Positions 1 through 64,000 of a DNA stretch of 64,000 nucleotides are shown one piece after another (the stretch's first letter is position 1; the number at the start of each line of letters is the position of its first letter). Below the pieces are notes generated by a model that was not told the DNA's origin, made no database searches, and worked only from the letters and a program-made list of their open reading frames with translations. This DNA comes from Marivivens donghaensis (GTDB taxonomy: Bacteria > Pseudomonadota > Alphaproteobacteria > Rhodobacterales > Rhodobacteraceae): NCBI RefSeq assembly GCF_023541015.1, contig NZ_JALNPR010000003.1, positions 186,001-250,000 on the forward strand, written 5' to 3'. The position numbers and the translations under genes are program-made.

Positions 1-382
1 AAGCCATTGCCTGATCCTGAAGGTCGCATTCGCCACCTTGGTCACAGATCGGGCAATCCAGCGGGTGGTTGATCAGGAGAAACTCCATCACGCCTTCACG
101 CGCCTTTTTAACCATTGGGCTGTTGGTTTTCACAACAGGCGGCTGACCCTCAGGGCCAGGGCGCAAGTCTTTGACCTGCATCGCACAGGAGGCCGCAGGT
201 TTCGGCGGGCCGCCGACCACCTCAACGAGGCACATGCGGCAGTTGCCCGCGATGGACAAACGCTCGTGATAGCAGAAACGCGGAACTTCAACCCCAGCCT
301 CTTCACAGGCTTGAATCAGGGTCATGGCACCGGGCACTTCTACCTCAATCCCGTCGATGATGATTTTCTTAAGATCGGACAT
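1..382 (-). CDS. nuoG: NADH-quinone oxidoreductase subunit G, N-terminal part (runs off the window)
   Basis: Only the first 127 codons are present; the gene continues beyond position 1. NuoG is the large iron-sulfur subunit of the peripheral arm of complex I and carries electrons from NuoE/NuoF towards NuoB. The visible part is the N-terminal [2Fe-2S] ferredoxin-like domain (Cys in [17 protein letters not shown] at about residues 35-51, and a further Cys in AASCAMQV), followed by the start of the His-Cys3 [4Fe-4S] domain ([19 protein letters not shown]). The ATG at 382 gives the typical start [11 protein letters not shown]. It lies downstream of the zinc-ribbon gene (537-719) with about 150 bp between them. 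Identity is certain; only the start is seen. Confidence 0.95.
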
Positions 383-536
383 GGCCAGCCTTTTGGTTCT
401 TGTCGCTACGACCCAAAGCTCCGCATGGCACGCACGCAGATGCATACAGTCGCGGCGGTTCTAACGCGGCTTGCCGCGCTATGCCAGCGCGAACGTCACC
501 AAAACTGAGGTAAATTTCAGGTTTTGCCGATTTCTT

Positions 537-719
537 TTAGATCAGCAGCATCGCGGCAAAGATCGGCACCGCGGCAAAAATTGCGATCAAAACAACGAAA
601 ACCGCTATGAAAAAGGGGGCTGGGGCCTGTGCGGTGCTTCTTACTGCACAAACGGGGCAATCCACGTCGGTTTTATAGAGGGGTACGCCGCAGTCCCCGC
701 AGCACTCTGATTTGAACAT
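537..719 (-). CDS. small zinc-ribbon membrane protein
   Basis: A 60-residue protein with two Cys pairs (Cys7-x2-Cys10 and Cys21-x2-Cys24), the pattern of a zinc ribbon, then one hydrophobic segment at about residues 36-58 that reaches the C-terminus. It would be a tail-anchored membrane protein with a metal-binding head facing the cytoplasm. I place the start at the ATG at 719, four bases after the stop of the upstream DUF5333 gene, which implies translational coupling; there is no good ribosome binding site of its own. A longer reading from a TTG at 776 would overlap the upstream gene by 53 bases and looks less likely. The function is unknown. Its place between nuoF and nuoG suggests a role in, or co-expression with, complex I. 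Confidence 0.6.
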   Translation of the reverse strand: MFKSECCGDCGVPLYKTDVDCPVCAVRSTAQAPAPFFIAVFVVLIAIFAAVPIFAAMLLI

Positions 720-723
720 AGAA

Positions 724-1113
724 TCAACGCAACAGTCGGCCAACGGCGGTTTGCGCTTCCATTTCGGACCGCCCAACGGTGCAGTACGTGTCCCCCTGCC
801 CTGTCACTGCACCCAGATCCGCCAGTTGCGCCCGTGCGATCCCTTCGAGCCGCGCCTTCTCGACCCTATCATCGACATAGGCATCAATTTCGGCCCGCGA
901 ATACCCAAGGTCCTCGGCTCGCGACTTTAGGCTGTTGAGAAAGAGCGCCCCGCGCAACATGCGAACAGAAATGCTGTCGCATTTATCGCCGATCTCAATC
1001 GCCATGCCTGCTGCGATAATCCCGTCACGAATTTCCGCAACATCCTTGAGTGGGGGCAAAGCCGAGGCTTGGGTCGCCATTAGCATAAAGGTGAACGGCA
1101 AGAGGTAACGCAT
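724..1113 (-). CDS. DUF5333 family secreted protein of the nuo cluster
   Basis: A 129-residue protein with an N-terminal signal peptide (about residues 1-18, ending ASA), so it is probably periplasmic. The mature part is mostly helical and holds two cysteines (in IGDKCDSIS and GDTYCTVG) that could form a disulfide. It resembles the DUF5333 family, which I know from nuo operons of Rhodobacterales; the molecular function is not known. It sits between the small lipoprotein gene and the zinc-ribbon gene, all on the same strand as nuo. The start at 1113 is supported by the signal peptide. The family call is from memory of sequence pattern and context, not from a search. Confidence 0.7.
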   Translation of the reverse strand: MRYLLPFTFMLMATQASALPPLKDVAEIRDGIIAAGMAIEIGDKCDSISVRMLRGALFLNSLKSRAEDLGYSRAEIDAYVDDRVEKARLEGIARAQLADLGAVTGQGDTYCTVGRSEMEAQTAVGRLLR

Positions 1114-1172
1114 CTAATATCCAATCTTCCGGTGCAGATCAGTCGGGATCATGGTCGGATACAAAAGACTTA

Positions 1173-1199
1173 CGCCGCTGCTATTCAATAGCAACGGCG
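1173..1199 (-). other. inverted repeat downstream of the small lipoprotein gene
   Basis: Arms at 1173-1184 and 1188-1199 pair over 12 positions with one C/A mismatch and a three-base loop. On the minus strand it follows the stop of the lipoprotein gene and is followed by a short T-containing stretch (GTAAGTCTTTTG). It could act as a weak terminator or an RNA-stabilising hairpin ahead of the DUF5333 gene. Confidence 0.4.
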
Positions 1200-1266
1200 C
1201 GTTATTAGGTTTTTCGGTCAGTTTTCGCCGTTAACCACGAGCGTGAAGGAAATTCAGTCGCACTGA

Positions 1267-1383
1267 TTAAATCCCACCTTCAACAGGTGGAGGAGCTGCG
1301 ACCGTCGAAATTGGGGCACGGGTTTCTACACACCCCGCCAAGATCAAAACTGTTAACGATCCTGCCGCAATAAAAACTCTCAT
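1267..1383 (-). CDS. 38-residue predicted lipoprotein (entericidin-like size)
   Basis: A short open frame with an ATG at 1383 and a TAA at 1267-1269. The product begins MRVFIAAGSLTVLILAGC, a classic lipoprotein signal: one basic residue, a hydrophobic core and the lipobox L-A-G-C with Cys18 as the lipidation site. The mature peptide is only about 21 residues and is Pro/Ala-rich. A GGAG ribosome binding site lies seven bases before the ATG (GGAGAATGTTATG). It is too short for most gene callers. It sits directly behind the nuoF terminator, so it is probably the first gene of a separate small transcript or a read-through cistron. What it does is unknown; small lipoproteins of this type can be envelope stress or antidote peptides, but nothing here shows that. 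Confidence 0.6.
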   Translation of the reverse strand: MRVFIAAGSLTVLILAGCVETRAPISTVAAPPPVEGGI

Positions 1384-1462
1384 AACATTCTCCAACTAAA
1401 TCTATGGAGGTTTAATCGAATTTTATTTCACCTATAGCAAGTATGGAATCTCTTCTTCGGAA

Positions 1463-1490
1463 CGAAAAAGGCCACCCCGAAGGGTGGCCT
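1463..1490 (-). terminator. Rho-independent terminator after nuoF
   Basis: A perfect 9-bp stem (1469-1477 with 1482-1490) closed by a four-base loop (CGAA on the plus strand, TTCG on the minus strand), followed on the minus strand by TTTTTC. It starts 23 bases after the nuoF stop. It divides the nuo cluster into nuoA-nuoF and a downstream unit leading to nuoG. Confidence 0.85.
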
Positions 1491-1512
1491 CATGAAACTC
1501 TGTTAGTCTCGA

Positions 1513-2793
1513 TTATTCTGCAGCGATCGCACGGCCCTTGAGACGCTCTTCGATCTCTGGGCGGAAGTTGCGGATCAGACCTTGGATCGGCCAAGCGGCC
1601 GCGTCGCCGAGCGCACAGATGGTGTGACCTTCAACCTGTTTGGTCACGTCCCAAAGCATGTCGATCTCTTCAACCGATGCATTGCCCTGAACCAGACGTT
1701 CCATCACGCGCATCATCCAACCGGTGCCTTCACGGCACGGGGTGCACTGACCGCAGGATTCGTGCTTGTAGAACTTGGACAGACGCCAGATCGCTTTCAC
1801 GATGTCGACCGACTTATCCATTACGATCACCGCAGCAGTACCGAGGCCAGAGCCCAGTTCACCGCGCAGGTAATCGAAGTCCATGATCGCGTCTTTCATC
1901 TTTTCGCCGCGAACGCAGGGAACAGACGAACCACCCGGAATTACAGCAAGCAGGTTATCCCAGCCGCCACGGATGCCACCGCAGTGCTTTTCGATCAATT
2001 CTTCAAACGTGATGCCCATCTCTTCTTCAACAACACATGGATTGTTTACGTGACCAGAGATCGCGAACAGTTTGGTGCCGACGTTGTTCGGGCGACCCAT
2101 GCCAGAGAACCACGACGCACCACGACGCAGGATGGTCGGGCAAACAGCAATCGATTCGACGTTGTTCACGGTGGTCGGGCAACCGTAGAGACCTGCACCA
2201 GCAGGGAACGGCGGCTTCATACGCGGCATGCCTTTTTTGCCTTCAAGGCTTTCGAGCAGCGCGGTTTCTTCACCACAGATATACGCGCCTGCACCGTGGT
2301 GCAGATAAAGATCGAAGTCCCAGCCAGAGCCAGCAGCGTTCTTACCCAGAAGGCCAGCGTCATAAGCTTCGTCGATCGCAGCCTGCAGAGCTTCACGTTC
2401 ACGGATATATTCGCCACGGATGTAGATGTAGCAGGCATGTGCATTCATTGCGAAAGACGCGATCAGGCAGCCTTCGATCAGCGTGTGCGGATCGTGGCGC
2501 ATGATTTCGCGGTCTTTACAGGTGCCCGGCTCTGATTCGTCCGCGTTCACGACGAGGTAGCTGGGGCGACCGTCTGATTCTTTAGGCATGAAGGACCACT
2601 TCAAACCGGTCGGGAAGCCCGCACCACCACGGCCACGCAGACCGGAGGCTTTCATTTCATCAATGATCCAGTCGCGGCCTTTTTTAATAATATCCGCAGT
2701 ACCATCCCAATGCCCGCGCGCCTTCGCACCAGCGAGGGTGCGGTCGTGCATACCGTAGAGGTTGGTGAAAATCCGGTCCTGATCCTTGAGCAT
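1513..2793 (-). CDS. nuoF: NADH-quinone oxidoreductase subunit F
   Basis: NuoF binds NADH and FMN and carries the N3 [4Fe-4S] cluster of complex I; it takes the hydride from NADH and passes electrons to NuoG. The 426 residues are full length for the family. The glycine-rich [13 protein letters not shown] (residues 54-66) belongs to the FMN/NADH site. The cluster ligands are in [15 protein letters not shown] (345-359, Cys347, 350, 353) with the fourth Cys in HTIC at about 393. The start MLKDQDRIF at 2793 is standard for Rhodobacterales. It follows the DUF5337 gene by 13 bases and ends just before a strong terminator. Confidence 0.97.
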
Positions 2794-2806
2794 GGCTCAC
2801 CTTTCA

Positions 2807-3022
2807 TCACTTCTGGCGTGACCGCCAGATGCCATAAGTCATCCATAAAGCCCAGCCGAATCCGACGAGGGCGATAATATCAAAAAGGGCACGGGTCCGA
2901 TTGGATAGCCCAAATTGACCTCCGGCCCATGTCGCCACAATCCAAAACACACCAACACCAGCGAGGAACAACGCAGAACGTTGGCCATTTTGAGGTGTCG
3001 GTTGTTTCGGATCGTGGGTCAT
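2807..3022 (-). CDS. DUF5337 family small membrane protein of the nuo cluster
   Basis: A 71-residue protein with a polar N-terminus (MTHDPKQPTPQNGQR) and two hydrophobic segments at about residues 17-34 and 46-64, ending in the basic WRSRQK. It is predicted to be a two-helix inner-membrane protein. I recognise the pattern as DUF5337, found in Rhodobacterales nuo operons; no function is established to my knowledge. It lies 10 bases after the upstream helix-hairpin-helix protein gene and 13 bases before nuoF, so it is surely co-transcribed with complex I. It could be an accessory or assembly factor; that is inference from position only. Confidence 0.75.
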   Translation of the reverse strand: MTHDPKQPTPQNGQRSALFLAGVGVFWIVATWAGGQFGLSNRTRALFDIIALVGFGWALWMTYGIWRSRQK

Positions 3023-3032
3023 GGTGCGTCAG

Positions 3033-3899
3033 TTAGTAATCGTTGGTCTTGGCACGTTCAAGGAACGCTTCGATGCCTTCTTCAACAATAATTTTAGCCT
3101 GTGCCACCCATTTGTCACGGGTCACACGCCCTTTAAAGCGCGGCATGTTGCCGTCCATCCAAGCAACCTCTTCCGCGCCCCAAGCCGCGATCTGGTCGTA
3201 GTGGTACACGCCGTAGCTGTTCACCAATTCTTCCAGTTTCGGGCCGATGCCTTCGATAACCTTGAGGTCGTCCGCTTTGCCACCACGCGGTCCGCTCAGC
3301 GCCGCAGGTTTACCGCCCTCGGCAGCAGGAGTTGGTGCCTTAGTGGCAGCGGCCTTCGCCTTGGTCGTTTTTGCAGCAGGCTTTGCAGCTTTTTCAGTTT
3401 TCGGCGCAGCTTTGGCAGCTGGTTTTGCCGCCGCTTTCTTAGCTGGTTTTGCAGGTTCCGCAGCAGGAGCTTCGTATTTCCAATCGCCCTTCTGCGAGGC
3501 GAGTTCTTCTTCGCCAGCGAGAGCCTTGGACGGTTTGATCACTGCAGCGGGTGTAGCTGGAGCAGCCGATGCCGCAACCGCTGGCGCAGCGGATGCCGAA
3601 GCCGCAGGTGCCGCAGTCGGTGCGGCTTCAGCAGGTGCCGCAGCAACCGGAGCGGGAGCCTCTTCGGCCGCAGGTGTCGATGATGTAGATGCGCTGCTGG
3701 CAGGCGCTGCCGCCTCGCCGCAGAAGAAATATGTCAGGATGAGGCCCGCAATAACGGCCACAACGATCCCTGCCAAAATAGCGAAGAACCATCCCCAGTG
3801 TGCAGCAACGCCAAGAATGATGGCTGCAACAACACCAATAATCGCGGCCGCGAGCCAGCTAATCTGCCGGCAACCCCAACCTGTATTCGAATTAGTCAT
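3033..3899 (-). CDS. membrane-anchored protein with the same C-terminal helical module as NuoE
   Basis: The 288-residue product has two N-terminal hydrophobic segments (about 14-33 and 36-59), a long Ala/Pro/Lys-rich low-complexity linker (about 61-210) and a compact C-terminal module (about 220-285) that begins VIEGIGPKLEELVNSYG, a helix-hairpin-helix-like motif, and continues YHYDQIAAWGAEEVAWMD. The same module, nearly word for word, ends the neighbouring NuoE. Together they suggest a protein anchored in the membrane with a flexible tether presenting a module that may bind complex I or nucleic acid; the latter is the usual role of helix-hairpin-helix folds but is not supported by context here. 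It lies between nuoE and the DUF5337 gene. Confidence 0.75.
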   Translation of the reverse strand: MTNSNTGWGCRQISWLAAAIIGVVAAIILGVAAHWGWFFAILAGIVVAVIAGLILTYFFCGEAAAPASSASTSSTPAAEEAPAPVAAAPAEAAPTAAPAASASAAPAVAASAAPATPAAVIKPSKALAGEEELASQKGDWKYEAPAAEPAKPAKKAAAKPAAKAAPKTEKAAKPAAKTTKAKAAATKAPTPAAEGGKPAALSGPRGGKADDLKVIEGIGPKLEELVNSYGVYHYDQIAAWGAEEVAWMDGNMPRFKGRVTRDKWVAQAKIIVEEGIEAFLERAKTNDY

Positions 3900-3973
3900 A
3901 GTCTAAACTCCTTCAACGTCCCATGAGCCTCTCATTTGCTGGAGGCTTCTGTGCCCTTCTAAAGGAAGACTAC

Positions 3974-4049
3974 TCAAATTTGTAAAATTTGATAGCAAAT
4001 CCACCTCAGATCGCGCCTAAAGTGCAATATTTACACAGTCTAGGCGCGA
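3974..4049 (-). other. two inverted repeats in the nuoE-3033 gap
   Basis: The 165-bp gap between nuoE and the next gene holds an 8-bp perfect repeat (3974-3981 with 3985-3992, loop of three) and a 9-bp GC-rich perfect repeat (4011-4019 with 4041-4049, loop of 21). Neither is followed by a T run on the minus strand, so I read them as possible RNA processing or stability elements, not terminators. Confidence 0.4.
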
Positions 4050-4064
4050 CTCGAGGCGATATTC

Positions 4065-5147
4065 TTACGATTCAGAGGCGAGTTTCGCGGCCTGAGCCAT
4101 CCAATCGTCACGCTCAATACGACCTTTGAACTTGAGACGGGCATCAACCCATGCAACCTCTTGGGCAGTCCATTTCGCGATCTGGTCGTAGTGATAGAAA
4201 CCAAGCTCGTTCAACAGAGCTTCGAGCTTCGGACCAACGCCAGAGATCTTCTTGAGATCGTCTTTGCCCGATGCGCGCGGTGCGGTCAGAACTTCCGGCT
4301 GCTTTTCGTCAACCGCAGCAACCTCTGCCGCTTTCGCTGGTGCTGCAGCCTTCTCTACCAGAGCTTTCTTTGCGGCAGGTTTCGCTGCGGCAGGCTTCGC
4401 GGCTGCTTTCTTGGCAGGTGCTTTGGCAGCGGTTGCGCCCGATTTGATCCACGGTGTCAAAAGCGGGACTTCGGTGCCGTCGATGCGCTTTACGGTATCA
4501 CCGATATCAACAGCCAGCTGAGCCGACGCGTTATACTGGTGTTTGCCGCTTTCGTGATCCGTCAGCGAGGTCAGACCCGACAGAGGCTCTGCTGCGTAAC
4601 GACCATTCTGCGGGCCCGGTGTCGGAACCTTACCAGCAGCAAGATCGTCGAGCAGTTTGCGCAGACCATCAGCGGTGAGGTCTTCGTAGTAGTCTTTACC
4701 GATCTGAGCCATCGGCGCGTTGGTGCAAGCACCCAGACATTCCACTTCTTCCCAAGTGAATTTGCCATCCGCAGACAGAGTGTACGGTGCTTCGTTGATC
4801 TTTTCTTTGCAGACTCCGATCAGGTCTTCGGCACCACAGATCATGCAGGACAAGGTACCGCAAATCTGGATGTGCGCGACCGATCCAGTCGGCTGCAGCT
4901 GGAACATAAAGTAGAACGAAGCCACTTCGAGCGCACGAATATAGGCCATGCCGAGCATGTCAGCGACCGTTTCGATTGCTGGACGGGTCAGCCAACCTTC
5001 TTGCTCTTGGGCGCGCCAAAGAAGCGGGATGATTGCCGATGCCTGACGGCCTTCGGGGTACTTTTGAATTTGACCTTCAGCCCATGCAAGGTTCGCAGGG
5101 GTAAAAGCAAAGGACGAGGGCTGTTCGTGGTGCAAACGGCGAAGCAT
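4065..5147 (-). CDS. nuoE: NADH-quinone oxidoreductase subunit E with C-terminal extension
   Basis: NuoE carries the N1a [2Fe-2S] cluster next to the FMN of NuoF. The ligands are visible as Cys96-x4-Cys101 and Cys137-x3-Cys141, within the thioredoxin-like core (about residues 10-200). At 360 residues the protein is far longer than the roughly 160-240 usual for NuoE. The extra part is an Ala/Lys-rich linker (about 230-295) and a helical module (about 296-358) starting [18 protein letters not shown], shared with the 3033-3899 product. Extended NuoE is, as far as I know, a feature of Rhodobacterales. The start MLRRLHHEQ at 5147 matches the family. The preceding small gene ends 70 bases upstream. 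Confidence 0.95.
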
Positions 5148-5217
5148 CGGCGTCAGGCTCCGGTCTTTTCGGCGGCGCGATATGCACCAACCTTGGTTTC
5201 AATTTCTGCGCGGCGGC

Positions 5218-5478
5218 TCACTTGCACGCCTCAGTCTGGAGCGACATGCTCCCGTCGGGTTGAAGAACCGCCTGCCCCGACCCATAGAGCGCGGCTACGG
5301 CAGCAAATACTTGCTCTTCGGTCAGACCAGAGGCCTGAAAAATCTCGTCGCCATTCTCGGCGGTAACCACACAGCCTGCAGCCTCAATGGCTTTGGACAG
5401 CGCGGCTTTATCAGCCGCAACATCGGCAAACACACTACCGGGCATACAGGCTAACACAACCAACCCAAATCGCTTCAT
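5218..5478 (-). CDS. small secreted protein of the nuo cluster
   Basis: An 86-residue protein with an N-terminal signal peptide (about residues 1-19, ending VFA), so exported. The mature part is about 67 residues with two cysteines (in AAGCVVTAENG and QTEACK), which could pair in the periplasm. The ATG at 5478 shares one base with the nuoD stop (TGATG), so it is translationally coupled to nuoD. I do not recognise the family. The coupling to nuoD argues that it is a real gene, with expression tied to complex I. Confidence 0.65.
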   Translation of the reverse strand: MKRFGLVVLACMPGSVFADVAADKAALSKAIEAAGCVVTAENGDEIFQASGLTEEQVFAAVAALYGSGQAVLQPDGSMSLQTEACK

Positions 5479-6695
5479 CAGCGGTCAATCTCCCCGAACA
5501 CAACGTCCATGGTGCCGATGATGGCAGCCACGTCCGCGAGCTGGTGACCAGACGCGATGTGGTCCATCGCCTGCAGGTGCAGATAGCCCGGTGCGCGCAG
5601 TTTTGCACGGTATGGTTTGTTCGAACCGTCTGCTTTCAGGTAGACGCCGAATTCACCTTTCGGTGCTTCAACCGCCGCGTAAACCTCGCCCTCAGGCACG
5701 TGGAAACCTTCGGTGTAGAGTTTGAAGTGGTGGATCAGCGATTCCATGTTGGTTTTCATGTCGCCACGTTTCGGCGGTGTGATCTTACCACGGGCCAGAA
5801 CGTCGCCACCTTCAACACGCAATTTCGCAATCGCTTGCTTGATGATCGAAGTCGACTGACGCATCTCTTCCATGCGGACGAGGTAGCGGTCAAAACAGTC
5901 ACCGTTTTTACCAACGGGGATCTGGAACTCGAACTCGTCGTAGCATTCGTAGGGCTGCGCACGACGCAGGTCCCAAGCGAGGCCAGAGCCACGCACCATC
6001 ACGCCCGAGAAACCCCATTTCTGGATGTCTTCTTCGGTCACAACGCCGATATCAACGTTACGCTGCTTAAAGATACGGTTTTCGGTCAGCAGGCCGTCGA
6101 TGTCATCGAGAACGTTCGGGAAGTGGTTCGCCCACTCTTCGATATCGTCGAGAAGCGCGTCAGGCAGGTCTTGGTGGACGCCACCGGGACGGAAATATGC
6201 CGCGTGCAAACGTGCGCCACAGGCACGTTCGTAGAAAATCATCAGCTTTTCACGCTCTTCAAAGCCCCAGAGCGGCGGTGTCAGCGCACCAACGTCCATA
6301 GCCTGCGTGGTGACGTTCAGAAGGTGGTTCAGAACGCGGCCGATTTCGGAATAAAGAACGCGGATCAGCGATGCACGACGCGGAACTTCGGTGCCCGTCA
6401 GGCGTTCGATAGCCAAGCACCAAGCGTGTTCTTGGTTCATCGGCGCCACGTAGTCGAGACGGTCGAAATACGGAAGGTTCTGCAGATAGGTGCGGCTTTC
6501 CATCAGCTTTTCGGTGCCACGGTGCAGCAGACCGATATGCGGGTCGCAGCGTTCAACAATCTCGCCGTCCAGTTCCAGAACCAGACGCAACACGCCGTGA
6601 GCCGCAGGGTGCTGCGGGCCGAAGTTGATGTTGAAGTTACGGATCTTCTGTTCGCCCGTCTGAGCGTCCTCGAAGCCTTTGCCACCATCCATCAT
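5478..6695 (-). CDS. nuoD: NADH-quinone oxidoreductase subunit D
   Basis: NuoD is the 49-kDa subunit of complex I and forms the quinone-binding site together with NuoB. The 405 residues are standard. Family motifs are clear: [20 protein letters not shown] near the N-terminus (with the conserved His of the quinone pocket), [14 protein letters not shown], and the C-terminal DVVFGEIDR, related to the nickel-site end of hydrogenase large subunits but without the nickel cysteines. The ATG at 6695 overlaps the stop of the sulfotransferase gene as ATGA, so nuoD translation depends on passage through that gene. Confidence 0.97.
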
Positions 6696-7588
6696 GCGTA
6701 TGCCCTCGCAAGGTTATTCTGCCAGTTCTGTGGCAGCGGGCCGACGTTATCGGCGACCCAGTCGTATTGATCTTTGAGGAACCGAACAGCATCCGCTGCC
6801 AGCCCTGCGTCCATGCGGGCTTTGGCGCCTTCATGGACTTTGCGTTCTTTGTCCGCCGCGATGTGGGTCAGGCCCAGAAACGCGCAAACACGCGCCCAGC
6901 CATCCGCCGTCATCAGGCGTTCGGAAAATTCTACAAGTAGCCGCGATGCCGGAACAACGCGGCGCAGTTTTTCGATGGTCGAACGATAGTCACCGCGTTC
7001 AGCGACATCCGCGTGCTTTTGCCCCGCGATCACCTTCGCCATCGCAACATTGGCGCGCGCCTCTAGATCGGCATCACCATGCTGGCGCGAGACCACCATG
7101 CGAATATGGCTCCACAGACGGTCAAGCGGGTCGCGGATCAGATAGACAAACTTTGTCATCGGACGCAGCGCCGCCATACGGGTCAGCATCGCCTCATCCA
7201 AGAGACCATACGCAGGGGTCATTTCTGCCACCACGCGTTTGCCCTCGCTCCCGGTCGACAACCATGCCCAATACCGAGCATCATCCTCACGCGGGCTTTC
7301 CAGCACGTCGACCAAACCAACCATATCGTCGATCTGACGGGTCAGGTTCGCCTCACGATGCTTATTACCATTGCGGCGTACCATTTCGCGGGTTTCGAGC
7401 ATCTTCGAATGATTAGCTGCAAAGGCCGACAACTGGCCCGCACAGCGTTTCGCGTCAAAGGTATCCCAGTAGTGGGCTTCTTTCACGTCGCGCACCAGAC
7501 ACTCCGGATGACCATGCAGCATGCGATAAAGCCAGGACGTGCCTGCCTTCGTCGCACCTACACAGTAAAGGAGGGTCTGATCGGTCAT
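6692..7588 (-). CDS. PAPS-dependent sulfotransferase embedded between nuoC and nuoD
   Basis: A 298-residue sulfotransferase of the cytosolic/heparan-sulfate type. The 5'-phosphosulfate loop is [15 protein letters not shown] (about residues 10-24) and the 3'-phosphate site is [18 protein letters not shown] in the middle of the protein; [11 protein letters not shown] follows at the expected distance. Such enzymes move sulfate from PAPS to a hydroxyl or amine of a sugar, lipid or small molecule; the acceptor cannot be told. I start it at the ATG at 7588, four bases after the nuoC stop; a longer frame to 7639 would run into nuoC. Its stop overlaps the nuoD start (ATGA). It has no evident part in complex I, and I know no sulfotransferase among the usual nuo accessory genes. 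Confidence 0.9.
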
Positions 7589-7592
7589 TTGA

Positions 7593-8198
7593 TTACTTCG
7601 CCGCTGCTTTGTCGTCACCCGGAAGGATGTATTCAGCACCTTCCCACGGCGACATAAAGTCGAACTGACGGTATTCCTGAACCAGTTTCACGGGCTCATA
7701 GACAACGCGTTTTTGCGCTTCGTCGTAACGAACCTCGGTGTAACCAGTGGTCGGGAAGTCCTTGCGCAGCGGGTAACCACGGAAACCGTAGTCGGTCAGA
7801 ATGCGGCGCAGGTCTGGGTGACCCGAGAACAGGATACCGAACATGTCAAAGACTTCACGCTCGAACCAGTTGGCCGAGGGGTGAACTTCGATGATCGACG
7901 GAACCATTTCTTCTTCGCGGATCGACACACGCAGACGAATGCGGTGGTTCTGATACATCGACAGGAAGTGGTAAACGACGTCGAACCGTTTTGCGCGGCC
8001 CGGATAGTCAACCGAGGTGATATCGACGAGGGACGAGAACTGGCAGGACTGGTCAGTTTTCAAAAACTCGACAAAAGCCACCAATTGCGACGGCGCAACA
8101 TCGACGTTCAGCTCACCATACGTGACATCCCAACCGAGAACGGCATCGGATTTCTTCAGCTCGAGAAGAGCGCCAAGTTCCTTAAGTGCTTCGGACAT
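7593..8198 (-). CDS. nuoC: NADH-quinone oxidoreductase subunit C
   Basis: NuoC is the 30-kDa subunit of the complex I peripheral arm, packed against NuoD. The 201 residues contain the family signature [20 protein letters not shown] and [18 protein letters not shown]. It is a separate gene here, not fused to nuoD as in Escherichia coli. The start [13 protein letters not shown] at 8198 lies 12 bases after nuoB. The sulfotransferase gene follows after four bases. Confidence 0.97.
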
Positions 8199-8210
8199 GA
8201 CAACCCCCTC

Positions 8211-9100
<890 letters not shown>

Positions 9101-9120
9101 GACAGGTCCTTTCCTGCAGG

Positions 9121-9140
9121 ACGGACCTATCACGGTCCGT
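9121..9140 (-). promoter_or_regulatory. hairpin in the nuoA leader
   Basis: A 7-bp perfect inverted repeat (9121-9127 with 9134-9140, loop of six) lies 20 bases before the nuoA GTG, just upstream of its ribosome binding site. It could be an mRNA hairpin or an operator. Confidence 0.35.
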
Positions 9141-9191
9141 TCGTTCGACATGGCTTTACCCCTGCCGCGTCAGAGGGTCAACCAAGCGCCG

Positions 9192-9220
9192 CTATAGTTG
9201 ACGCTGTTTTTCTCACGCAA
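9192..9220 (-). promoter_or_regulatory. candidate sigma-70 promoter of the nuo operon
   Basis: On the minus strand TTGCGT (9220-9215) and CTATAG (9197-9192) stand 17 bases apart, in the 198-bp gap between nuoA and the divergent diguanylate cyclase gene. Transcription would begin near 9185 and give a leader of about 85 bases containing the 9121-9140 hairpin. Confidence 0.35.
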
Positions 9221-9298
9221 ATTTCAGGGCCAAATGACAACGAACTCTTAACACTTTCGAACTAGGGTCGCCCAATCGCCCTTTATTATAGGTATATT

Positions 9299-10012
9299 GT
9301 GTTAAGGCTCCTCGTTTTCTTTATGTCCCCTCGGTCTGTTCGCCGTGCAATTTTCAACTTGGTTGTTTTACTCGTTCCGCTGAATCTATTGGCGATTGTG
9401 GTTCAGTTCTTTGTTCTTGGGTTCGATGCGATTCCGTTGGCGGATATCGTTCTTTTGACGTCAATCGTCGGGACGCCGTTCATGCTGGGCGGGCAATTCA
9501 TTGGCGCTCGGCAGGTTGCGACCAAGGATCGATTGGTTGAAATGGCGACCACCGATATGCTCACCCGCCTCCCCAATCGTCGCGCCTTTATGGAGCGGGC
9601 GCGGTCAGCACTGTCACGCCACAAAGGGGTGATGCTGTTGCTCGACGCGGATCACTTTAAGGACATCAATGACAACTATGGTCATGCGACGGGCGATCAT
9701 TGCCTGCAGGTTATGGCCGATCATCTACAAGGGCTGCTGCGGTCGAATGATGTGATTGGCCGCGTCGGAGGCGAGGAATTCGCAATCTTCCTCCCCGATG
9801 TCACAATGGAAACCGCACGCCTAATCGGGCAGCGGATCAGCATGGGCCTGTTGGTCGAAACAGGCACGGGTGCGTCATTACAAGTCACCGTTTCAGTCGG
9901 AGCGGCGACCGTTGGTCCGCATATGACATTGGACGAGGCCCTGCGGGACGCAGACATCGCCCTCTATCGGGCGAAAACGGCAGGCCGTGCGCGAATAGAA
10001 ATCGCGGCCTAG
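9299..10012 (+). CDS. membrane-anchored diguanylate cyclase (GGDEF)
   Basis: A 237-residue protein with two N-terminal hydrophobic segments (about 18-40 and 44-66) and a complete GGDEF domain (about 75-237) that makes cyclic di-GMP from two GTP. The active site reads GGEEF, a functional variant, and the product-inhibition site RSND lies exactly five residues before it, so the enzyme is probably active and feedback-controlled. No sensory domain is present beyond the membrane part. The GTG at 9299 is used because AGG stands six bases upstream; an ATG at 9323 is the alternative. The gene is divergent from nuoA and its end overlaps the convergent liuC by four bases. Confidence 0.9.
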   Translation: MLRLLVFFMSPRSVRRAIFNLVVLLVPLNLLAIVVQFFVLGFDAIPLADIVLLTSIVGTPFMLGGQFIGARQVATKDRLVEMATTDMLTRLPNRRAFMERARSALSRHKGVMLLLDADHFKDINDNYGHATGDHCLQVMADHLQGLLRSNDVIGRVGGEEFAIFLPDVTMETARLIGQRISMGLLVETGTGASLQVTVSVGAATVGPHMTLDEALRDADIALYRAKTAGRARIEIAA

Positions 10013-10788
10013 CTCTGCCACTGCGGTTTACGTTTGTCGAAAAAGGCACTGATGCCTTCAACAGCTTCTGGGCTTTCCCAACGCTGCGCGAGGGCTGCAA
10101 TGGTGTCGTCAATGACTTGATCATTGATCGGCGGCCCCAAACGACGGGCCAGCGCCTTGGCCTCGGCCACCGCACCTGGGGCGCAGGATAGATATGGGAC
10201 CACTTCTGCCTCAACAGCAGCATCCAGATCATCAGCGGCGACCGACTTTGCAACGATCCCGAGCGTGACAGCCTCATCCGCACCAAACCGACGCGACGAC
10301 ATGAACACGCGGCGTGCCATAGCCTCCCCCATCCGAGCGATGACATAAGGCCCGATGGTCGCAGGGATCAGACCTAGCCGCGTTTCCGTCAAACCAAACA
10401 ATGCCGTATCCGCAGCAATCGCGATATCGCAAACACAGGCCATGCCGACCCCGCCACCAAAGGCATTCCCATGAACGCGCCCAATCACTGGCTTTGGCAT
10501 TTCGTTCAACGCCCTGAGCATATTAGCAAGGCGGCGTGCCTCTACCTCGCGCCCTGCCGCATCGGTATCAAACTGCGCTCGCATCCAACCGAGGTCACCG
10601 CCCGCACAGAAACTCGCCCCCTCAGCGGCGAGGATCACAACACGCACGACAGGATCCGCGCCCAAGGTCCGCACAGCCTCGGTCAATTCATCCATCATCA
10701 GCGCGGATAATGCGTTGTGCTTATCCGAGCGGGCCATGGTCAGCGTCGCGACCCCACGGTCATCAATATCAATGCGGATCGTTTCCAT
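10009..10788 (-). CDS. liuC: methylglutaconyl-CoA hydratase (enoyl-CoA hydratase family)
   Basis: A 259-residue crotonase-fold enzyme. The oxyanion-hole motif is seen in SFCAGGDLGWM and VHGNAFGGGVGMACVCDIAI, and the catalytic Glu region in GLTETRLGLIPATIGPYV. By position in the liu operon it should hydrate 3-methylglutaconyl-CoA to HMG-CoA in leucine breakdown; the family alone would only say enoyl-CoA hydratase. The ATG at 10788 is four bases after the liuE stop; a longer frame to 11049 lies inside liuE and is rejected. It is the last gene of the operon and converges on the diguanylate cyclase gene with a four-base overlap. Confidence 0.9.
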   Translation of the reverse strand: METIRIDIDDRGVATLTMARSDKHNALSALMMDELTEAVRTLGADPVVRVVILAAEGASFCAGGDLGWMRAQFDTDAAGREVEARRLANMLRALNEMPKPVIGRVHGNAFGGGVGMACVCDIAIAADTALFGLTETRLGLIPATIGPYVIARMGEAMARRVFMSSRRFGADEAVTLGIVAKSVAADDLDAAVEAEVVPYLSCAPGAVAEAKALARRLGPPINDQVIDDTIAALAQRWESPEAVEGISAFFDKRKPQWQS

Positions 10789-10792
10789 CGCC

Positions 10793-11659
10793 CTACCCTC
10801 GTAACTTTCGCGCCATGACCCCAGCACGTGCCAAGGCCGCATGATCCAACCCAGTCGAATAACCGAGCGTCTCAACCCGTTCGACCACCGCTTCGGTCGC
10901 GACATTCCCTGGCGCACCGGGCGCATAGGGACATCCGCCCAAACCACCGACAGCCGCATCAAACACCCGAACACCGAGTTCAAGCGACGCCTGCACATTG
11001 TCCAAAGCCCGTCCGCCTGTGTCATGGAAGTGACCTGCGACATCCGCAATCGGCATCACCTCCGCCACTGCTTTAATCACGCGGGTCACGGTCTCTGGCG
11101 TCCCTGCCCCGATGGTGTCGCCCAAAGAAACAGGCATCGGCGCAAGACGGCGTAAACCCTCAACGGCGCGAACAACGGCTTCTGGCGGGGTAGGTCCGTC
11201 GAACGGACAGTCGGTCATGCAGGACACATAGCCCCGCACGGGAACGCCCGCGTTTTGCGCAGCTTCCACCACGGGGGCGAGGCGCGACAAGCTATCCTCG
11301 ACCGTGCAATTGAGGTTGGCCTTAGAGAACCCTTCGGAAGCCGCGATGAAGACAGCTATCTCGCCCGCGTTGCGCGGCAGATTGGCAGAGGCCTGAACGA
11401 ACCCCTCCCATCCCTTAGCGTTCGGAACCAAGGTCGCGTAGTTCACATCGTTCGCATAATCCAGAGCGGCCATCACGCGGTCGGTATCCGCCATCTGTGG
11501 CACCCATTTGGGCGACACGAACGACCCGACCTCGATGTCCATAAGGCCCGCATCGACCAAGGCTTTGATCAGCGCGACCTTATCGTCGACCGCGATGACT
11601 GCCTTTTCGTTCTGCAAACCATCACGCGGGCCGACCTCGTATATGCGGACGTGGCTCAT
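10793..11659 (-). CDS. liuE: hydroxymethylglutaryl-CoA lyase
   Basis: A 288-residue TIM-barrel enzyme that splits HMG-CoA into acetyl-CoA and acetoacetate, the last step of leucine degradation. Motifs: YEVGPRDGLQNEK at the start (substrate and metal site), ADVAGHFHDTGG (metal-binding His pair) and GGLGGCPYAPGAPGNVATE (the flexible catalytic loop with its Cys). The start at 11659 overlaps the stop of the GST gene as ATGA. Full length for the family. Confidence 0.96.
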   Translation of the reverse strand: MSHVRIYEVGPRDGLQNEKAVIAVDDKVALIKALVDAGLMDIEVGSFVSPKWVPQMADTDRVMAALDYANDVNYATLVPNAKGWEGFVQASANLPRNAGEIAVFIAASEGFSKANLNCTVEDSLSRLAPVVEAAQNAGVPVRGYVSCMTDCPFDGPTPPEAVVRAVEGLRRLAPMPVSLGDTIGAGTPETVTRVIKAVAEVMPIADVAGHFHDTGGRALDNVQASLELGVRVFDAAVGGLGGCPYAPGAPGNVATEAVVERVETLGYSTGLDHAALARAGVMARKLRG

Positions 11660-12315
11660 GAAACCTCCGACGGGATCGGTTCAAAGAACGACTGGTTATA
11701 GAGACGCGGCTCGCCGTCCAACGGGAGCGAAGCGCGGAACGCGGGGCGTTCAGTCATCCGCGCCATCCATGCCGCCACACGCGGGAACGGGTCGAGCCTA
11801 ATAAAGCGCTGCGCCATATAGATCGCCTGCCCCACGCAGATATCCGCCGCGCTGAAATCAGACAGCAGAAAATCGCCCGCCATCCGCTCTTCGATAAAGC
11901 CTATGGTTTTGGCGAGCCGCTTAGGCTCCAACTGCGTCAGGATCGGGGACCGCATGTGATCCTCATAGAGCATCACATGCTGCTGGGTGAGGATCGCGCA
12001 GTGCTGGCTGATCGTCTCTGCAAAATGGATAAGCTGGAGGAACATATTGCGTTCAGGATCGCCAATCGGACGACCCAATCCAGCCTCAGGGAACTTCTCG
12101 CAGAGGATTTCCGCAATCGCGCCCGTCTCAATCAGCACCTCGCCATCGATTTCCAACGCAGGGACACGGCTGACGGGGTTAATCGCTTTGAACTCGTCCG
12201 AACGAAGAGCCTTGCCAAACTCATAGCGCTGGATTTCAAACTCACAGCCGATTTCGTTGAGCTGCCAGAGCGTCCGCATCGAACGGGTTTCAGCACAGTG
12301 GTGTAGACGGATCAT
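11656..12315 (-). CDS. glutathione S-transferase family protein inside the liu operon
   Basis: A 219-residue protein with an N-terminal thioredoxin-like GST domain (about 1-80, with the cis-Pro motif NPVSRVPALEIDG and the glutathione-binding Glu-Thr in VLIETGAIAEIL) and an all-helical C-terminal domain (about 90-200, FSAADICVGQAIY). It lies between liuD and liuE with ATGA overlaps on both sides, so it is made together with the leucine pathway. It could detoxify or isomerise a reactive intermediate; substrate unknown. Confidence 0.88.
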   Translation of the reverse strand: MIRLHHCAETRSMRTLWQLNEIGCEFEIQRYEFGKALRSDEFKAINPVSRVPALEIDGEVLIETGAIAEILCEKFPEAGLGRPIGDPERNMFLQLIHFAETISQHCAILTQQHVMLYEDHMRSPILTQLEPKRLAKTIGFIEERMAGDFLLSDFSAADICVGQAIYMAQRFIRLDPFPRVAAWMARMTERPAFRASLPLDGEPRLYNQSFFEPIPSEVS

Positions 12316-14237
12316 GCGACTTCCTCCTCTAGCGCGATAAGAAGCGTGCCTGCTTCGACTTGTGACCCTGCGGTGGCACCGACCGTTGCAATCACACCAT
12401 CACGGGGCGCACGCAGGATATGTTCCATTTTCATGGCCTCTAGCACGGCTAGGCGGTCGCCAGCCTTCACCGTTTGACCCGCAGTGACCTCCATCGCGCG
12501 TAGGAGCCCCGGCATCGGGGACAAAATCGCATCGCTTGCCGCTTCTGCGCCGCCTCGGTCCAGCGGATCAGGGATCGTGATCTCGACAACGGGGTCAGCA
12601 AAGATCGTGATGCGGTTGCCATGCTTTACATAGTTCGGCGCGGCCTGATCGTTCAGGCGCAAACCGCCGCTCGACCGTCGAACCGCCACGGTTATGTCGC
12701 CTACGGCAACCTCGAAACGGTCAGCCGAGAATGTCGTGACATTTACCTCGATCTCTTCGCCCTCGACCAACAGCGTGATGGTCTGCGGTACTGGTGCCCA
12801 AAGGGTAAATCCCGTTTGTGGCGCGGGGTTCGCATCCAGCCTCATTGCGATCAAGGCGGACAGGGCAATCGCCTCAGCCGTCGGTGCCGCACGATGGGTC
12901 AGTGCATCGAGGTCACGCTCGATCAGACCCGTATCGACCTCACCCGCCGCAAAACCTTCGTGCCGTGCCAGCGCCCCCAAGAACCCGAGGTTGGTGACGG
13001 TGCCTGCCACTTCGGTCTCGGCACATGCGCGGGCAAGTTGGCGCAGCGCGGTGTCACGATCAGGGCCGTGCACGATCAGTTTGGCGATCATCGGATCGTA
13101 CCAAGGGGTGATGGTATCGCCCGCTCGCACGCCACTGTCGGCGCGCACACCCTCTGCGAACTGCAGATGGGCGATACGACCCGTGGCGGGGAGGAAACCC
13201 GCGGGAACATCTTCGGCGTAGAGGCGGGCTTCGAACGCGTGCCCCGTGATCGTAAGGTCGGATTGCGCCATCGGCAGAGGTTCGCCAGAGGCTACACGCA
13301 ATTGCCATTCCACCAGATCGACGCCCGTGATCGCTTCGGTCACAGGGTGTTCGACCTGAAGGCGGGTGTTCATCTCCATGAACCAGAAGTCCATCGTCGT
13401 ACCATCGACAATGAATTCGACCGTGCCCGCACCGGAATAGCTAATAGATTCTGCCGCCTTAACCGCAGCGGCCCCCATCCGGTCGCGCAAGTCAGGCGTC
13501 ATGCCCGGTGCGGGCGCCTCTTCGATGACTTTCTGGTGACGACGCTGGAGCGAACAATCCCGCTCGAACAGATGCACGGCAGAGGTGCCATCACCGAAAA
13601 CCTGCACCTCAATGTGGCGCGGGCTAAGAATGTATTTCTCGATCAGGACATCCGCATTGCCAAAAGCTGTCCGCGCCTCGGCCTGCGCAGAGGCTAATGC
13701 TTCGGCAAAGTGGGTGGCATCGTCAACGTGACGCATCCCCTTACCGCCGCCGCCAGCGACGGCTTTGATCAGGACGGGATAGCCGATCTCTGCGGCTTGC
13801 TGGGCGAGGAAATCTGGTGACTGATCAGCCCCGTGATAGCCGGGAACAACAGGCACGTTCGCCTTTTCCATCAGTGCCTTAGCCGCGTCTTTTAAGCCCA
13901 TCGCCCGAATAGAGGTGGCCGAAGAGCCAATAAACGTTAGACCCGCCTTTTCGACGGCCTCAACGAAATCAGGGTTCTCGGACAGGAACCCATATCCAGG
14001 ATGGATCCCTTGGGCACCCGTTCTCAAAGCGGCCTCAATAATCAGGTCGCCACGCAGATAACTATTGGCGACAGGCGCTGGCCCCAGACGCACGGCCTCG
14101 TCCGCCATGGCGACATGCATCGCATTGGCGTCGGCATCCGAATAAACCGCAACGGTTTTCACACCCAGCGCTCGCGCCGTGCGGATCACACGGCACGCAA
14201 TTTCGCCCCGATTGGCAATCAGAATTTTTCCGAACAT
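12312..14237 (-). CDS. liuD: methylcrotonyl-CoA carboxylase biotin-containing alpha subunit
   Basis: A 641-residue biotin-dependent carboxylase subunit. It has the biotin carboxylase domain (about 1-445: MFGKILIANRGEIACRVIRT, ATP-grasp loop AVAGGGGKGMR, catalytic EMNTRLQVEHPVTE) and a C-terminal biotinyl domain with the lysine in LEAMKMEH near residue 607. Together with the beta subunit (liuB) it carboxylates 3-methylcrotonyl-CoA in leucine catabolism. The domain order alone fits also propionyl- or acetyl-CoA carboxylases; the operon decides the assignment. A 27-base gap separates it from the upstream membrane protein gene. Confidence 0.95.
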   Translation of the reverse strand: MFGKILIANRGEIACRVIRTARALGVKTVAVYSDADANAMHVAMADEAVRLGPAPVANSYLRGDLIIEAALRTGAQGIHPGYGFLSENPDFVEAVEKAGLTFIGSSATSIRAMGLKDAAKALMEKANVPVVPGYHGADQSPDFLAQQAAEIGYPVLIKAVAGGGGKGMRHVDDATHFAEALASAQAEARTAFGNADVLIEKYILSPRHIEVQVFGDGTSAVHLFERDCSLQRRHQKVIEEAPAPGMTPDLRDRMGAAAVKAAESISYSGAGTVEFIVDGTTMDFWFMEMNTRLQVEHPVTEAITGVDLVEWQLRVASGEPLPMAQSDLTITGHAFEARLYAEDVPAGFLPATGRIAHLQFAEGVRADSGVRAGDTITPWYDPMIAKLIVHGPDRDTALRQLARACAETEVAGTVTNLGFLGALARHEGFAAGEVDTGLIERDLDALTHRAAPTAEAIALSALIAMRLDANPAPQTGFTLWAPVPQTITLLVEGEEIEVNVTTFSADRFEVAVGDITVAVRRSSGGLRLNDQAAPNYVKHGNRITIFADPVVEITIPDPLDRGGAEAASDAILSPMPGLLRAMEVTAGQTVKAGDRLAVLEAMKMEHILRAPRDGVIATVGATAGSQVEAGTLLIALEEEVA

Positions 14238-14264
14238 ACCAGCGGGGCCTCCCTACCCCTCGTG

Positions 14265-14750
14265 TTAGTCCTTAGCGCCGCGAAAACTGCGGAAGCGGTG
14301 GCGGTAGATCAGATTGGGGCGGTCGCCCTCAAACAGATAGAACAGCGCCAATCCGCAAAAGATCAGATAGGCCAGCACGACGAACCCGCCTGTCTCCCCC
14401 AGCTCGGACATGTTTTTCAGCATTCCGCCCGTGACGGCCCCAAAGACCGAAAGCAAAAGCTGCGCGCCCGCCAACATCAGCGAAATCGGCGCCCGCATCA
14501 CTAACATGATCGCGGTGAGCAGTTGCAGAACGGCTTTGAACAGGGCCAGCCAGTCACCGAACTGAGCGAACTCGACCAGTTGCAAAAGACCGAAAGCCGC
14601 AAAAACACCAGTGATCAGCCAGAGCGGGAGGTTGAGTTTCCCCTGCGGATGCGCCCGCGCCATTTCTGGCGTGACATGCACCCATTGAGCGCCCGTCTGT
14701 TTGTCCATCTTGCCGTATTCGAAACGGCCTTCTTCCGGCATTTTTGCCAT
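14265..14750 (-). CDS. four-helix membrane protein of unknown function in the liu operon
   Basis: A 161-residue protein: a polar N-terminus, then four hydrophobic segments at about residues 38-56, 62-82, 85-107 and 117-136, ending in a basic tail (YRHRFRSFRGAKD). I do not recognise a family. I choose the ATG at 14750 because GAGG stands six bases before it; the frame opens at a GTG at 14762 that overlaps the liuB stop as GTGA. It sits between the two carboxylase subunit genes, so it is co-expressed with them. It could help uptake or membrane association, but nothing in the sequence says so. Confidence 0.75.
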   Translation of the reverse strand: MAKMPEEGRFEYGKMDKQTGAQWVHVTPEMARAHPQGKLNLPLWLITGVFAAFGLLQLVEFAQFGDWLALFKAVLQLLTAIMLVMRAPISLMLAGAQLLLSVFGAVTGGMLKNMSELGETGGFVVLAYLIFCGLALFYLFEGDRPNLIYRHRFRSFRGAKD

Positions 14751-14758
14751 GATCGCCC

Positions 14759-16351
14759 TCACATCCTGAACACGCCGAATGTCGTGTCTTCAATGGAGGC
14801 GTTCAACGATGCTGACAGCGAAAGTGCAAGTACATCGCGCGTTTTACGAGGATCAATGACGCCATCATCCCAGAGCCGTGCCGAGGCATAGAGCGGGTGC
14901 GATTGTTCTTCAAACATGTCCAGCGTGGGCTTTTTAAAGGCCGCTTCTTCGTCTGCCGACCACGTGCCGCCAGCCCGTTCGATTGCATCACGTTTCACGG
15001 TGGCCAACACGCCAGCGGCCTGTTCGCCCCCCATCACAGCGGTGCGCGAATTGGGCCAAGACCACAAGAAGTTCGGACTGTAAGCCCTTCCAGACATGCC
15101 ATAATTGCCAGCACCGAACGATCCACCGACCAGCACAGTGATCTTTGGAACCTTGGTCGTTGCAACGGCTGTCACCATCTTTGCACCGTGGCGGGCAATG
15201 CCTTCGTTTTCGTATTTCCGACCCACCATAAAGCCCGTGATATTCTGCAAGAAGATCAGCGGGATTTTCCGTTGGGAACACAGTTCGACAAAGTGCGCGC
15301 CTTTTTGCGCCGCCTCAGAGAACAAAACTCCGTTGTTGGCGACGATGCCGACGGGCCAGCCGTCGATGTGGGCAAAGCCCGTGACCAGCGTTTCGCCAAA
15401 CCGCGCCTTGAATTCATCGAACCGAGAGCCGTCCGCGATACGCGCGATCACGGCGCGAATATCGTAGGGCGTCTTTAGATCTGGCGGCACGATGTCCAGC
15501 AGTTCCTCGGGATCACAAGCGGGCAGTTCAGGTGTTTCGCGTTTCACCGTCATTGGGGTCTGACGCGAGGTTGAGGCCACCGCCTGACGGACGAGAGACA
15601 GCGCATGAGCATCATCCTCGGCCAGATAATCCGCAACACCGGAAAGGCGCGTGTGAACATCGCCGCCGCCAAGGTCCTCGGAACTGACGACCTCACCCGT
15701 TGCGGCTTTGACCAGTGGCGGACCAGCGAGGAAGATCGTCCCCTGATCTTTCACGATCACCGACACATCGGACATGGCGGGCACATAAGCCCCACCCGCC
15801 GTGCAGGACCCCATGACAGCCGCGATCTGGGGAATACCCGCCGCTGACATATTCGCTTGATTAAAGAAAATCCGGCCAAAGTGGTCACGGTCGGGGAACA
15901 CTTCGTCTTGGTTCGGGAGGTTCGCACCACCACTGTCCACGAGGTAAACGCAGGGCAGATTGCACTGGGCTGCGATCTCTTGGGCGCGGAGGTGCTTTTT
16001 CACTGTCATCGGGTAATAGGTACCGCCTTTGACGGTAGCATCATTACAGACGATCATACATTCAATGCCGTTCACACGGCCAATCCCAGCGATCACTCCA
16101 GCGCAAGGTGCCGCACCATCATAGAGCCCATGTGCCGCCGTCGCGCCAATTTCCAGAAACGGAGATCCTGCATCCAAAACATTGGCGACACGCTCACGCG
16201 GCAGCATTTTTCCGCGTGACACATGACGTTCTCGTGCCTTTTCCCCTCCGCCTGCCGCAGCCTTTTCAGCAGCGTCGGCGATCAGTGCGATCATCTCTAG
16301 GTGACGCGCACGACCTTCGGGGTTGGGAATGAATGTGGTCGAGAGTTTCAC
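14759..16351 (-). CDS. liuB: methylcrotonyl-CoA carboxylase carboxyltransferase (beta) subunit
   Basis: A 530-residue carboxyltransferase of the crotonase-like family. It has the two halves typical of the family, with [19 protein letters not shown] and [15 protein letters not shown] in the N-terminal half and [17 protein letters not shown] in the C-terminal half, which form the acyl-CoA and carboxybiotin sites. It moves CO2 from biotin on LiuD to 3-methylcrotonyl-CoA. The GTG at 16351 overlaps the liuA stop (GTGA). Confidence 0.95.
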
Positions 16352-17508
16352 ATCGACCCCATCAGTTCGCGACCGATCAGCATACGACGGATTTCCGAGG
16401 TGCCCGCGCCGATCTCCATCAGTTTGGCGTCACGGAACAGACGGCTGACCGCACTGTCATTCATAAAGCCCGCACCGCCCATCGCTTGAACGGCCTGATG
16501 CGCCTGAACCATCGCCTGCTCGGACGAATAGAGCACGCAGGCAGCGGCGTCCTGACGGGTCACTTGACCACGGTCACAGGCTTTGGCCACTTCGTAAACA
16601 TAAGCTCGCGCGGTATTCAGCGCGGTATACATGTCCGCGATTTTACCCTGCATCAGCTGGAAGTTCCCGATGGGCTGTCCAAACTGTTTGCGGGTCGCGA
16701 GGTAGGGCATAATCTCGTCCATACAGGCCGCCATGATGCCCGTGCCGATCCCGGCGAGAACAACGCGTTCGTAGTCGAGACCAGACATGAGAACGCGAAC
16801 GCCTTTGCCCTCTTCGCCCAGAACGTTTTCGAACGGGACCTCGACATCGTCGAACACCAGTTCAGCCGTGTTCGATCCGCGCATCCCCATTTTGTCAAAG
16901 TGCTTGGACGTGCTGAACCCCTTCATCGACTTCTCGACGATAAAGGCGGTGATGCCTTTGGGACCAGCGGCAGGGTCGGTCTTGGCATAAACGACCAGCG
17001 TATCGGCGTCAGGGCCGTTGGTGATCCAGTATTTGTTGCCGTTCAGACGGTAGTGATCGTTCCGCTTTTCCGCGCGGAGCGACATGGACACCACGTCCGA
17101 CCCAGCGCCCGCTTCGGACATCGCCAGCGCACCGACATGATCACCAGAGATCAGACCAGGCAGGTATTTCTGTTTCTGTTCGTGCGTGCCGTTCAGTTTG
17201 ATCTGGTTCACGCAGAGGTTCGAATGTGCACCGTAGGACAGCGATACCGATGCCGACGCCCGTGCGATTTCTTCGACCACGATGGTGTGGGCCAGATAAG
17301 ACAGCCCAGCGCCGCCGTATTCCTCGGGCACGGTGATACCCAAAAGGCCAAGGTCGCCCATTTCCTTCCACAGCTCTGCGGGAAATTCGTTGGACTGATC
17401 CACATGGGTCGCCATCGGCTTGACCCGATCCTGCGCCCACGAATGGACGGTATCGCGAATGGCCTCGACCTCTTCTCCCAGATCGAATCTCATCGACGCG
17501 GTGAACAT
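16348..17508 (-). CDS. liuA: isovaleryl-CoA dehydrogenase
   Basis: A 386-residue acyl-CoA dehydrogenase that oxidises isovaleryl-CoA with FAD, passing electrons to ETF. Family signatures: [14 protein letters not shown] (flavin and substrate), [18 protein letters not shown], the catalytic-Glu region [17 protein letters not shown] (Glu position typical of isovaleryl-CoA dehydrogenase) and the C-terminal [20 protein letters not shown] use the ATG at 17508 because GGAGG is seven bases before it; the ATG at 17514 would be only one base from that site. First gene of the liu operon, behind a promoter with a palindromic operator. Confidence 0.95.
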
Positions 17509-17531
17509 ATGCATTCCTCCCTGCGCTTTAT

Positions 17532-17545
17532 TGAACGCTTGTTCA
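17532..17545 (-). promoter_or_regulatory. palindromic operator over the liuA transcription start
   Basis: TGAAC-N4-GTTCA is a perfect 5+5 inverted repeat starting one base after the predicted -10 box of liuA, where a bound repressor would block initiation. The shape resembles sites of TetR-type regulators of fatty-acid and branched-chain amino-acid genes; no regulator gene is in the window. Confidence 0.55.
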
Positions 17546-17546
17546 T

Positions 17547-17575
17547 TTCTAGGCGCAGAATTCGAGTCGCGTCAA
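17547..17575 (-). promoter_or_regulatory. sigma-70 type promoter of the liu operon
   Basis: On the minus strand TTGACG (17575-17570) and CTAGAA (17552-17547) are separated by 17 bases, 33 bases or more upstream of the liuA start. Transcription should begin near 17540, inside the 17532-17545 palindrome. Confidence 0.55.
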
Positions 17576-17596
17576 TCCACCGTTTTCACATGACGG

Positions 17597-18100
17597 TTAG
17601 TTCAGGCCGAATTCAGAAAGGTCGAGCACCCGCGCATCACGGCGTTCATTGGCCGTAAGCGGATATTTTCGCAGGATCATTTCGTAATTGAGCTTCACCC
17701 GCGTGCCCCATCCAGACTGGAGCGATTTCATCAAACGAACATGCCCTTCCATCCACGTTTGACGCGAATAGTCATCCAAACCGACCCCAAAATCGCCACG
17801 CGCCCGTAGCCGAGTCCATAGGTTGGCGCGTTTGGTCTGACGGGTCTTTTTCTCGGCTTCGCGGGCAAAGCGCGCGGTCAGAATTTCCATGCAGAGGAAT
17901 ACGACCTCGTGTCCATCAACAACGCGGCGGTCCCGTTCGACACCGCGTTCGGTGATCACCCACGTAAATATAGGGCCATCCCCCAAAACAGCAGGCCAGC
18001 CGTCGCCTGTGGGTTCTGTCGCCAAAGAAAATTCAGGCATTGGCCGTTTCAACTGCGCCAAAAATCCGCGAATTTCCTCTTCGACGTCGACCCGTTTCAC
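17597..18100 (-). CDS. protein of unknown function, coupled to a DegT aminotransferase
   Basis: A 167-residue soluble protein without signal peptide or membrane segment. The middle part (DGPIFTWVITERGVERDRR, then VDGHEVVFLCMEILTARFA) followed by a basic helical stretch faintly recalls the Imm63 immunity-protein family; I cannot verify this and no toxin gene is adjacent. I use the GTG at 18100, which overlaps the upstream aminotransferase stop as GTGA; the frame is open to 18169 but that part lies inside the neighbour. Last gene of the gph-degT-unknown unit, upstream of the liu promoter. Confidence 0.6.
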   Translation of the reverse strand: MKRVDVEEEIRGFLAQLKRPMPEFSLATEPTGDGWPAVLGDGPIFTWVITERGVERDRRVVDGHEVVFLCMEILTARFAREAEKKTRQTKRANLWTRLRARGDFGVGLDDYSRQTWMEGHVRLMKSLQSGWGTRVKLNYEMILRKYPLTANERRDARVLDLSEFGLN

Positions 18101-19302
18101 GGTGTTTTCGCTTCTTGCTGCCAAACGGCATTCACCTCGGCACGAATGATCCGAGCGATCTGCGCACAATCCTCAAGCGAGAAGGTCAGCGGCAAACGCA
18201 TGTCCATGATCCCCGCGAGGATACGATCGGTCTGAGGCATCGGTTTGCAATCTGCATAGCGCCAACTGCTGTATTTCGACGTAAACCCAACGGGTTCTTC
18301 ATTACCGAACCATTTCAGTTCAACCCCACGCGCCGCACATCGTCCAATGACATCGCGGATTTTGTCGGGCGCCCAGTCCAACAACAGAAACTGGAACGAG
18401 GACGCGACAAAGCCCTCTTCTTCAGGGCGATCAATGAGCGTCAGACCCTTAGTGCCGCGCAATCCCGCCTCGACGACGCGGTACCGCGCGTTCCATTTCC
18501 CACATTGTTCGTTCAGCCGCCGCAACTGCGGACGCAAGATCGCAGCCCGCAAATTATCCATGCGGCCCGAGATGTTCGGGGTCTCATACTTGATCTGCGC
18601 GAAAATCTCTGGCTTGGGCGCAGCACGGTGCCGATCAAAAAGCATATAGCTCCCCGACAGCATGATCGCACGTGCCATGGCTTGGGCGTCATCGCTGATC
18701 AATAGACCGCCTTCGCCCGAATTCATGTGCTTATAAGTCTGCGTCGAATAGCAGCCGAAGGTGCCGAACCGACCCGAAGGGATTGTGTGCCACGTGGCCC
18801 CCATCGTATGGGCGCAATCCTCGATCACGGTAACGCCTGCCGCGCCACAAATGCGCATCAGTTCGTCCATATCGCAGATGTGCCCACGCATATGGGACAA
18901 GAGCAGCACCTTAGCCTGCCCGATCTTTGCACGCAGGTCATTAAGGTCGATCACCAACCCCTCATCCACATCGACATAGATCGGCTTTGCCCCGACGGCT
19001 GCAATCGCACCGGGAACTGGGGCGAGCGTGAAGGCATTGGTTAACACAGGATCACCCTGTTTCACCCCAACCGCCCTTAGGGCAGTTGTCATCGCATACC
19101 CGCCCGAGGCAACGGCGAGACAATATTTCGCCCCCATGGCTTCGGCGAATTCTTCCTCAAGAAGAGCAGTTTCCGCAATTTCGTCACCCACCGTGTTGTA
19201 ACGGTGCAAACGCCCCGTTTGCATGACACGAACGGCGGCCTCGATCGCCTCTTCGGGGATCGGTTCCTGCTGGGTGAAAGAGCCTGTGAATACTTCAGTC
19301 AT
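18097..19302 (-). CDS. DegT/DnrJ/EryC1/StrS-family PLP aminotransferase
   Basis: A 401-residue sugar-aminotransferase-type protein. The PLP lysine is Lys191 in TYKHMNSGEGG, the phosphate and ring contacts are in VASGGYAMTTALRA and VIEDCAHTMGA. The family transaminates nucleotide-linked keto-sugars (as in perosamine or other amino-sugar synthesis), but some members handle other substrates. No nucleotide-sugar dehydratase is nearby, so the substrate is open. The ATG at 19302 is chosen; the longer frame starts at a TTG at 19329. It stands 39 bases after the gph-like gene and overlaps the next gene by four bases. Confidence 0.88.
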   Translation of the reverse strand: MTEVFTGSFTQQEPIPEEAIEAAVRVMQTGRLHRYNTVGDEIAETALLEEEFAEAMGAKYCLAVASGGYAMTTALRAVGVKQGDPVLTNAFTLAPVPGAIAAVGAKPIYVDVDEGLVIDLNDLRAKIGQAKVLLLSHMRGHICDMDELMRICGAAGVTVIEDCAHTMGATWHTIPSGRFGTFGCYSTQTYKHMNSGEGGLLISDDAQAMARAIMLSGSYMLFDRHRAAPKPEIFAQIKYETPNISGRMDNLRAAILRPQLRRLNEQCGKWNARYRVVEAGLRGTKGLTLIDRPEEEGFVASSFQFLLLDWAPDKIRDVIGRCAARGVELKWFGNEEPVGFTSKYSSWRYADCKPMPQTDRILAGIMDMRLPLTFSLEDCAQIARIIRAEVNAVWQQEAKTP

Positions 19303-19341
19303 ACCAATACGGTGGCTGATCGCCCTCAAAGGGTCAATGGG

Positions 19342-20004
19342 TTACGACAGGAGTTCTGCTGCGACAGCAGGCAGTTCGCTATAGTGATAGATCAGCGCAT
19401 CGGGGTTTAGGTCGGCGACCGCCATTCCAGCAGGACCAAAGGTGACCATCACACTCGGGACATTCATCGCCCGCGATGTATCGAGGTCTGTGATACTGTC
19501 ACCAACCAAAAGCGACCGCATCGGATCACCCCCTGCCCGTTCAACCGCTGCCCGCAATGGCGCAGGGTCTGGTTTGCGAACGGGCAGCGTGTCTGCGCCG
19601 ATCAGCGATCCAAACGCGCTCCGCACGCCCAGCGCGTCGAGCACCGCAATCGCGAGGCCTTCGGGTTTGTTGGTGCAAACACCCACAGCGAACCCATCGG
19701 ATTTCAACTGCTCTACCGCCTCCATCGCGCCATCATAAAGGGTCGTATGAGTGGCAACATCCTGAGCGTAGGCCTGCAACAAGACAGGATACTGACGATC
19801 TATCTCTGCTGGGTCGATGTCTCCAGCGCGCTTGAACCCTTCGGTCAGCATCATTCTGCCACCACGGACGGCAATCGCTGCGTCCTGCGTTGGATCAAGC
19901 AAATCACCCAGCCCAAGCCCACGAAAACAGGTGTTTGCGGCATTGATGAGGTCGACACTGGTATCCGCCAAGGTCCCGTCCAAGTCGAAAATAACAGTGC
20001 GCAT
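19342..20004 (-). CDS. gph: HAD-family phosphoglycolate phosphatase
   Basis: A 220-residue HAD phosphatase. Motif I is FDLDGTLADTS at residues 5-15 with the nucleophile Asp, motif II is in VCTNKP, the Lys is in RKPDPAPL and motif IV in VGDSITDLDTSRA. The fit to Gph, which clears 2-phosphoglycolate, is good but HAD substrates are hard to tell. I take the ATG at 20004 (GGGG six bases upstream); earlier in-frame starts at 20010 and 20016 are possible. It is divergent from glmU. Confidence 0.82.
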   Translation of the reverse strand: MRTVIFDLDGTLADTSVDLINAANTCFRGLGLGDLLDPTQDAAIAVRGGRMMLTEGFKRAGDIDPAEIDRQYPVLLQAYAQDVATHTTLYDGAMEAVEQLKSDGFAVGVCTNKPEGLAIAVLDALGVRSAFGSLIGADTLPVRKPDPAPLRAAVERAGGDPMRSLLVGDSITDLDTSRAMNVPSVMVTFGPAGMAVADLNPDALIYHYSELPAVAAELLS

Positions 20005-20121
20005 AGCCATCCCCATTTCAGTTTTGCCACAGGTGTAACGAAGCGAAAGGTGATGTGAAGCCCCAAATCTTGCGGTAAGCCCCAAGGAACGCCATACAGG
20101 GGCAAATTTTAAGAGGCGAAT

Positions 20122-21468
20122 ATGAGTAATTCTTTAATCGTTTTGGCTGCGGGTATGGGGACACGGATGAACTCCGACCTGCCCAAGGTTCTGCATAAAA
20201 TCGCGGGTGCCCCGCTCGTCGTTCATGCGATGAAATCTGGCGAGGCTTTGGGGCTTGACCACACGGTTGTTGTCGTGGGTCATGGTGGCGAGGCGGTTGA
20301 GGCTGCGGTCAAAGACTGGAACCCCGATGCGGTCGTTGTCACCCAAGAAGAACAGCTCGGTACGGGGCACGCAGCGCTACAAGCGCGTGAGGCGCTGGCT
20401 GGGATCGAAGGCAACGCTTTCGTGGCTTTTGGCGACACGCCGTTCATTCGCCCTGAAACTCTGCAATCCATGCTCGACGCTCGCGCAACACATGACGTCA
20501 TCGTTCTCGGGTTCGAGGTTTACGATCCGACCGTCCGTTATGGCCGCCTGATCACCGATGGCGATAACCTGACGGGGATTGTGGAATTCAAAGACGCGAC
20601 AGAGGCACAACGCGAAATTCCGCTCTGCAATTCGGGCGTGATCTGCGTTGATACGCAGCTGTTGTTCTCTCTCCTTGATGAAGTCGGCAACGACAATGCC
20701 TCGGGCGAATATTACCTGCCCGATATTGTTGGCATCGCCCGCAACCGTGGTCTGTCCGCGACCGTTGTGCGCTGTGACGAGGCTGAAACGCTTGGCATCA
20801 ACACGCGCGCAGAACTCGCCCGCGCTGAACAAATGTTCCAAAACGCGATGCGGGCAGAGGCGATGGAAAACGGCGTGACCTTGCACGCCCCAGAAACCGT
20901 TATCTTTGCGCACGACACCGTCATTGGCCGCGATGCAATCATTGAGCCGAACGTTGTCTTTGGCCCCCGCGTGACCGTAGAATCCAACGCAACCATCCGT
21001 GCCTTTTCACACCTCGAAGGGTGCCACGTCAGCCGTGGTTCCACCGTTGGCCCCTTTGCGCGTCTCCGCCCCGGTGCGGAACTCAACGAAGACGTCCATA
21101 TTGGCAACTTTGTTGAGATCAAAAACGCGACGATTGATGAGGGCGCGAAGGTCAACCACCTCACCTACATCGGCGATGCCTTCATCGGCAAAAAGACCAA
21201 CGTCGGCGCGGGCACGATCACCTGCAACTACGACGGCGTGTTCAAACATAAGACCACCATCGGCGCGAACAGCTTTATCGGTTCTGCAACGATGCTGGTT
21301 GCCCCTGTCACGGTCGGCAATAACGCCATGACCGCCACGGGCACTGTTGTGACCAAAGATATTCCAGATGGCGCAATGGCCATCGCGCGGACCAAGCAGG
21401 AGAATAAGGCTGGGTTCGCTGTTAAATTATTTGAAATGCTCAAAGCCAAAAAGGCAAAGGGGTCCTAA
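20122..21468 (+). CDS. glmU: bifunctional GlcNAc-1-phosphate uridyltransferase / glucosamine-1-phosphate acetyltransferase
   Basis: A 448-residue enzyme making UDP-GlcNAc. The N-terminal uridyltransferase domain starts with LAAGMGTRMNSDLPKVLHK (residues 8-26, the nucleotide loop) and has GDTPFIRP; the C-terminal left-handed beta-helix (about 250-440) has the hexapeptide repeats and the acetyl-CoA region GAGTITCNYDG and IGSATMLVAPV. GAGG lies five bases before the ATG. It is followed after two bases by glmS; the product feeds peptidoglycan and LPS, and NeuC downstream uses UDP-GlcNAc. Confidence 0.97.
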   Translation: MSNSLIVLAAGMGTRMNSDLPKVLHKIAGAPLVVHAMKSGEALGLDHTVVVVGHGGEAVEAAVKDWNPDAVVVTQEEQLGTGHAALQAREALAGIEGNAFVAFGDTPFIRPETLQSMLDARATHDVIVLGFEVYDPTVRYGRLITDGDNLTGIVEFKDATEAQREIPLCNSGVICVDTQLLFSLLDEVGNDNASGEYYLPDIVGIARNRGLSATVVRCDEAETLGINTRAELARAEQMFQNAMRAEAMENGVTLHAPETVIFAHDTVIGRDAIIEPNVVFGPRVTVESNATIRAFSHLEGCHVSRGSTVGPFARLRPGAELNEDVHIGNFVEIKNATIDEGAKVNHLTYIGDAFIGKKTNVGAGTITCNYDGVFKHKTTIGANSFIGSATMLVAPVTVGNNAMTATGTVVTKDIPDGAMAIARTKQENKAGFAVKLFEMLKAKKAKGS

Positions 21469-21470
21469 TT

Positions 21471-23288
21471 ATGTGTGGGATTGTAGGAGTTCTCGGCAAT
21501 CACGAAGCCGCGCCAATTTTGGTGGAAGCGTTGAAACGTCTCGAATACCGCGGGTATGACTCTGCGGGTATTGCAACCGTGAACAATGGCGTCCTAGATC
21601 GCCGTCGGGCAGTTGGTAAATTGGTGAACCTGTCCGACCGTCTGGTGCATGAACCGCTTGCTGGTAAGGCAGGTATTGGTCACACCCGTTGGGCCACCCA
21701 CGGCGCAGCCACCGAGGTCAACGCGCACCCGCACCGTTCGGGCAAAGTCGCCGTTGTCCACAACGGCATCATCGAGAACTTCCGCGAACTGCGCGAATTC
21801 CTCGCGGAACATGGCATCGCCCATGAAACCGATACCGATACGGAAACGGTTGCCCTCCTCGCGCAGCATTTTGTGGCGCAGGGGCAAAGCCCCCGTGAGG
21901 CCGCACAGAACACCATCGCCCGCCTCGAAGGGGCCTATGCGCTCTGTCTGTTGTTTGAAGGCGAAGAAGATCTGTTGATCGCGGCACGCAAGGGCAGCCC
22001 CCTCGCCATCGGTCACGGCACTGGTGAGATGTTCGTTGGGTCTGACGCGATTGCGCTCGCGCCGCTGACCGACACCATCACCTACCTCGACGAAGGCGAC
22101 TGGGCGGTGATCACGCGCACCTCGCTCGAAATTCGGGATGCGGATGGCGAGCAGGTCAATCGCGAAGTGCGCAAGGTCAACATCGACGCGGCCCGCATCG
22201 ACAAAGGTGGCTACAAACACTTCATGGCCAAAGAGATCGCCGAACAGCCGGTCGTCATGTCCGAAGTGCTGAACCGCTATCTCAAAGGCGATACCGTCAC
22301 TCTGCCTGATGGCGGCCTAGATTTCACGCGGATCAATCGTCTGACGTTGGTCGCTTGTGGCACCGCATTCTACGCCTGTAACGTCGCCAAATACTGGTTC
22401 GAACAGATCGCTGGCCTGCCCGTCGAAATCGACGTGGCATCCGAATTCCGCTACCGCGAGCCGCCGATCACCGAAGGCACTGTTGCGCTCTTTGTCAGCC
22501 AGTCTGGCGAAACCGCTGATACCCTCGCCGCCCTACGCTATTGCGCGGGCAAAGCGGACAAGATAGTCGCCGTGGTCAACGTACCAGAAAGCTCCATTGC
22601 ACGGGAAAGCGATCTGGTCCTGCCGATCCTTGCTGGCGTTGAAGTTGGCGTTGCCTCTACCAAGGCCTTCACCAACCAACTTATGACCCTCGCTATGCTG
22701 GTCCTCAGTGCCGCCCGTCAGCGCGGGCGTTTGACCGATGCAGAACTGGCGGAAAAGATCACTGCCCTGCGTGCCCTACCTGGGATCGTCAACACCGCAC
22801 TGACCATCGAAGCCCGTTGTGAAACGCTTTCGCATAAGCTGGCAGAGGCACGTGACATCCTGTTCTTGGGTCGTGGCCAGATGTACCCGCTCGCGCTTGA
22901 GGGTGCACTGAAACTCAAAGAAATCAGCTACATCCACGCTGAGGCTTATGCATCGGGCGAATTGAAACACGGGCCCATCGCCCTTGTGGACCAGCACGTT
23001 CCAGTGATTGTCATGGCGCCCCGTGATGCACTATTCGACAAGACCGTGAGCAATATGCAAGAGGTCATGGCCCGTGGTGGTCAGGTCCTCTTGGTCACGG
23101 ATAAGAAAGGCGCGGATGAGGCTGGCGAAGGCGTCTGGCAGACCTTGATCATGCCAGAGGTCGACGACTTCCTTGCCCCGATCCTCTATGCGGTCCCTGC
23201 GCAAATGTTGGCCTATTACACAGCCGTTGCCAAAGGCACCGACGTGGACCAGCCGCGTAACCTCGCGAAGTCGGTGACGGTCGAATAA
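21471..23288 (+). CDS. glmS: glutamine-fructose-6-phosphate aminotransferase (isomerizing)
   Basis: A 605-residue glucosamine-6-phosphate synthase. After Met removal the nucleophile Cys of the N-terminal glutaminase domain is exposed (MCGIVGVLG); GHTRWATHG and NGIIENF belong to the same domain. Two SIS sugar-isomerase domains follow (VACGTAFYA, FVSQSGETADTLAALR; LGRGQMYPLALEGALKLKE, EAYASGELKHGPIALVD). The start is two bases after glmU and its stop overlaps the next gene (TAATG). I see no room for a glmS ribozyme upstream. Confidence 0.97.
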   Translation: MCGIVGVLGNHEAAPILVEALKRLEYRGYDSAGIATVNNGVLDRRRAVGKLVNLSDRLVHEPLAGKAGIGHTRWATHGAATEVNAHPHRSGKVAVVHNGIIENFRELREFLAEHGIAHETDTDTETVALLAQHFVAQGQSPREAAQNTIARLEGAYALCLLFEGEEDLLIAARKGSPLAIGHGTGEMFVGSDAIALAPLTDTITYLDEGDWAVITRTSLEIRDADGEQVNREVRKVNIDAARIDKGGYKHFMAKEIAEQPVVMSEVLNRYLKGDTVTLPDGGLDFTRINRLTLVACGTAFYACNVAKYWFEQIAGLPVEIDVASEFRYREPPITEGTVALFVSQSGETADTLAALRYCAGKADKIVAVVNVPESSIARESDLVLPILAGVEVGVASTKAFTNQLMTLAMLVLSAARQRGRLTDAELAEKITALRALPGIVNTALTIEARCETLSHKLAEARDILFLGRGQMYPLALEGALKLKEISYIHAEAYASGELKHGPIALVDQHVPVIVMAPRDALFDKTVSNMQEVMARGGQVLLVTDKKGADEAGEGVWQTLIMPEVDDFLAPILYAVPAQMLAYYTAVAKGTDVDQPRNLAKSVTVE

Positions 23289-23836
23289 TGGCGAAACAGT
23301 TTCCGTCCTTTGATGACAACACTCGCGGATTTGCCGAAGCGCAGCACATCTACTTTGTTGCGACCGCAGCGGCGGATGGTCGGGTCAATCTGTCACCCAA
23401 GGGCGGGGACAGCCTGCGCATTCTGGGGCCTAATCGTCTGATCTGGCGGAACCTGACGGGGTCCGGCAATGAAACTGCAGGGCATCTTCGCGAAAACACC
23501 CGCATGACGGTTATGTGGTGCGGTTTCGAAAAACGCCCCCTGATCCTGCGCGCCTATGGCACCGCACGCGCGGTTCATGTTGGGGACGCGGATTGGGCCG
23601 AGCTGAACAGCCATTTTGACGCTCATGTGGGTGCACGGCAAATCTACGACCTGAACGTCGACCTCGTACAAACCTCGTGTGGCTATGCCGTCCCCTATTT
23701 CGATCACCAAGGTCATCGTGAGACCTTGGACACGTGGTCGGACGGCAAAGGCGAGGCAGGCATTCACGACTATTGGAACGAGAAGAACCGCGTCACGATT
23801 GACGGCAAACCCACTGGAATTGAGGATTATATCTGA
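23288..23836 (+). CDS. pyridoxamine 5'-phosphate oxidase-family protein
   Basis: A 182-residue protein of the PPOX split-barrel flavin family (HIYFVATAAADGRVNLSPKGG, then LIWRNLTGSGNETAGHL and MTVMWCGFEKRPLILRAYG). Members bind FMN, F420 or haem; the true pyridoxamine oxidase has a C-terminal dimerisation part that I do not see, so the substrate is unknown. It starts on the glmS stop (TAATG) and shares one base with the next gene, so the block from glmU to the AlkD-like gene is probably one transcript. Confidence 0.85.
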   Translation: MAKQFPSFDDNTRGFAEAQHIYFVATAAADGRVNLSPKGGDSLRILGPNRLIWRNLTGSGNETAGHLRENTRMTVMWCGFEKRPLILRAYGTARAVHVGDADWAELNSHFDAHVGARQIYDLNVDLVQTSCGYAVPYFDHQGHRETLDTWSDGKGEAGIHDYWNEKNRVTIDGKPTGIEDYI

Positions 23837-24426
23837 TGTGGCCCGCACCTATTACGCTTTCGGACACCGCCGTCACGCTGGCTCCACTAAGCCAAGACCA
23901 CGCAGCCGATCTGATTGAGGCCGCCGCTGATGGTGAGTTGTGGAAGCTCTGGTACACGACGATCCCTGCCCCCGATGGGGTTGAGGCAGAAATTGATCGT
24001 CGTTTGGGTCTAATGGACGAGGGATCGATGCTGCCCTTCGCGATCCTCACCCCCGAGGGCAATGCCGTCGGCATGACGACTTATATGAACATCGACGCTG
24101 ATAATAAGCGTCTGGAAATCGGGTCCACGTGGTATCGCAAGTCGGTCCAGCGCGGCCCGATGAACACCCAAGTCAAACGGCTGATGCTCACTCACGCGTT
24201 CGAGGCGTTGGGCTGCAACGCTGTCGAACTCCGCACCCATTTCATGAACCATCAAAGCCGCGCTGCAATTGAACGGCTTGGCGCGAAACTCGATGGCGTA
24301 CTTCGGTCGCATTTGGTGATGGCTGATGGATCGCTCCGCGATACCTGCGTCTATTCGATCCTTGCGCACGAATGGCCTACGGTGAAAACGCACCTCACTT
24401 GGCAACTCGAAAAGCCACGGGACTGA
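23836..24426 (+). CDS. GNAT-family N-acetyltransferase (RimJ/RimL type)
   Basis: A 196-residue acetyltransferase. The GNAT fold is seen in the beta strands around MTTYMNIDADNKRLEIGSTW and the RimL-like C-terminal part (LMLTHAFEALGCNAVELRTH, NHQSRAAIERLGAKLDGVLR), where Asn-x2-Ser-x-x-x-Ile-Glu is typical of acetyl-CoA binding in this branch. The acceptor is not predictable. Overlaps its neighbour by one base. Confidence 0.88.
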   Translation: MWPAPITLSDTAVTLAPLSQDHAADLIEAAADGELWKLWYTTIPAPDGVEAEIDRRLGLMDEGSMLPFAILTPEGNAVGMTTYMNIDADNKRLEIGSTWYRKSVQRGPMNTQVKRLMLTHAFEALGCNAVELRTHFMNHQSRAAIERLGAKLDGVLRSHLVMADGSLRDTCVYSILAHEWPTVKTHLTWQLEKPRD

Positions 24427-24427
24427 T

Positions 24428-25111
24428 ATGACCATCGACGATATCCTCGCCCAACTCGACGCGCTGGCAAATCCCGCTGACGCGATTGAGATGGCGAAAT
24501 ACCACAAGACCACGCGCCGCGTTTTGGGGATCAAAGTGCCCGTTCTCACGGACCTGTCCAAAGAGATCCGCGAGGCTGTGACGCTGGACGAACGCCTCGC
24601 GCTCTGTGCCGACCTCTGGGCCACTGATGTTCATGAAACGCGCATCCTCGCCGCTAAACTTCTGGAACAAGCCCGCATCCGCCCCGACGACACAGCGGCG
24701 TGGGACTTGATCGCATCATGGGTGCCCGATTTTGACGGCTGGGCCATCGCTGATCACGTTTGCAAATCGGGTGAAAAACGCCTGATCGCTGATCCTTCGC
24801 GGATTGATCAGGTCGAAAACTGGACCGTCTCACCCCATATGTGGACCCGCCGCGCGGCCCTCGTCATCACCTTACCGTGGACGAAAATGACCTTCCCCAA
24901 AGAGGCCGGCCTCGCGATCCGTGAACGCATTCTCGATTGGGCTGGCAGTTATGTGCGCGACCACGATTGGTTCATTCAAAAGGCCATCGGCTGGTGGCTG
25001 CGCGATCTGTCGAAACGTGATCCTGATCGGGTGCGCAGCTTTATCGACGCCCATGGCGCCGCGATGAAGCCCTTCGCCCGCAAAGAAGCTCTCCGTTTGA
25101 TAAAAGACTAG
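24428..25111 (+). CDS. AlkD-like DNA alkylation repair protein
   Basis: A 227-residue all-helical HEAT-like repeat protein of the DNA alkylation repair family, which includes AlkC and AlkD glycosylases for N3- and N7-alkylated purines. The region from WVPDFDGWAIADHVCKS to MWTRRAALVITLPW, with its conserved Trp, Asp and Arg residues, matches the AlkD active-site groove. Some family members have lost glycosylase activity. It starts one base after the GNAT gene. Confidence 0.83.
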   Translation: MTIDDILAQLDALANPADAIEMAKYHKTTRRVLGIKVPVLTDLSKEIREAVTLDERLALCADLWATDVHETRILAAKLLEQARIRPDDTAAWDLIASWVPDFDGWAIADHVCKSGEKRLIADPSRIDQVENWTVSPHMWTRRAALVITLPWTKMTFPKEAGLAIRERILDWAGSYVRDHDWFIQKAIGWWLRDLSKRDPDRVRSFIDAHGAAMKPFARKEALRLIKD

Positions 25112-25127
25112 AGCGCGACTTTGGTCG

Positions 25128-25148
25128 GATAGATAAAAATCATCTATC
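25128..25148 (+). other. inverted repeat upstream of moaA
   Basis: GATAGAT (25128-25134) and ATCTATC (25142-25148) form a 7-bp perfect inverted repeat with a seven-base spacer, about 45 bases before the moaA start. It may be an operator or a short hairpin. Confidence 0.3.
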
Positions 25149-25193
25149 GCTTGCCCCTTGCAGGAGCGCATGCACCGCCCTACCTTCGCGGTC

Positions 25194-26198
25194 ATGGAAA
25201 AGCAGCTCATCGATCCCTTCGCACGCGCGATTAAATACCTTAGGGTGTCCGTTACAGACCGTTGCGATTTCCGCTGCGTCTATTGCATGTCCGAGAATAT
25301 GGAGTTTCTCCCCAAAAAGGACCTCCTGACGCTCGAAGAGTTGGATCGGCTGTGCAGCGCCTTTATCGGTCTTGGCGTCGAAAAGTTGCGGATTACGGGC
25401 GGCGAACCGCTCGTTCGGCGCGGGATCATAACATTTTTCAACGCTATGACGCGCCACCTCGACAGTGGCGCGCTCAAGGAACTGACGCTAACCACAAACG
25501 GCAGCCAGTTGGCGAAATACGCGGACGACCTCTATGCGGCAGGCGTCCGGCGCGTGAACGTATCGCTCGACACTCTCGACGATCAGAAATTCGCCGATAT
25601 CACCCGCTGGGGCCGCCTGCCCCAAGTGATCAAAGGGATTGATGCCGCGCAAAAAGCAGGGCTGCGCGTTAAAATCAACGCAGTTGCGCTGAAGGGCTTC
25701 AACGAGGACGAACTCTTTACTTTGCAGAGCTGGTGCGCCGAACGTGACATGGACCTTACCTTTATTGAGGTGATGCCGATGGGCGATATTGGGAACGAGG
25801 ATCGTCTGGGCCAATATTGGTCGCTCAATGATCTACGCAAGCAACTGGCCGAACGGTTTACGCTCACAGATCTGGCGGAACGATCAGGCGGGCCTGCGCG
25901 GTATATCCGCATCGAAGAAACAGGCCAAAAGATCGGCCTCATCACGCCGATGTCGCATAACTTCTGCGAAAGCTGTAACCGCGTACGGATCACTTGCACG
26001 GGCGAGATTTACACCTGTCTGGGGCAAGAAGGTCATTCCGACCTGCGCGAACCGCTCCGCGCGTCAAATGACGACGCTGTGCTAGAGGCCGCCATTCACC
26101 GCGCGATCGGTCTGAAACCCAAAGGCCACGACTTCGATTATTCGCGTCAGACGGTCGATGGCCGCGTCAGCCGCCATATGAGCCACACAGGCGGTTAA
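25194..26198 (+). CDS. moaA: GTP 3',8-cyclase (molybdenum cofactor synthesis)
   Basis: A radical-SAM enzyme of 334 residues that, with MoaC, converts GTP to cyclic pyranopterin monophosphate. The SAM cluster ligands are Cys24-x3-Cys28-x2-Cys31 in [12 protein letters not shown]; the second cluster ligands are in [20 protein letters not shown]; the C-terminal Gly-Gly (SHTGG) needed for activity is present. I start at the ATG at 25194, which gives the family-typical length; an ATG at 25170 has an AGGAG three bases upstream and is a real alternative. Its product is needed by the molybdenum hydroxylase IorB encoded further on. The 3' end overlaps the convergent phosphatase gene by four bases. Confidence 0.95.
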
Positions 26199-26869
26199 CG
26201 CGCCGTAAATTCGCGGTTCAGCGCGTCCTGATCGTAAACGGTCGTTACCCATTCGCGCAGGCCGATGCCCGTCGCGTCATGCGCTTTGCGATAGTTTTCG
26301 AAAAACAGGTCCAGCACGCCCGTTTTCGACCATTTGAAATGCAAATACTTGCTGCTTAGGTGTGCGCTGGCATCCTCGACCGACACGCCCAGCATCTCGG
26401 TCAGGTAAATCACAGCGGCAAGCCCCGTGCGGTCAGCACCCGATTTACAGTGGATCAGAACCGGCTTTTCCGCCGTTTCCATGACATCCATGAATCTAAC
26501 GATCTGATCGGGGTTCGGGGCGCTACGAGCGGACATGCCGATCGTGATGACCTTCATCCCATATTTTTCAGCCGCCTCAGCCGATAGAAGCGATGTTGGG
26601 ATATTCGCGCCGCCTCGAAGGTTAATCACCGTCTTAATACCCATATCCGCCATTTCGGCCATACGTTCAGGGCTAGGATGGTTAGACCGATAAACCCCTT
26701 CGGCGATCTGGTCGAAATTTGTCCAGCGCACGCGTAAGAACCCATGGTCAATCCACTTTGCATAATAGTGCGCGCGCTCGCGGTCTTCTGCGGTCACGAT
26801 GGGCTTTTCATAGGATTTATTGCGGGCTTTTTCCCAAGCCTTCGCCTTATTCCAGAGGTTCTTTAGCAT
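26195..26869 (-). CDS. dual-specificity/tyrosine phosphatase-like protein
   Basis: A 224-residue phosphatase. The Cys-x5-Arg loop is [14 protein letters not shown], with the general-acid region near [12 protein letters not shown]. The fold and N-terminal Lys/Trp-rich part ([20 protein letters not shown]) recall the DSP/PTP-like phosphatases found beside polysaccharide genes. I use the ATG at 26869 (AAGGG six bases upstream); the frame opens at 26899. It lies divergently upstream of neuB, so a link to envelope sugars is possible but unproven. Confidence 0.85.
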
Positions 26870-27003
26870 ACCCTGCCCTTTATCGATCGCTGGCATCATT
26901 TGGGCTATGGGGCCTCAGAATGCAACCTTTCATCCCCAGATTGCCGATTGCAGGGCGCCCCGTTCCCGATTAGGTCTAGAACAAATTCGTTTTGGAGTTA
27001 CAC

Positions 27004-28032
27004 ATGGAAATCGCTGGCCGCAAAATCGGACCTGACTACCCCCCTCTCGTCATCGCTGAAATCGGTATCAACCACGGCGGCGACCTGAACGTGGCCAAGG
27101 AAATGGTGCGCCTCGCTGCTTTGTCTGGCTGTGAGATGATCAAGCACCAGACCCATATCATCGAAGATGAGATGACCGATGAGGCAAAGTCGATCTTCCC
27201 CCCGAACGCGGACGTGTCGATCTGGCACGTGATGGAACGTTGCGCCCTGTCCAAAGACGAAGAGGCAGAGCTGAAACGCTATTCTGAAGAACTGGGGATG
27301 ATCTGGATTTCGACCCCGTTCAGCCGCGCTGCTGCCGACTTCCTAGAAGAACTCGACGTTGCCGCCTATAAGATTGGCTCTGGTGAGGCGGATAACCTCC
27401 CCCTCATTCGCCATATCGCGAAGAAGGGCAAACCTGTGATCATGTCGACAGGGATGCAAACCATCGACACGATCCGCGCCTCGGTTCAAATCCTCGAAGA
27501 TGCGGGCGTTGAGTACGCTCTTCTCGAATGCACAAACCTCTACCCGTCGCCTGCCGAAATCGTTTCGCTGCGTGGCGTTACCGACCTGAAAAACGCATTC
27601 CCGAATGCAGTCGTCGGTTTCTCTGACCACTCGATCGGGCCGGAAATGGCGCTGGCGTCGGTGGCTTTGGGTGCTAGCATCCTAGAACGCCACTACACCG
27701 ATACGCGCTATCGCAAAGGTCCAGATATCATCAACTCGATGGACCCGTCCGAACTGCGCCACATCATCGACCGCTCCAAAGAGATTTGGATCGCAGCGAA
27801 CAACCCGAAGCAACGCACCGAAGCCGAAGAGCCTGTTTATGCCTTCGCACGTGCCTCGGTCGTGGCAGATAAGGACCTTCCCGAAGGTCACGTCATCTCC
27901 GAAGCCGACATCTGGGCGCGTCGCCCTGGTTCCGGTGAAATCGCTGGCTACGAGTTTGATAAGGTCGTCGGCAAAACGCTGACTCGTGCAGTGACACGGA
28001 ACACCCAGCTAAAGTGGAGCGATTTGCGTTAG
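27004..28032 (+). CDS. neuB: N-acetylneuraminate synthase-family protein (NeuB)
   Basis: A 342-residue nonulosonic acid synthase that condenses phosphoenolpyruvate with an N-acyl-mannosamine-type sugar. The TIM-barrel part has VIAEIGINHGGDLNVAKEM, DVAAYKIGSGEADNLPLI, IMSTGMQTIDTI and VGFSDHSIG; the C-terminal SAF (antifreeze-like) domain is about residues 285-342. GGAG lies six bases before the ATG at 27004. The product could be sialic, legionaminic or pseudaminic acid; family membership alone does not decide. NeuC follows after 34 bases. Confidence 0.93.
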   Translation: MEIAGRKIGPDYPPLVIAEIGINHGGDLNVAKEMVRLAALSGCEMIKHQTHIIEDEMTDEAKSIFPPNADVSIWHVMERCALSKDEEAELKRYSEELGMIWISTPFSRAAADFLEELDVAAYKIGSGEADNLPLIRHIAKKGKPVIMSTGMQTIDTIRASVQILEDAGVEYALLECTNLYPSPAEIVSLRGVTDLKNAFPNAVVGFSDHSIGPEMALASVALGASILERHYTDTRYRKGPDIINSMDPSELRHIIDRSKEIWIAANNPKQRTEAEEPVYAFARASVVADKDLPEGHVISEADIWARRPGSGEIAGYEFDKVVGKTLTRAVTRNTQLKWSDLR

Positions 28033-28066
28033 CATTTCGCTAACCCTTTGCGCTAAAAGAGCAGTC

Positions 28067-29188
28067 ATGACCCGTTCCATTCTCTTCGTCACTGGCACTC
28101 GTGCCGATTTTGGCAAGCTAGAGCCACTTGCGATTGCGTGCCGCGACGCGGGCTTTGATGTGTCGTTTTTTGTGACGGGCATGCATATGCTCGAACAATA
28201 CGGCATGACAAAGATTGAGGTTCATCGTGTCCCCGGCGTTCAGGTGCACGAGTTCCTGAACCAACGGGCGGGCGATCCGCAGGATATGATCCTTGCGAAA
28301 ACTGTGATCGGGTTTTCTGACTTCTGTATGGAGCACAAACCCGACCTCGTCGTGATCCACGGCGATCGGATCGAAGCGCTCGCTTGTGCGCTGGTCTGCG
28401 CCACCAACTACATCCGTTCGGCGCATATCGAGGGCGGTGAAGTGTCGGGCACGATTGACGAGGTGTTCCGTCACTGTAACTCCAAACTCGCGAGCCACCA
28501 TTTCGTGTCCTCGCAGGATGCAGGCCGCCGAGTTATGGCGCTGGGTGAACCCGAAGGGGCGATCCATGTGATCGGCTCACCTGAGTTGGATTTCCATTCC
28601 CAACCGTCGGGCGTGACGATTGACGACGTGAAAGCGCGCTATGCCATCCCGTTTGACGACTTTGGCATCGTGGTTTTCCATCCCGTCACCTCTGAGGCTG
28701 AGACGATGGGCGATCAGGCCGCGTCGCTGTATGCGGAACTGGTAGCCTCTGGGAAATCCTACGTCGTGATCGCACCGAACAACGATCCCGGAACGGATGG
28801 TATTCTGGCTGCAATGGACACCCTGCCAAAGGATCGGTTCCGCATTCTGCCCTCCATGCGCTTTGCCCATTTCTCGGAACTGATGCGCAATGCCTCGGCG
28901 ATGATCGGCAACAGCAGCGCGGGCGTGCGCGAGGCTCCGTTTATCGGGATCCCGTCTTTGGACGTCGGCACCCGACAAACGAACCGCGCACAGGCCAAAA
29001 GCATCCGCCACGTCTCTGCCTATGACCGCGCCGCGATTGCAGAGTTCCTCGCCTCGAACTGGGGCAATCGCTATGACCGCCATGCGGCCTTTGGCGAAGG
29101 CAGCGCGGCAGAGCGTTTCATGACGATCCTCGGGAAAGAGAGTTTCTGGTCAGGGTCCTTGCAAAAAGCGTTTACGGACAGTGAGTAA
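28067..29188 (+). CDS. neuC: UDP-N-acetylglucosamine 2-epimerase, hydrolysing (NeuC)
   Basis: A 373-residue GT-B fold epimerase that turns UDP-GlcNAc (or a di-N-acyl derivative) into the free mannosamine-type sugar used by NeuB. Motifs: FVTGTRADFGKLEPL, VVIHGDRIEALACALVC, AHIEGGEVSGTIDEVFRH and GNSSAGVREAPFIGIPS. Its end overlaps the next gene by eight bases. Together with neuB and the CMP-sugar synthase at 32496-33203 it gives three steps of a nonulosonate pathway. Confidence 0.93.
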   Translation: MTRSILFVTGTRADFGKLEPLAIACRDAGFDVSFFVTGMHMLEQYGMTKIEVHRVPGVQVHEFLNQRAGDPQDMILAKTVIGFSDFCMEHKPDLVVIHGDRIEALACALVCATNYIRSAHIEGGEVSGTIDEVFRHCNSKLASHHFVSSQDAGRRVMALGEPEGAIHVIGSPELDFHSQPSGVTIDDVKARYAIPFDDFGIVVFHPVTSEAETMGDQAASLYAELVASGKSYVVIAPNNDPGTDGILAAMDTLPKDRFRILPSMRFAHFSELMRNASAMIGNSSAGVREAPFIGIPSLDVGTRQTNRAQAKSIRHVSAYDRAAIAEFLASNWGNRYDRHAAFGEGSAAERFMTILGKESFWSGSLQKAFTDSE

Positions 29189-30422
29189 GCCGCCGTTTTC
29201 CCTGCGTCTTTTGATGATTGCGACGGGGGTGATCGAACCCATTGCGCCGATCATCCTCAAACGCAGGCTCAAACGCGGCAAAGAACACCCGACGCGCTGG
29301 CGTGAAAAGCTCGGCTACCCAAGCGCCCACCGCCCCAACGGGCCACTCATTTGGATGCACGGCGTTGGCGTGGGCGAGGTTATGGCCCTGCGCGGGTTGA
29401 TCCTCATGATGCGCGAGATGCGGTCAGACCTGCAGTTTTTGGTGACCTCGACCGCGCTCAATTCGGCCACAGCATGGGATCGCAACTCGATTGACGGCGC
29501 GGTCCATCAGTTTCTCCCCATTGATCTACCTAATGCTATGGATCGGTTCCTCGACCACTGGAAACCTGACCTTGCGATCTGGGCCGAACAAGACCTCTGG
29601 CCTGCGATGGTCTGGCGGGTGGCGGAACGTGGGATTGGGCAAGCCATCGTCAACGCTCGTCTTAACAACGATGCGTTTGAGAAAAGGGCCAAGGCCGCTG
29701 AGGTTTACGGCGCGGCGCTCTCTCGGATCGCGATCATCGATGCCCAAGATGATGAAACTGCCACGAACTTGACCAAACTTGGCGGTCGCGATGTGACGGT
29801 TTCGGGATCGCTCAAACCGATTGCCCCGCCTTTATCTGATTGGCCTGTAAAACGCGCTGCGATTGAACGAGGCCTGAACGGGCGGTCACTATGGCTCTGC
29901 GCGTCGAGCCACCCTGCGGACGAAGCGATTGCGCTCGATGCTCAAACCCAACGAACGGGTAGCCTCTTGGTGATTGCCCCGCGTCGCCCAAAGCGCACCG
30001 ACGACATCGTCGCGGCGGCGACAGAACGCGGGCTAAAGGTGGCCATAGGCGCGGATAGCGCATCACTGCGGGATGCAGATGTCATCATCGACAACAGCTT
30101 TGGACAAATGGGGCTCTGGTATCGGATGGCAGAGTTCGCGCTGATCGGTGGCACCTTCTGCGACATTGAGGGCCATAACCCGTGGGAAGCCGTCAACCTG
30201 AATTGCCCCGTTCTGCACGGTCCACGCACCGCGAATTTCGCATTTGACTACAGAATGCTCGACGGTGTCGGTGGCGCCCTAGCCATCAACGGGTCGACAG
30301 ATATCGTCGCCTTGGACCCCGCAACACTCTCTGCGCAAACACGTGCCGCAACGACATTGATTGCCGCAGAGCGGGATCGAAAACTTGATCTGGCGGCCCG
30401 TCTCGTTTCGTTGATAAACTAA
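29181..30422 (+). CDS. Kdo-transferase (WaaA/KdtA) paralogue 1
   Basis: A 413-residue GT-B glycosyltransferase of the WaaA family (GT30-like), which moves Kdo from CMP-Kdo to lipid A precursor. WaaA marks are the Glu of HGVGVGEVMALR, AEQDLWPAMVW, SGSLKPIAPP, CASSHPADEAI, IAPRRPKR and GGTFCDIEGHNPWEAVNL. It starts with a GTG inside the end of neuC (eight-base overlap) and is four bases from the second WaaA gene. Being coupled to neuB and neuC, it might use a different CMP-nonulosonate; this is inference. A signal-anchor-like hydrophobic segment is near residues 8-26. Confidence 0.85.
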   Translation: MSKPPFSLRLLMIATGVIEPIAPIILKRRLKRGKEHPTRWREKLGYPSAHRPNGPLIWMHGVGVGEVMALRGLILMMREMRSDLQFLVTSTALNSATAWDRNSIDGAVHQFLPIDLPNAMDRFLDHWKPDLAIWAEQDLWPAMVWRVAERGIGQAIVNARLNNDAFEKRAKAAEVYGAALSRIAIIDAQDDETATNLTKLGGRDVTVSGSLKPIAPPLSDWPVKRAAIERGLNGRSLWLCASSHPADEAIALDAQTQRTGSLLVIAPRRPKRTDDIVAAATERGLKVAIGADSASLRDADVIIDNSFGQMGLWYRMAEFALIGGTFCDIEGHNPWEAVNLNCPVLHGPRTANFAFDYRMLDGVGGALAINGSTDIVALDPATLSAQTRAATTLIAAERDRKLDLAARLVSLIN

Positions 30423-30426
30423 CGCA

Positions 30427-31725
30427 ATGATTGCACAGTTCCCCACTCCACGATTACGCCGCTGGCTTTCGCTCTACAAGGCGGCTTGGATTATCGGATT
30501 TCCGCTGATCCTGATTTACCTGTGGCGTCGCGGACAGAAGGATGCACTTTATTTGCAGCACCTTAAGGAACGCTTTGGAACGCACAAACCGATGCCGAAA
30601 TCGGTCTGGATCCATGCGGTTTCACTGGGCGAAATGCGCAGCGCGGTTCCTCTGGTTCGGGCGTTTCTCGACCGTGGAGAAACGGTTGTCACCACCCACT
30701 TCACCCCCACAGGGCGCCGTGAGGCCGAGCGTGTCTTTGCCGATGAGATCGCCGCTGGGCGACTTCGCGCGGTTTGGGTGCCGTTCGAATTCCGCTGGAC
30801 CTATGCCAAGTTCTTTCGCGCTTTCACCCCGAAATACGGGCTGGTGATGGAGGTCGAGATTTGGCCCGCGATGATCACCGAATGTCGTCGCAAAGGCGTG
30901 CCGCTCTTTATGTGCAACGCGCAATACCCGTCCAAGAGCTATGAGCGCGATCAAACCAAAACCCCTGCCCGCGCCGACCTGATGCGCGGCTTTGCGGGTG
31001 CTCTGGTGAAATCCGCCCTTCAACGGGATCGTTTCGCGAGCGTTGGCGTCACCAACATCGCCATCACGGGGGAAACACGGTTCGAACAACCGATCCCTGC
31101 TGAGCTGCCCGTCGCTGGTGTCGCAGCGCGCGCATGGATGGCTCCTGATCGCCCCGTGATCACCATCGCTAGCGCCGTCGAGGGCGAAGACGAGGTGTAT
31201 ATCGACGCGATTAAGGCGACACGCGGCGAGAATGCTCCGCTCTTTGTCTACGTGCCGCGCAAGCCTGAACGCTTTGCCGAAGTCGCAACGATGCTCCGTG
31301 ATGCGGGACTTTACGTGGTGAACCGCACGGCCTGTTTCGACGCGTTTCTGCAAGGCCGGGGCAACGCGCCACAGGTCGATGTCCTCTTGGGCGACAGCAT
31401 TGGCGAGATGTATTTCTACCTCGCCATGGCGGATAAGGTCATTGTTGGCGGTGGCTTTACCCCTTACGGCGCACATAACGTCATCGAACCGCTGGCGATG
31501 AAGAAACCAGTGATTGTCGGGCCAGATATCCACACCATCGAATACCCCGCTGTTGAGGCAATTACCGCAGGCGTTTGCACCCACGTTCAGTCAACAGCCG
31601 AGTTGATAAACGCAATCGGGGCCGACCCGCAGGCCGACCCCGATCAGATTGACGCGTTCTTTACCGAACACACGGGCGCCGTTCAAAAAACGCTCGCAGC
31701 GATTGACGTGTTTACCACGCGCTAA
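30427..31725 (+). CDS. Kdo-transferase (WaaA/KdtA) paralogue 2
   Basis: A 432-residue WaaA-like protein. It has an N-terminal hydrophobic anchor (about 19-33), IHAVSLGEMRSAVPLVRAF with the catalytic Glu, MEVEIWPAMITEC, TGETRFEQP, IASAVEGEDEVY, YVPRKPERF and VGGGFTPYGAHNVIEPLAMK. So both paralogues keep the residues expected for CMP-sugar transfer. Which one is the lipid A Kdo transferase and which has another role cannot be settled from sequence alone; each differs from the canonical motifs at some sites. The 3' end overlaps the convergent SDR gene by 14 bases. Confidence 0.85.
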   Translation: MIAQFPTPRLRRWLSLYKAAWIIGFPLILIYLWRRGQKDALYLQHLKERFGTHKPMPKSVWIHAVSLGEMRSAVPLVRAFLDRGETVVTTHFTPTGRREAERVFADEIAAGRLRAVWVPFEFRWTYAKFFRAFTPKYGLVMEVEIWPAMITECRRKGVPLFMCNAQYPSKSYERDQTKTPARADLMRGFAGALVKSALQRDRFASVGVTNIAITGETRFEQPIPAELPVAGVAARAWMAPDRPVITIASAVEGEDEVYIDAIKATRGENAPLFVYVPRKPERFAEVATMLRDAGLYVVNRTACFDAFLQGRGNAPQVDVLLGDSIGEMYFYLAMADKVIVGGGFTPYGAHNVIEPLAMKKPVIVGPDIHTIEYPAVEAITAGVCTHVQSTAELINAIGADPQADPDQIDAFFTEHTGAVQKTLAAIDVFTTR

Positions 31726-32503
31726 AGCCACCATCGACGTTGACCAACTGGCCTGTCATGTAGCCCGACTGCGGGCTGGCAAGGAACAACATCACGTCCG
31801 CGATTTCATCGGGCTCGCACATGCGGCCCGCCATGATCAATTCGCCCACGCGGCGTTGGAATTCTTCGGAGTGGTTGTTGAACACAGCCCCCGGCGCAAT
31901 GGTGTTCACCGTCGCCTTGCGCGGTGCCCAGTAGCCAGCCAGCCAAACGGTCAGGCCGTGAATACCCGCTTTGGTCACGCCATAGGCCGAGAAGTTCTTG
32001 AACGGCATGCCGTCATAAATCGGGTGGTGTGCGCCGTTCAGCGCATACATCGACGCAACGTTGATCAGCGTGCAGTGCCATTTGCCGACAATGTCGCGAT
32101 CCATCTGACGCGCAATCATAAACGCGCCCGTTAGGTTCGTGCGCAGGGTGCGTTCGAAATCTTCGACACTGGTGTCCGCGAAGTCAGGGAACGGTTTGCC
32201 CGCGCCCATCAACAACTCGCCCGTGATCGCCGCGTTGTTCAGAACGACGTTCGGTTCCCAGCCATCGGCCAGAATGCGTTTGAAAATCTCGGAACAGCCA
32301 TCCTCATCGCCAACGTCTAGGTCATAGAAACGGAAGTTCTCGTTCGAGCCGTGCTTTTCAACCAGCGCATCCGCGCGGTGGCCTTTGAGGTCAGAGGCGA
32401 TGACACGCGCGCCTTCATCAAGCATCCGCCGCACATAGGTCGAGCCCAGAACACCGCCAGAGCCTGTAATGAAAACCGTGCGGCCTTTGAGTTGATCAGC
32501 CAT
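31712..32503 (-). CDS. SDR-family oxidoreductase
   Basis: A 263-residue short-chain dehydrogenase. The cofactor loop is TGSGGVLGS, followed by Asp-based selectivity (IASDLKGH, suggesting NAD), LNNAAIT, and the catalytic Ser in NVASMYALNG with Tyr-x3-Lys in SAYGVTKAG. The substrate is unknown but its place after neuA and a Gfo/Idh gene suggests a sugar. It overlaps neuA by eight bases and converges with the second WaaA gene. Confidence 0.9.
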   Translation of the reverse strand: MADQLKGRTVFITGSGGVLGSTYVRRMLDEGARVIASDLKGHRADALVEKHGSNENFRFYDLDVGDEDGCSEIFKRILADGWEPNVVLNNAAITGELLMGAGKPFPDFADTSVEDFERTLRTNLTGAFMIARQMDRDIVGKWHCTLINVASMYALNGAHHPIYDGMPFKNFSAYGVTKAGIHGLTVWLAGYWAPRKATVNTIAPGAVFNNHSEEFQRRVGELIMAGRMCEPDEIADVMLFLASPQSGYMTGQLVNVDGGFSAW

Positions 32504-33203
32504 TGGATGCCTCTTTCAGTCGGTCATTAAGTAGGAATTCTACGAGTTTGAAATCAAACGGACTATCGATGTCGACGCAACGATCTGCATCCATCAAATA
32601 GGGAATAACGCGCCCCTCGTAGAGCGATTTCGTAGTCTTTAGGTAATCTGGTTTGACCACATATGTGCTTGCCGCGTGTTCATAGACGGTCGGCGCCGCC
32701 TGACGCGCTACGACACCACCGGGGAGAGGTTTCGACACATGCAGTGCACCCGTTTCATCGGGTTCCACAAGGTTGAAATAGGGGTTCTTGCGTGCCTCAC
32801 AGCAGGACATGACCATATCGGGGTGCTCTGCATGATAGAGCGCCAGCGCGTCTGTGATGTCCGACGGCAACCGCAAAGGCGAGGTCGCATCGAGATCCAG
32901 AAACGCATCGACCTTGCCGATCAGTGCCTCGGACGCCTCAAGCGCATGCTGCCACACGCCCCATTTACCAGCCGCATCCGTGGCGAGGTGATCAGGACGC
33001 AACCCAATCGCCAGTGTGCCCTTGGCAACGGCGTGTTCGTAAATCTCTTCATCATCGGTCGAGACAACAACTGCATCGACCTGCGGATGTTCGAGCAATT
33101 GTTCCAGCGACCAGTCGATCAGGGGCTTACCGCAGATCGGTTTGAAGTTCTTACGCGGAACCCCCTTAGAGCCCTTGCGGACGCCGATATGACCCAAAAT
33201 CAT
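32496..33203 (-). CDS. neuA: acylneuraminate cytidylyltransferase-family protein (NeuA type)
   Basis: A 235-residue CMP-sugar synthetase that activates a nonulosonic acid with CTP. Motifs: VRKGSKGVPRKNFKPICGKP near the N-terminus (the nucleotide loop), FLDLDATSPLR, and the acidic DADRCVDIDSPFDF near the C-terminus that binds metal. I start at the ATG at 33203, with AAGGAG five bases upstream; the frame opens at 33248. Its start overlaps the stop of the oxidoreductase gene (ATGA). It is transcribed opposite to neuB and neuC. Confidence 0.9.
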   Translation of the reverse strand: MILGHIGVRKGSKGVPRKNFKPICGKPLIDWSLEQLLEHPQVDAVVVSTDDEEIYEHAVAKGTLAIGLRPDHLATDAAGKWGVWQHALEASEALIGKVDAFLDLDATSPLRLPSDITDALALYHAEHPDMVMSCCEARKNPYFNLVEPDETGALHVSKPLPGGVVARQAAPTVYEHAASTYVVKPDYLKTTKSLYEGRVIPYLMDADRCVDIDSPFDFKLVEFLLNDRLKEASNG

Positions 33204-34123
33204 GGGATCTCCTTTGTGATGTGCCCAATGAACTGCCGTGCTTCCCAAGCGGCGGCGGTGAGCGCTGTACTGGCGGTCACGCGGTCAATGCGTGGCAGCA
33301 GTCGGTTTGTGGTTTCGCGCCCCTCAAGGAGCGCAATCCAGTCGCGTGTGATCCCCACGAACATCTCGTTCCGTTCGAGCGGCAGATCAATTAGGCGGGC
33401 ACCGGTGGCGTCTTTGACTTCGTAGCGTTGAGCCGCAAAATCGAAATCGTAGATCGCATCGACGCCATAGACGATCGTTCGACGGTGAAGCTGGGGGGTC
33501 AGATAATCCATCCCAATCGACCCTTCGGCCCCCGCCCGCGTTTGCACGGTCAGTCGCGATGAAAAATCAACGCCATCGTAATTTGGATGACCAACGGATG
33601 TGACCGATTTGAGCGTAAGGTCGGGGAACAGAACCGAGGCCATGTCGATCTCGTGGCAGAGGTCCAGCAGCACACCGCCGCCGTCAGCCTTCGCCGCATA
33701 GCTTTCCGAGAATTTCCAGTTTTGCCGCCATTGCGTGACGTCATGCCCGATATCGAGGCTAAAACGCACCGCGCTCGACATATCCAGATCAGCCAAAGCG
33801 CGGAACGCAGGGTGATAACGCATCATCAAACCGAGCATGGTGCGATCTGCGACTTTTGCCGTCAGGCGATCAATCTCTGCCAAGTCAGCCGCCCGAAAGG
33901 CGAGCGGTTTTTCGATATACATCGGAAGGTCGCGATCCGCCGCATCCGCAATCGGACCCGTACGAACGTCCGTCGCGGTCGCAATCACAGCAGCGTCGCA
34001 GCCATCCAAAACGTCAGGGCGATAGCTGCGATATGGCACCTGAACAGCGTCGATGCCGAGAGAAACAAGGTTATCAAAATGGCGCCGACCAATTGAACCA
34101 GCGCCGATCACCGCAATCCGCAT
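33200..34123 (-). CDS. Gfo/Idh/MocA-family oxidoreductase
   Basis: A 307-residue NAD(P)-dependent sugar oxidoreductase. The N-terminal Rossmann fold begins MRIAVIGAGSIGRRHFDN and the EKP motif is in YIEKPLAFRA; the C-terminal half has the usual GGGVLLDLCHEIDMA (the conserved His). GGAGG stands four bases before the ATG at 34123. First gene of the minus-strand unit Gfo/Idh-neuA-SDR. In legionaminic or related pathways such enzymes tailor the nucleotide or free sugar; here the role is open. Confidence 0.9.
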   Translation of the reverse strand: MRIAVIGAGSIGRRHFDNLVSLGIDAVQVPYRSYRPDVLDGCDAAVIATATDVRTGPIADAADRDLPMYIEKPLAFRAADLAEIDRLTAKVADRTMLGLMMRYHPAFRALADLDMSSAVRFSLDIGHDVTQWRQNWKFSESYAAKADGGGVLLDLCHEIDMASVLFPDLTLKSVTSVGHPNYDGVDFSSRLTVQTRAGAEGSIGMDYLTPQLHRRTIVYGVDAIYDFDFAAQRYEVKDATGARLIDLPLERNEMFVGITRDWIALLEGRETTNRLLPRIDRVTASTALTAAAWEARQFIGHITKEIP

Positions 34124-34180
34124 GTGACCTCCCAATACTTTGTTCTGGAATGGCACATGCGGCGCGTTTCTGCAACGGGA

Positions 34181-35344
34181 TCAGGCGGCTGGCATCCGTC
34201 GTTCAACGATTTCCGCCCACCAGCTACAGCCCGCAGGAATGGCTTCGTCGTTAAAGTTATATTCGGGGTGGTGCACCATCGCGGTATCCCCGTTCCCAAC
34301 GAGGATATAGGCCCCTGGCCGTTCCTCTAGCATATAGGCAAAGTCCTCACCGCCCATAACGAGAGGCGCCTCAGCACAGGACCCCGACACGGATGTCGCT
34401 ACCTCAGCCGCAAAGGCGGTCTGTTCTTCGTGGTTCACCATCACAGGATAGCCGCGATAGTAATTCACCTCGGCCTTCGCCCCCATTGCGGCCGCGGTGA
34501 GGTCTGCGATTTTGCTAAGTCGATCCTCGGCCAGATCGCGGTTGTGACGTGACATGGTGCGCACGGTGCCCTTGAGCGTCACGCGCTGCGGGATCACGTT
34601 GAACGCTGTAGAGCTGCTCTCAACAGATGTGACCGACACAACGATCTGTTCGACGGGATCAGCATTACGGCTCGCGATGGATTGGAGCGCGGTGATGATC
34701 TGCGCCGATGTGACAACGGGATCAATCGTCTCATGCGGTTTCGCCGCATGACCGCCCCGCCCTTCAACGACGATCTTGAACTGGTCGGTCGCAGCAAAGA
34801 ACGGACCCGGACGAATGGCAAAGGTTCCAGCAGGAACACCGGGCCAGTTGTGCATGCCGTAGACCTCTTGGATATTCCAACGATCCATCATGCCATCCGC
34901 GCACATTTCGCGACCACCGCCGCCGCCTTCTTCGGCGGGCTGGAAGATCACGACGACCGTGCCGTCAAAATTCCGCGTCTCCGCAAGGTACTTCGCAGCG
35001 CCCAAGAGCATCGCGGTATGACCATCGTGACCACAAGCATGCATCGCGCCCTCGGTTTTCGACGCATAGGGCAGACCAGTTGCCTCAAGTATGGGCAGCG
35101 CATCCATGTCCGCGCGCAGTCCGACCACCATGCCTTTGGTGTCGGTCTTGCCTTTGATCACGCCAACAACGCCCGTGCGACCGATGCCCGTGACGATCTC
35201 ATCACAACCAAAGCTCTCTAGTTTTTCAGCAACAACAGCAGCGGTGCGATGGGTTTCAAACAGAATTTCGGGGTGTTCGTGCAGATCACGTCGCCATTCG
35301 GTGATCTCATGATGCAGTTCAGCTAGGCGGTTTTTGACGGGCAT
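34181..35344 (-). CDS. M20-family amidohydrolase
   Basis: A 387-residue zinc metallohydrolase of the M20D branch (hippurate hydrolase, N-acyl-amino-acid amidohydrolase, HipO/AmaA-like). Metal and catalytic motifs are RADMDALPI, MHACGHDGHTAMLLG, FQPAEEGGGGG (catalytic Glu pair) and the C-terminal MGGEDFAYML, plus the lid domain (about 190-300). The ATG at 35344 has GGAGG five bases upstream. It lies close to the DadA-like gene on the same strand, 64 bases downstream, near a peptide ABC transporter, suggesting use of acylated amino acids or peptides. Confidence 0.9.
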   Translation of the reverse strand: MPVKNRLAELHHEITEWRRDLHEHPEILFETHRTAAVVAEKLESFGCDEIVTGIGRTGVVGVIKGKTDTKGMVVGLRADMDALPILEATGLPYASKTEGAMHACGHDGHTAMLLGAAKYLAETRNFDGTVVVIFQPAEEGGGGGREMCADGMMDRWNIQEVYGMHNWPGVPAGTFAIRPGPFFAATDQFKIVVEGRGGHAAKPHETIDPVVTSAQIITALQSIASRNADPVEQIVVSVTSVESSSTAFNVIPQRVTLKGTVRTMSRHNRDLAEDRLSKIADLTAAAMGAKAEVNYYRGYPVMVNHEEQTAFAAEVATSVSGSCAEAPLVMGGEDFAYMLEERPGAYILVGNGDTAMVHHPEYNFNDEAIPAGCSWWAEIVERRMPAA

Positions 35345-35408
35345 CTGCCCCTCCATTCTTTTGATCATTTATTCAAAACTGGTGCAAAGCACGCAGCGGT
35401 TCAAGGGG

Positions 35409-36749
35409 TCAGACACTTGGTCCGAGATCGATAGGGCTCCCATCAGTGAAACGTCCAAAGCGGAAACGGCTCAGATCATGCGACGGGGTTTGCCCGTTCA
35501 CCAATTGCGCCGTCACCCGCCCGATCCCTGGCCCGATGCCGAACCCATGGCCCGACATGCCTGTGGCTAGCGTGAGCCCCTGCAGGGTCGGCACATGGTC
35601 CACAATCGGTACCACATCGGGCATTGTATCAATCATCCCCGCCCAAGCGGTCGCGATTTTCACTTCACCCAATTGCGGGAAGGCTTCGGCGAATTTTTGG
35701 CGGATATCTTCGACGATACGCAGGTTAGGTGCGGGGTTCAGGATGCGCATCGCCTCGAACGGGGACGGTTCATCGTCAGCCCACTTTCGCGGGGTCGTCC
35801 ACGCATCGGGATAGCCCTTAGGCGCGCAGAGTTTGTAGCGCGTGCCAAACGGGTCCTCGGCCAATTGTTTCAGAAACTTCGGCAGCGCCCGAAACGCGTC
35901 TGGTCCGATAAACAACTCATGGAACCCACCCGATGCTAGGGAATACCCCCCGTCGGCGCGGTGACGGAATGCAATCTGATCGTCGACACCACCGCCCGCA
36001 AAGACCTCTGGCAACGGCGTCGTCGCGGCAACGGTCGCCCGCACGGACAGTTGTGGGATCGAAATACCGTGGCGGCGCAGAAACAAGGACGACCACGCGC
36101 CCCCCGATAGGACAACCCGATCTGCCGCGATACGCCCAGATTCGGTCACGACGCCAACCACACGACCTGCCGCGATGTCCAACCCACGCACGGCGCAATT
36201 TTCGCGGATCACAATGCCCGCCCGCGCAGCGGCACGCGCCATCGCAGGAACGGCCAACCACGGCTCTGCCTTCATGTCAGAGGCCGTATACATCGCCCCC
36301 GCCCACTTCTGTGAGGGCATCAGATCAGCCGTCTCAGCCCGCGTCAGCATGCGAGTATCGAGCCCCGCATCGCGGGCATATGGCATCCACGCTTCGAAAT
36401 CGGCCAAGTCCTTTTCACGTCGCGCAAGGTAGGCCACTCCGCTTGTCCGTAGACCAATATCTTCGCCAGCTTCTGCCGCCATATCACGCCACATCTGCCG
36501 CGCTTCGATAACGATCGGCAGCTCCGCAGGGTCACGCCCCTGGGCCCGTATCCAGCCCCAATTACGTGACGACTGCTCACAAGCCACGCGCCCCTTTTCC
36601 AAGAGAACGACCTTTTGCCCCTGACGCGCCAGTTCCCACGCGGTCATCACACCGACGACACCTGCACCAATAACCACGACGTCAGCCGCATCGGGCAGAG
36701 GCGCATCGTGTTCAACTGGAGATGAGTCGAGAATCGGGAATTTGATCAT
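35409..36749 (-). CDS. FAD-dependent oxidoreductase, D-amino-acid dehydrogenase (DadA)-like
   Basis: A 446-residue DAO-family flavoprotein. The dinucleotide loop is VVVIGAGVVGVMTAWELARQ (about residues 23-42), followed by SRNWGWIRAQGRD, and the C-terminal FAD part GLTLATGMSGHGFGIGPGIG. Family members oxidise D-amino acids, glycine derivatives or other secondary amines; the substrate is not determined. It is divergent from the peptide ABC operon; two copies of an operator-like site lie between. Confidence 0.88.
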   Translation of the reverse strand: MIKFPILDSSPVEHDAPLPDAADVVVIGAGVVGVMTAWELARQGQKVVLLEKGRVACEQSSRNWGWIRAQGRDPAELPIVIEARQMWRDMAAEAGEDIGLRTSGVAYLARREKDLADFEAWMPYARDAGLDTRMLTRAETADLMPSQKWAGAMYTASDMKAEPWLAVPAMARAAARAGIVIRENCAVRGLDIAAGRVVGVVTESGRIAADRVVLSGGAWSSLFLRRHGISIPQLSVRATVAATTPLPEVFAGGGVDDQIAFRHRADGGYSLASGGFHELFIGPDAFRALPKFLKQLAEDPFGTRYKLCAPKGYPDAWTTPRKWADDEPSPFEAMRILNPAPNLRIVEDIRQKFAEAFPQLGEVKIATAWAGMIDTMPDVVPIVDHVPTLQGLTLATGMSGHGFGIGPGIGRVTAQLVNGQTPSHDLSRFRFGRFTDGSPIDLGPSV

Positions 36750-36821
36750 TTTTACCTCTCATCCCAAAGCTGACCCGCCAATTTCACCTTCGCAAGCCTT
36801 TAGCGTGGGGCAACGTAAATT

Positions 36822-36833
36822 TTTGACCAAACG
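36822..36833. promoter_or_regulatory. operator-like site, copy 1
   Basis: TTTGACCAAACG; the core TTTG-N2-CAAA is a near-palindrome. An exact inverted copy is at 36941-36952, centres 119 bp apart, in the 273-bp region between the divergent DadA-like gene and the ABC operon. Confidence 0.45.
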
Positions 36834-36940
36834 CTTAAATCTTTAGCAACAAAGGGTTTCAGCGATCACACCTCATGGTTTCGTAAGGTCAGTCTGCAAC
36901 TGTCACAAATTCGTCTTGCGAGTCAGCTTTTTCATGCTAC

Positions 36941-36952
36941 CGTTTGGTCAAA
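36941..36952. promoter_or_regulatory. operator-like site, copy 2
   Basis: CGTTTGGTCAAA, the exact reverse complement of 36822-36833. Two identical TTTG-N2-CAAA sites flanking the middle of a divergent promoter region suggest one regulator acting on both sides; the shape suits GntR-type dimers but the regulator is not in the window. Confidence 0.45.
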
Positions 36953-37022
36953 TTCTACGTTTTACAGATCAAGGTTCGGACGTTTTCTACTTTGATTTGA
37001 ACCACTTGCGGAGGGTCGCCTC

Positions 37023-38021
37023 GTGCCAGACACTGTTAAGCCCATCCTCAGCGTGGAGGGGCTTCAGACCGTTTTCAATACCCGCAAGGGTGAAATCCAT
37101 GCGGTCAATCACGTCGATTTTGACCTCCGCGCGGGGGAGCTATTGGGCGTGGTCGGTGAGAGCGGATCAGGCAAATCGGTGACGATGATGTCGCTGCTAA
37201 AGCTGCTGCCGATGCCGCCTGCAGAGGTCCGAAATGGCCGCGCGATGTTTGACGGGCGGGACCTTTTACAACTATCGGATGATGATTTGCGCACTGTCCG
37301 TGGCGGTGAAATTGGGTTTGTGTTTCAGGACCCGATGACGTCCTTGAACCCCGTATTCACCGTTGGCTTCCAAATTATGGAGCCACTGCGGACCCACATG
37401 GGTCTGTCCAAACGGGATGCAAAGAAGCGTGCGCAAGAGTTGTTAGAACTGGTTGGTATTCCTGATGCCGCGCGACGGCTAGACGATTACCCTCACCAAT
37501 TCTCGGGCGGGATGCGTCAGCGCGTGATGATTGCCATCGCGTTAGCCTGTGATCCTAAGGTTCTGATCGCGGACGAACCGACAACGGCACTTGACGTGAC
37601 CATTCAGGCGCAGATCCTTGAACTGATGAAGGACTTGCGGGACCGTTTGGGAATGGCTGTGATCTGGATCACCCATGACCTTGGCGTGATTGCGGGCATC
37701 GCGGATCGGGTGATGGTCATGTATGGCGGGCAAATCGTTGAACATGCGCCTGTTAAGGAATTGTTCCGCAATCCGCAGCATCCCTACACAAAGGCCCTGC
37801 TGAAAACGGTGCCGTCCCTGTCGGGCGAGCGTGCGAAACGGTTGACAGTAATCGAAGGGCAACCGCCGATTTTGTCCTCAGCGCCGTGCGCCTGTTCCTT
37901 CCGCGATCGTTGTCCGCAAGCGATGCCGCGCTGTGGCACCGAAAATCCCGCACGATACGGGATTGGCAACGGCCATGATGCGGCGTGTTTCCTCGTAGAA
38001 CCAGAGGTCGCCCATGTTTGA
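37023..38021 (+). CDS. peptide ABC transporter ATP-binding protein (DppD/OppD type)
   Basis: A 332-residue ATPase. Walker A is GESGSGKS (residues 45-52), the signature [15 protein letters not shown], Walker [13 protein letters not shown] and the H-loop ITHDLG; the C-terminal oligopeptide extension has the Cys-rich [18 protein letters not shown], which in this family can bind an iron-sulfur cluster. It starts at a GTG with GGAGG eight bases upstream. First gene of the five-gene operon; overlaps the next ATPase by eight bases. Confidence 0.95.
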
Positions 38022-39000
38022 CGCTCCCACCCCGCTGGTTCGCGTTCGCGACCTTAAAATGCATTTCCCGATCTATTCGGGCCTGTTCCGCAAACGCACG
38101 GGCGAAGTTAAAGCCGTCGATGGCGTGTCCTTTGATGTGTTCGAGGGCGAAACGCTCGGCCTCGTTGGTGAATCGGGCTGCGGGAAATCGACCTGCGGAC
38201 GTGCCGTTCTGCGGCTTTATGATATTACTGAAGGCGAGATCACGATTGATGGCGCAGAGATTGGCACCAAGGATCAATCCGACCTGCGATCAATGCGCCC
38301 GGTCATGCAGATGGTGTTTCAAGACCCGCAAGCCTCGCTCAACCCGCGTATGACGGTTGAGGCGATCATTCGTGAACCTCTCGACGAACACACAACACTG
38401 TCTGCTGCGGAGAAACGCGAAAAGGTTCTGGAACTAATGGACGCGGTGGGTTTGAACCGCGCCTTTGCAGGCCGTTATCCCCATGCATTTTCGGGCGGAC
38501 AACGGCAGCGGATAGGGATTGCGCGTGCGCTGGCTCTGAACCCAAAGTTCATCGTTTGTGACGAACCGATCGCCGCGCTGGATGTGTCCATTCAGGCGCA
38601 AGTCGTGAACCTGCTTGAGGACCTGCAAGAGCAGTTCGGCCTGACCTATCTGTTTATCAGCCATGACCTATCGATGGTCCGCCACATCGCGGACCGCGTG
38701 GCCGTCATGTATCTGGGCAAAATCGTAGAGATCGCACCGTCGGACGTTCTCTACACCGCGCCCAAACACCCCTACACGCAGGCGCTGTTGTCTGCGGTTC
38801 CAGAACCCGACCCTTCGGCTGATGCACGTGGGGAACGGATTGTGTTGCAGGGCGATGTTCCGTCCCCGTCCAACCCGCCCAAAGGCTGCAACTTCTGCAC
38901 GCGCTGCCCAAAGGTCATGGACATCTGCAAAGAGGTCGAACCAGCGTCGGTGGAGCTAGCCCCCGGACACGTTACGGCCTGCCACCTTTATCAAAACTGA
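38014..39000 (+). CDS. peptide ABC transporter ATP-binding protein (DppF/OppF type)
   Basis: A 328-residue ATPase, partner of the preceding one in a heterodimer. Walker [10 protein letters not shown], signature [15 protein letters not shown], Walker [12 protein letters not shown], and the C-terminal Cys motif [16 protein letters not shown]. Overlaps the upstream gene by eight bases. Confidence 0.95.
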
Positions 39001-39057
39001 AGAGCGGGATCACACCCGTCCCTAACGGCCTATCGGCCATCACAATAGGAGAGGAAA

Positions 39058-40761
39058 ATGAAACTTAAGACGATCCTAATGGGCGCTGTTGTCGGCCTTG
39101 CCGCCGCACCCGCCTTTGCCGAGCGCGGAAGCGACGGCCATGTGAACATCATCTATTGGCAAGCGCCGTCCACCATGAACCCGTATCTGTCGGGCGGCAC
39201 AAAGGACATCGAGGCAGCATCCCTGACCCTCGAACCGCTTGCACGCTATGACCAAGACGGCGCGATGGTCCCCTACCTCGCCGAGAGCGTACCGACCGTT
39301 GAAAACGGTGGCGTGACCGAAGACCTCACCCAGATCACTTGGGTCATCAAAGAGGGTCTGCTGTGGTCCGATGGCAGCCCAGTGACCGCGAACGACGTGG
39401 TCTTTACCTATGAATATTGCACCGCCGAAGGTGGTGGCTGTGCGCAGGGCGCTAAATTCGTTGGTATCGAAAGCGTAACGGCTGCAGATGACCGCACCGT
39501 GGTCGTCAAATTCGAATACCCGATGCCGAACCCTTACCAGCCCTTTGTTGGTCACGAGAGCCCGATCATTCAGGCCGCTCAGTTTGCTAACTGCCTCGGC
39601 GCGAATGCTCCGACCTGCACCGACGCAAACTTTATGCCCGTTGGCACTGGTCCGTTCGTTGTCACCGACTTCCGTGTGAACGACGTGATCCAGTTCGTTG
39701 CCAACGCGAACTATCGTGATCCCGCAAAGCCTGCCTTTGCGACAGCAACTCTCAAGGGTGGCGGTGATGCGATGGCAGCGGGTCGCGCTGTTATGGAAAC
39801 TGGCGAATTTGACTACGCATGGAACCTCCAGCTCGCACCTGACGTGATCGAAGAACTGGCCGCTGGCGGCAAAGGCGAACCGATCTCTGGCTTCGGCACG
39901 CTGGTTGAACGCATCGAAATCAACCTCACCAACCCATCGCCGGACCTGCCCGAGGGCGAGCGTTCGACCGTTGCGCATCCGCACCCCTACCTCTCTGACC
40001 CAGCCGTCCGCGAAGCGATGTCCATCGCAATCGACCGCGATCTGTTGGTTGAGGTTGGCTACGGTCAGGCGGGTCGTGCGACCTGTAACCTCGTCCCTGC
40101 GCCTGCACTTTACGCATCGGACAACACCGCATGTCTGACCCAAGATCTGGACCGTGCAAAAGCACTTCTGGATGCTGGCGGCTATGTAGACACCAACGGC
40201 GACGGCGTGCGTGAGACACCCGATGGTCAGCCAATGACGATCCTCTACCAGACCTCGACCAACGCTGTGCGTCAGGACTTCCAAGCCCTGATCAAAGAAT
40301 GGTGGGAAGAAATCGGTCTGTCGGTTGAACTTCGCAACATTGATGCGTCGGTCTACTTTGGCGGTGACCCAGGTTCGCCGGACACCTTCCAGCGTTTCTA
40401 TGCTGACGTAGAGATGTATGCGAACAACTTCCCAGGCACTGACCCGCAGGCTTATCTGTCCGCTTACAAATGCGACCAGATCCCGAGCCCAGACACTCAG
40501 TGGCAAGGTGAGAACATCAACCGCGTTTGTGATCCAGCCTATGACGCTATGATCACTGAACTGGGTCAAACAGGTGAGTTGGAAGCTCGCGGTGCGCTGG
40601 CACGTGCGATGAACGACTACCTGACCAAAGACAGCAACATCATCATCCCGCTTGTGGACCGTGGCCGTGTGTCCGCGAAATCTAACACGCTGGGCGGTGT
40701 TGTCCTGAACACTTGGGACTCTGAACTGTGGAACGCTGCTGACTGGTTCCGTAGCGAATAA
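39058..40761 (+). CDS. peptide ABC transporter substrate-binding protein
   Basis: A 567-residue periplasmic binding protein of family 5 (DppA/OppA). Signal peptide at residues 1-21 (ending AFA). The mature part shows the family pattern: MNPYLSGGTKDIEAASLTLE, then FTYEYCTAEGG, GTGPFVVTDFRVNDVIQFVAN and the C-terminal lobe with DPAVREAMSIAIDRDLLVE. Ligand not predictable; the neighbouring DadA-like oxidase and M20 hydrolase point to peptides or acyl-amino acids. AGGAG lies before the ATG. A strong hairpin follows the gene. Confidence 0.93.
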   Translation: MKLKTILMGAVVGLAAAPAFAERGSDGHVNIIYWQAPSTMNPYLSGGTKDIEAASLTLEPLARYDQDGAMVPYLAESVPTVENGGVTEDLTQITWVIKEGLLWSDGSPVTANDVVFTYEYCTAEGGGCAQGAKFVGIESVTAADDRTVVVKFEYPMPNPYQPFVGHESPIIQAAQFANCLGANAPTCTDANFMPVGTGPFVVTDFRVNDVIQFVANANYRDPAKPAFATATLKGGGDAMAAGRAVMETGEFDYAWNLQLAPDVIEELAAGGKGEPISGFGTLVERIEINLTNPSPDLPEGERSTVAHPHPYLSDPAVREAMSIAIDRDLLVEVGYGQAGRATCNLVPAPALYASDNTACLTQDLDRAKALLDAGGYVDTNGDGVRETPDGQPMTILYQTSTNAVRQDFQALIKEWWEEIGLSVELRNIDASVYFGGDPGSPDTFQRFYADVEMYANNFPGTDPQAYLSAYKCDQIPSPDTQWQGENINRVCDPAYDAMITELGQTGELEARGALARAMNDYLTKDSNIIIPLVDRGRVSAKSNTLGGVVLNTWDSELWNAADWFRSE

Positions 40762-40769
40762 TCCTAACG

Positions 40770-40794
40770 GGCGCGGCGGGTTACCTGCCGCGCC
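40770..40794 (+). other. intercistronic hairpin after the binding-protein gene
   Basis: An 11-bp stem (40770-40780 with 40784-40794, one G-U pair, loop TTA) with no T run after it. Such hairpins after binding-protein genes protect the mRNA and raise binding-protein level over the permeases. Confidence 0.6.
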
Positions 40795-40828
40795 TAAACT
40801 ATCCTGACCGCAGCGGATTACCCCACTC

Positions 40829-41836
40829 ATGCTGACTTACACGATCCGACGGCTTCTGCTGGCCATCCCGACGCTTCTCTTTATTGCGTTGGTGATTTTC
40901 TTGCTTCTTGAGCTTTCCCCCGGCGATCCGATGGCACAAATGCCAATGTCGATCCCGCCCGAAGTCAAAGAACGCATGCGCGAAGCTTTGGGCCTCGATC
41001 AGCCTTGGTGGGTGCGGTTTTATCTCTGGCTCTATCAGTTCTTTGTGGTCGAGCCGCAGTATTGGATTGATGGCCTCTTTGGCACCGACTTTGCCGAAGG
41101 TGCGCAGCGGATCATTTCGTTCCAATCGAAAAGCCCCGTCTTTGACATTATTGCCGAACGGATCCCCCAGACCCTCTGGGTGGTGGGTATGTCCTATGTG
41201 GTTGGCGTCTTGATTGCGCTGCCCATTGGGATCGCGTCGGCTTACTATCAGTATTCATGGTTCGACCAGATCGGCACGTTTATTTCGATGGTTGGGTTCT
41301 CTGTCCCGACCTTCTTTACAGGCGTCCTTCTGATCGTGATCTTTTCCGTGAACCTCGGCTGGTTCCCGTCGATCTACGACACGACCTTGGTCGTCGATAG
41401 CTGGGCCACGCTCGGCCAGCAAATCAAACAGATGGCGATGCCTGTGTTTGTGCTCGCGCTTTATAACGCGGCCCAAATCAGCCGCTTCATGCGGGCTTCT
41501 ATGCTCGACAACTTGGGCCAAGATTACGTCCGCACCGCCCGCGCCAAAGGAATGCACGAAAAGGTCGTCGTCCTGCGTCACGTGCTGCGCAATTCGATGA
41601 TCCCCGTGGTGACCGTTATCGCACTCGGTGTCCCCCAAGTCTTTGGCGGTGCGATTATCACCGAACAAGTGTTCAAGGTGAATGGGCTGGGGCAACTTTT
41701 GATCCTCGCCGTTCAAGGCAACGACATTCCGATGGTCATGACCCTGACCTTTATCTTTGCCGTGTTGATCGTTCTCTTTAACTTGATTGCAGATGTCCTC
41801 TACGGCCTGCTCGACCCGAGGATCCGCTATGACTGA
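40829..41836 (+). CDS. peptide ABC transporter permease (DppB type)
   Basis: A 335-residue inner-membrane permease with about six hydrophobic helices (the first at about residues 10-28). The EAA loop that docks on the ATPase is around RFMRASMLDNLGQDYVRTAR. A conserved glycine-rich GGAIITEQVFKVNGLG follows. Its stop overlaps the next gene by eight bases. The ATG at 40829 is taken; no strong Shine-Dalgarno stands upstream. Confidence 0.95.
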   Translation: MLTYTIRRLLLAIPTLLFIALVIFLLLELSPGDPMAQMPMSIPPEVKERMREALGLDQPWWVRFYLWLYQFFVVEPQYWIDGLFGTDFAEGAQRIISFQSKSPVFDIIAERIPQTLWVVGMSYVVGVLIALPIGIASAYYQYSWFDQIGTFISMVGFSVPTFFTGVLLIVIFSVNLGWFPSIYDTTLVVDSWATLGQQIKQMAMPVFVLALYNAAQISRFMRASMLDNLGQDYVRTARAKGMHEKVVVLRHVLRNSMIPVVTVIALGVPQVFGGAIITEQVFKVNGLGQLLILAVQGNDIPMVMTLTFIFAVLIVLFNLIADVLYGLLDPRIRYD

Positions 41837-42761
41837 CGCAACCCTCGTGAAAACACCATCGCAGGCACGGGAAATCTGGGACCAGTTCCGCCAACACCGC
41901 GGAGCGATGATTGGCCTCGGCTTTCTGATTTTCATCACGCTCTTTGTTATTGTCGGCCCCTACCTTTGGGATCTCGACCCGACCAAGTCTGACATTCGAA
42001 ACAAGAACATGCGCCCCTTCTACATCGGCATGTTGTTCGGCGAAAAATGGGGATGGAACCACCCGCTGGGGTCCGACAACCTTGGCCGCGATGTGCTGGC
42101 AAACCTGATGTATGGCGGGCGGATCTCGCTTGCGGTGGGTTGGACGGCGATGTTGCTGTCGCTGATCATCGGCACCTTGGTTGGCGTTCTTGCTGGCTAT
42201 TTCAAACGGCTGGACGGCCCGCTGATGCGCTTTACCGATCTGGTTCTGTCGTTGCCGCTCCTCCCACTCCTCCTCGTCATGATGCTCTTGTTCCGCGACG
42301 CCTTGCGGGCAGCCTTTGGGCCTGAGTTGGGTATCTTCCTGCTGATCGTAACGGGGATCGGGATCACATCATGGATGAACACCGCGCGGATCGTGCGTGG
42401 CGATGTGCTGACGATCAAGGAACGGGAATATGTGCTGGCGGCACGATCCATCGGTGCACCGTCGCGCAGGATCATCACGCGCCACCTGCTGCCCAACGTA
42501 CTGTCACCGATCATGGTCTCGGCTACGCTCGGCCTCGCCACTGCGATCATCACCGAAAGCGCGCTGTCGTTCCTCGGCCTTGGCTTCCCGTCGGATTTCC
42601 CGACATGGGGCAAACTGCTCTTTGACAGCGTAGACCGGATGGAGAGCTTCCCCGAACGCGTCATCTGGCCGGGCCTCGCGATTTCGCTGACCGTTCTGGC
42701 GGTGAACTACATCGGGGACGGCCTGCGCGACGCGCTCGACCCACGGATCAGGGGGCGCTAA
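41829..42761 (+). CDS. peptide ABC transporter permease (DppC type)
   Basis: A 310-residue permease, partner of DppB. N-terminal hydrophobic helix at about 24-45, the OppC-type HPLGSDNLGRDVLANLMYGG in the periplasmic start region, then the EAA loop around RGDVLTIKEREYVLAARSIG. I use the ATG at 41829 inside the end of the DppB gene; the longer frame from 41787 lies within that gene. Last gene of the operon. Confidence 0.95.
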   Translation: MTDATLVKTPSQAREIWDQFRQHRGAMIGLGFLIFITLFVIVGPYLWDLDPTKSDIRNKNMRPFYIGMLFGEKWGWNHPLGSDNLGRDVLANLMYGGRISLAVGWTAMLLSLIIGTLVGVLAGYFKRLDGPLMRFTDLVLSLPLLPLLLVMMLLFRDALRAAFGPELGIFLLIVTGIGITSWMNTARIVRGDVLTIKEREYVLAARSIGAPSRRIITRHLLPNVLSPIMVSATLGLATAIITESALSFLGLGFPSDFPTWGKLLFDSVDRMESFPERVIWPGLAISLTVLAVNYIGDGLRDALDPRIRGR

Positions 42762-42768
42762 GCCCCCC
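42752..42768. terminator. GC-rich hairpin between convergent genes
   Basis: A 6-bp all-GC stem (42752-42757 with 42763-42768, loop of five) spanning the DppC stop codon, just before the end of the convergent DUF3422 gene. No T run follows, so any termination would be weak. Confidence 0.3.
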
Positions 42769-42772
42769 GCCC

Positions 42773-44068
42773 TTAGTGGTGCATGGATTTCTGGATACGG
42801 CGAAGGATCAGCCAAACCGCAATCACAACCGTCGGCGTCACTGTCGCGTAGAGCCAGTATTTCTCAATGTGGAACAGTTTTTCGACTGGCGCCAAAACAT
42901 AGAGAACAAGGTTCAGCGCGTAGTAGCTGATCGCCACGACAGACAGACCTTCGACCGTGCGCTGAAGCCTGAGTTGCAGGTCAGAGCGTTGATCCATGCT
43001 GGTGAGCAGCGCTTGGTTCTGGGCGGACCGTTCCACATCGACCCGCGTCCGCAATAGATCGCCCGCGCGGATTGCCCGTTCGGACAGATCATTCAGGCGC
43101 TTTTCAGTCGATTTCACCGTGCGCATCGCGGGATCAAAGCGGCGCATCATGAACTCACCAAAGGTCTGACGCCCACCAAAGCGTTCCTCGCGCATGATGC
43201 TAATCCGCTGGTTCACGATGGTCTCATAGGCCCCTGTCGCACCAAAGCGGAACGAGGTTTGCGCGATCAACTGCTCTAGCCCTGCCGATACATCTAAGAG
43301 CGATTGTAGCGTGTCCGCGGCATCAACCTCTGGATTGCTCATCCCCGTAACAAGCGCGGTGAGCTTTTGTTCTAGTTTACCCAATTCAGGTCCGATGGAC
43401 CGCGCCCTCGCGAGGCCTAGCATGGACATGGTTTTATAGGTCTCAACCTCGCAGAGGCGCTGAACGACACGACCAATCCGACGCTCCCCGCACGCCTCGG
43501 CCGCGAAGATGGCAAAGCGCATATGACCCGCGGAATCGATCCTGAAATCACCCGCAACAATCAGCTCACCATCCAACATACGACTGACAGCGAGGCTCTC
43601 TGGCACGAACCAATCGTCGATACGTTTGATGATATCCTCATCCGACGGCATCGGCTCAATACGGATCAGGGCAGAGGTCATACGCGTCCCCGGTGCGGAT
43701 TCGAGCCAATCCGTTGGGAACAGCCCAAAGGTCGCCGCGTCATAGGGACGGTCCGCCACCCCATCGCCAAGAATGGTGTAAGTCACAAACTCTGTATGGC
43801 TTTCCCATTTGAGCCAGTGCCGCCCGATCTGCCCGAAATAATGGGTCGCATCCGGTTGCGGATGAGAGGCCCCAAATCGGTCAAGGAGCGCGATCAGGTG
43901 GGCACGGTCCGCCTCGCGGTCACGGCCAACGGCGTTCTGTGCAGGCTTGAGCGCCAAATACGCAGCCCGCCCCGGCGCCTTAATCACAGGGAAAGGACGC
44001 GCATGGAGTTCATTTGCCAATGCGTAGCGGAGGGGGTGATCTTCGAATGTCGCGGTCATAATCTGCAT
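42773..44068 (-). CDS. DUF3422 family membrane-associated protein
   Basis: A 431-residue protein that I recognise as DUF3422, common in alphaproteobacteria and of unknown function. The N-terminal part carries HPLRYALANELHARPFP, typical of the family; a long helical middle (about 215-370) may form a coiled coil; two hydrophobic segments close the protein (about 372-392 and 400-421). AAGG is only two bases before the ATG at 44068; an ATG at 44059 is the alternative start. It lies downstream of the ornithine decarboxylase terminator on the same strand. Confidence 0.88.
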   Translation of the reverse strand: MQIMTATFEDHPLRYALANELHARPFPVIKAPGRAAYLALKPAQNAVGRDREADRAHLIALLDRFGASHPQPDATHYFGQIGRHWLKWESHTEFVTYTILGDGVADRPYDAATFGLFPTDWLESAPGTRMTSALIRIEPMPSDEDIIKRIDDWFVPESLAVSRMLDGELIVAGDFRIDSAGHMRFAIFAAEACGERRIGRVVQRLCEVETYKTMSMLGLARARSIGPELGKLEQKLTALVTGMSNPEVDAADTLQSLLDVSAGLEQLIAQTSFRFGATGAYETIVNQRISIMREERFGGRQTFGEFMMRRFDPAMRTVKSTEKRLNDLSERAIRAGDLLRTRVDVERSAQNQALLTSMDQRSDLQLRLQRTVEGLSVVAISYYALNLVLYVLAPVEKLFHIEKYWLYATVTPTVVIAVWLILRRIQKSMHH

Positions 44069-44141
44069 AGCCTTAGAGTATAAGCGCGCAGCCTAGCCAG
44101 CAATCATCACATATCAAGTAAAAAAATACTTAAATACAAAT

Positions 44142-44180
44142 ACTTAGCGGCACACATTGGTATACTGTGTGCCGCTAAGT
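44142..44180 (-). terminator. strong terminator after ornithine decarboxylase
   Basis: A perfect 15-bp inverted repeat (44142-44156 with 44166-44180, loop of nine), starting 12 bases after the decarboxylase stop. On the minus strand an AT-rich tract with a run of seven T follows within about 20 bases. Confidence 0.75.
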
Positions 44181-44191
44181 CAATTTTATGG

Positions 44192-45364
44192 TTAGATGCA
44201 AACCACTTCGAGCGGAGGGAAGCCGTTAAAGCAGACCGACGAATAGGTCGAAGTGTAGGCCCCTGTATTGCGGATCAGAACGCGATCACCAGCCCGCAGG
44301 GTCATCGGCAGCGGCATCGGACGCTTTTCATAGAGCACGTCAGCAGAGTCGCAAGACGGACCAGCCATGATGCACGGCCCCATCGGATCGTCGTCACGTG
44401 CGGTTTCAAAGCGGTAGCGGATCGCTTCGCCTTCGGTTTCAGCAAGACCCGAGAAACGGCCAATCGACAGGTAGACCCAGCGGTGCACGTCACGGTCGGA
44501 TTTGCGGCTCACCAGCAGGGCTTCAGCGACAATCACGCCAGCCTCAGCCACCATACCACGACCAGGCTCTGCCATGATGGTTTCAACGTGACCGAATTTC
44601 TCTTCGACCATAGCCATAACAGCCGCAGCATAGTCGGTCGGGGCTTGGATCGGTTCGTTGTAGAACGCAGGGAAGCCACCACCGATGTTGAGAAGGGTCA
44701 GGTCGTGGCCTGCGTCTTTTGCAGCGTGCCAGATCTGCGCAAGCGCATCGAGGGAAGGCCCCCACATCGCAGCTTCGCGGGTTTGAGACCCCACGTGGAA
44801 CGAGAACCCAACAGGGTTCAGGCCCAGCGATTTCGCATAGTCCAAAAGACGCACAGCCGTATCGCCGTCGCAGCCGAATTTACGGGTCAGCGGCCAGTCG
44901 GCCTGAGACACTTCAACGATCAGGCGGATATAGACGTTCGAGTTCGGAGCAAACTCTGCGATCTTTTCCAGCTCTTCCTCTGCGTCTGCCGCAAAGAGGG
45001 TGATGCCCGATTCAAATGCCCACGCGATGTCCGACGGACGTTTGATGGTGTTGCCAAACGAAATCGTTTCGGGGCGTGCACCTTGGGACAGGCAGATTTC
45101 GATCTCTGCACGCGATGCCGCGTCAAAATGCGAGCCCTTTTGGACCAGACGGTGGATAACATCCAGCGCAGGGTTTGCTTTGACGGCATAGTGAATGTCA
45201 GCGCGGCCAAGGCCAGCTTTGAGAGCGTTATACTGCTCTTCAACGCGATCAACGTCGATCACGAGAGTCGGGCGATCAAAATCATTCGCAGCGACATAAG
45301 CATCAAGGCGGGAAGGATCAAAAACACGGGTGGCGTCAGCCGCCCCGGCAAATTGTGCAGTCAT
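44192..45364 (-). CDS. ornithine decarboxylase (alanine-racemase fold type)
   Basis: A 390-residue PLP decarboxylase of fold III, of the ODC/lysine-ornithine decarboxylase family, making putrescine (or cadaverine). The PLP lysine is Lys62 in HYAVKANPALD, the phosphate-binding glycines are in NIGGGFPAF, and the catalytic Cys338 is in GPSCDSADVLY. The start at 45364 is chosen by the family; the GGAGAGATGACCG stretch holds the ribosome binding site. A long leader with candidate regulatory elements lies upstream, and a strong terminator downstream. Confidence 0.95.
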   Translation of the reverse strand: MTAQFAGAADATRVFDPSRLDAYVAANDFDRPTLVIDVDRVEEQYNALKAGLGRADIHYAVKANPALDVIHRLVQKGSHFDAASRAEIEICLSQGARPETISFGNTIKRPSDIAWAFESGITLFAADAEEELEKIAEFAPNSNVYIRLIVEVSQADWPLTRKFGCDGDTAVRLLDYAKSLGLNPVGFSFHVGSQTREAAMWGPSLDALAQIWHAAKDAGHDLTLLNIGGGFPAFYNEPIQAPTDYAAAVMAMVEEKFGHVETIMAEPGRGMVAEAGVIVAEALLVSRKSDRDVHRWVYLSIGRFSGLAETEGEAIRYRFETARDDDPMGPCIMAGPSCDSADVLYEKRPMPLPMTLRAGDRVLIRNTGAYTSTYSSVCFNGFPPLEVVCI

Positions 45365-45571
45365 CGGTCATCTCTCCAAAAGACCCGGTCCCAGAATGGT
45401 CCCGACCAGTTTTCCAGTGAGACGTTACCGTCGCTGCATAACACTCGGGTATGTGCCCGAGGCCAGAGGCGCGTGCGTTGGCGTCTGTGTGAGCGGGCAT
45501 GTGATGCAAACGCAGAGTCGTTTCAAGAGAAAATTTGCATGAGGGCAAAATAATTTTTGCATCGGCGGTCT

Positions 45572-45581
45572 TTTGATCAAA
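45572..45581. promoter_or_regulatory. palindrome in the odc-rluE region, copy 1
   Basis: TTTGATCAAA, a perfect 10-bp palindrome. Its centre is 42 bp (four helical turns) from that of the palindrome at 45612-45625. Confidence 0.4.
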
Positions 45582-45611
45582 TCCCTTATTTTCAAGGGCT
45601 TCATCGGGGTG

Positions 45612-45625
45612 GATTTGATCAAATC
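45612..45625. promoter_or_regulatory. palindrome in the odc-rluE region, copy 2
   Basis: GATTTGATCAAATC, a perfect 14-bp palindrome sharing TTTGATCAAA with 45572-45581. It lies 42 bases before the rluE start, in the divergent promoter region. Confidence 0.4.
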
Positions 45626-45666
45626 AATGAATGGCGCTGATAGGGATTCAAGGGTAAGACAACAGC

Positions 45667-46263
45667 ATGGCTAGACTGATCCTCTTTAACAAACCCTTTG
45701 ACGTTCTGACCCAGTTCACGGACGCAAAGAACCCCACCCCGCGCCGCACCTTGTCAGAGTTCGGATTACCCTCTGGCGTCTACCCTGCAGGGCGTCTGGA
45801 TCGGGATAGCGAGGGGCTGCTATTGTTGACCGACAACGGCCCGCTGCAAGCCGCAATCAGCAATCCAATGTATAAAGAGCCGAAAACCTACCTCGCGCTC
45901 GTCGAGGGGGCCGCGACCGACGCGGACCTTCAGCCACTGCGTGATGGCGTGACGCTCAACGACGGCCCCTGTCGTCCAGCCAAGGCGCGTGTGATCGACG
46001 CCCCTGCCCTGTGGGAACGTGACCCACCCGTGCGGTTCCGCAAGACGGTGCCTGATACATGGATAGAAATTACCATCACCGAAGGGCGTAACCGTCAGGT
46101 ACGCCGTATGACTGCGGCAGTTGGGTTCCCAACCCTGCGGCTGGTTCGGTGGCAAATTGCAGACTGGACCGTCGAGGGGCTGGGTCTGGGCGAATGGCGC
46201 GAAATCGACGTTCCCGCCCCCGCGCCCAAAGTCATCCGCCGTCCGTTCAAACGCCGTTTCTAA
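45667..46263 (+). CDS. rluE: 23S rRNA pseudouridine synthase (RluE type)
   Basis: A 198-residue RsuA-family pseudouridine synthase without an S4 domain, which fits RluE (23S rRNA U2457 in E. coli numbering). The catalytic Asp is in PAGRLDRDSEGLLLLT (about residue 44), and the family's second motif is EGRNRQVRRMTAAVGFPT. It is divergent from ornithine decarboxylase and converges with the thioredoxin gene. Confidence 0.93.
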   Translation: MARLILFNKPFDVLTQFTDAKNPTPRRTLSEFGLPSGVYPAGRLDRDSEGLLLLTDNGPLQAAISNPMYKEPKTYLALVEGAATDADLQPLRDGVTLNDGPCRPAKARVIDAPALWERDPPVRFRKTVPDTWIEITITEGRNRQVRRMTAAVGFPTLRLVRWQIADWTVEGLGLGEWREIDVPAPAPKVIRRPFKRRF

Positions 46264-46854
46264 TCACCAAACGTCAGGATCGATCCCCTGCTCTGCAAGG
46301 GCTGCGAATTTGTCCTGAAGGTATCGCTGGAACGGCTGGACCTCATACTGTCCTTCGGCAACATATTCGAGGGCAGAGAGATGGTGGAACGGTTTGAAAT
46401 AGCCCGGAAGCCGGAACGCTTCGGCACTGCGTAGATCCGTTGCCCCGACACGCGCGGCAGGGAAAAACACCTGAGTGGGCGTGAAATTTACACCCCATTT
46501 TTGCGCAAGCTCACGCTCTTCGATTTCTTCGCCGTCAAAGTCCAGAACGGCACGCGACCCCCACATATCCAACTGAACCACATCAAAGTTCTGGCTCATG
46601 TAGTCGGTGATTTCAGGACGTTGAAAATTCACCGCATGCAATTCGCGGCAATACGGGCAGCCCCTTTGTTCAAAGATGACCAATAACCCACGCCCGTTCG
46701 CAGCGGCCTCTTCATGGTCATAGGCGAGCTCTAAAAAACTATCGAGAAAGAACGGCTGATCGTGCAGCCCATCATCCCTCAGCACCAATTCAGCCAACGC
46801 AGGGGCCGCAGCAAAAGATGCCGCTACGCTGGCCACAAAAGTTCTGCGGTCCAT
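46264..46854 (-). CDS. SoxW-like thioredoxin-fold protein, exported
   Basis: A 196-residue protein with a Tat-like signal (MDRRTFVASVAASFAAAPALA, which has the Arg pair) and a thioredoxin domain with Cys-Pro-Tyr-Cys in EQRGCPYCRELH. It resembles SoxW and related periplasmic thiol reductants, although no sox genes are nearby. GGGAGG lies six bases before the ATG at 46854; the longer frame to 47067 runs back through the pntB terminator into pntB and is rejected. Confidence 0.85.
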   Translation of the reverse strand: MDRRTFVASVAASFAAAPALAELVLRDDGLHDQPFFLDSFLELAYDHEEAAANGRGLLVIFEQRGCPYCRELHAVNFQRPEITDYMSQNFDVVQLDMWGSRAVLDFDGEEIEERELAQKWGVNFTPTQVFFPAARVGATDLRSAEAFRLPGYFKPFHHLSALEYVAEGQYEVQPFQRYLQDKFAALAEQGIDPDVW

Positions 46855-46900
46855 TGGTTTCCTCCCTGTTCGCACAAGTACCATACCACAAGGCGGAACG

Positions 46901-46929
46901 AAAAAAGCCCCGCATTTCTGCGAGGCTTT
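46901..46929 (-). terminator. Rho-independent terminator after pntB
   Basis: Stem 46904-46914 with 46919-46929 (one C/A mismatch, loop of four) followed on the minus strand by TTTTTT. It starts 19 bases after the pntB stop and separates pntAB from the thioredoxin gene. Confidence 0.8.
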
Positions 46930-46948
46930 CTGTGCGTAACTGTGAAAG

Positions 46949-48424
46949 TTACTGGATTTTGGTGAGCAGTTCGTCGAGCGACTTTTTCGCGTCGCCGTAG
47001 AACATGCGGGTGTTCTCTTTGTAGAACAGCGGGTTTTCGATGCCCGAGTAGCCAGTACCTTGACCACGCTTGGATACGAACACCTGTTTCGCTTTCCAGC
47101 ATTCCAGAACCGGCATACCCGCGATTGGGCTGTTCGGGTCTTCTTGGGCGGCTGGGTTCACGATGTCGTTCGAGCCGATAACGATCGCAACGTCGGTCTC
47201 AGGGAAGTCCTCGTTGATCTCGTCCATTTCGAGAACGATGTCATAAGGCACCTTCGCTTCAGCCAAGAGAACGTTCATGTGACCCGGCAGACGGCCTGCA
47301 ACAGGGTGGATCGCAAAGCGAACGTTCTTACCACGTGCGCGCAGACGCTTGGTCAGTTCAGAGACCGACTGCTGTGCCTGTGCAACGGCCATACCGTAGC
47401 CCGGAATGATGATGATGTTGTCAGCTTCTTCCAAAGCCGTCGCCACGCCATCAACGTCGATCGCAACCTGTTCGCCTTCGATTTCCATCGCTGGGCCAGC
47501 AGTGCCGCCGAACCCGCCAAGGATTACGCTGACGAACGAACGGTTCATCGCTTTACACATGATGTAGGACAGGATTGCGCCCGACGAACCAACCAGCGCA
47601 CCCACAACGATCAGAAGGTCGTTGCCGAGCGAGAAGCCGATCGCAGCCGCAGCCCAACCCGAGTAGGAGTTCAGCATCGACACAACGACGGGCATGTCAG
47701 CGCCACCGATACCCATGATCAGGTGATAGCCGATGAACAGCGCCGCGAGGGTCATGATTGCCAGCGGCAGCATACCACCCGTGTTGAAGTACCAAACAAG
47801 GCAGAGCGCCGAGATGATCGCTGCGCCAGCGTTCAGCATGTGACCGCCCGGAAGCTTGGTCGCAGCCGAGGACACTTTGCCAGCCAGCTTGCCATAGGCG
47901 ATGACCGAACCAGTAAAGGTCACAGCACCGATGAAGATACCGAGAAACAGTTCAACACGCAGGATGCTCTGTTCAACAGGTGTTTTATGCGCCAGCAGTT
48001 CAGCGAATGCACCGAGGTGCATTTCATGTAGCATTGTCTGCTTGCCTGCTTCGGACAGGGTCGGCGACAGGCCACCCATGATCTCCATGACGTTCGAAAG
48101 TTCGAAGTGTGCGATAAAGCCAACGAACACAGCCGCCAGACCAACGAGAGAGTGCATCGCAGCAACCAGCTGCGGCATCTCTGTCATCTGAACCTTCATC
48201 GCGACGTAGTAGCCGATCAGACCACCGCCGATGATGAGCAGGACCGACAGCAACCACAGACCAGCGCCAGGGCCGACGAGGGTTGCTGCTACCGCCAGCG
48301 CCATGCCGACGATGCCATACCATACTGCGCGTTTTGCGCTTTCCTGACCCGACAGACCGCCAAGCGACAGGATGAAGAGGACAGCCGCGACCACATAGGC
48401 CGCTGTAGTAAATCCGAATTCCAT
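46949..48424 (-). CDS. pntB: NAD(P) transhydrogenase subunit beta
   Basis: A 491-residue subunit of proton-translocating transhydrogenase, which uses the proton gradient to reduce NADP with NADH. About nine membrane helices fill residues 5-270, then the NADP-binding domain III with [37 protein letters not shown] and [20 protein letters not shown], all family signatures. It follows pntA after 13 bases and ends before a terminator. Confidence 0.96.
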
Positions 48425-48437
48425 GATCCCCTACTCC

Positions 48438-50009
48438 TTACGATTTCTGGAACATGGCGAGCATGCGCCGTGTCACGAGGAAGCCGCCGAAGATGTTGAT
48501 GCCGGCCATAAAGACCGAGAGCGCGGCGAGGATAATCACCAACCACGATCCGGACCCGATTTGCATCAGAGCGCCCAGAATGATGATCGACGAAATTGCG
48601 TTTGTCACAGCCATCAGCGGTGTGTGGAGCGAGTGGCTCACGTTCCAAATCACTTGGAAACCGATGAAGACAGAGAGAACGAACACGATGAAGTGCTGCA
48701 TGAACGACGCTGGAGCAACCAGACCGATCGCCAGAAGGATCGCACCACCGATAGCCAGCAGAGTAACCTGCTGTTTGGTCTGTGCTTTGAACGCGGCGAC
48801 TTCTGCAGCGCGTTTTTCTTCGGGTGTCAGCTCTTTCGGTTTTTCCTGCGATTTCGCAGCAATCGCCTGAATCTTGAGCGGCGGCGGCGGGAATGTAATC
48901 TCGCCTTCGTGAGTGACGGTCGACGAACGGATTACGTCGTCTTCCATGTTGTGAACCACGACACCGTCTTTGTTCGGGGTCAGGTCGGTCATCATGTGAC
49001 GAATGTTCGTCGCATAAAGGGTCGATGCCTGAGCCGCCATACGCGACGGGAAGTCAGTGTAGCCGATGATGGTCACACCGTTCGGGGTCACGATCTTTTC
49101 GTCTTTGACGGTCAGTTTGCAGTTGCCGCCTTTTTCAGCAGCAAGGTCAACAATGACCGAACCCGGTTTCATGGCCTGAACCATGTCCTCGGTCCAAAGC
49201 TCTGGCGCTTCGCGGTTCGGGATCAGCGCGGTGGTGATCACGATGTCGACTTCCGGTGCCAGCTCGCGGAATTTCTTCAGTTGAGCTTCACGGAATTCAG
49301 GCGAAGAAACCGATGCGTAACCGCCTGTTGCGGCGCCGTCTTGCTGTTCTTCTTCGAAATCGAGGTACACAAACTCTGCGCCCATCGATTCAACCTGCTC
49401 GGCCACTTCGGGACGAACGTCGAATGCGTAGGTGATTGCACCCAGAGAGGTCGAGGTACCGATTGCAGCCAGACCAGCCACACCAGCGCCAACAACCAGA
49501 ACTTTCGCAGGGGGAACTTTACCAGCAGCGGTGATCTGACCCGTAAAGAAACGACCGAAGTTGTTACCCGCTTCGATAACCGCACGGTAGCCCGCGATGT
49601 TCGCCATCGACGACAGCGCGTCCATCTTCTGAGCGCGCGAAATACGCGGAACCATTTCCATCGCAATAACGCTAGCGCCTTTCGAAGCAGCCAGTTTCAG
49701 GCCCTCTTCGTTTGCACCAGGGTTAAAGAAGGTGATCATGGTCTGGCCTTTGGACAGACGCTTGATCTCTGCGTCGGTCGGAATGCGGACCTTTGCAACG
49801 ATGTCGACAGCTTTGAACAGCGCCGCAGCGGTTTTCACCACTTCAACGCCAGCCTCTTTGTACATCTCGTCGGAAAAGCCAGCATTTGCGCCAGCACCGG
49901 ATTCGATTACGCACTCGTAACCTAGCTTCTGTAGATCCTTAGCCGAAGCAGGAGTCATAGCGACCCTGTTTTCGCCCTCGAGTATCTCTTTAGGTGCGCC
50001 GATTTTCAC
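48438..50009 (-). CDS. pntA: NAD(P) transhydrogenase subunit alpha
   Basis: A 523-residue alpha subunit with the NAD-binding domain I (about 1-380; [17 protein letters not shown], and [14 protein letters not shown] nearby) fused to the membrane part (about 400-523, with four helices); in some relatives these are two genes. I use the GTG at 50009, with AAGGGGG seven bases upstream, giving [20 protein letters not shown]; the frame opens at a TTG at 50015. Confidence 0.95.
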
Positions 50010-50080
50010 GGACAATCCCCCTTAAAATTTCCTCATCCAGAACCGCATACCCAAAGCAATTTTATTTCACAAGCGATGGT

Positions 50081-50109
50081 TATAAAGTATACAAATGCAT
50101 ACTGAACAA
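50081..50109 (-). promoter_or_regulatory. candidate sigma-70 promoter of pntAB
   Basis: On the minus strand TTGTTC (50109-50104) and TTTATA (50086-50081) stand 17 bases apart, about 70 bases before the pntA start. Confidence 0.45.
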
Positions 50110-50128
50110 GGCGTTAGAGTGTTAACGC

Positions 50129-50578
50129 TCACAACCAGCGTCGGGTTTTTAGGCAGTACCGCGCAAAGTCCGCGCGAAACGTTTTTCGCATCCGATTTTC
50201 CTCTGGGATGATGAAATGTTTTTCGATCCACCAGACGAAAATTGGCAATAATGGCAATGCGATAGGCGCATCGAGCCAGAGGATCGCCCCAGCCAGCACC
50301 AGCGCATCGCCCAGATAAATCGGATTTCGGGTCCGTTTAAAGATGCCCGACTGCACCAAATGGGTCGGAACGCGATGTGGTACGAAGGTCGTGCGCCATT
50401 TCCGCATCTCAACGACCGCAAGAAGCATCAAAATCACACCGCCACCGATCAAAACGCCCGACAGCAACTGCGTCAAAGGGTGTTCCAACGACAGATCAAA
50501 GGGATCATTCATACCCAGCCACCACGCGAGCGCGATGCACAGGGCCAACCAGACGGGGGGAATATCAATCATTTTCAT
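50129..50578 (-). CDS. isoprenylcysteine carboxylmethyltransferase-family membrane protein
   Basis: A 149-residue membrane protein with four hydrophobic segments and the C-terminal family signature: VQSGIFKRTRNPIYLGDALV and WWIEKHFIIPEENRMRKTF (the PEMT/ICMT methyltransferase fold with the Glu-Glu motif that binds S-adenosylmethionine). Bacterial members methylate isoprenoid or phospholipid-like substrates; the substrate is unknown. AGGG lies seven bases before the ATG at 50578. It is divergent from kynU. Confidence 0.85.
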   Translation of the reverse strand: MKMIDIPPVWLALCIALAWWLGMNDPFDLSLEHPLTQLLSGVLIGGGVILMLLAVVEMRKWRTTFVPHRVPTHLVQSGIFKRTRNPIYLGDALVLAGAILWLDAPIALPLLPIFVWWIEKHFIIPEENRMRKTFRADFARYCLKTRRWL

Positions 50579-50694
50579 GCGCCAACCCTGACTCTACGCG
50601 GATGAACTGTCACGCCCGATTTCGCGTCACGTCATGCGACAGGTGGGCGCGGTAGGGCTTGCCAAATCGTGCGGCACTATATTTCCATCGTGCC

Positions 50695-51888
50695 ATGACT
50701 GATTTCTCAAAAACCCGCGATATGTTCGATCTGCCCGAGAGCGTGATCTATTTGGATGGAAACTCCCTCGGCCCGCTGCCGCGCTCGGCTTCGGCTCGTG
50801 TTGCCGCGCGAATGGCCGTTGAATGGGGTGCCATGCTGATCACCGCTTGGAATAAGGCGGGCTGGATGGATGACCCGCGTCGGATCGGGGATCGCGTTGG
50901 ACGCCTCGTCGGTGCGGCGGCAGGAACAATCGTGATGGGCGATACCCTGTCGATCAAAGTGCATCAGGCTTTGGCATCTGCGTTAGACCTTCGTCCCGAC
51001 CGTCGGGTGATCCTCTCGGACACGGGGAATTTCCCGTCTGACCTCTACATGGCGCAGGGGCTCGTTGGGACCATTGGCAAAGGTCACAGCCTGAAAACCG
51101 TTGCACCTGAGGCGGTGATTGACGCGATTACGGATGAGGTCGCCGTCGTTATGGTGACAGAGGTCGACTACCGCACGGGCCGCAAACACGACATGGCCGC
51201 GATCATCGCCAAGGCCCACGCGGTCGGCGCATTGGTCATCTGGGATCTCGCGCATTCCGCAGGCGCTTTGCCCGTCGCCCTGACCGAGAGTGGCGTCGAT
51301 TTCGCTGTGGGCTGCACCTATAAATTCCTCAACGGCGGACCGGGTGCGCCTGCATTCATCTATGTCCACCCCGACCTCGCCCCGAACTGCCGCCCTGCCC
51401 TCTCTGGTTGGCTCGGCCACGAGGCACCCTTTGCCTTTGATCCCGACTACCGCGCTGGCGGTGGCATTGATCGGATGCGCTGCGGCACGCCACCCGTTTT
51501 GGCGCTGGCTGCTTTGGACGCAGCGCTGGATGTGTGGGACGAGGTGGACATGGACGACCTTCGGGCACGCTCCATCGAGCTATCAGAACGGTTCATCAAA
51601 GGGGTCGAGGCCGCCTGCCCGATGCTCACGCTTGTCAGTCCGCGTGACCCTGCCCAGCGCGGATCGCAGGTTTCTTTCGCCTTTGAAAACGGCTATGCCG
51701 CTATGCAAGCCGTGATCGCTCGAGGCGTCATTGGTGATTTCCGTGCGCCGAACATCATGCGTTTTGGTATCACACCGCTTTATCTCTCTGAGGACGACAT
51801 TGATCGCGCCGTAGAGATCATCGCGGACGTCATGACCAACCGCCTTTGGGACGATCATCAATACAAAAAACACGCCGCCGTCACGTAA
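50695..51888 (+). CDS. kynU: kynureninase
   Basis: A 397-residue PLP enzyme that cleaves kynurenine to anthranilate and alanine. The PLP lysine is Lys210 in GCTYKFLNGGPGAPAF; other motifs are YLDGNSLGPLPRSA, SDTGNFPSDLYMAQG, LIWDLAHSAGALPV and the C-terminal APNIMRFGITPLYLS. I use the ATG at 50695; the longer frame from 50659 is an artefact candidate. The tryptophan dioxygenase and formamidase genes are not in this window. Confidence 0.93.
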   Translation: MTDFSKTRDMFDLPESVIYLDGNSLGPLPRSASARVAARMAVEWGAMLITAWNKAGWMDDPRRIGDRVGRLVGAAAGTIVMGDTLSIKVHQALASALDLRPDRRVILSDTGNFPSDLYMAQGLVGTIGKGHSLKTVAPEAVIDAITDEVAVVMVTEVDYRTGRKHDMAAIIAKAHAVGALVIWDLAHSAGALPVALTESGVDFAVGCTYKFLNGGPGAPAFIYVHPDLAPNCRPALSGWLGHEAPFAFDPDYRAGGGIDRMRCGTPPVLALAALDAALDVWDEVDMDDLRARSIELSERFIKGVEAACPMLTLVSPRDPAQRGSQVSFAFENGYAAMQAVIARGVIGDFRAPNIMRFGITPLYLSEDDIDRAVEIIADVMTNRLWDDHQYKKHAAVT

Positions 51889-51947
51889 GCTGACCTTTCA
51901 GCGGAAAAAGTAAGTCCTATATCCTTCGTATCAATCAGGAGGCGATG

Positions 51948-52412
51948 ATGGCACGGACACTGACGATCAATGGGACCGCCCATGCGGTGGACTTGCCCGA
52001 TAATGTGCCCTTGCTCTGGGTGCTGCGGGACGCGCTCCACCTGACGGGCACGAAATATGGATGCGGCGTTGCGGCCTGCGGTGCCTGCACTGTGCACATC
52101 GATGGGGAGGCTGTTCGGTCCTGTCAGGTCGCGCTCGGCGATGTATGGGGTGCTGTCACCACCATCGAAGGGATCGGCACGCCAGGTTCCGTTGCCGTGG
52201 TCCAACAGGCGTGGATCGATCATCAGGTCGCGCAATGTGGCTACTGTCAGTCAGGCCAGATCATGCAAGCCGCCGCCCTCCTCGCGCAGAACACAGCCCC
52301 CACCGACGACGATATTGACGAGGCGATGAACGGCAACCTCTGCCGTTGTGGCACCTACCCCCGTATCCGCGCCGCGATCCATGACGCCGCCAAAAAACTG
52401 CAGGAGGCGTGA
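51948..52412 (+). CDS. iorA: isoquinoline 1-oxidoreductase alpha subunit type (2Fe-2S) protein
   Basis: A 154-residue protein with two [2Fe-2S] clusters, the small subunit of a molybdenum hydroxylase. Ligands: [22 protein letters not shown] (plant-ferredoxin type) and [11 protein letters not shown] with [13 protein letters not shown]. The ATG at 51948 has GGAGG five bases upstream; the ATG at 51945 is too near it. It overlaps the iorB frame at its end. Electron transfer partner of IorB; it lacks an FAD subunit, as in the isoquinoline oxidoreductase type. Confidence 0.9.
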
Positions 52413-52414
52413 TC

Positions 52415-54637
52415 ATGTCCCGCATCGGTAAAATCGCTCGCCGCACGTTTCTCTTTGGCGCTGTTGCTGTCACAGGCGGCGCGGCGTTCGGCTATTACAA
52501 AATGGTCGAAACGCCACCGAACCCGCTGACGCCTGACACAGGTGCCGCGCTAAATGCCTATGTGATGATCGACGCCTCGGGCATCACGATTGTCGCCCCC
52601 CGCGCCGAAATGGGCCAAGGCGTTCAGACCACACTAGCAGCCCTTGTCGCAGAAGAACTGGATGTCACGCTCGATCAGATCACAGTGATCCATGGTCCCC
52701 CCGCGAAGGCGTATTTCAACCAAGCGCTGTTGGGCAACGCGATCCCTGTGATCGACTACCAACGCAAACCTTGGGTGCACGATGCAGCCGAATTCGTTGG
52801 GAATGCTGCGAAATTCCTGAACCTTCAGGTGACGGGCGGTTCAACCTCAACCCGCGACGCCTATGTGAAAATGCGCGATGCAGGTGCGCAGGCACGGCAA
52901 ATGTTGATCGAGGCGGCCGCCAAACGGCTGAACGTCGCGGCGACAGACCTGCGGACCGAAACGGGCATGGTCATCGCGCCTGATGGCACTTCCATTCCTT
53001 ACACCGACCTCGCGACCGACGCCGCTGCCTTGCCTGCGCGAAACGTTACCCTACGCGATCCGAGCGACTGGAAAATCCTCGGTACCTCGCAGCCCCGCAC
53101 CGACATGGTCGCGAAATCGACGGGCACCGCGACTTATGGCGTCGATGTGCGTTTGCCCGACATGAGGTTCGCGACGGTCAAGATGAACCCCAAACGCTCT
53201 GGCATGCGTGGGTTTGATGCCTCTGAGGCGCTCCTGATGGATGGCGTTGAAAAGATCATCGATCTTGGTGATGGTGTCGCGGTGGTGGCGACAAATACGT
53301 GGCTCGCCATGCAGGCGGCTGAAGCAATCGTTTTTGACTGGGAGGACGCGACCTACCCTGCCGACACTGCCGCCCAGTTTGCTGTCATCGAACAGGCATT
53401 TGACGGCGCCCCGAACAGCACCGCCCGCGATGAAGGCGATGTTGAGAGCGTTCCAGCCGAGATCACTGCCGAATACCGCGTCCCCTTCCTCGCCCATGCC
53501 ACGATGGAGCCGATGACGACCACCGCGCTCTACACGGGCACAGCACTAGAGCTTTGGTCCCCGAACCAAGGTCCGATCCTCGTGCGCGATTGGTGCGCAA
53601 AGGCCGTTGGTTTAGAGCCCGAGCAAGTCACTGTTCACACGACCCTTATGGGCGGCGGTTTTGGACGACGTGGGGAATATGACTTTGCCGTCCTCGCCGC
53701 GCGTGTAGCCCGCGAAATGCCCGACACGCCCGTTCAGGTCACATGGTCCCGCGAAGAGGACATGCGCCACGATTTCTACCGCCCTGCCGCAATTGCCCGC
53801 CTGTCAGGCACTGTGCAGGACGGCAAAGCGGTGATGCTCTCTGCCGATGTCGCAGCGCCATCGTGTTCGCATCAAGCGATGGAACGCTGGCTCGGTCGTG
53901 CGATGGGTGGGCCTGACAATGAACTGGTCGCAGGCGTATACGACCAGCCCTATGCCATTCCGAACTATCGGGTCCGTGGATACAAAGCCGACCTCGACGT
54001 CCCCGTTGGGTTCTGGCGGTCTGTGGGCGCGAGCTACGGCGGCTTCTTCTTTGACAGTTTTATCGACGAAATGGCCCATGCTGCGGGACGCGATCCGATT
54101 GAGTTTCGTCTGGAACTCATTACCCCAGAACACGCGCCCAGCGCCAAAGTCCTCGAAACAGTTCGCGACATGTCGAACTGGAATAGTCCGCTCCCCGCGG
54201 GCGTCGGGCGCGGCGTGGCGTTTACCTATTCGTTCGGCACCCCCGTGGCCCAAGTCACCGAAGTGCGCGACACGGGCCGAGGCATCAAAATCGAAAACGT
54301 CTGGATTGCATGTGATCCGGGCGTCGCCCTCGACCCGAACAATATCAAGGCCCAGATGATGGGCGGCTGCATCTACGGCCTAACCGCGGCCATCCACGGT
54401 GAGATCACACACACAAACGGCGAAGTCGATCAGTTCAACTTCCCCGACTACGACGGCCTCCGCATGGCGAGTTGCCCGCAAATTGAAGTAAATGTTCTGG
54501 AAAATGCACCTCACATCAGTGGCGTAGGAGAGCCAGGAACGCCCCCAGCGGCGCCTGCATTGGCCAATGCATTGTTCAGCCTGACGAAACAAAGGCCTCG
54601 GAGCCTTCCTCTGTGGCGCGATTATAGCTTCGTCTAG
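52415..54637 (+). CDS. iorB: molybdopterin-binding subunit of an aldehyde oxidase/IorB-type hydroxylase
   Basis: A 740-residue large subunit binding the molybdenum cofactor. It opens with a Tat signal (ARRTFLFGAVAVTGGAAFGY), so the complex is probably exported folded. Motifs include AEMGQGVQTTLAALVAEELD, GGGFGRRGEYDFAVLAARVA and, at the C-terminus, VGEPGTPPAAPALANALF, where the Glu is the catalytic base of the family. AGGAGG lies seven bases before the ATG at 52415. Substrate unknown (aldehydes or N-heterocycles). No XdhC-like insertion factor is in the window. Confidence 0.88.
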   Translation: MSRIGKIARRTFLFGAVAVTGGAAFGYYKMVETPPNPLTPDTGAALNAYVMIDASGITIVAPRAEMGQGVQTTLAALVAEELDVTLDQITVIHGPPAKAYFNQALLGNAIPVIDYQRKPWVHDAAEFVGNAAKFLNLQVTGGSTSTRDAYVKMRDAGAQARQMLIEAAAKRLNVAATDLRTETGMVIAPDGTSIPYTDLATDAAALPARNVTLRDPSDWKILGTSQPRTDMVAKSTGTATYGVDVRLPDMRFATVKMNPKRSGMRGFDASEALLMDGVEKIIDLGDGVAVVATNTWLAMQAAEAIVFDWEDATYPADTAAQFAVIEQAFDGAPNSTARDEGDVESVPAEITAEYRVPFLAHATMEPMTTTALYTGTALELWSPNQGPILVRDWCAKAVGLEPEQVTVHTTLMGGGFGRRGEYDFAVLAARVAREMPDTPVQVTWSREEDMRHDFYRPAAIARLSGTVQDGKAVMLSADVAAPSCSHQAMERWLGRAMGGPDNELVAGVYDQPYAIPNYRVRGYKADLDVPVGFWRSVGASYGGFFFDSFIDEMAHAAGRDPIEFRLELITPEHAPSAKVLETVRDMSNWNSPLPAGVGRGVAFTYSFGTPVAQVTEVRDTGRGIKIENVWIACDPGVALDPNNIKAQMMGGCIYGLTAAIHGEITHTNGEVDQFNFPDYDGLRMASCPQIEVNVLENAPHISGVGEPGTPPAAPALANALFSLTKQRPRSLPLWRDYSFV

Positions 54638-54812
54638 AAAGGCACTGTTTCCAAATGGAGCAAATTTTCTAACCTTTTGGACATAATGATGCCCCAATTC
54701 GCCACGGACTCACCACGATAGGCCCCAATTAACGCCCCAGTAGCTACCCATACCTATTCTCAAGGAAATGCCCGCAGTCCGATTCGATTGCGCTGAATAG
54801 TGTGGAAGTACG

Positions 54813-54905
54813 ATGCCTACTGGTTATCTCGTTAGTTTGAACGGAACGTCCCTGGACACCAATGATACGGTGTCCACGACCGCGACTTCGTTCACGGCCG
54901 CATAG
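54813..54905 (+). pseudogene. apparent N-terminal exon-like fragment of the RTX-Hint gene, ended by an amber codon
   Basis: An ATG at 54813 opens a frame that reads MPTGYLVSLNGTSLDTNDTV and stops at TAG (54903-54905), codon 31. The frame is the same as that of the 1546-codon frame downstream (144 bases, 48 codons, from this ATG to the GTG at 54957), and the residues after the stop (TIGTGSLEYNYNT) continue the same kind of sequence. MPTGYLV is the usual N-terminus of Rhodobacterales Hint-domain proteins as I remember them. A CAG or CAA to TAG change would explain it. Confidence 0.7.
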
Positions 54906-54956
54906 ACAATCGGCACGGGCTCTCTCGAGTATAACTACAACACGTTCCTCATTATC

Positions 54957-57900
54957 GTGAACACCACGACGGTGAGCGGCACCTACTACCTCGCCACCAA
55001 CGGATCGGTCTATTTCGTACCGAGCGGGTCATTTCAGTCGGGCGCTTACAATTTCAACGTCGCTTCCCACCCCAATTTCAGCATCATCATGGGCACGACC
55101 AATAGTGATGCGAATATCGTCGGCACTAACAGTTCAGACCTGATCTACGACACGAACACCACCACAGCGACAACGGGCACGGGCAACGACACGATCTACG
55201 CCAACGGCGGCGACGACACAGTTATCGCGAACGACGGCAACGACGTCATCTATGGCGGCACGGGCAATGACTCTATCCAAGCTGGTGCTGGCACGGACAT
55301 CGTTTATGGCGAAGATGGGAATGACACCATCAATGCGGGCACTGGTGCTGATACGGTTTACGGTGGCGCGGGCGCTGACAGCATCCTTGGCGGCGACGGC
55401 AACGACCAAATCTTTGGTGGCACTGGCAACGACAGGATTGATGGCGGCGCGAATGACGACACGATCGAAGGCGGCGTTGGCGATGACTCTATCCTTGGTG
55501 GATTGGGCAACGACACCATCTACGGCGAAGGCGCCAGCGCGACGCTAACATCGAACACAGAGCACCTGAGCTGGACCAACAACGGCGCTTGGGGCAACAA
55601 CACCAACTTGTCTGGCGGCTTCACCCAATCCACTGGGTCGATGAATGTTACGTTCAGCCAAAACAACGATGGCGCGCTTCAGTCGACAACGACCAGCACT
55701 GATGAGGCCATGTATGTCGGCAGCGGCGAACCGTTTGACGGCGTCTCCAGCCTTGAAATCAACGGCAACGGTGGCGCCAACGTCAGCACCAGCACCCTGA
55801 CGTTTAACGCCCAAGCGGGCTCTGGCTACTCTAACGCCGTCGAAAACGTCACCTTCCGCATCAACGACATCGACACCAACGGGTGGCAAGACCGCGTTAT
55901 CCTGCGCGCCTATGACATCAACAATAATCCTGTCACTGTATCCATCACGGCCAGCGGCAACGATACCGTAAGCGGTCAAACCGTCACGGCAAACCCTGTT
56001 GCGGTCAACGAAACCCCTGGCCAAGACCTCGGTTCGATCCTCGTGAATATTGCGGGGCCTGTGTCCCGAATTGAGATCGAATTCGACAACATCGGCACGA
56101 ACGTCTCGAACCGTATCAACGTCACTGACGTTTACTTTGACACCATCCCTGACACGACGGGCGGCAACGACAACATCGACGCGGGCGATGGTAACGACAT
56201 CGTCTACGGCGGCATCGGTGTGGACACCATCGTCGGCGGCGCGGGCAACGACCAAGTTTACGGCGACGAAGGAAACGACTACCTCTACGGTGGTGACGGC
56301 GACGACACCATGTTTGGTGGTGACGGCAACGACACGATTTTCTACGGCGAAGGCGCTGACACCGTTTACGGCGGCGCTGGCGACGACGTTATCGACGATA
56401 TAGGCGGCACGGCTTACCTGACGGGCTCGACCATTTACGGCGGTGACGGCAATGACCTTGCATACGGCTCCGCTGGCGATGACCTCTTGGTCGGCGACGC
56501 GGGCAACGACCTTTTGTATGGCGAAGTTGGGGATGACACGCTGCGCGGTGGTGCGGGCGATGACACCCTCTCGGGCGCGGAAGACCAAGATACGTTCCTA
56601 TTGGACGACAACAACGGTCTGGACGTGATCTACGGTGGCGAAACGGGCACCGATTATGACACCATCGACGCCTCAAACATCGCGACATCTGGCGTTTCCA
56701 TAAACGTAACAGGCTTTGAATCTGGTCAAGTTTCGGCAGGCGCAAGCGGCACCATCGCCAACTTTGTCGAGATCGAGAACTTTGTCCTGACGGGCCAAGA
56801 CGACCAGTTCACCAGCGGCGAAGGTATCCTTTCGGCTGAGACAGTGGATGCAGGCGCGGGCGCGGATAGCATCTCGACTGGCGCGGGCGATGACGTTGTC
56901 TTTGCAGGGACAGGCGCGGATACCGTCGACGGCGGCACAGGCAACGACACCATTCACCTTGGTGCGGACACAGATGCTGACCTCATCATCCTCAATGATG
57001 GCGATGGGAATGACTACGTTTACGATTTCGCGCAGCCGACCCCGAATGGCGATGGCACATTCACAGGCATCGACCAACTCGACGTCAGCGGCCTCACCGA
57101 TGGCCAAGGCAATCCGGTCAACGTTCATGACATCACCGTCACTAACAACGGCGGCTCTGCGCAACTGAACTTCCCTGACGGGACATCGATCACGCTAAAC
57201 GGCGTTGATCCGACCGTCATGACCAATCCGCTCGCACTCGCTGCGATTGGTGTTCCGCTCTCTGACGGCACCATCTCTGGCACCGCGGGCGATGACGCTA
57301 TCGACACGAACTATAGCGGCGACCCCGATGGCGACCGCGTTGACGATGCCGACAACGTTTTGGCTAACAAAGGCGCGAACGACGACATCATCGAAGCTGG
57401 CGCGGGCAATGACTCGATCCTCGCAGGTATCGGCGACGACACCATCTATGGCGAAGCTGGCCTCGACCGGATCGACGCGGGCGCAGGCAATGACGTTATC
57501 TACGGCGGCGATGCAAGCGATACACTGGTTCTGACCGACGGCTTTGGCAACGATACCTTTGACGCTGGCAGCACTGGCGAAACAGGCTATGGCGACGTTG
57601 TGGATGCAACGGCCCTCACGGGCGATGCGACCGTCAACCTATCGACCCCAGAATCTGGCACCCTGACTGACGGCACCAACACCCTATCGTTCACCGAGGT
57701 CGAAGGCCTCTCGCTGGGCCAAGGCGACGACACCGTTATCGGCTCTGCTGGCAACGATCTGTTCTCGACAGGTGCGGGCGCGGATGTGATTGATGCAGGT
57801 GCAGGTGATGACACCTACACTATTGGCCAGCCTGCCTCGACCACACCTGATGCCGAAGTTGACACGGTCATCTTCTCGGATGGCGACGGCAGCGACACGG

Positions 57901-59597
57901 TCTACGGTTTCCAAGGCCCGACCGACAACGGCGACGGCACCTTCTCTGGCAACGACCAGATCGACGTGTCCGACCTGCATGACGCCAATGGCGACCCTGT
58001 CAACATCTGGGACGTCGTTGTCCAAGACAACGGTGGCAGCGCGCAACTGCTGTTCCCGAACGGCGAAACCATCACGCTTTATGGTGTGTCCCCGACCCTC
58101 CTGTCGAACCCGCTCGCACTGGGTGCGATTGGTGTGCCGCTGTCTGACGGCACGGTTTCGGGCACCGCTGGCGATGACATCATTGATACCTCCTACAACG
58201 GCGATCCTGACGGTGATCACGTTGATGCGAATGACAATATCCTGCCGACCTTTTCTGGCGACGGTGACGTTATCGAAGCTGGCACAGGCAACGACACGAT
58301 CTATGCTGGCGCAGGTAACGACCTAGCCTCGGGTGGTGATGGCAATGACACGCTCTATGGCGGCGCTGGCAATGACGCGCTCCGCGGTGAAGCGGGTGAC
58401 GACACCTTCGTCTTTGAAGTTGGCGGCGGCTCTGACTCTGCCGTGGGTGGCGAGACGGGCGAAATCAACGGCGACGTGATCGATGCCTCTAGCCTGACCA
58501 CAGACGCCACCGTTGTCTTTGACGCGGCTGAGAATGGCTCTGTCACCTCTGGCACCGATCAAATCAATTTCTTTGAGATCGAACAGGTTATCACGGGCAG
58601 CGGTAACGACACCGTCACTGGTGCGGCTGGGTCTCAGTCCGTTGATACGGGCGCAGGCGACGACACCATTTCGATGGGTGACGGCGACGATACTGTTGTG
58701 GCTGGCGAAGGTAACCACACCATTATCGGCGGCGCAGGTGCTGACGTTCTATATGGCGGCGCTGGCAACGATACGATCACCTTTGCCGAAGGCGATAACG
58801 TCTTGGGTGGTGACGGGGATGACCTCTTTATCCTCGACGACTACCTCGAAACGGGTAACGGCACGATCACCATCGACGGTGGCATCACGGGCGAAGGCGC
58901 TGGCGACACGCTGCAACTGGGCATGTTGGCCGACCGTTCGACGCTCGTCGCGACCGATGATGGCACGGGCAGCTTCTCTGGCTCGGTCACACTCGATGAC
59001 GGCACGCTGCTGAACTTCACCGATATCGAGAACATCATTTGCTTCACGCCGGGCACGCGCATTGCGACCCCACGTGGTGCTCGTCCGATCGAAACCCTGC
59101 GTCCTGGTGACCTTGTCGTAACCCGCGACCACGGTCTGCAGCCGATCCGCTGGATTCAATCGCGCACGGTTCCTGCAATTGATCGCTTTGCGCCTATTCG
59201 CATTCGCCCGAACGTTCTGACGGGTCTCGAATCCGATCTGCTGGTGTCCCCACAGCACCGCATGCTGTTCCAAGGCTACAGCGCTGAATTGCTCTTTGGC
59301 GAAACCGAGGTTCTCGTATCCGCGCGTCACCTCATCGACAACAAGGCTGTCACCCGCGAAGAAGGTGGCATGGTCACCTACATCCACATGATGTTCGACC
59401 AGCACGAGATCGTCTTTGCCGAAGGTGCCGCGACCGAGAGCTTCCATCCCGGTGATGTTGGTCTATCCGCGATTAAAGACGAAGCCCGCGAAGAGCTCTT
59501 TGCGATTTTCCCTGAACTTCGTGCGATGCCAAACAGCTATGGCAATACGGCCCGCCGCTGCCTGAAAAAGCACGAGGCGCATCTCATCCGTCTGTGA
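54957..59597 (+). CDS. giant RTX-repeat protein with C-terminal Hint domain
   Basis: A 1546-residue frame, Gly/Asp/Asn-rich with many calcium-binding nonapeptide repeats (GGxGxDxhx) at about residues 79-192, 402-548 and between later modules. A beta-rich domain occupies about 195-402. Three homologous modules near DxIDAS begin at about 567, 878 and 1170, and two copies of a 90-residue module with GDGTF and IGVPLSDGT lie at about 673 and 967. The Hint domain starts at Cys1362 (CFTPGTRIATPRGARPIE) and runs to about 1500, with SPQHRM and DQHEIVFAEGAATESFHPG. The protein is probably secreted, though no transporter is nearby. The GTG at 54957 has no ribosome binding site; the real start is probably the ATG at 54813, cut off by an amber codon. 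Confidence 0.85.
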   Translation: MNTTTVSGTYYLATNGSVYFVPSGSFQSGAYNFNVASHPNFSIIMGTTNSDANIVGTNSSDLIYDTNTTTATTGTGNDTIYANGGDDTVIANDGNDVIYGGTGNDSIQAGAGTDIVYGEDGNDTINAGTGADTVYGGAGADSILGGDGNDQIFGGTGNDRIDGGANDDTIEGGVGDDSILGGLGNDTIYGEGASATLTSNTEHLSWTNNGAWGNNTNLSGGFTQSTGSMNVTFSQNNDGALQSTTTSTDEAMYVGSGEPFDGVSSLEINGNGGANVSTSTLTFNAQAGSGYSNAVENVTFRINDIDTNGWQDRVILRAYDINNNPVTVSITASGNDTVSGQTVTANPVAVNETPGQDLGSILVNIAGPVSRIEIEFDNIGTNVSNRINVTDVYFDTIPDTTGGNDNIDAGDGNDIVYGGIGVDTIVGGAGNDQVYGDEGNDYLYGGDGDDTMFGGDGNDTIFYGEGADTVYGGAGDDVIDDIGGTAYLTGSTIYGGDGNDLAYGSAGDDLLVGDAGNDLLYGEVGDDTLRGGAGDDTLSGAEDQDTFLLDDNNGLDVIYGGETGTDYDTIDASNIATSGVSINVTGFESGQVSAGASGTIANFVEIENFVLTGQDDQFTSGEGILSAETVDAGAGADSISTGAGDDVVFAGTGADTVDGGTGNDTIHLGADTDADLIILNDGDGNDYVYDFAQPTPNGDGTFTGIDQLDVSGLTDGQGNPVNVHDITVTNNGGSAQLNFPDGTSITLNGVDPTVMTNPLALAAIGVPLSDGTISGTAGDDAIDTNYSGDPDGDRVDDADNVLANKGANDDIIEAGAGNDSILAGIGDDTIYGEAGLDRIDAGAGNDVIYGGDASDTLVLTDGFGNDTFDAGSTGETGYGDVVDATALTGDATVNLSTPESGTLTDGTNTLSFTEVEGLSLGQGDDTVIGSAGNDLFSTGAGADVIDAGAGDDTYTIGQPASTTPDAEVDTVIFSDGDGSDTVYGFQGPTDNGDGTFSGNDQIDVSDLHDANGDPVNIWDVVVQDNGGSAQLLFPNGETITLYGVSPTLLSNPLALGAIGVPLSDGTVSGTAGDDIIDTSYNGDPDGDHVDANDNILPTFSGDGDVIEAGTGNDTIYAGAGNDLASGGDGNDTLYGGAGNDALRGEAGDDTFVFEVGGGSDSAVGGETGEINGDVIDASSLTTDATVVFDAAENGSVTSGTDQINFFEIEQVITGSGNDTVTGAAGSQSVDTGAGDDTISMGDGDDTVVAGEGNHTIIGGAGADVLYGGAGNDTITFAEGDNVLGGDGDDLFILDDYLETGNGTITIDGGITGEGAGDTLQLGMLADRSTLVATDDGTGSFSGSVTLDDGTLLNFTDIENIICFTPGTRIATPRGARPIETLRPGDLVVTRDHGLQPIRWIQSRTVPAIDRFAPIRIRPNVLTGLESDLLVSPQHRMLFQGYSAELLFGETEVLVSARHLIDNKAVTREEGGMVTYIHMMFDQHEIVFAEGAATESFHPGDVGLSAIKDEAREELFAIFPELRAMPNSYGNTARRCLKKHEAHLIRL

Positions 59598-60374
59598 TTA
59601 AGCGCTAACCCGTAGGGCGGTCTGACCGCCCGCGGCCCACGCCCGCGCGGCATCGCCAAAAGCGGTGAACAAAGGGCGCGATACAGGATCATTCGCGGCA
59701 TTCCATTCGGGGTGCCACTGAACGGATAAGGTAAACCCGGGCGCATCTTTGATATAGATCGCTTCGGGCGTGCCATCGGGCGCGTGACCTTCGATCACAA
59801 CGCGGGCGCCCGCGTCCTTGATCCCCTGCCCGTGCAGCGTGTTCGTCATGACTTCGGTCGTGCCGAAAAGCTGATGGAACACACCGCCCTCTTTGAGCGT
59901 GACCACATGGCGCAGCGCGAATTTCTCTTCGAGCGAGCCGTCAGGTGGCATGCGGTGATTGGTGCGCCCCGGAAGATCACGGATCTCTGGATAGAGCGTG
60001 CCGCCCATCGCGACGTTCACCTCTTGGAACCCGCGACAAATCCCTAGAACAGGTTGCCCCCGTTCCACGCAAGCCCGCACCAGCGGCAAGGTGATCGCAT
60101 CGCGACGGCGGTCGAAATCACCATGGGCTGCGGTTTCCTCTTCACCATATTCGCTAGGGTGCACATTGGGCCGCCCACCCGTGAGCAGGAACCCGTCACA
60201 GACCTCTAAGAGTTCATTCACGGTCACATAGTCAGGATCAGCGGGAATAATGAGGGGGATACAGCCCGCCACATTCGACACCGCACAAGAGTTCATCGTG
60301 CCACCAGCGTGCGTTGGATAGCTGTCGTTCAAAAGTGCGGAGTTGCCAATAATTCCAATGACGGGACGCGTCAT
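59598..60374 (-). CDS. gamma-glutamyl-gamma-aminobutyrate hydrolase family protein
   Basis: A 258-residue class I glutamine amidotransferase-like hydrolase of the PuuD type, which frees GABA or a related amine from a gamma-glutamyl conjugate in polyamine breakdown. The catalytic Cys113 is in LGICRGFQEVN and the His221/Glu223 pair in QWHPEW; LLTGGRPNVHPSEYG is the substrate-binding loop. Its stop stands immediately next to that of the convergent RTX gene. It faces the SRPBCC gene across a region with a 14-bp palindrome. Confidence 0.9.
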   Translation of the reverse strand: MTRPVIGIIGNSALLNDSYPTHAGGTMNSCAVSNVAGCIPLIIPADPDYVTVNELLEVCDGFLLTGGRPNVHPSEYGEEETAAHGDFDRRRDAITLPLVRACVERGQPVLGICRGFQEVNVAMGGTLYPEIRDLPGRTNHRMPPDGSLEEKFALRHVVTLKEGGVFHQLFGTTEVMTNTLHGQGIKDAGARVVIEGHAPDGTPEAIYIKDAPGFTLSVQWHPEWNAANDPVSRPLFTAFGDAARAWAAGGQTALRVSA

Positions 60375-60456
60375 GATTGCCTGCCCTTACTGCGTTGCCC
60401 GCCACGTTAGCCGCTGATGAAAGTCATGAAAAGGCTCAGCGTAGGAGACTGTTGTC

Positions 60457-60470
60457 TGCAAATTTGCAGG
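60457..60470. promoter_or_regulatory. 14-bp palindrome between divergent genes
   Basis: CTGCAAATTTGCAG is a perfect palindrome in the 190-bp gap between the PuuD-like gene and the SRPBCC gene, about 95 bases before the latter. It looks like an operator. Confidence 0.45.
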
Positions 60471-60564
60471 GCTGAAACAACGCGCAGTTTGCTCATTTTA
60501 TAGTTGCTTGGAAATCTCGGTGGGCGGATAGTCGGCGCGACATCTCGCCAAAGGACTTTCTGAC

Positions 60565-61035
60565 ATGACCGACCTCACCGAAACTGATTTGTCCTTTAGC
60601 CGAGTTTTGCCCGCCACGCGATCAGCGGTCTGGGCTTGCTGGACGACGCCGGAACATCTGGTGCATTGGTTCGTGCCCGCGCCCCACCGTGTTGCCAAAT
60701 GCGACATTGATCTACGGGTTGGCGGTCACTGCAATATGACCTTTGATGTCGAAGGCAACATGATGGACAACAACGGGGTCTATCTTGAACTTGTAGAAGG
60801 TGAAAAACTCGTCTTTACAGACACCTACACCGCAGGCTGGAAGCCAAATCCAGAGCCGTTCATGACCGCGATCATCACGTTTGAGGACACAGAGGACGGG
60901 CAGACGCTTTATACCGCGACAGCGCGCCATCGCAGTGTTGAAGCGGCCCAGCAGCACAAAGATATGGGGTTCTTTGATGGCTGGGGCATCGTCGCTGACC
61001 AGCTGGGGGCCTATGCCGCGAAACTAGCTGTTTAA
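60565..61035 (+). CDS. SRPBCC/AHSA1-like domain protein
   Basis: A 156-residue START-like helix-grip protein of the activator of Hsp90 ATPase homologue 1 family in the wide sense. Pattern: [56 protein letters not shown] and [20 protein letters not shown], all typical. Small-molecule binding or hydrolysis is expected, with no known substrate. AAGGA lies nine bases before the ATG. It converges with the DUF2256 gene, overlapping by four bases. Confidence 0.88.
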
Positions 61036-61190
61036 GAGGCCGAGGCCTTGCGCTTGTCCGACCGGCAACGGTCGGAACAATAGCGCACCTCATCCCAAAC
61101 TTTTTCCCATTTTTTCCGCCAGACAAAGGGCCGCCCACATGTGGCGCAAACCTTTGACGGGAAATCAGATTTTTTACGTATTTTTGACAT
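61032..61190 (-). CDS. DUF2256 zinc-binding protein
   Basis: A 52-residue basic protein with two Cys pairs (VCATCGRPF and YCSDRCRSD), a small zinc-ribbon fold that I recognise as DUF2256. The start is the ATG at 61190; the longer frame to 61310 is spurious since that part runs toward the divergent pepN start. It ends in the SRPBCC gene's last four bases. Function unknown. Confidence 0.85.
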
Positions 61191-61323
61191 TGTATCGTTT
61201 TGCTCAAGGCCTAATCTGCACCGCGAAAAGCCGACCGTTGAAGCCTCGCGGGTTCCGCAATAGGTAAGTAGAACGTTGCCCGCAAAACGCCAGTGTTTTG
61301 CAGCCCACACGCAGGAGACGCAG

Positions 61324-63876
61324 ATGACGAACGCCGCCCCTCAGACCATTTACCTCAAGGATTACACGCCGTTCGGGTATCTGGTCGACACCGTGCATCT
61401 GACGTTTCGTCTGGCTGATACCGCAACGCGGGTTTTGTCGCGGATCGAATTTTCACCGAACCCTGATAGCCCCAATCGTCGTTTCTTCCTGCATGGCGAG
61501 AACTTGAAATTGATCTCTGCTACCATCGACGGCGCCCCTGTCGTTGTGCGCGATGTTGACGGCGGGATCGAAGTAGACGCGCCTGATGCGGCCTTTGTTT
61601 GGGAAGCTGAGGTTGAGATCAGCCCGATCACCAATACCGCTCTCGAAGGGCTCTATATGTCGAACGGCATGTATTGCACTCAATGCGAGGCCGAAGGGTT
61701 CCGCAAAATCACCTACTACCCCGACCGTCCAGACGTCATGGCCCCGTTCACCGTTCGGATCGAAAGCGATCTGCCCGTGCTGCTGTCGAACGGCAACCCT
61801 ATGGGCGCGGGCGATGGATGGGCGGAATGGTCGGACCCTTGGCCAAAGCCGGCTTACCTCTTTGCCTTGGTCGCGGGCGATTTGTTAAACCACCGCGGGG
61901 ATTTCACCACGAAATCAGGCCGCCATGTCGACCTGAACATCTGGGTGCGCCCCTCTGATATCGGCAAATGCGCCTTTGGCATGGGCGCGCTGCAACGGTC
62001 GATGAAATGGGACGAAGAGGTTTATGGCCGTGAATACGACCTCGACGTGTTCAACATCGTCGCCGTGGATGATTTCAACATGGGCGCGATGGAGAACAAA
62101 GGGTTGAACATCTTCAACTCGTCCTGTGTCCTCGCCTCGCCCGAGACCTCAACCGACGCGAACTTTGAACGGATTGAGGCGATCATCGCCCACGAATATT
62201 TCCACAACTGGACGGGCAACCGTATCACCTGCCGCGATTGGTTCCAGCTCTGCCTCAAGGAAGGACTGACCGTTTTCCGCGACCAGCAGTTCACGGGCGA
62301 TATGCGGTCCCATGCAGTCAAACGGATCGACGATGTGATCACTCTGCGCGCCCGCCAGTTCCGCGAGGACGCAGGTCCCCTCGCCCATCCCGTCCGTCCA
62401 GAGAGCTTTGTTGAGATCAACAACTTCTACACCGTCACCGTCTATGAAAAAGGCGCCGAGGTGATCGGGATGCTGAAACGGTTGGTCGGCGATGCGGCGT
62501 ATAAATCCGCGCTCGACCTCTATTTTGATCGCCACGACGGTCAGGCCGCCACGATTGAGGACTGGATTAAAGTGTTCGAGGACACGACAGGACGCGACCT
62601 GAGCCAGTTCAAACTGTGGTATTCGCAGGCAGGCACACCGCACGTCTATGTCAGCGATGATTTCACCGATGGCACCTATAGCCTTCGCCTTCGCCAAGAT
62701 ATCGCCGCCACCCCAGGCCAGTCGGAAAAACAGCCGATGGTTCTGCCGATCGCTGTGGGTCTCCTGAGCCAAAACGGCGATGAAATCGTCCCGACGACCG
62801 TTCTGGAAATGACCCAAAGCGAACAGGTGTTCACTTTTGAAGGGCTCGCCGCACGGCCTGTTCCGTCGATCCTGCGCGGATTCTCTGCGCCCGTTATTCT
62901 GCATCACAATCAAAGTATTGAGGACCGTCAGTTTCTCCTCACCCACGACACGGACCCGTTCAACAAATGGGAAGCCGCGCGCAGCCTTGCACGGGACCTG
63001 TTGGTCCTGATGGTGATCGAGAATGCTGAGGTAGATGGCGCATTCCTGACCGCGCTGAACGCTGCGATCTCGGATGAGGCGCTGGACCCTGCGTTCCGCG
63101 CCCTCCTCCTCGCACTGCCGAGCGTGGATGACATCGCGCAGGCGCTCTCTGCGGGGGGCTACACGCCTGATCCGTGGGAGATTTACGCCGAACGCGAACG
63201 TTTGAAACGGGCGATTGCGGACCATGCGGGGCCGACCTTGGCGAACCTTTACCTGCTCCATCAGGTCACGGGCGATTTCAGCCCCAAAGCCGAGGATGCG
63301 GGCAAACGTGCGCTCACCAATGCGGCCTTGTCCTACATCACGCTGACAGACGCAGGCGCAACCGCCCAGCGCCAGTTCGCGGCGGCCAACAACATGACCC
63401 AAGAGCTCGCAGCACTTTCGGCACTCGTGTCTATTGGGGTGGGCGACGATGAACTGAACGACTTCCAGCGTCGCTGGCATGGGGATCGTCTGGTCATGGA
63501 CAAATGGTTCAGCCTGCAGGCTGGGCTTGCCGAACCAGAGGACGCCTCCGCGACCGCGAAACGACTGGCGGCACATGATGCGTTTGACTGGCGCAACCCG
63601 AACCGGTTCCGCGCTCTGTTCTCATCGCTCGCAGGGAACACGGCTGGGTTCCATAACCCAGACGGAAGCGCCTATCGTCTGCTCGCGGATTGGCTGATCA
63701 AACTGGACGCGGCGAACCCGCAAACGGCGGCGCGGGTCTCAACGGCGTTCGATACGTGGAAACGTTATGACGAGGACCGTCAGGCCTTGATCCGCGCGGA
63801 ACTAGAACGGATGCTCGCCACGGATGGACTGAGCCGCGATATGACGGAAATGGTCACGCGGATGTTGGGGGCTTAG
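61324..63876 (+). CDS. pepN: aminopeptidase N
   Basis: An 850-residue M1 zinc aminopeptidase, cytosolic. Exopeptidase motif GAMEN (residues 254-258); zinc motif His290-Glu291-x2-His294 with the third ligand Glu313 in LKEGLT; the N-terminal beta domain and the C-terminal helical domain are both complete. I use the ATG at 61324; the frame opens earlier at 61276 but the preceding residues do not fit the family. It finishes peptide breakdown after uptake by a transporter such as the one at 37023-42761. The gene at the window end overlaps its stop. Confidence 0.96.
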
Positions 63877-64000
63877 CCCTCCATCATTGCGATCCGCGCC
63901 TCTAGGTCAGCGGGTCGCGCCACGGGTCGGTGAGAGCTAAGCGGGACGCAATAGCTCTGCCTGCGGGTCCAAGCCGACATTTCCGCGATTTTCACGGGGT
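63873..64000 (-). CDS. C-terminal end of an unidentified gene (runs off the window)
   Basis: An open frame enters from the right edge on the minus strand and stops with TAA at 63873-63875, overlapping the pepN stop by three bases. The last residues read SAWTRRQSYCVPLSSHRPVA and end [10 protein letters not shown]. No family recognised from about 40 residues. A GTG in frame close to the edge means a short whole gene cannot be excluded, but continuation beyond the window is more likely. Confidence 0.35.
   Translation of the reverse strand, partial: PVKIAEMSAWTRRQSYCVPLSSHRPVARPADLEARIAMMEG

Follow-up and report, generated by a model that had tools for sequence, protein, structure and literature searches.

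WaaA is usually essential. In Shewanella, the Kdo8N pathway comprises KdnA and a CMP-synthetase. The odd LOS structure of Loktanella rosea, now named Yoonia rosea, was reportedly described in 2010 under the title 'Against the rules'. A review gives the core of this LOS as α-Neu-(2->8)[α-Kdo-(2->4)]-α-Kdo (PMC3210612), and the LPS of Rhodobacter capsulatus has been reported to contain Neu5Ac (PMC9631793). A 2022 paper counts seven families of inverting sialyltransferases, with GT30 as the single family of inverting Kdo enzymes (PMC9587256). Our literature search, for which subscription journals were mostly out of reach, returned no report of a nonulosonate-transferring GT30. Here we describe a locus in which two divergent GT30 genes lie within a nonulosonate gene cluster.

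Two GT30 genes beside neuB, neuC and neuA

The window is a 64,000-nucleotide stretch of the Marivivens donghaensis genome (GCF_023541015.1, contig NZ_JALNPR010000003.1, positions 186,001 to 250,000). Numbered from its first nucleotide, the locus contains the following genes:

26195..26899, minus strand: DSP/PTP-like phosphatase (PF22741/PF00782)
27004..28032, plus strand: neuB-type nonulosonate synthase (PF03102, 2.6e-67)
28067..29188, plus strand: neuC, hydrolysing UDP-GlcNAc 2-epimerase (TIGR03568, 348.8 bits, above the cut-off of 235.9)
29181..30422, plus strand: GT30a (WaaA paralogue 1), proposed nonulosonate transferase (PF04413, 152 bits)
30427..31725, plus strand: GT30b (WaaA paralogue 2), proposed to transfer Kdo to lipid A (PF04413, 147 bits)
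31712..32503, minus strand: SDR oxidoreductase (PF13561; conserved with the locus)
32496..33248, minus strand: neuA-type CMP-nonulosonate synthetase (PF02348; likely ATG start at 33203)
33200..34156, minus strand: Gfo/Idh/MocA-type oxidoreductase (PF22725/PF01408; syntenic in relatives)

The neuB, neuC, GT30a and GT30b genes are ordered head to tail, and the SDR, neuA and Gfo/Idh genes converge on them from the opposite strand, neuA lying between the other two. The original prediction of two full-length WaaA-like genes in tandem was correct in that both encode full-length PF04413 proteins. GT30a (413 aa) has a GTG start and, as had been predicted, is coupled to neuC by an overlap of exactly 8 bases (29181-29188), while GT30b (432 aa) starts 4 bases past the GT30a stop. 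Profile searches also located the neuB, neuC and neuA-type genes expected nearby, and the best PDB match of NeuA was the CMP-N-acetylneuraminate synthetase 6ifd (4.6e-24). The neuB sequence favours the ATG at 27004 over the TTG at 26992 as the start codon. Against the curated N-acetylneuraminate synthase model TIGR03569, NeuB scored 344.6 bits, below the cut-off of 399.65, and the exact sugar made by the neu genes is uncertain. The only CTP_transf_3 genes found in the host genome were neuA and kdsB, a number that matches the two intact GT30 enzymes. The SDR protein is 92-97% identical in three congeners, and in relatives the phosphatase gene repeatedly lies next to waaA or to neuB/neuA.

GT30a and GT30b as members of the GT30 family

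Both paralogues scored well above the PF04413 cut-off of 23.9 bits. Their best NCBIfam matches were curated WaaA equivalog models, at scores below the cut-offs of those models (GT30a, 257 bits at best against a cut-off of 617; GT30b, 337 against 524). Since neither passes, we claim GT30 family membership for the pair and do not call them WaaA equivalogs. The AlphaFold models are confident (pLDDT 93.4 for GT30a and 92.6 for GT30b) and include an N-terminal helix at residues 6-31 and 8-38, respectively. The top PDB match in a fold search with GT30b was WaaA (2xci, 3.0e-20), the fold of which includes an N-terminal membrane helix.

To compare active sites, we used the numbering of Aquifex WaaA from crystal-structure work (reviewed in PMC6286764). 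Ser28 has been proposed to help in binding the 1-phosphate of the lipid, and the sugar acid to be positioned by Glu98 and Lys162. The host GT30a keeps Gly30, Glu31, Glu98, Lys162 and Arg212, and the host GT30b keeps all of these except Lys162, which is replaced by Arg. Throughout the GT30a clade, Gly30, Glu31, Lys162 and Arg212 are invariant (22/22), Glu98 is present in 21 of 22 members and Gly replaces Ser28 in every one (22/22). The GT30b clade retains Ser28, Gly30, Glu31, Glu98 and Arg212 in 31/31 members, has Arg for Lys162 in 30/31, and carries fixed changes at positions conserved elsewhere. Both paralogues are apparently intact, working enzymes. It had been predicted that they keep the catalytic motifs and yet differ from each other, and both points held: the active sites are intact save for the Lys162 to Arg change in GT30b, and the two proteins fall into separate clades, with Ser28 to Gly as a further difference in GT30a.

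A tree built from 111 GT30 proteins placed GT30b in a single clade (SH-aLRT 100) and GT30a in another (SH-aLRT 97), the latter nested among the ordinary WaaA proteins of the family. A third type, GT30c, encoded beside lpxK, also formed a single clade (SH-aLRT 99). Profile scores sorted the remaining copies cleanly into GT30a, GT30b and ordinary WaaA. Between congeners, GT30b is 75% identical compared to 55% for GT30a, and is therefore the slower-evolving of the two.

The GT30 gene beside lpxK is degenerate

The host genome has three PF04413 genes. As a check on the original prediction, a third waaA had been proposed to be sought near lpxK; a third GT30 gene, GT30c, does lie directly upstream of lpxK, but not as a working copy, having lost the catalytic glutamates. 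It scored only 47 bits against PF04413, has HCRNTADADH in place of the WaaA H..S.GE motif, and carries Gly at Glu98. Catalytic residues are lost in nearly all members of the GT30c clade across the family. In one congener (G005), GT30c is the sole GT30 and a search for KdsA gave no match. GT30c probably does not use Kdo, and we rejected it as a functional WaaA, which leaves GT30a, GT30b or both as the working enzyme. The position of GT30c upstream of lpxK would suit an explanation in which this copy is the real WaaA and the pair lies near the neu genes by accident. We consider this very improbable given the loss of the glutamates, the persistence of the clade in a congener with neither a KdsA match nor another GT30, and the recurrence of the neuC-GT30a-GT30b order in many genera, which argues that the arrangement is not due to chance.

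The pair appears to replace ordinary WaaA

To determine how the pair is distributed, we surveyed 121 genomes of the family from about 120 genera, a sampling of approximately one genome per genus that limits but does not remove the effect of relatedness on the statistics. Ordinary WaaA was found in 94 genomes, GT30a together with GT30b in 15, GT30b only in one (Amylibacter) and neither in 11. None of the 121 had both the pair and ordinary WaaA, setting aside an extra long-branch GT30 that is accompanied by its own KdsB in genome G014. The chance of zero overlap for GT30b genomes was 3.6e-13, treating genomes as independent and ignoring relatedness. This mutual exclusion suggests that GT30a and GT30b have together replaced ordinary WaaA, which would indirectly implicate one of them in the transfer of Kdo to lipid A.

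Within Yoonia, taken as the genus of Yoonia maricola, 36 of 41 genomes had two strong GT30s, which were GT30a and GT30b wherever classified; four had ordinary WaaA only and one had only a weak GT30c-like match. One Yoonia pair genome (G160) also has an ordinary waaA that is interrupted by one frameshift, which could be either decay or an assembly error. In the M. donghaensis congener G004, a single ordinary waaA occupies the equivalent chromosomal position (glmU-glmS-moaA-...-M20), flanked by moaA and the phosphatase gene, and there is no neu cluster. Adjacency of moaA and waaA is widespread (31/100 ordinary waaA loci). The simplest reading of the gene order is that the cluster occupies the former waaA site and that waaA is gone.

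The pair is associated with nonulosonate genes

Within about 9 kb of GT30b, GT30a was present at 68 and neuC at 60 of the best 80 GT30b loci. NeuB turned up in each of the 15 pair genomes sampled, compared to 8 of 40 WaaA genomes, the eight being mostly PseI-like (Fisher 4e-8, counting any NeuB and ignoring relatedness); a Neu-type neuB adjoining neuC was observed in only one of these eight (G022). The neuB, neuC and neuA genes of one pair genome (G055) are only about 30% identical to those of M. donghaensis. R. capsulatus has the pair at one site and the full neuB/neuC/SDR/neuA/Gfo-Idh set away from it, and in some Shimia the pair is located away from neuBC. In two Shimia loci and in Amylibacter, neuC adjoins GT30b instead of GT30a. 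One GT30b-clade gene lies directly 3' of pseB-C-F-G-H-I, all six of which scored above curated cut-offs, and KdnA-like genes adjoin GT30b relatives at two further loci (L074 and L075).

The occurrence of the pair in R. capsulatus and in the genus of Y. rosea, both species with known sialic-type LPS, supports a mixed Kdo/nonulosonate core. The L. rosea core is like the product that we predict for M. donghaensis, having Neu on Kdo beside a second Kdo; it is a chemical structure, and its tie to the pair is drawn through the genus, since most sampled Yoonia species have the pair.

Proposed roles of the two paralogues

On these genomic grounds, we consider it likely that the paralogues divide Kdo and nonulosonate transfer between them, in one order or the other. 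NeuC and NeuB would make a sialic-type nonulosonate. NeuA would convert this to the CMP-activated form, and it may be modified by the SDR and Gfo/Idh enzymes. GT30b most likely uses CMP-Kdo to place Kdo on lipid A, and GT30a, which is co-translated with neuC, most likely adds the nonulosonate to the Kdo. The predicted product would resemble α-Neu-(2->8)-[α-Kdo-(2->4)]-α-Kdo-lipid A. We infer the enzyme activities, the linkage and the assignment of each paralogue to its step, and the statement as a whole, a mixed core with GT30b as Kdo transferase and GT30a as nonulosonate transferase, is in our judgement just on the probable side. The modified inner core of the original prediction, with one paralogue for Kdo and the other for a nonulosonate, is supported by the intactness of both paralogues, their apparent replacement of ordinary WaaA, their co-occurrence with nonulosonate genes and the fit with the LPS chemistry of relatives.

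We initially read GT30b as the nonulosonate enzyme, given its divergent clade and the member lying 3' of the pse cluster. This reading was reversed because in Amylibacter and Aliiroseovarius, both of which have KdsA, no intact GT30 other than GT30b was found, and because GT30a keeps its place beside neuC in five genomes (G009, G044 and three from Yoonia) that have GT30b elsewhere. In such split genomes, GT30b lies among housekeeping genes. The first of these observations favours GT30b as the Kdo enzyme, as do its retention of Ser28 and its slower evolution. The tie of GT30a to neuC, its absence without GT30b from the genomes surveyed and the uniform loss of Ser28 favour GT30a as the nonulosonate enzyme. 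The two genera with GT30b as sole intact copy, the tie of GT30a to neuC and its absence without GT30b speak against swapped roles, in which GT30a would be the native WaaA still transferring Kdo and GT30b the nonulosonate transferase. We regard that arrangement as unlikely, even though GT30a is nested among native WaaA and keeps the Lys162 that GT30b has exchanged for Arg, fixed substitutions mark the GT30b clade at sites conserved elsewhere, and GT30b relatives adjoin Kdo8N-type genes and a complete pseudaminic acid cluster, as would fit a nonulosonate enzyme. Roles may also differ between lineages. Both GT30s might instead be Kdo transferases, for the first and the second Kdo, with the nonulosonate added by another transferase or to another glycan. 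Kdo transfer is the sole activity given for GT30 (PMC9587256), KdoT of Acinetobacter is a precedent for split Kdo transfer, and the separation of the pair from neuBC in R. capsulatus and some Shimia would be in keeping with this. However, the pair co-occurs with NeuB, GT30a overlaps neuC, and L. rosea carries Neu on Kdo. We also rejected a KdoT-type enzyme in pair genomes, as the KdoT-like family PF06258 (ELM1-like) was absent from all those searched and the control, Caulobacter, was positive. GT42 (PF06002) and GT52 (PF07922) were not found in pair genomes (0/36 genomes for each), in searches run without a positive control. Two Kdo transferases seem somewhat less plausible even than swapped roles, and we retain GT30b as the Kdo and GT30a as the nonulosonate enzyme.

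Comparison with known systems

If one of the paralogues does transfer a nonulosonate, its branch of GT30 would be an eighth family beside the seven of sialyltransferases, arisen from an LPS core enzyme, and GT30 would no longer be confined to Kdo. A module that moves together with a sugar pathway would have taken over from WaaA. The pair also provides candidate genes for the L. rosea LOS and for the sialylation of LPS in R. capsulatus, an organism that is genetically tractable. More tentatively, and with some doubt on our part, GT30 may not be Kdo-only in general: Rhodobacterales copies may have been matched repeatedly to the CMP-ulosonate made by their neighbours, so that the inner-core acid would be exchangeable by module swaps. 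On this tentative reading, neuBCA would supply a Neu-type sugar, pseBCFGHI followed by a GT30b gene would supply pseudaminic acid, and a KdnA-like gene, grouped with a CMP-synthetase and a relative of GT30b, would supply a Kdo8N-like sugar; a further module would join a GT30 to a second KdsB.

Compared to the WaaA/KdtA enzymes of E. coli and Aquifex aeolicus, the pair shares the GT30 family, the fold, the N-terminal helix and Glu31, Glu98 and Arg212, and jointly holds the genomic place of WaaA. It differs in being duplicated and diverged within an operon for nonulosonate synthesis, with one copy proposed to use a CMP-nonulosonate, and in the replacement of Aquifex Ser28 by Gly in GT30a and of Lys162 by Arg in GT30b. 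The inverting sialyltransferases of GT29, 38, 42, 52, 80, 97 and 100 transfer a CMP-activated nonulosonate, as is proposed for one of the pair, but belong to different families. KdoT (ELM1-like) of Acinetobacter baumannii is also a second inner-core ulosonate transferase, from another protein family. The Shewanella Kdo8N pathway is a dedicated CMP-ulosonate route into the inner core, as is proposed for the M. donghaensis locus, which has neuBC instead.

GT30 homologues with other gene neighbours

The GT30 homologue that adjoins lpxK (GT30c) lacks the catalytic residues, is kept across the family, and lies at L007:8060-9265 in the genome of the window (G000:C6:192060-193265). It is possibly a non-catalytic partner for lipid A synthesis. 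A long-branch GT30 clade (L115:1654-3897 and L167:5028-7910) carries Asp in place of Glu31 (Aquifex WaaA numbering); at both loci it is flanked by genes for a HAD-type phosphatase and for a second KdsB-like protein. Relatives of GT30b, the second paralogue of the tandem pair, occur with other sugar-acid genes. At L129:3467-10341, a GT30b-clade gene immediately follows a complete pseB-C-F-G-H-I cluster. At L074:8278-12948, L075, L152 and L155, a GT30b relative is grouped with a KdnA-like aminotransferase, a CMP-sugar synthetase and a GMC oxidoreductase; this set may be a Kdo8N-type pathway that includes a dedicated transferase.

One further gene of the window recurs in relatives:
26195-26899, DSP/PTP-like phosphatase gene
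It is a repeated neighbour of ordinary waaA (L071, L313-L315) and of neuB/neuA in pair genomes; its substrate could be a lipid A or core phosphate.

Genomes with atypical Kdo genes

In G160 (Yoonia), which carries the GT30a-GT30b pair, the ordinary waaA is interrupted by one frameshift (L322:8651-9875). The near-complete genome of the congener G005 had no match to KdsA, and its sole GT30 is the degenerate GT30c adjoining lpxK (L072); its LPS may be without Kdo. Five KdsA-positive genomes (G053, G066, G092, G093 and G117) had no match to PF04413, the GT30/WaaA domain. In two of these, G053 and G092, the Kdo transferase may be the product of an ELM1/KdoT-type gene that both genomes carry.
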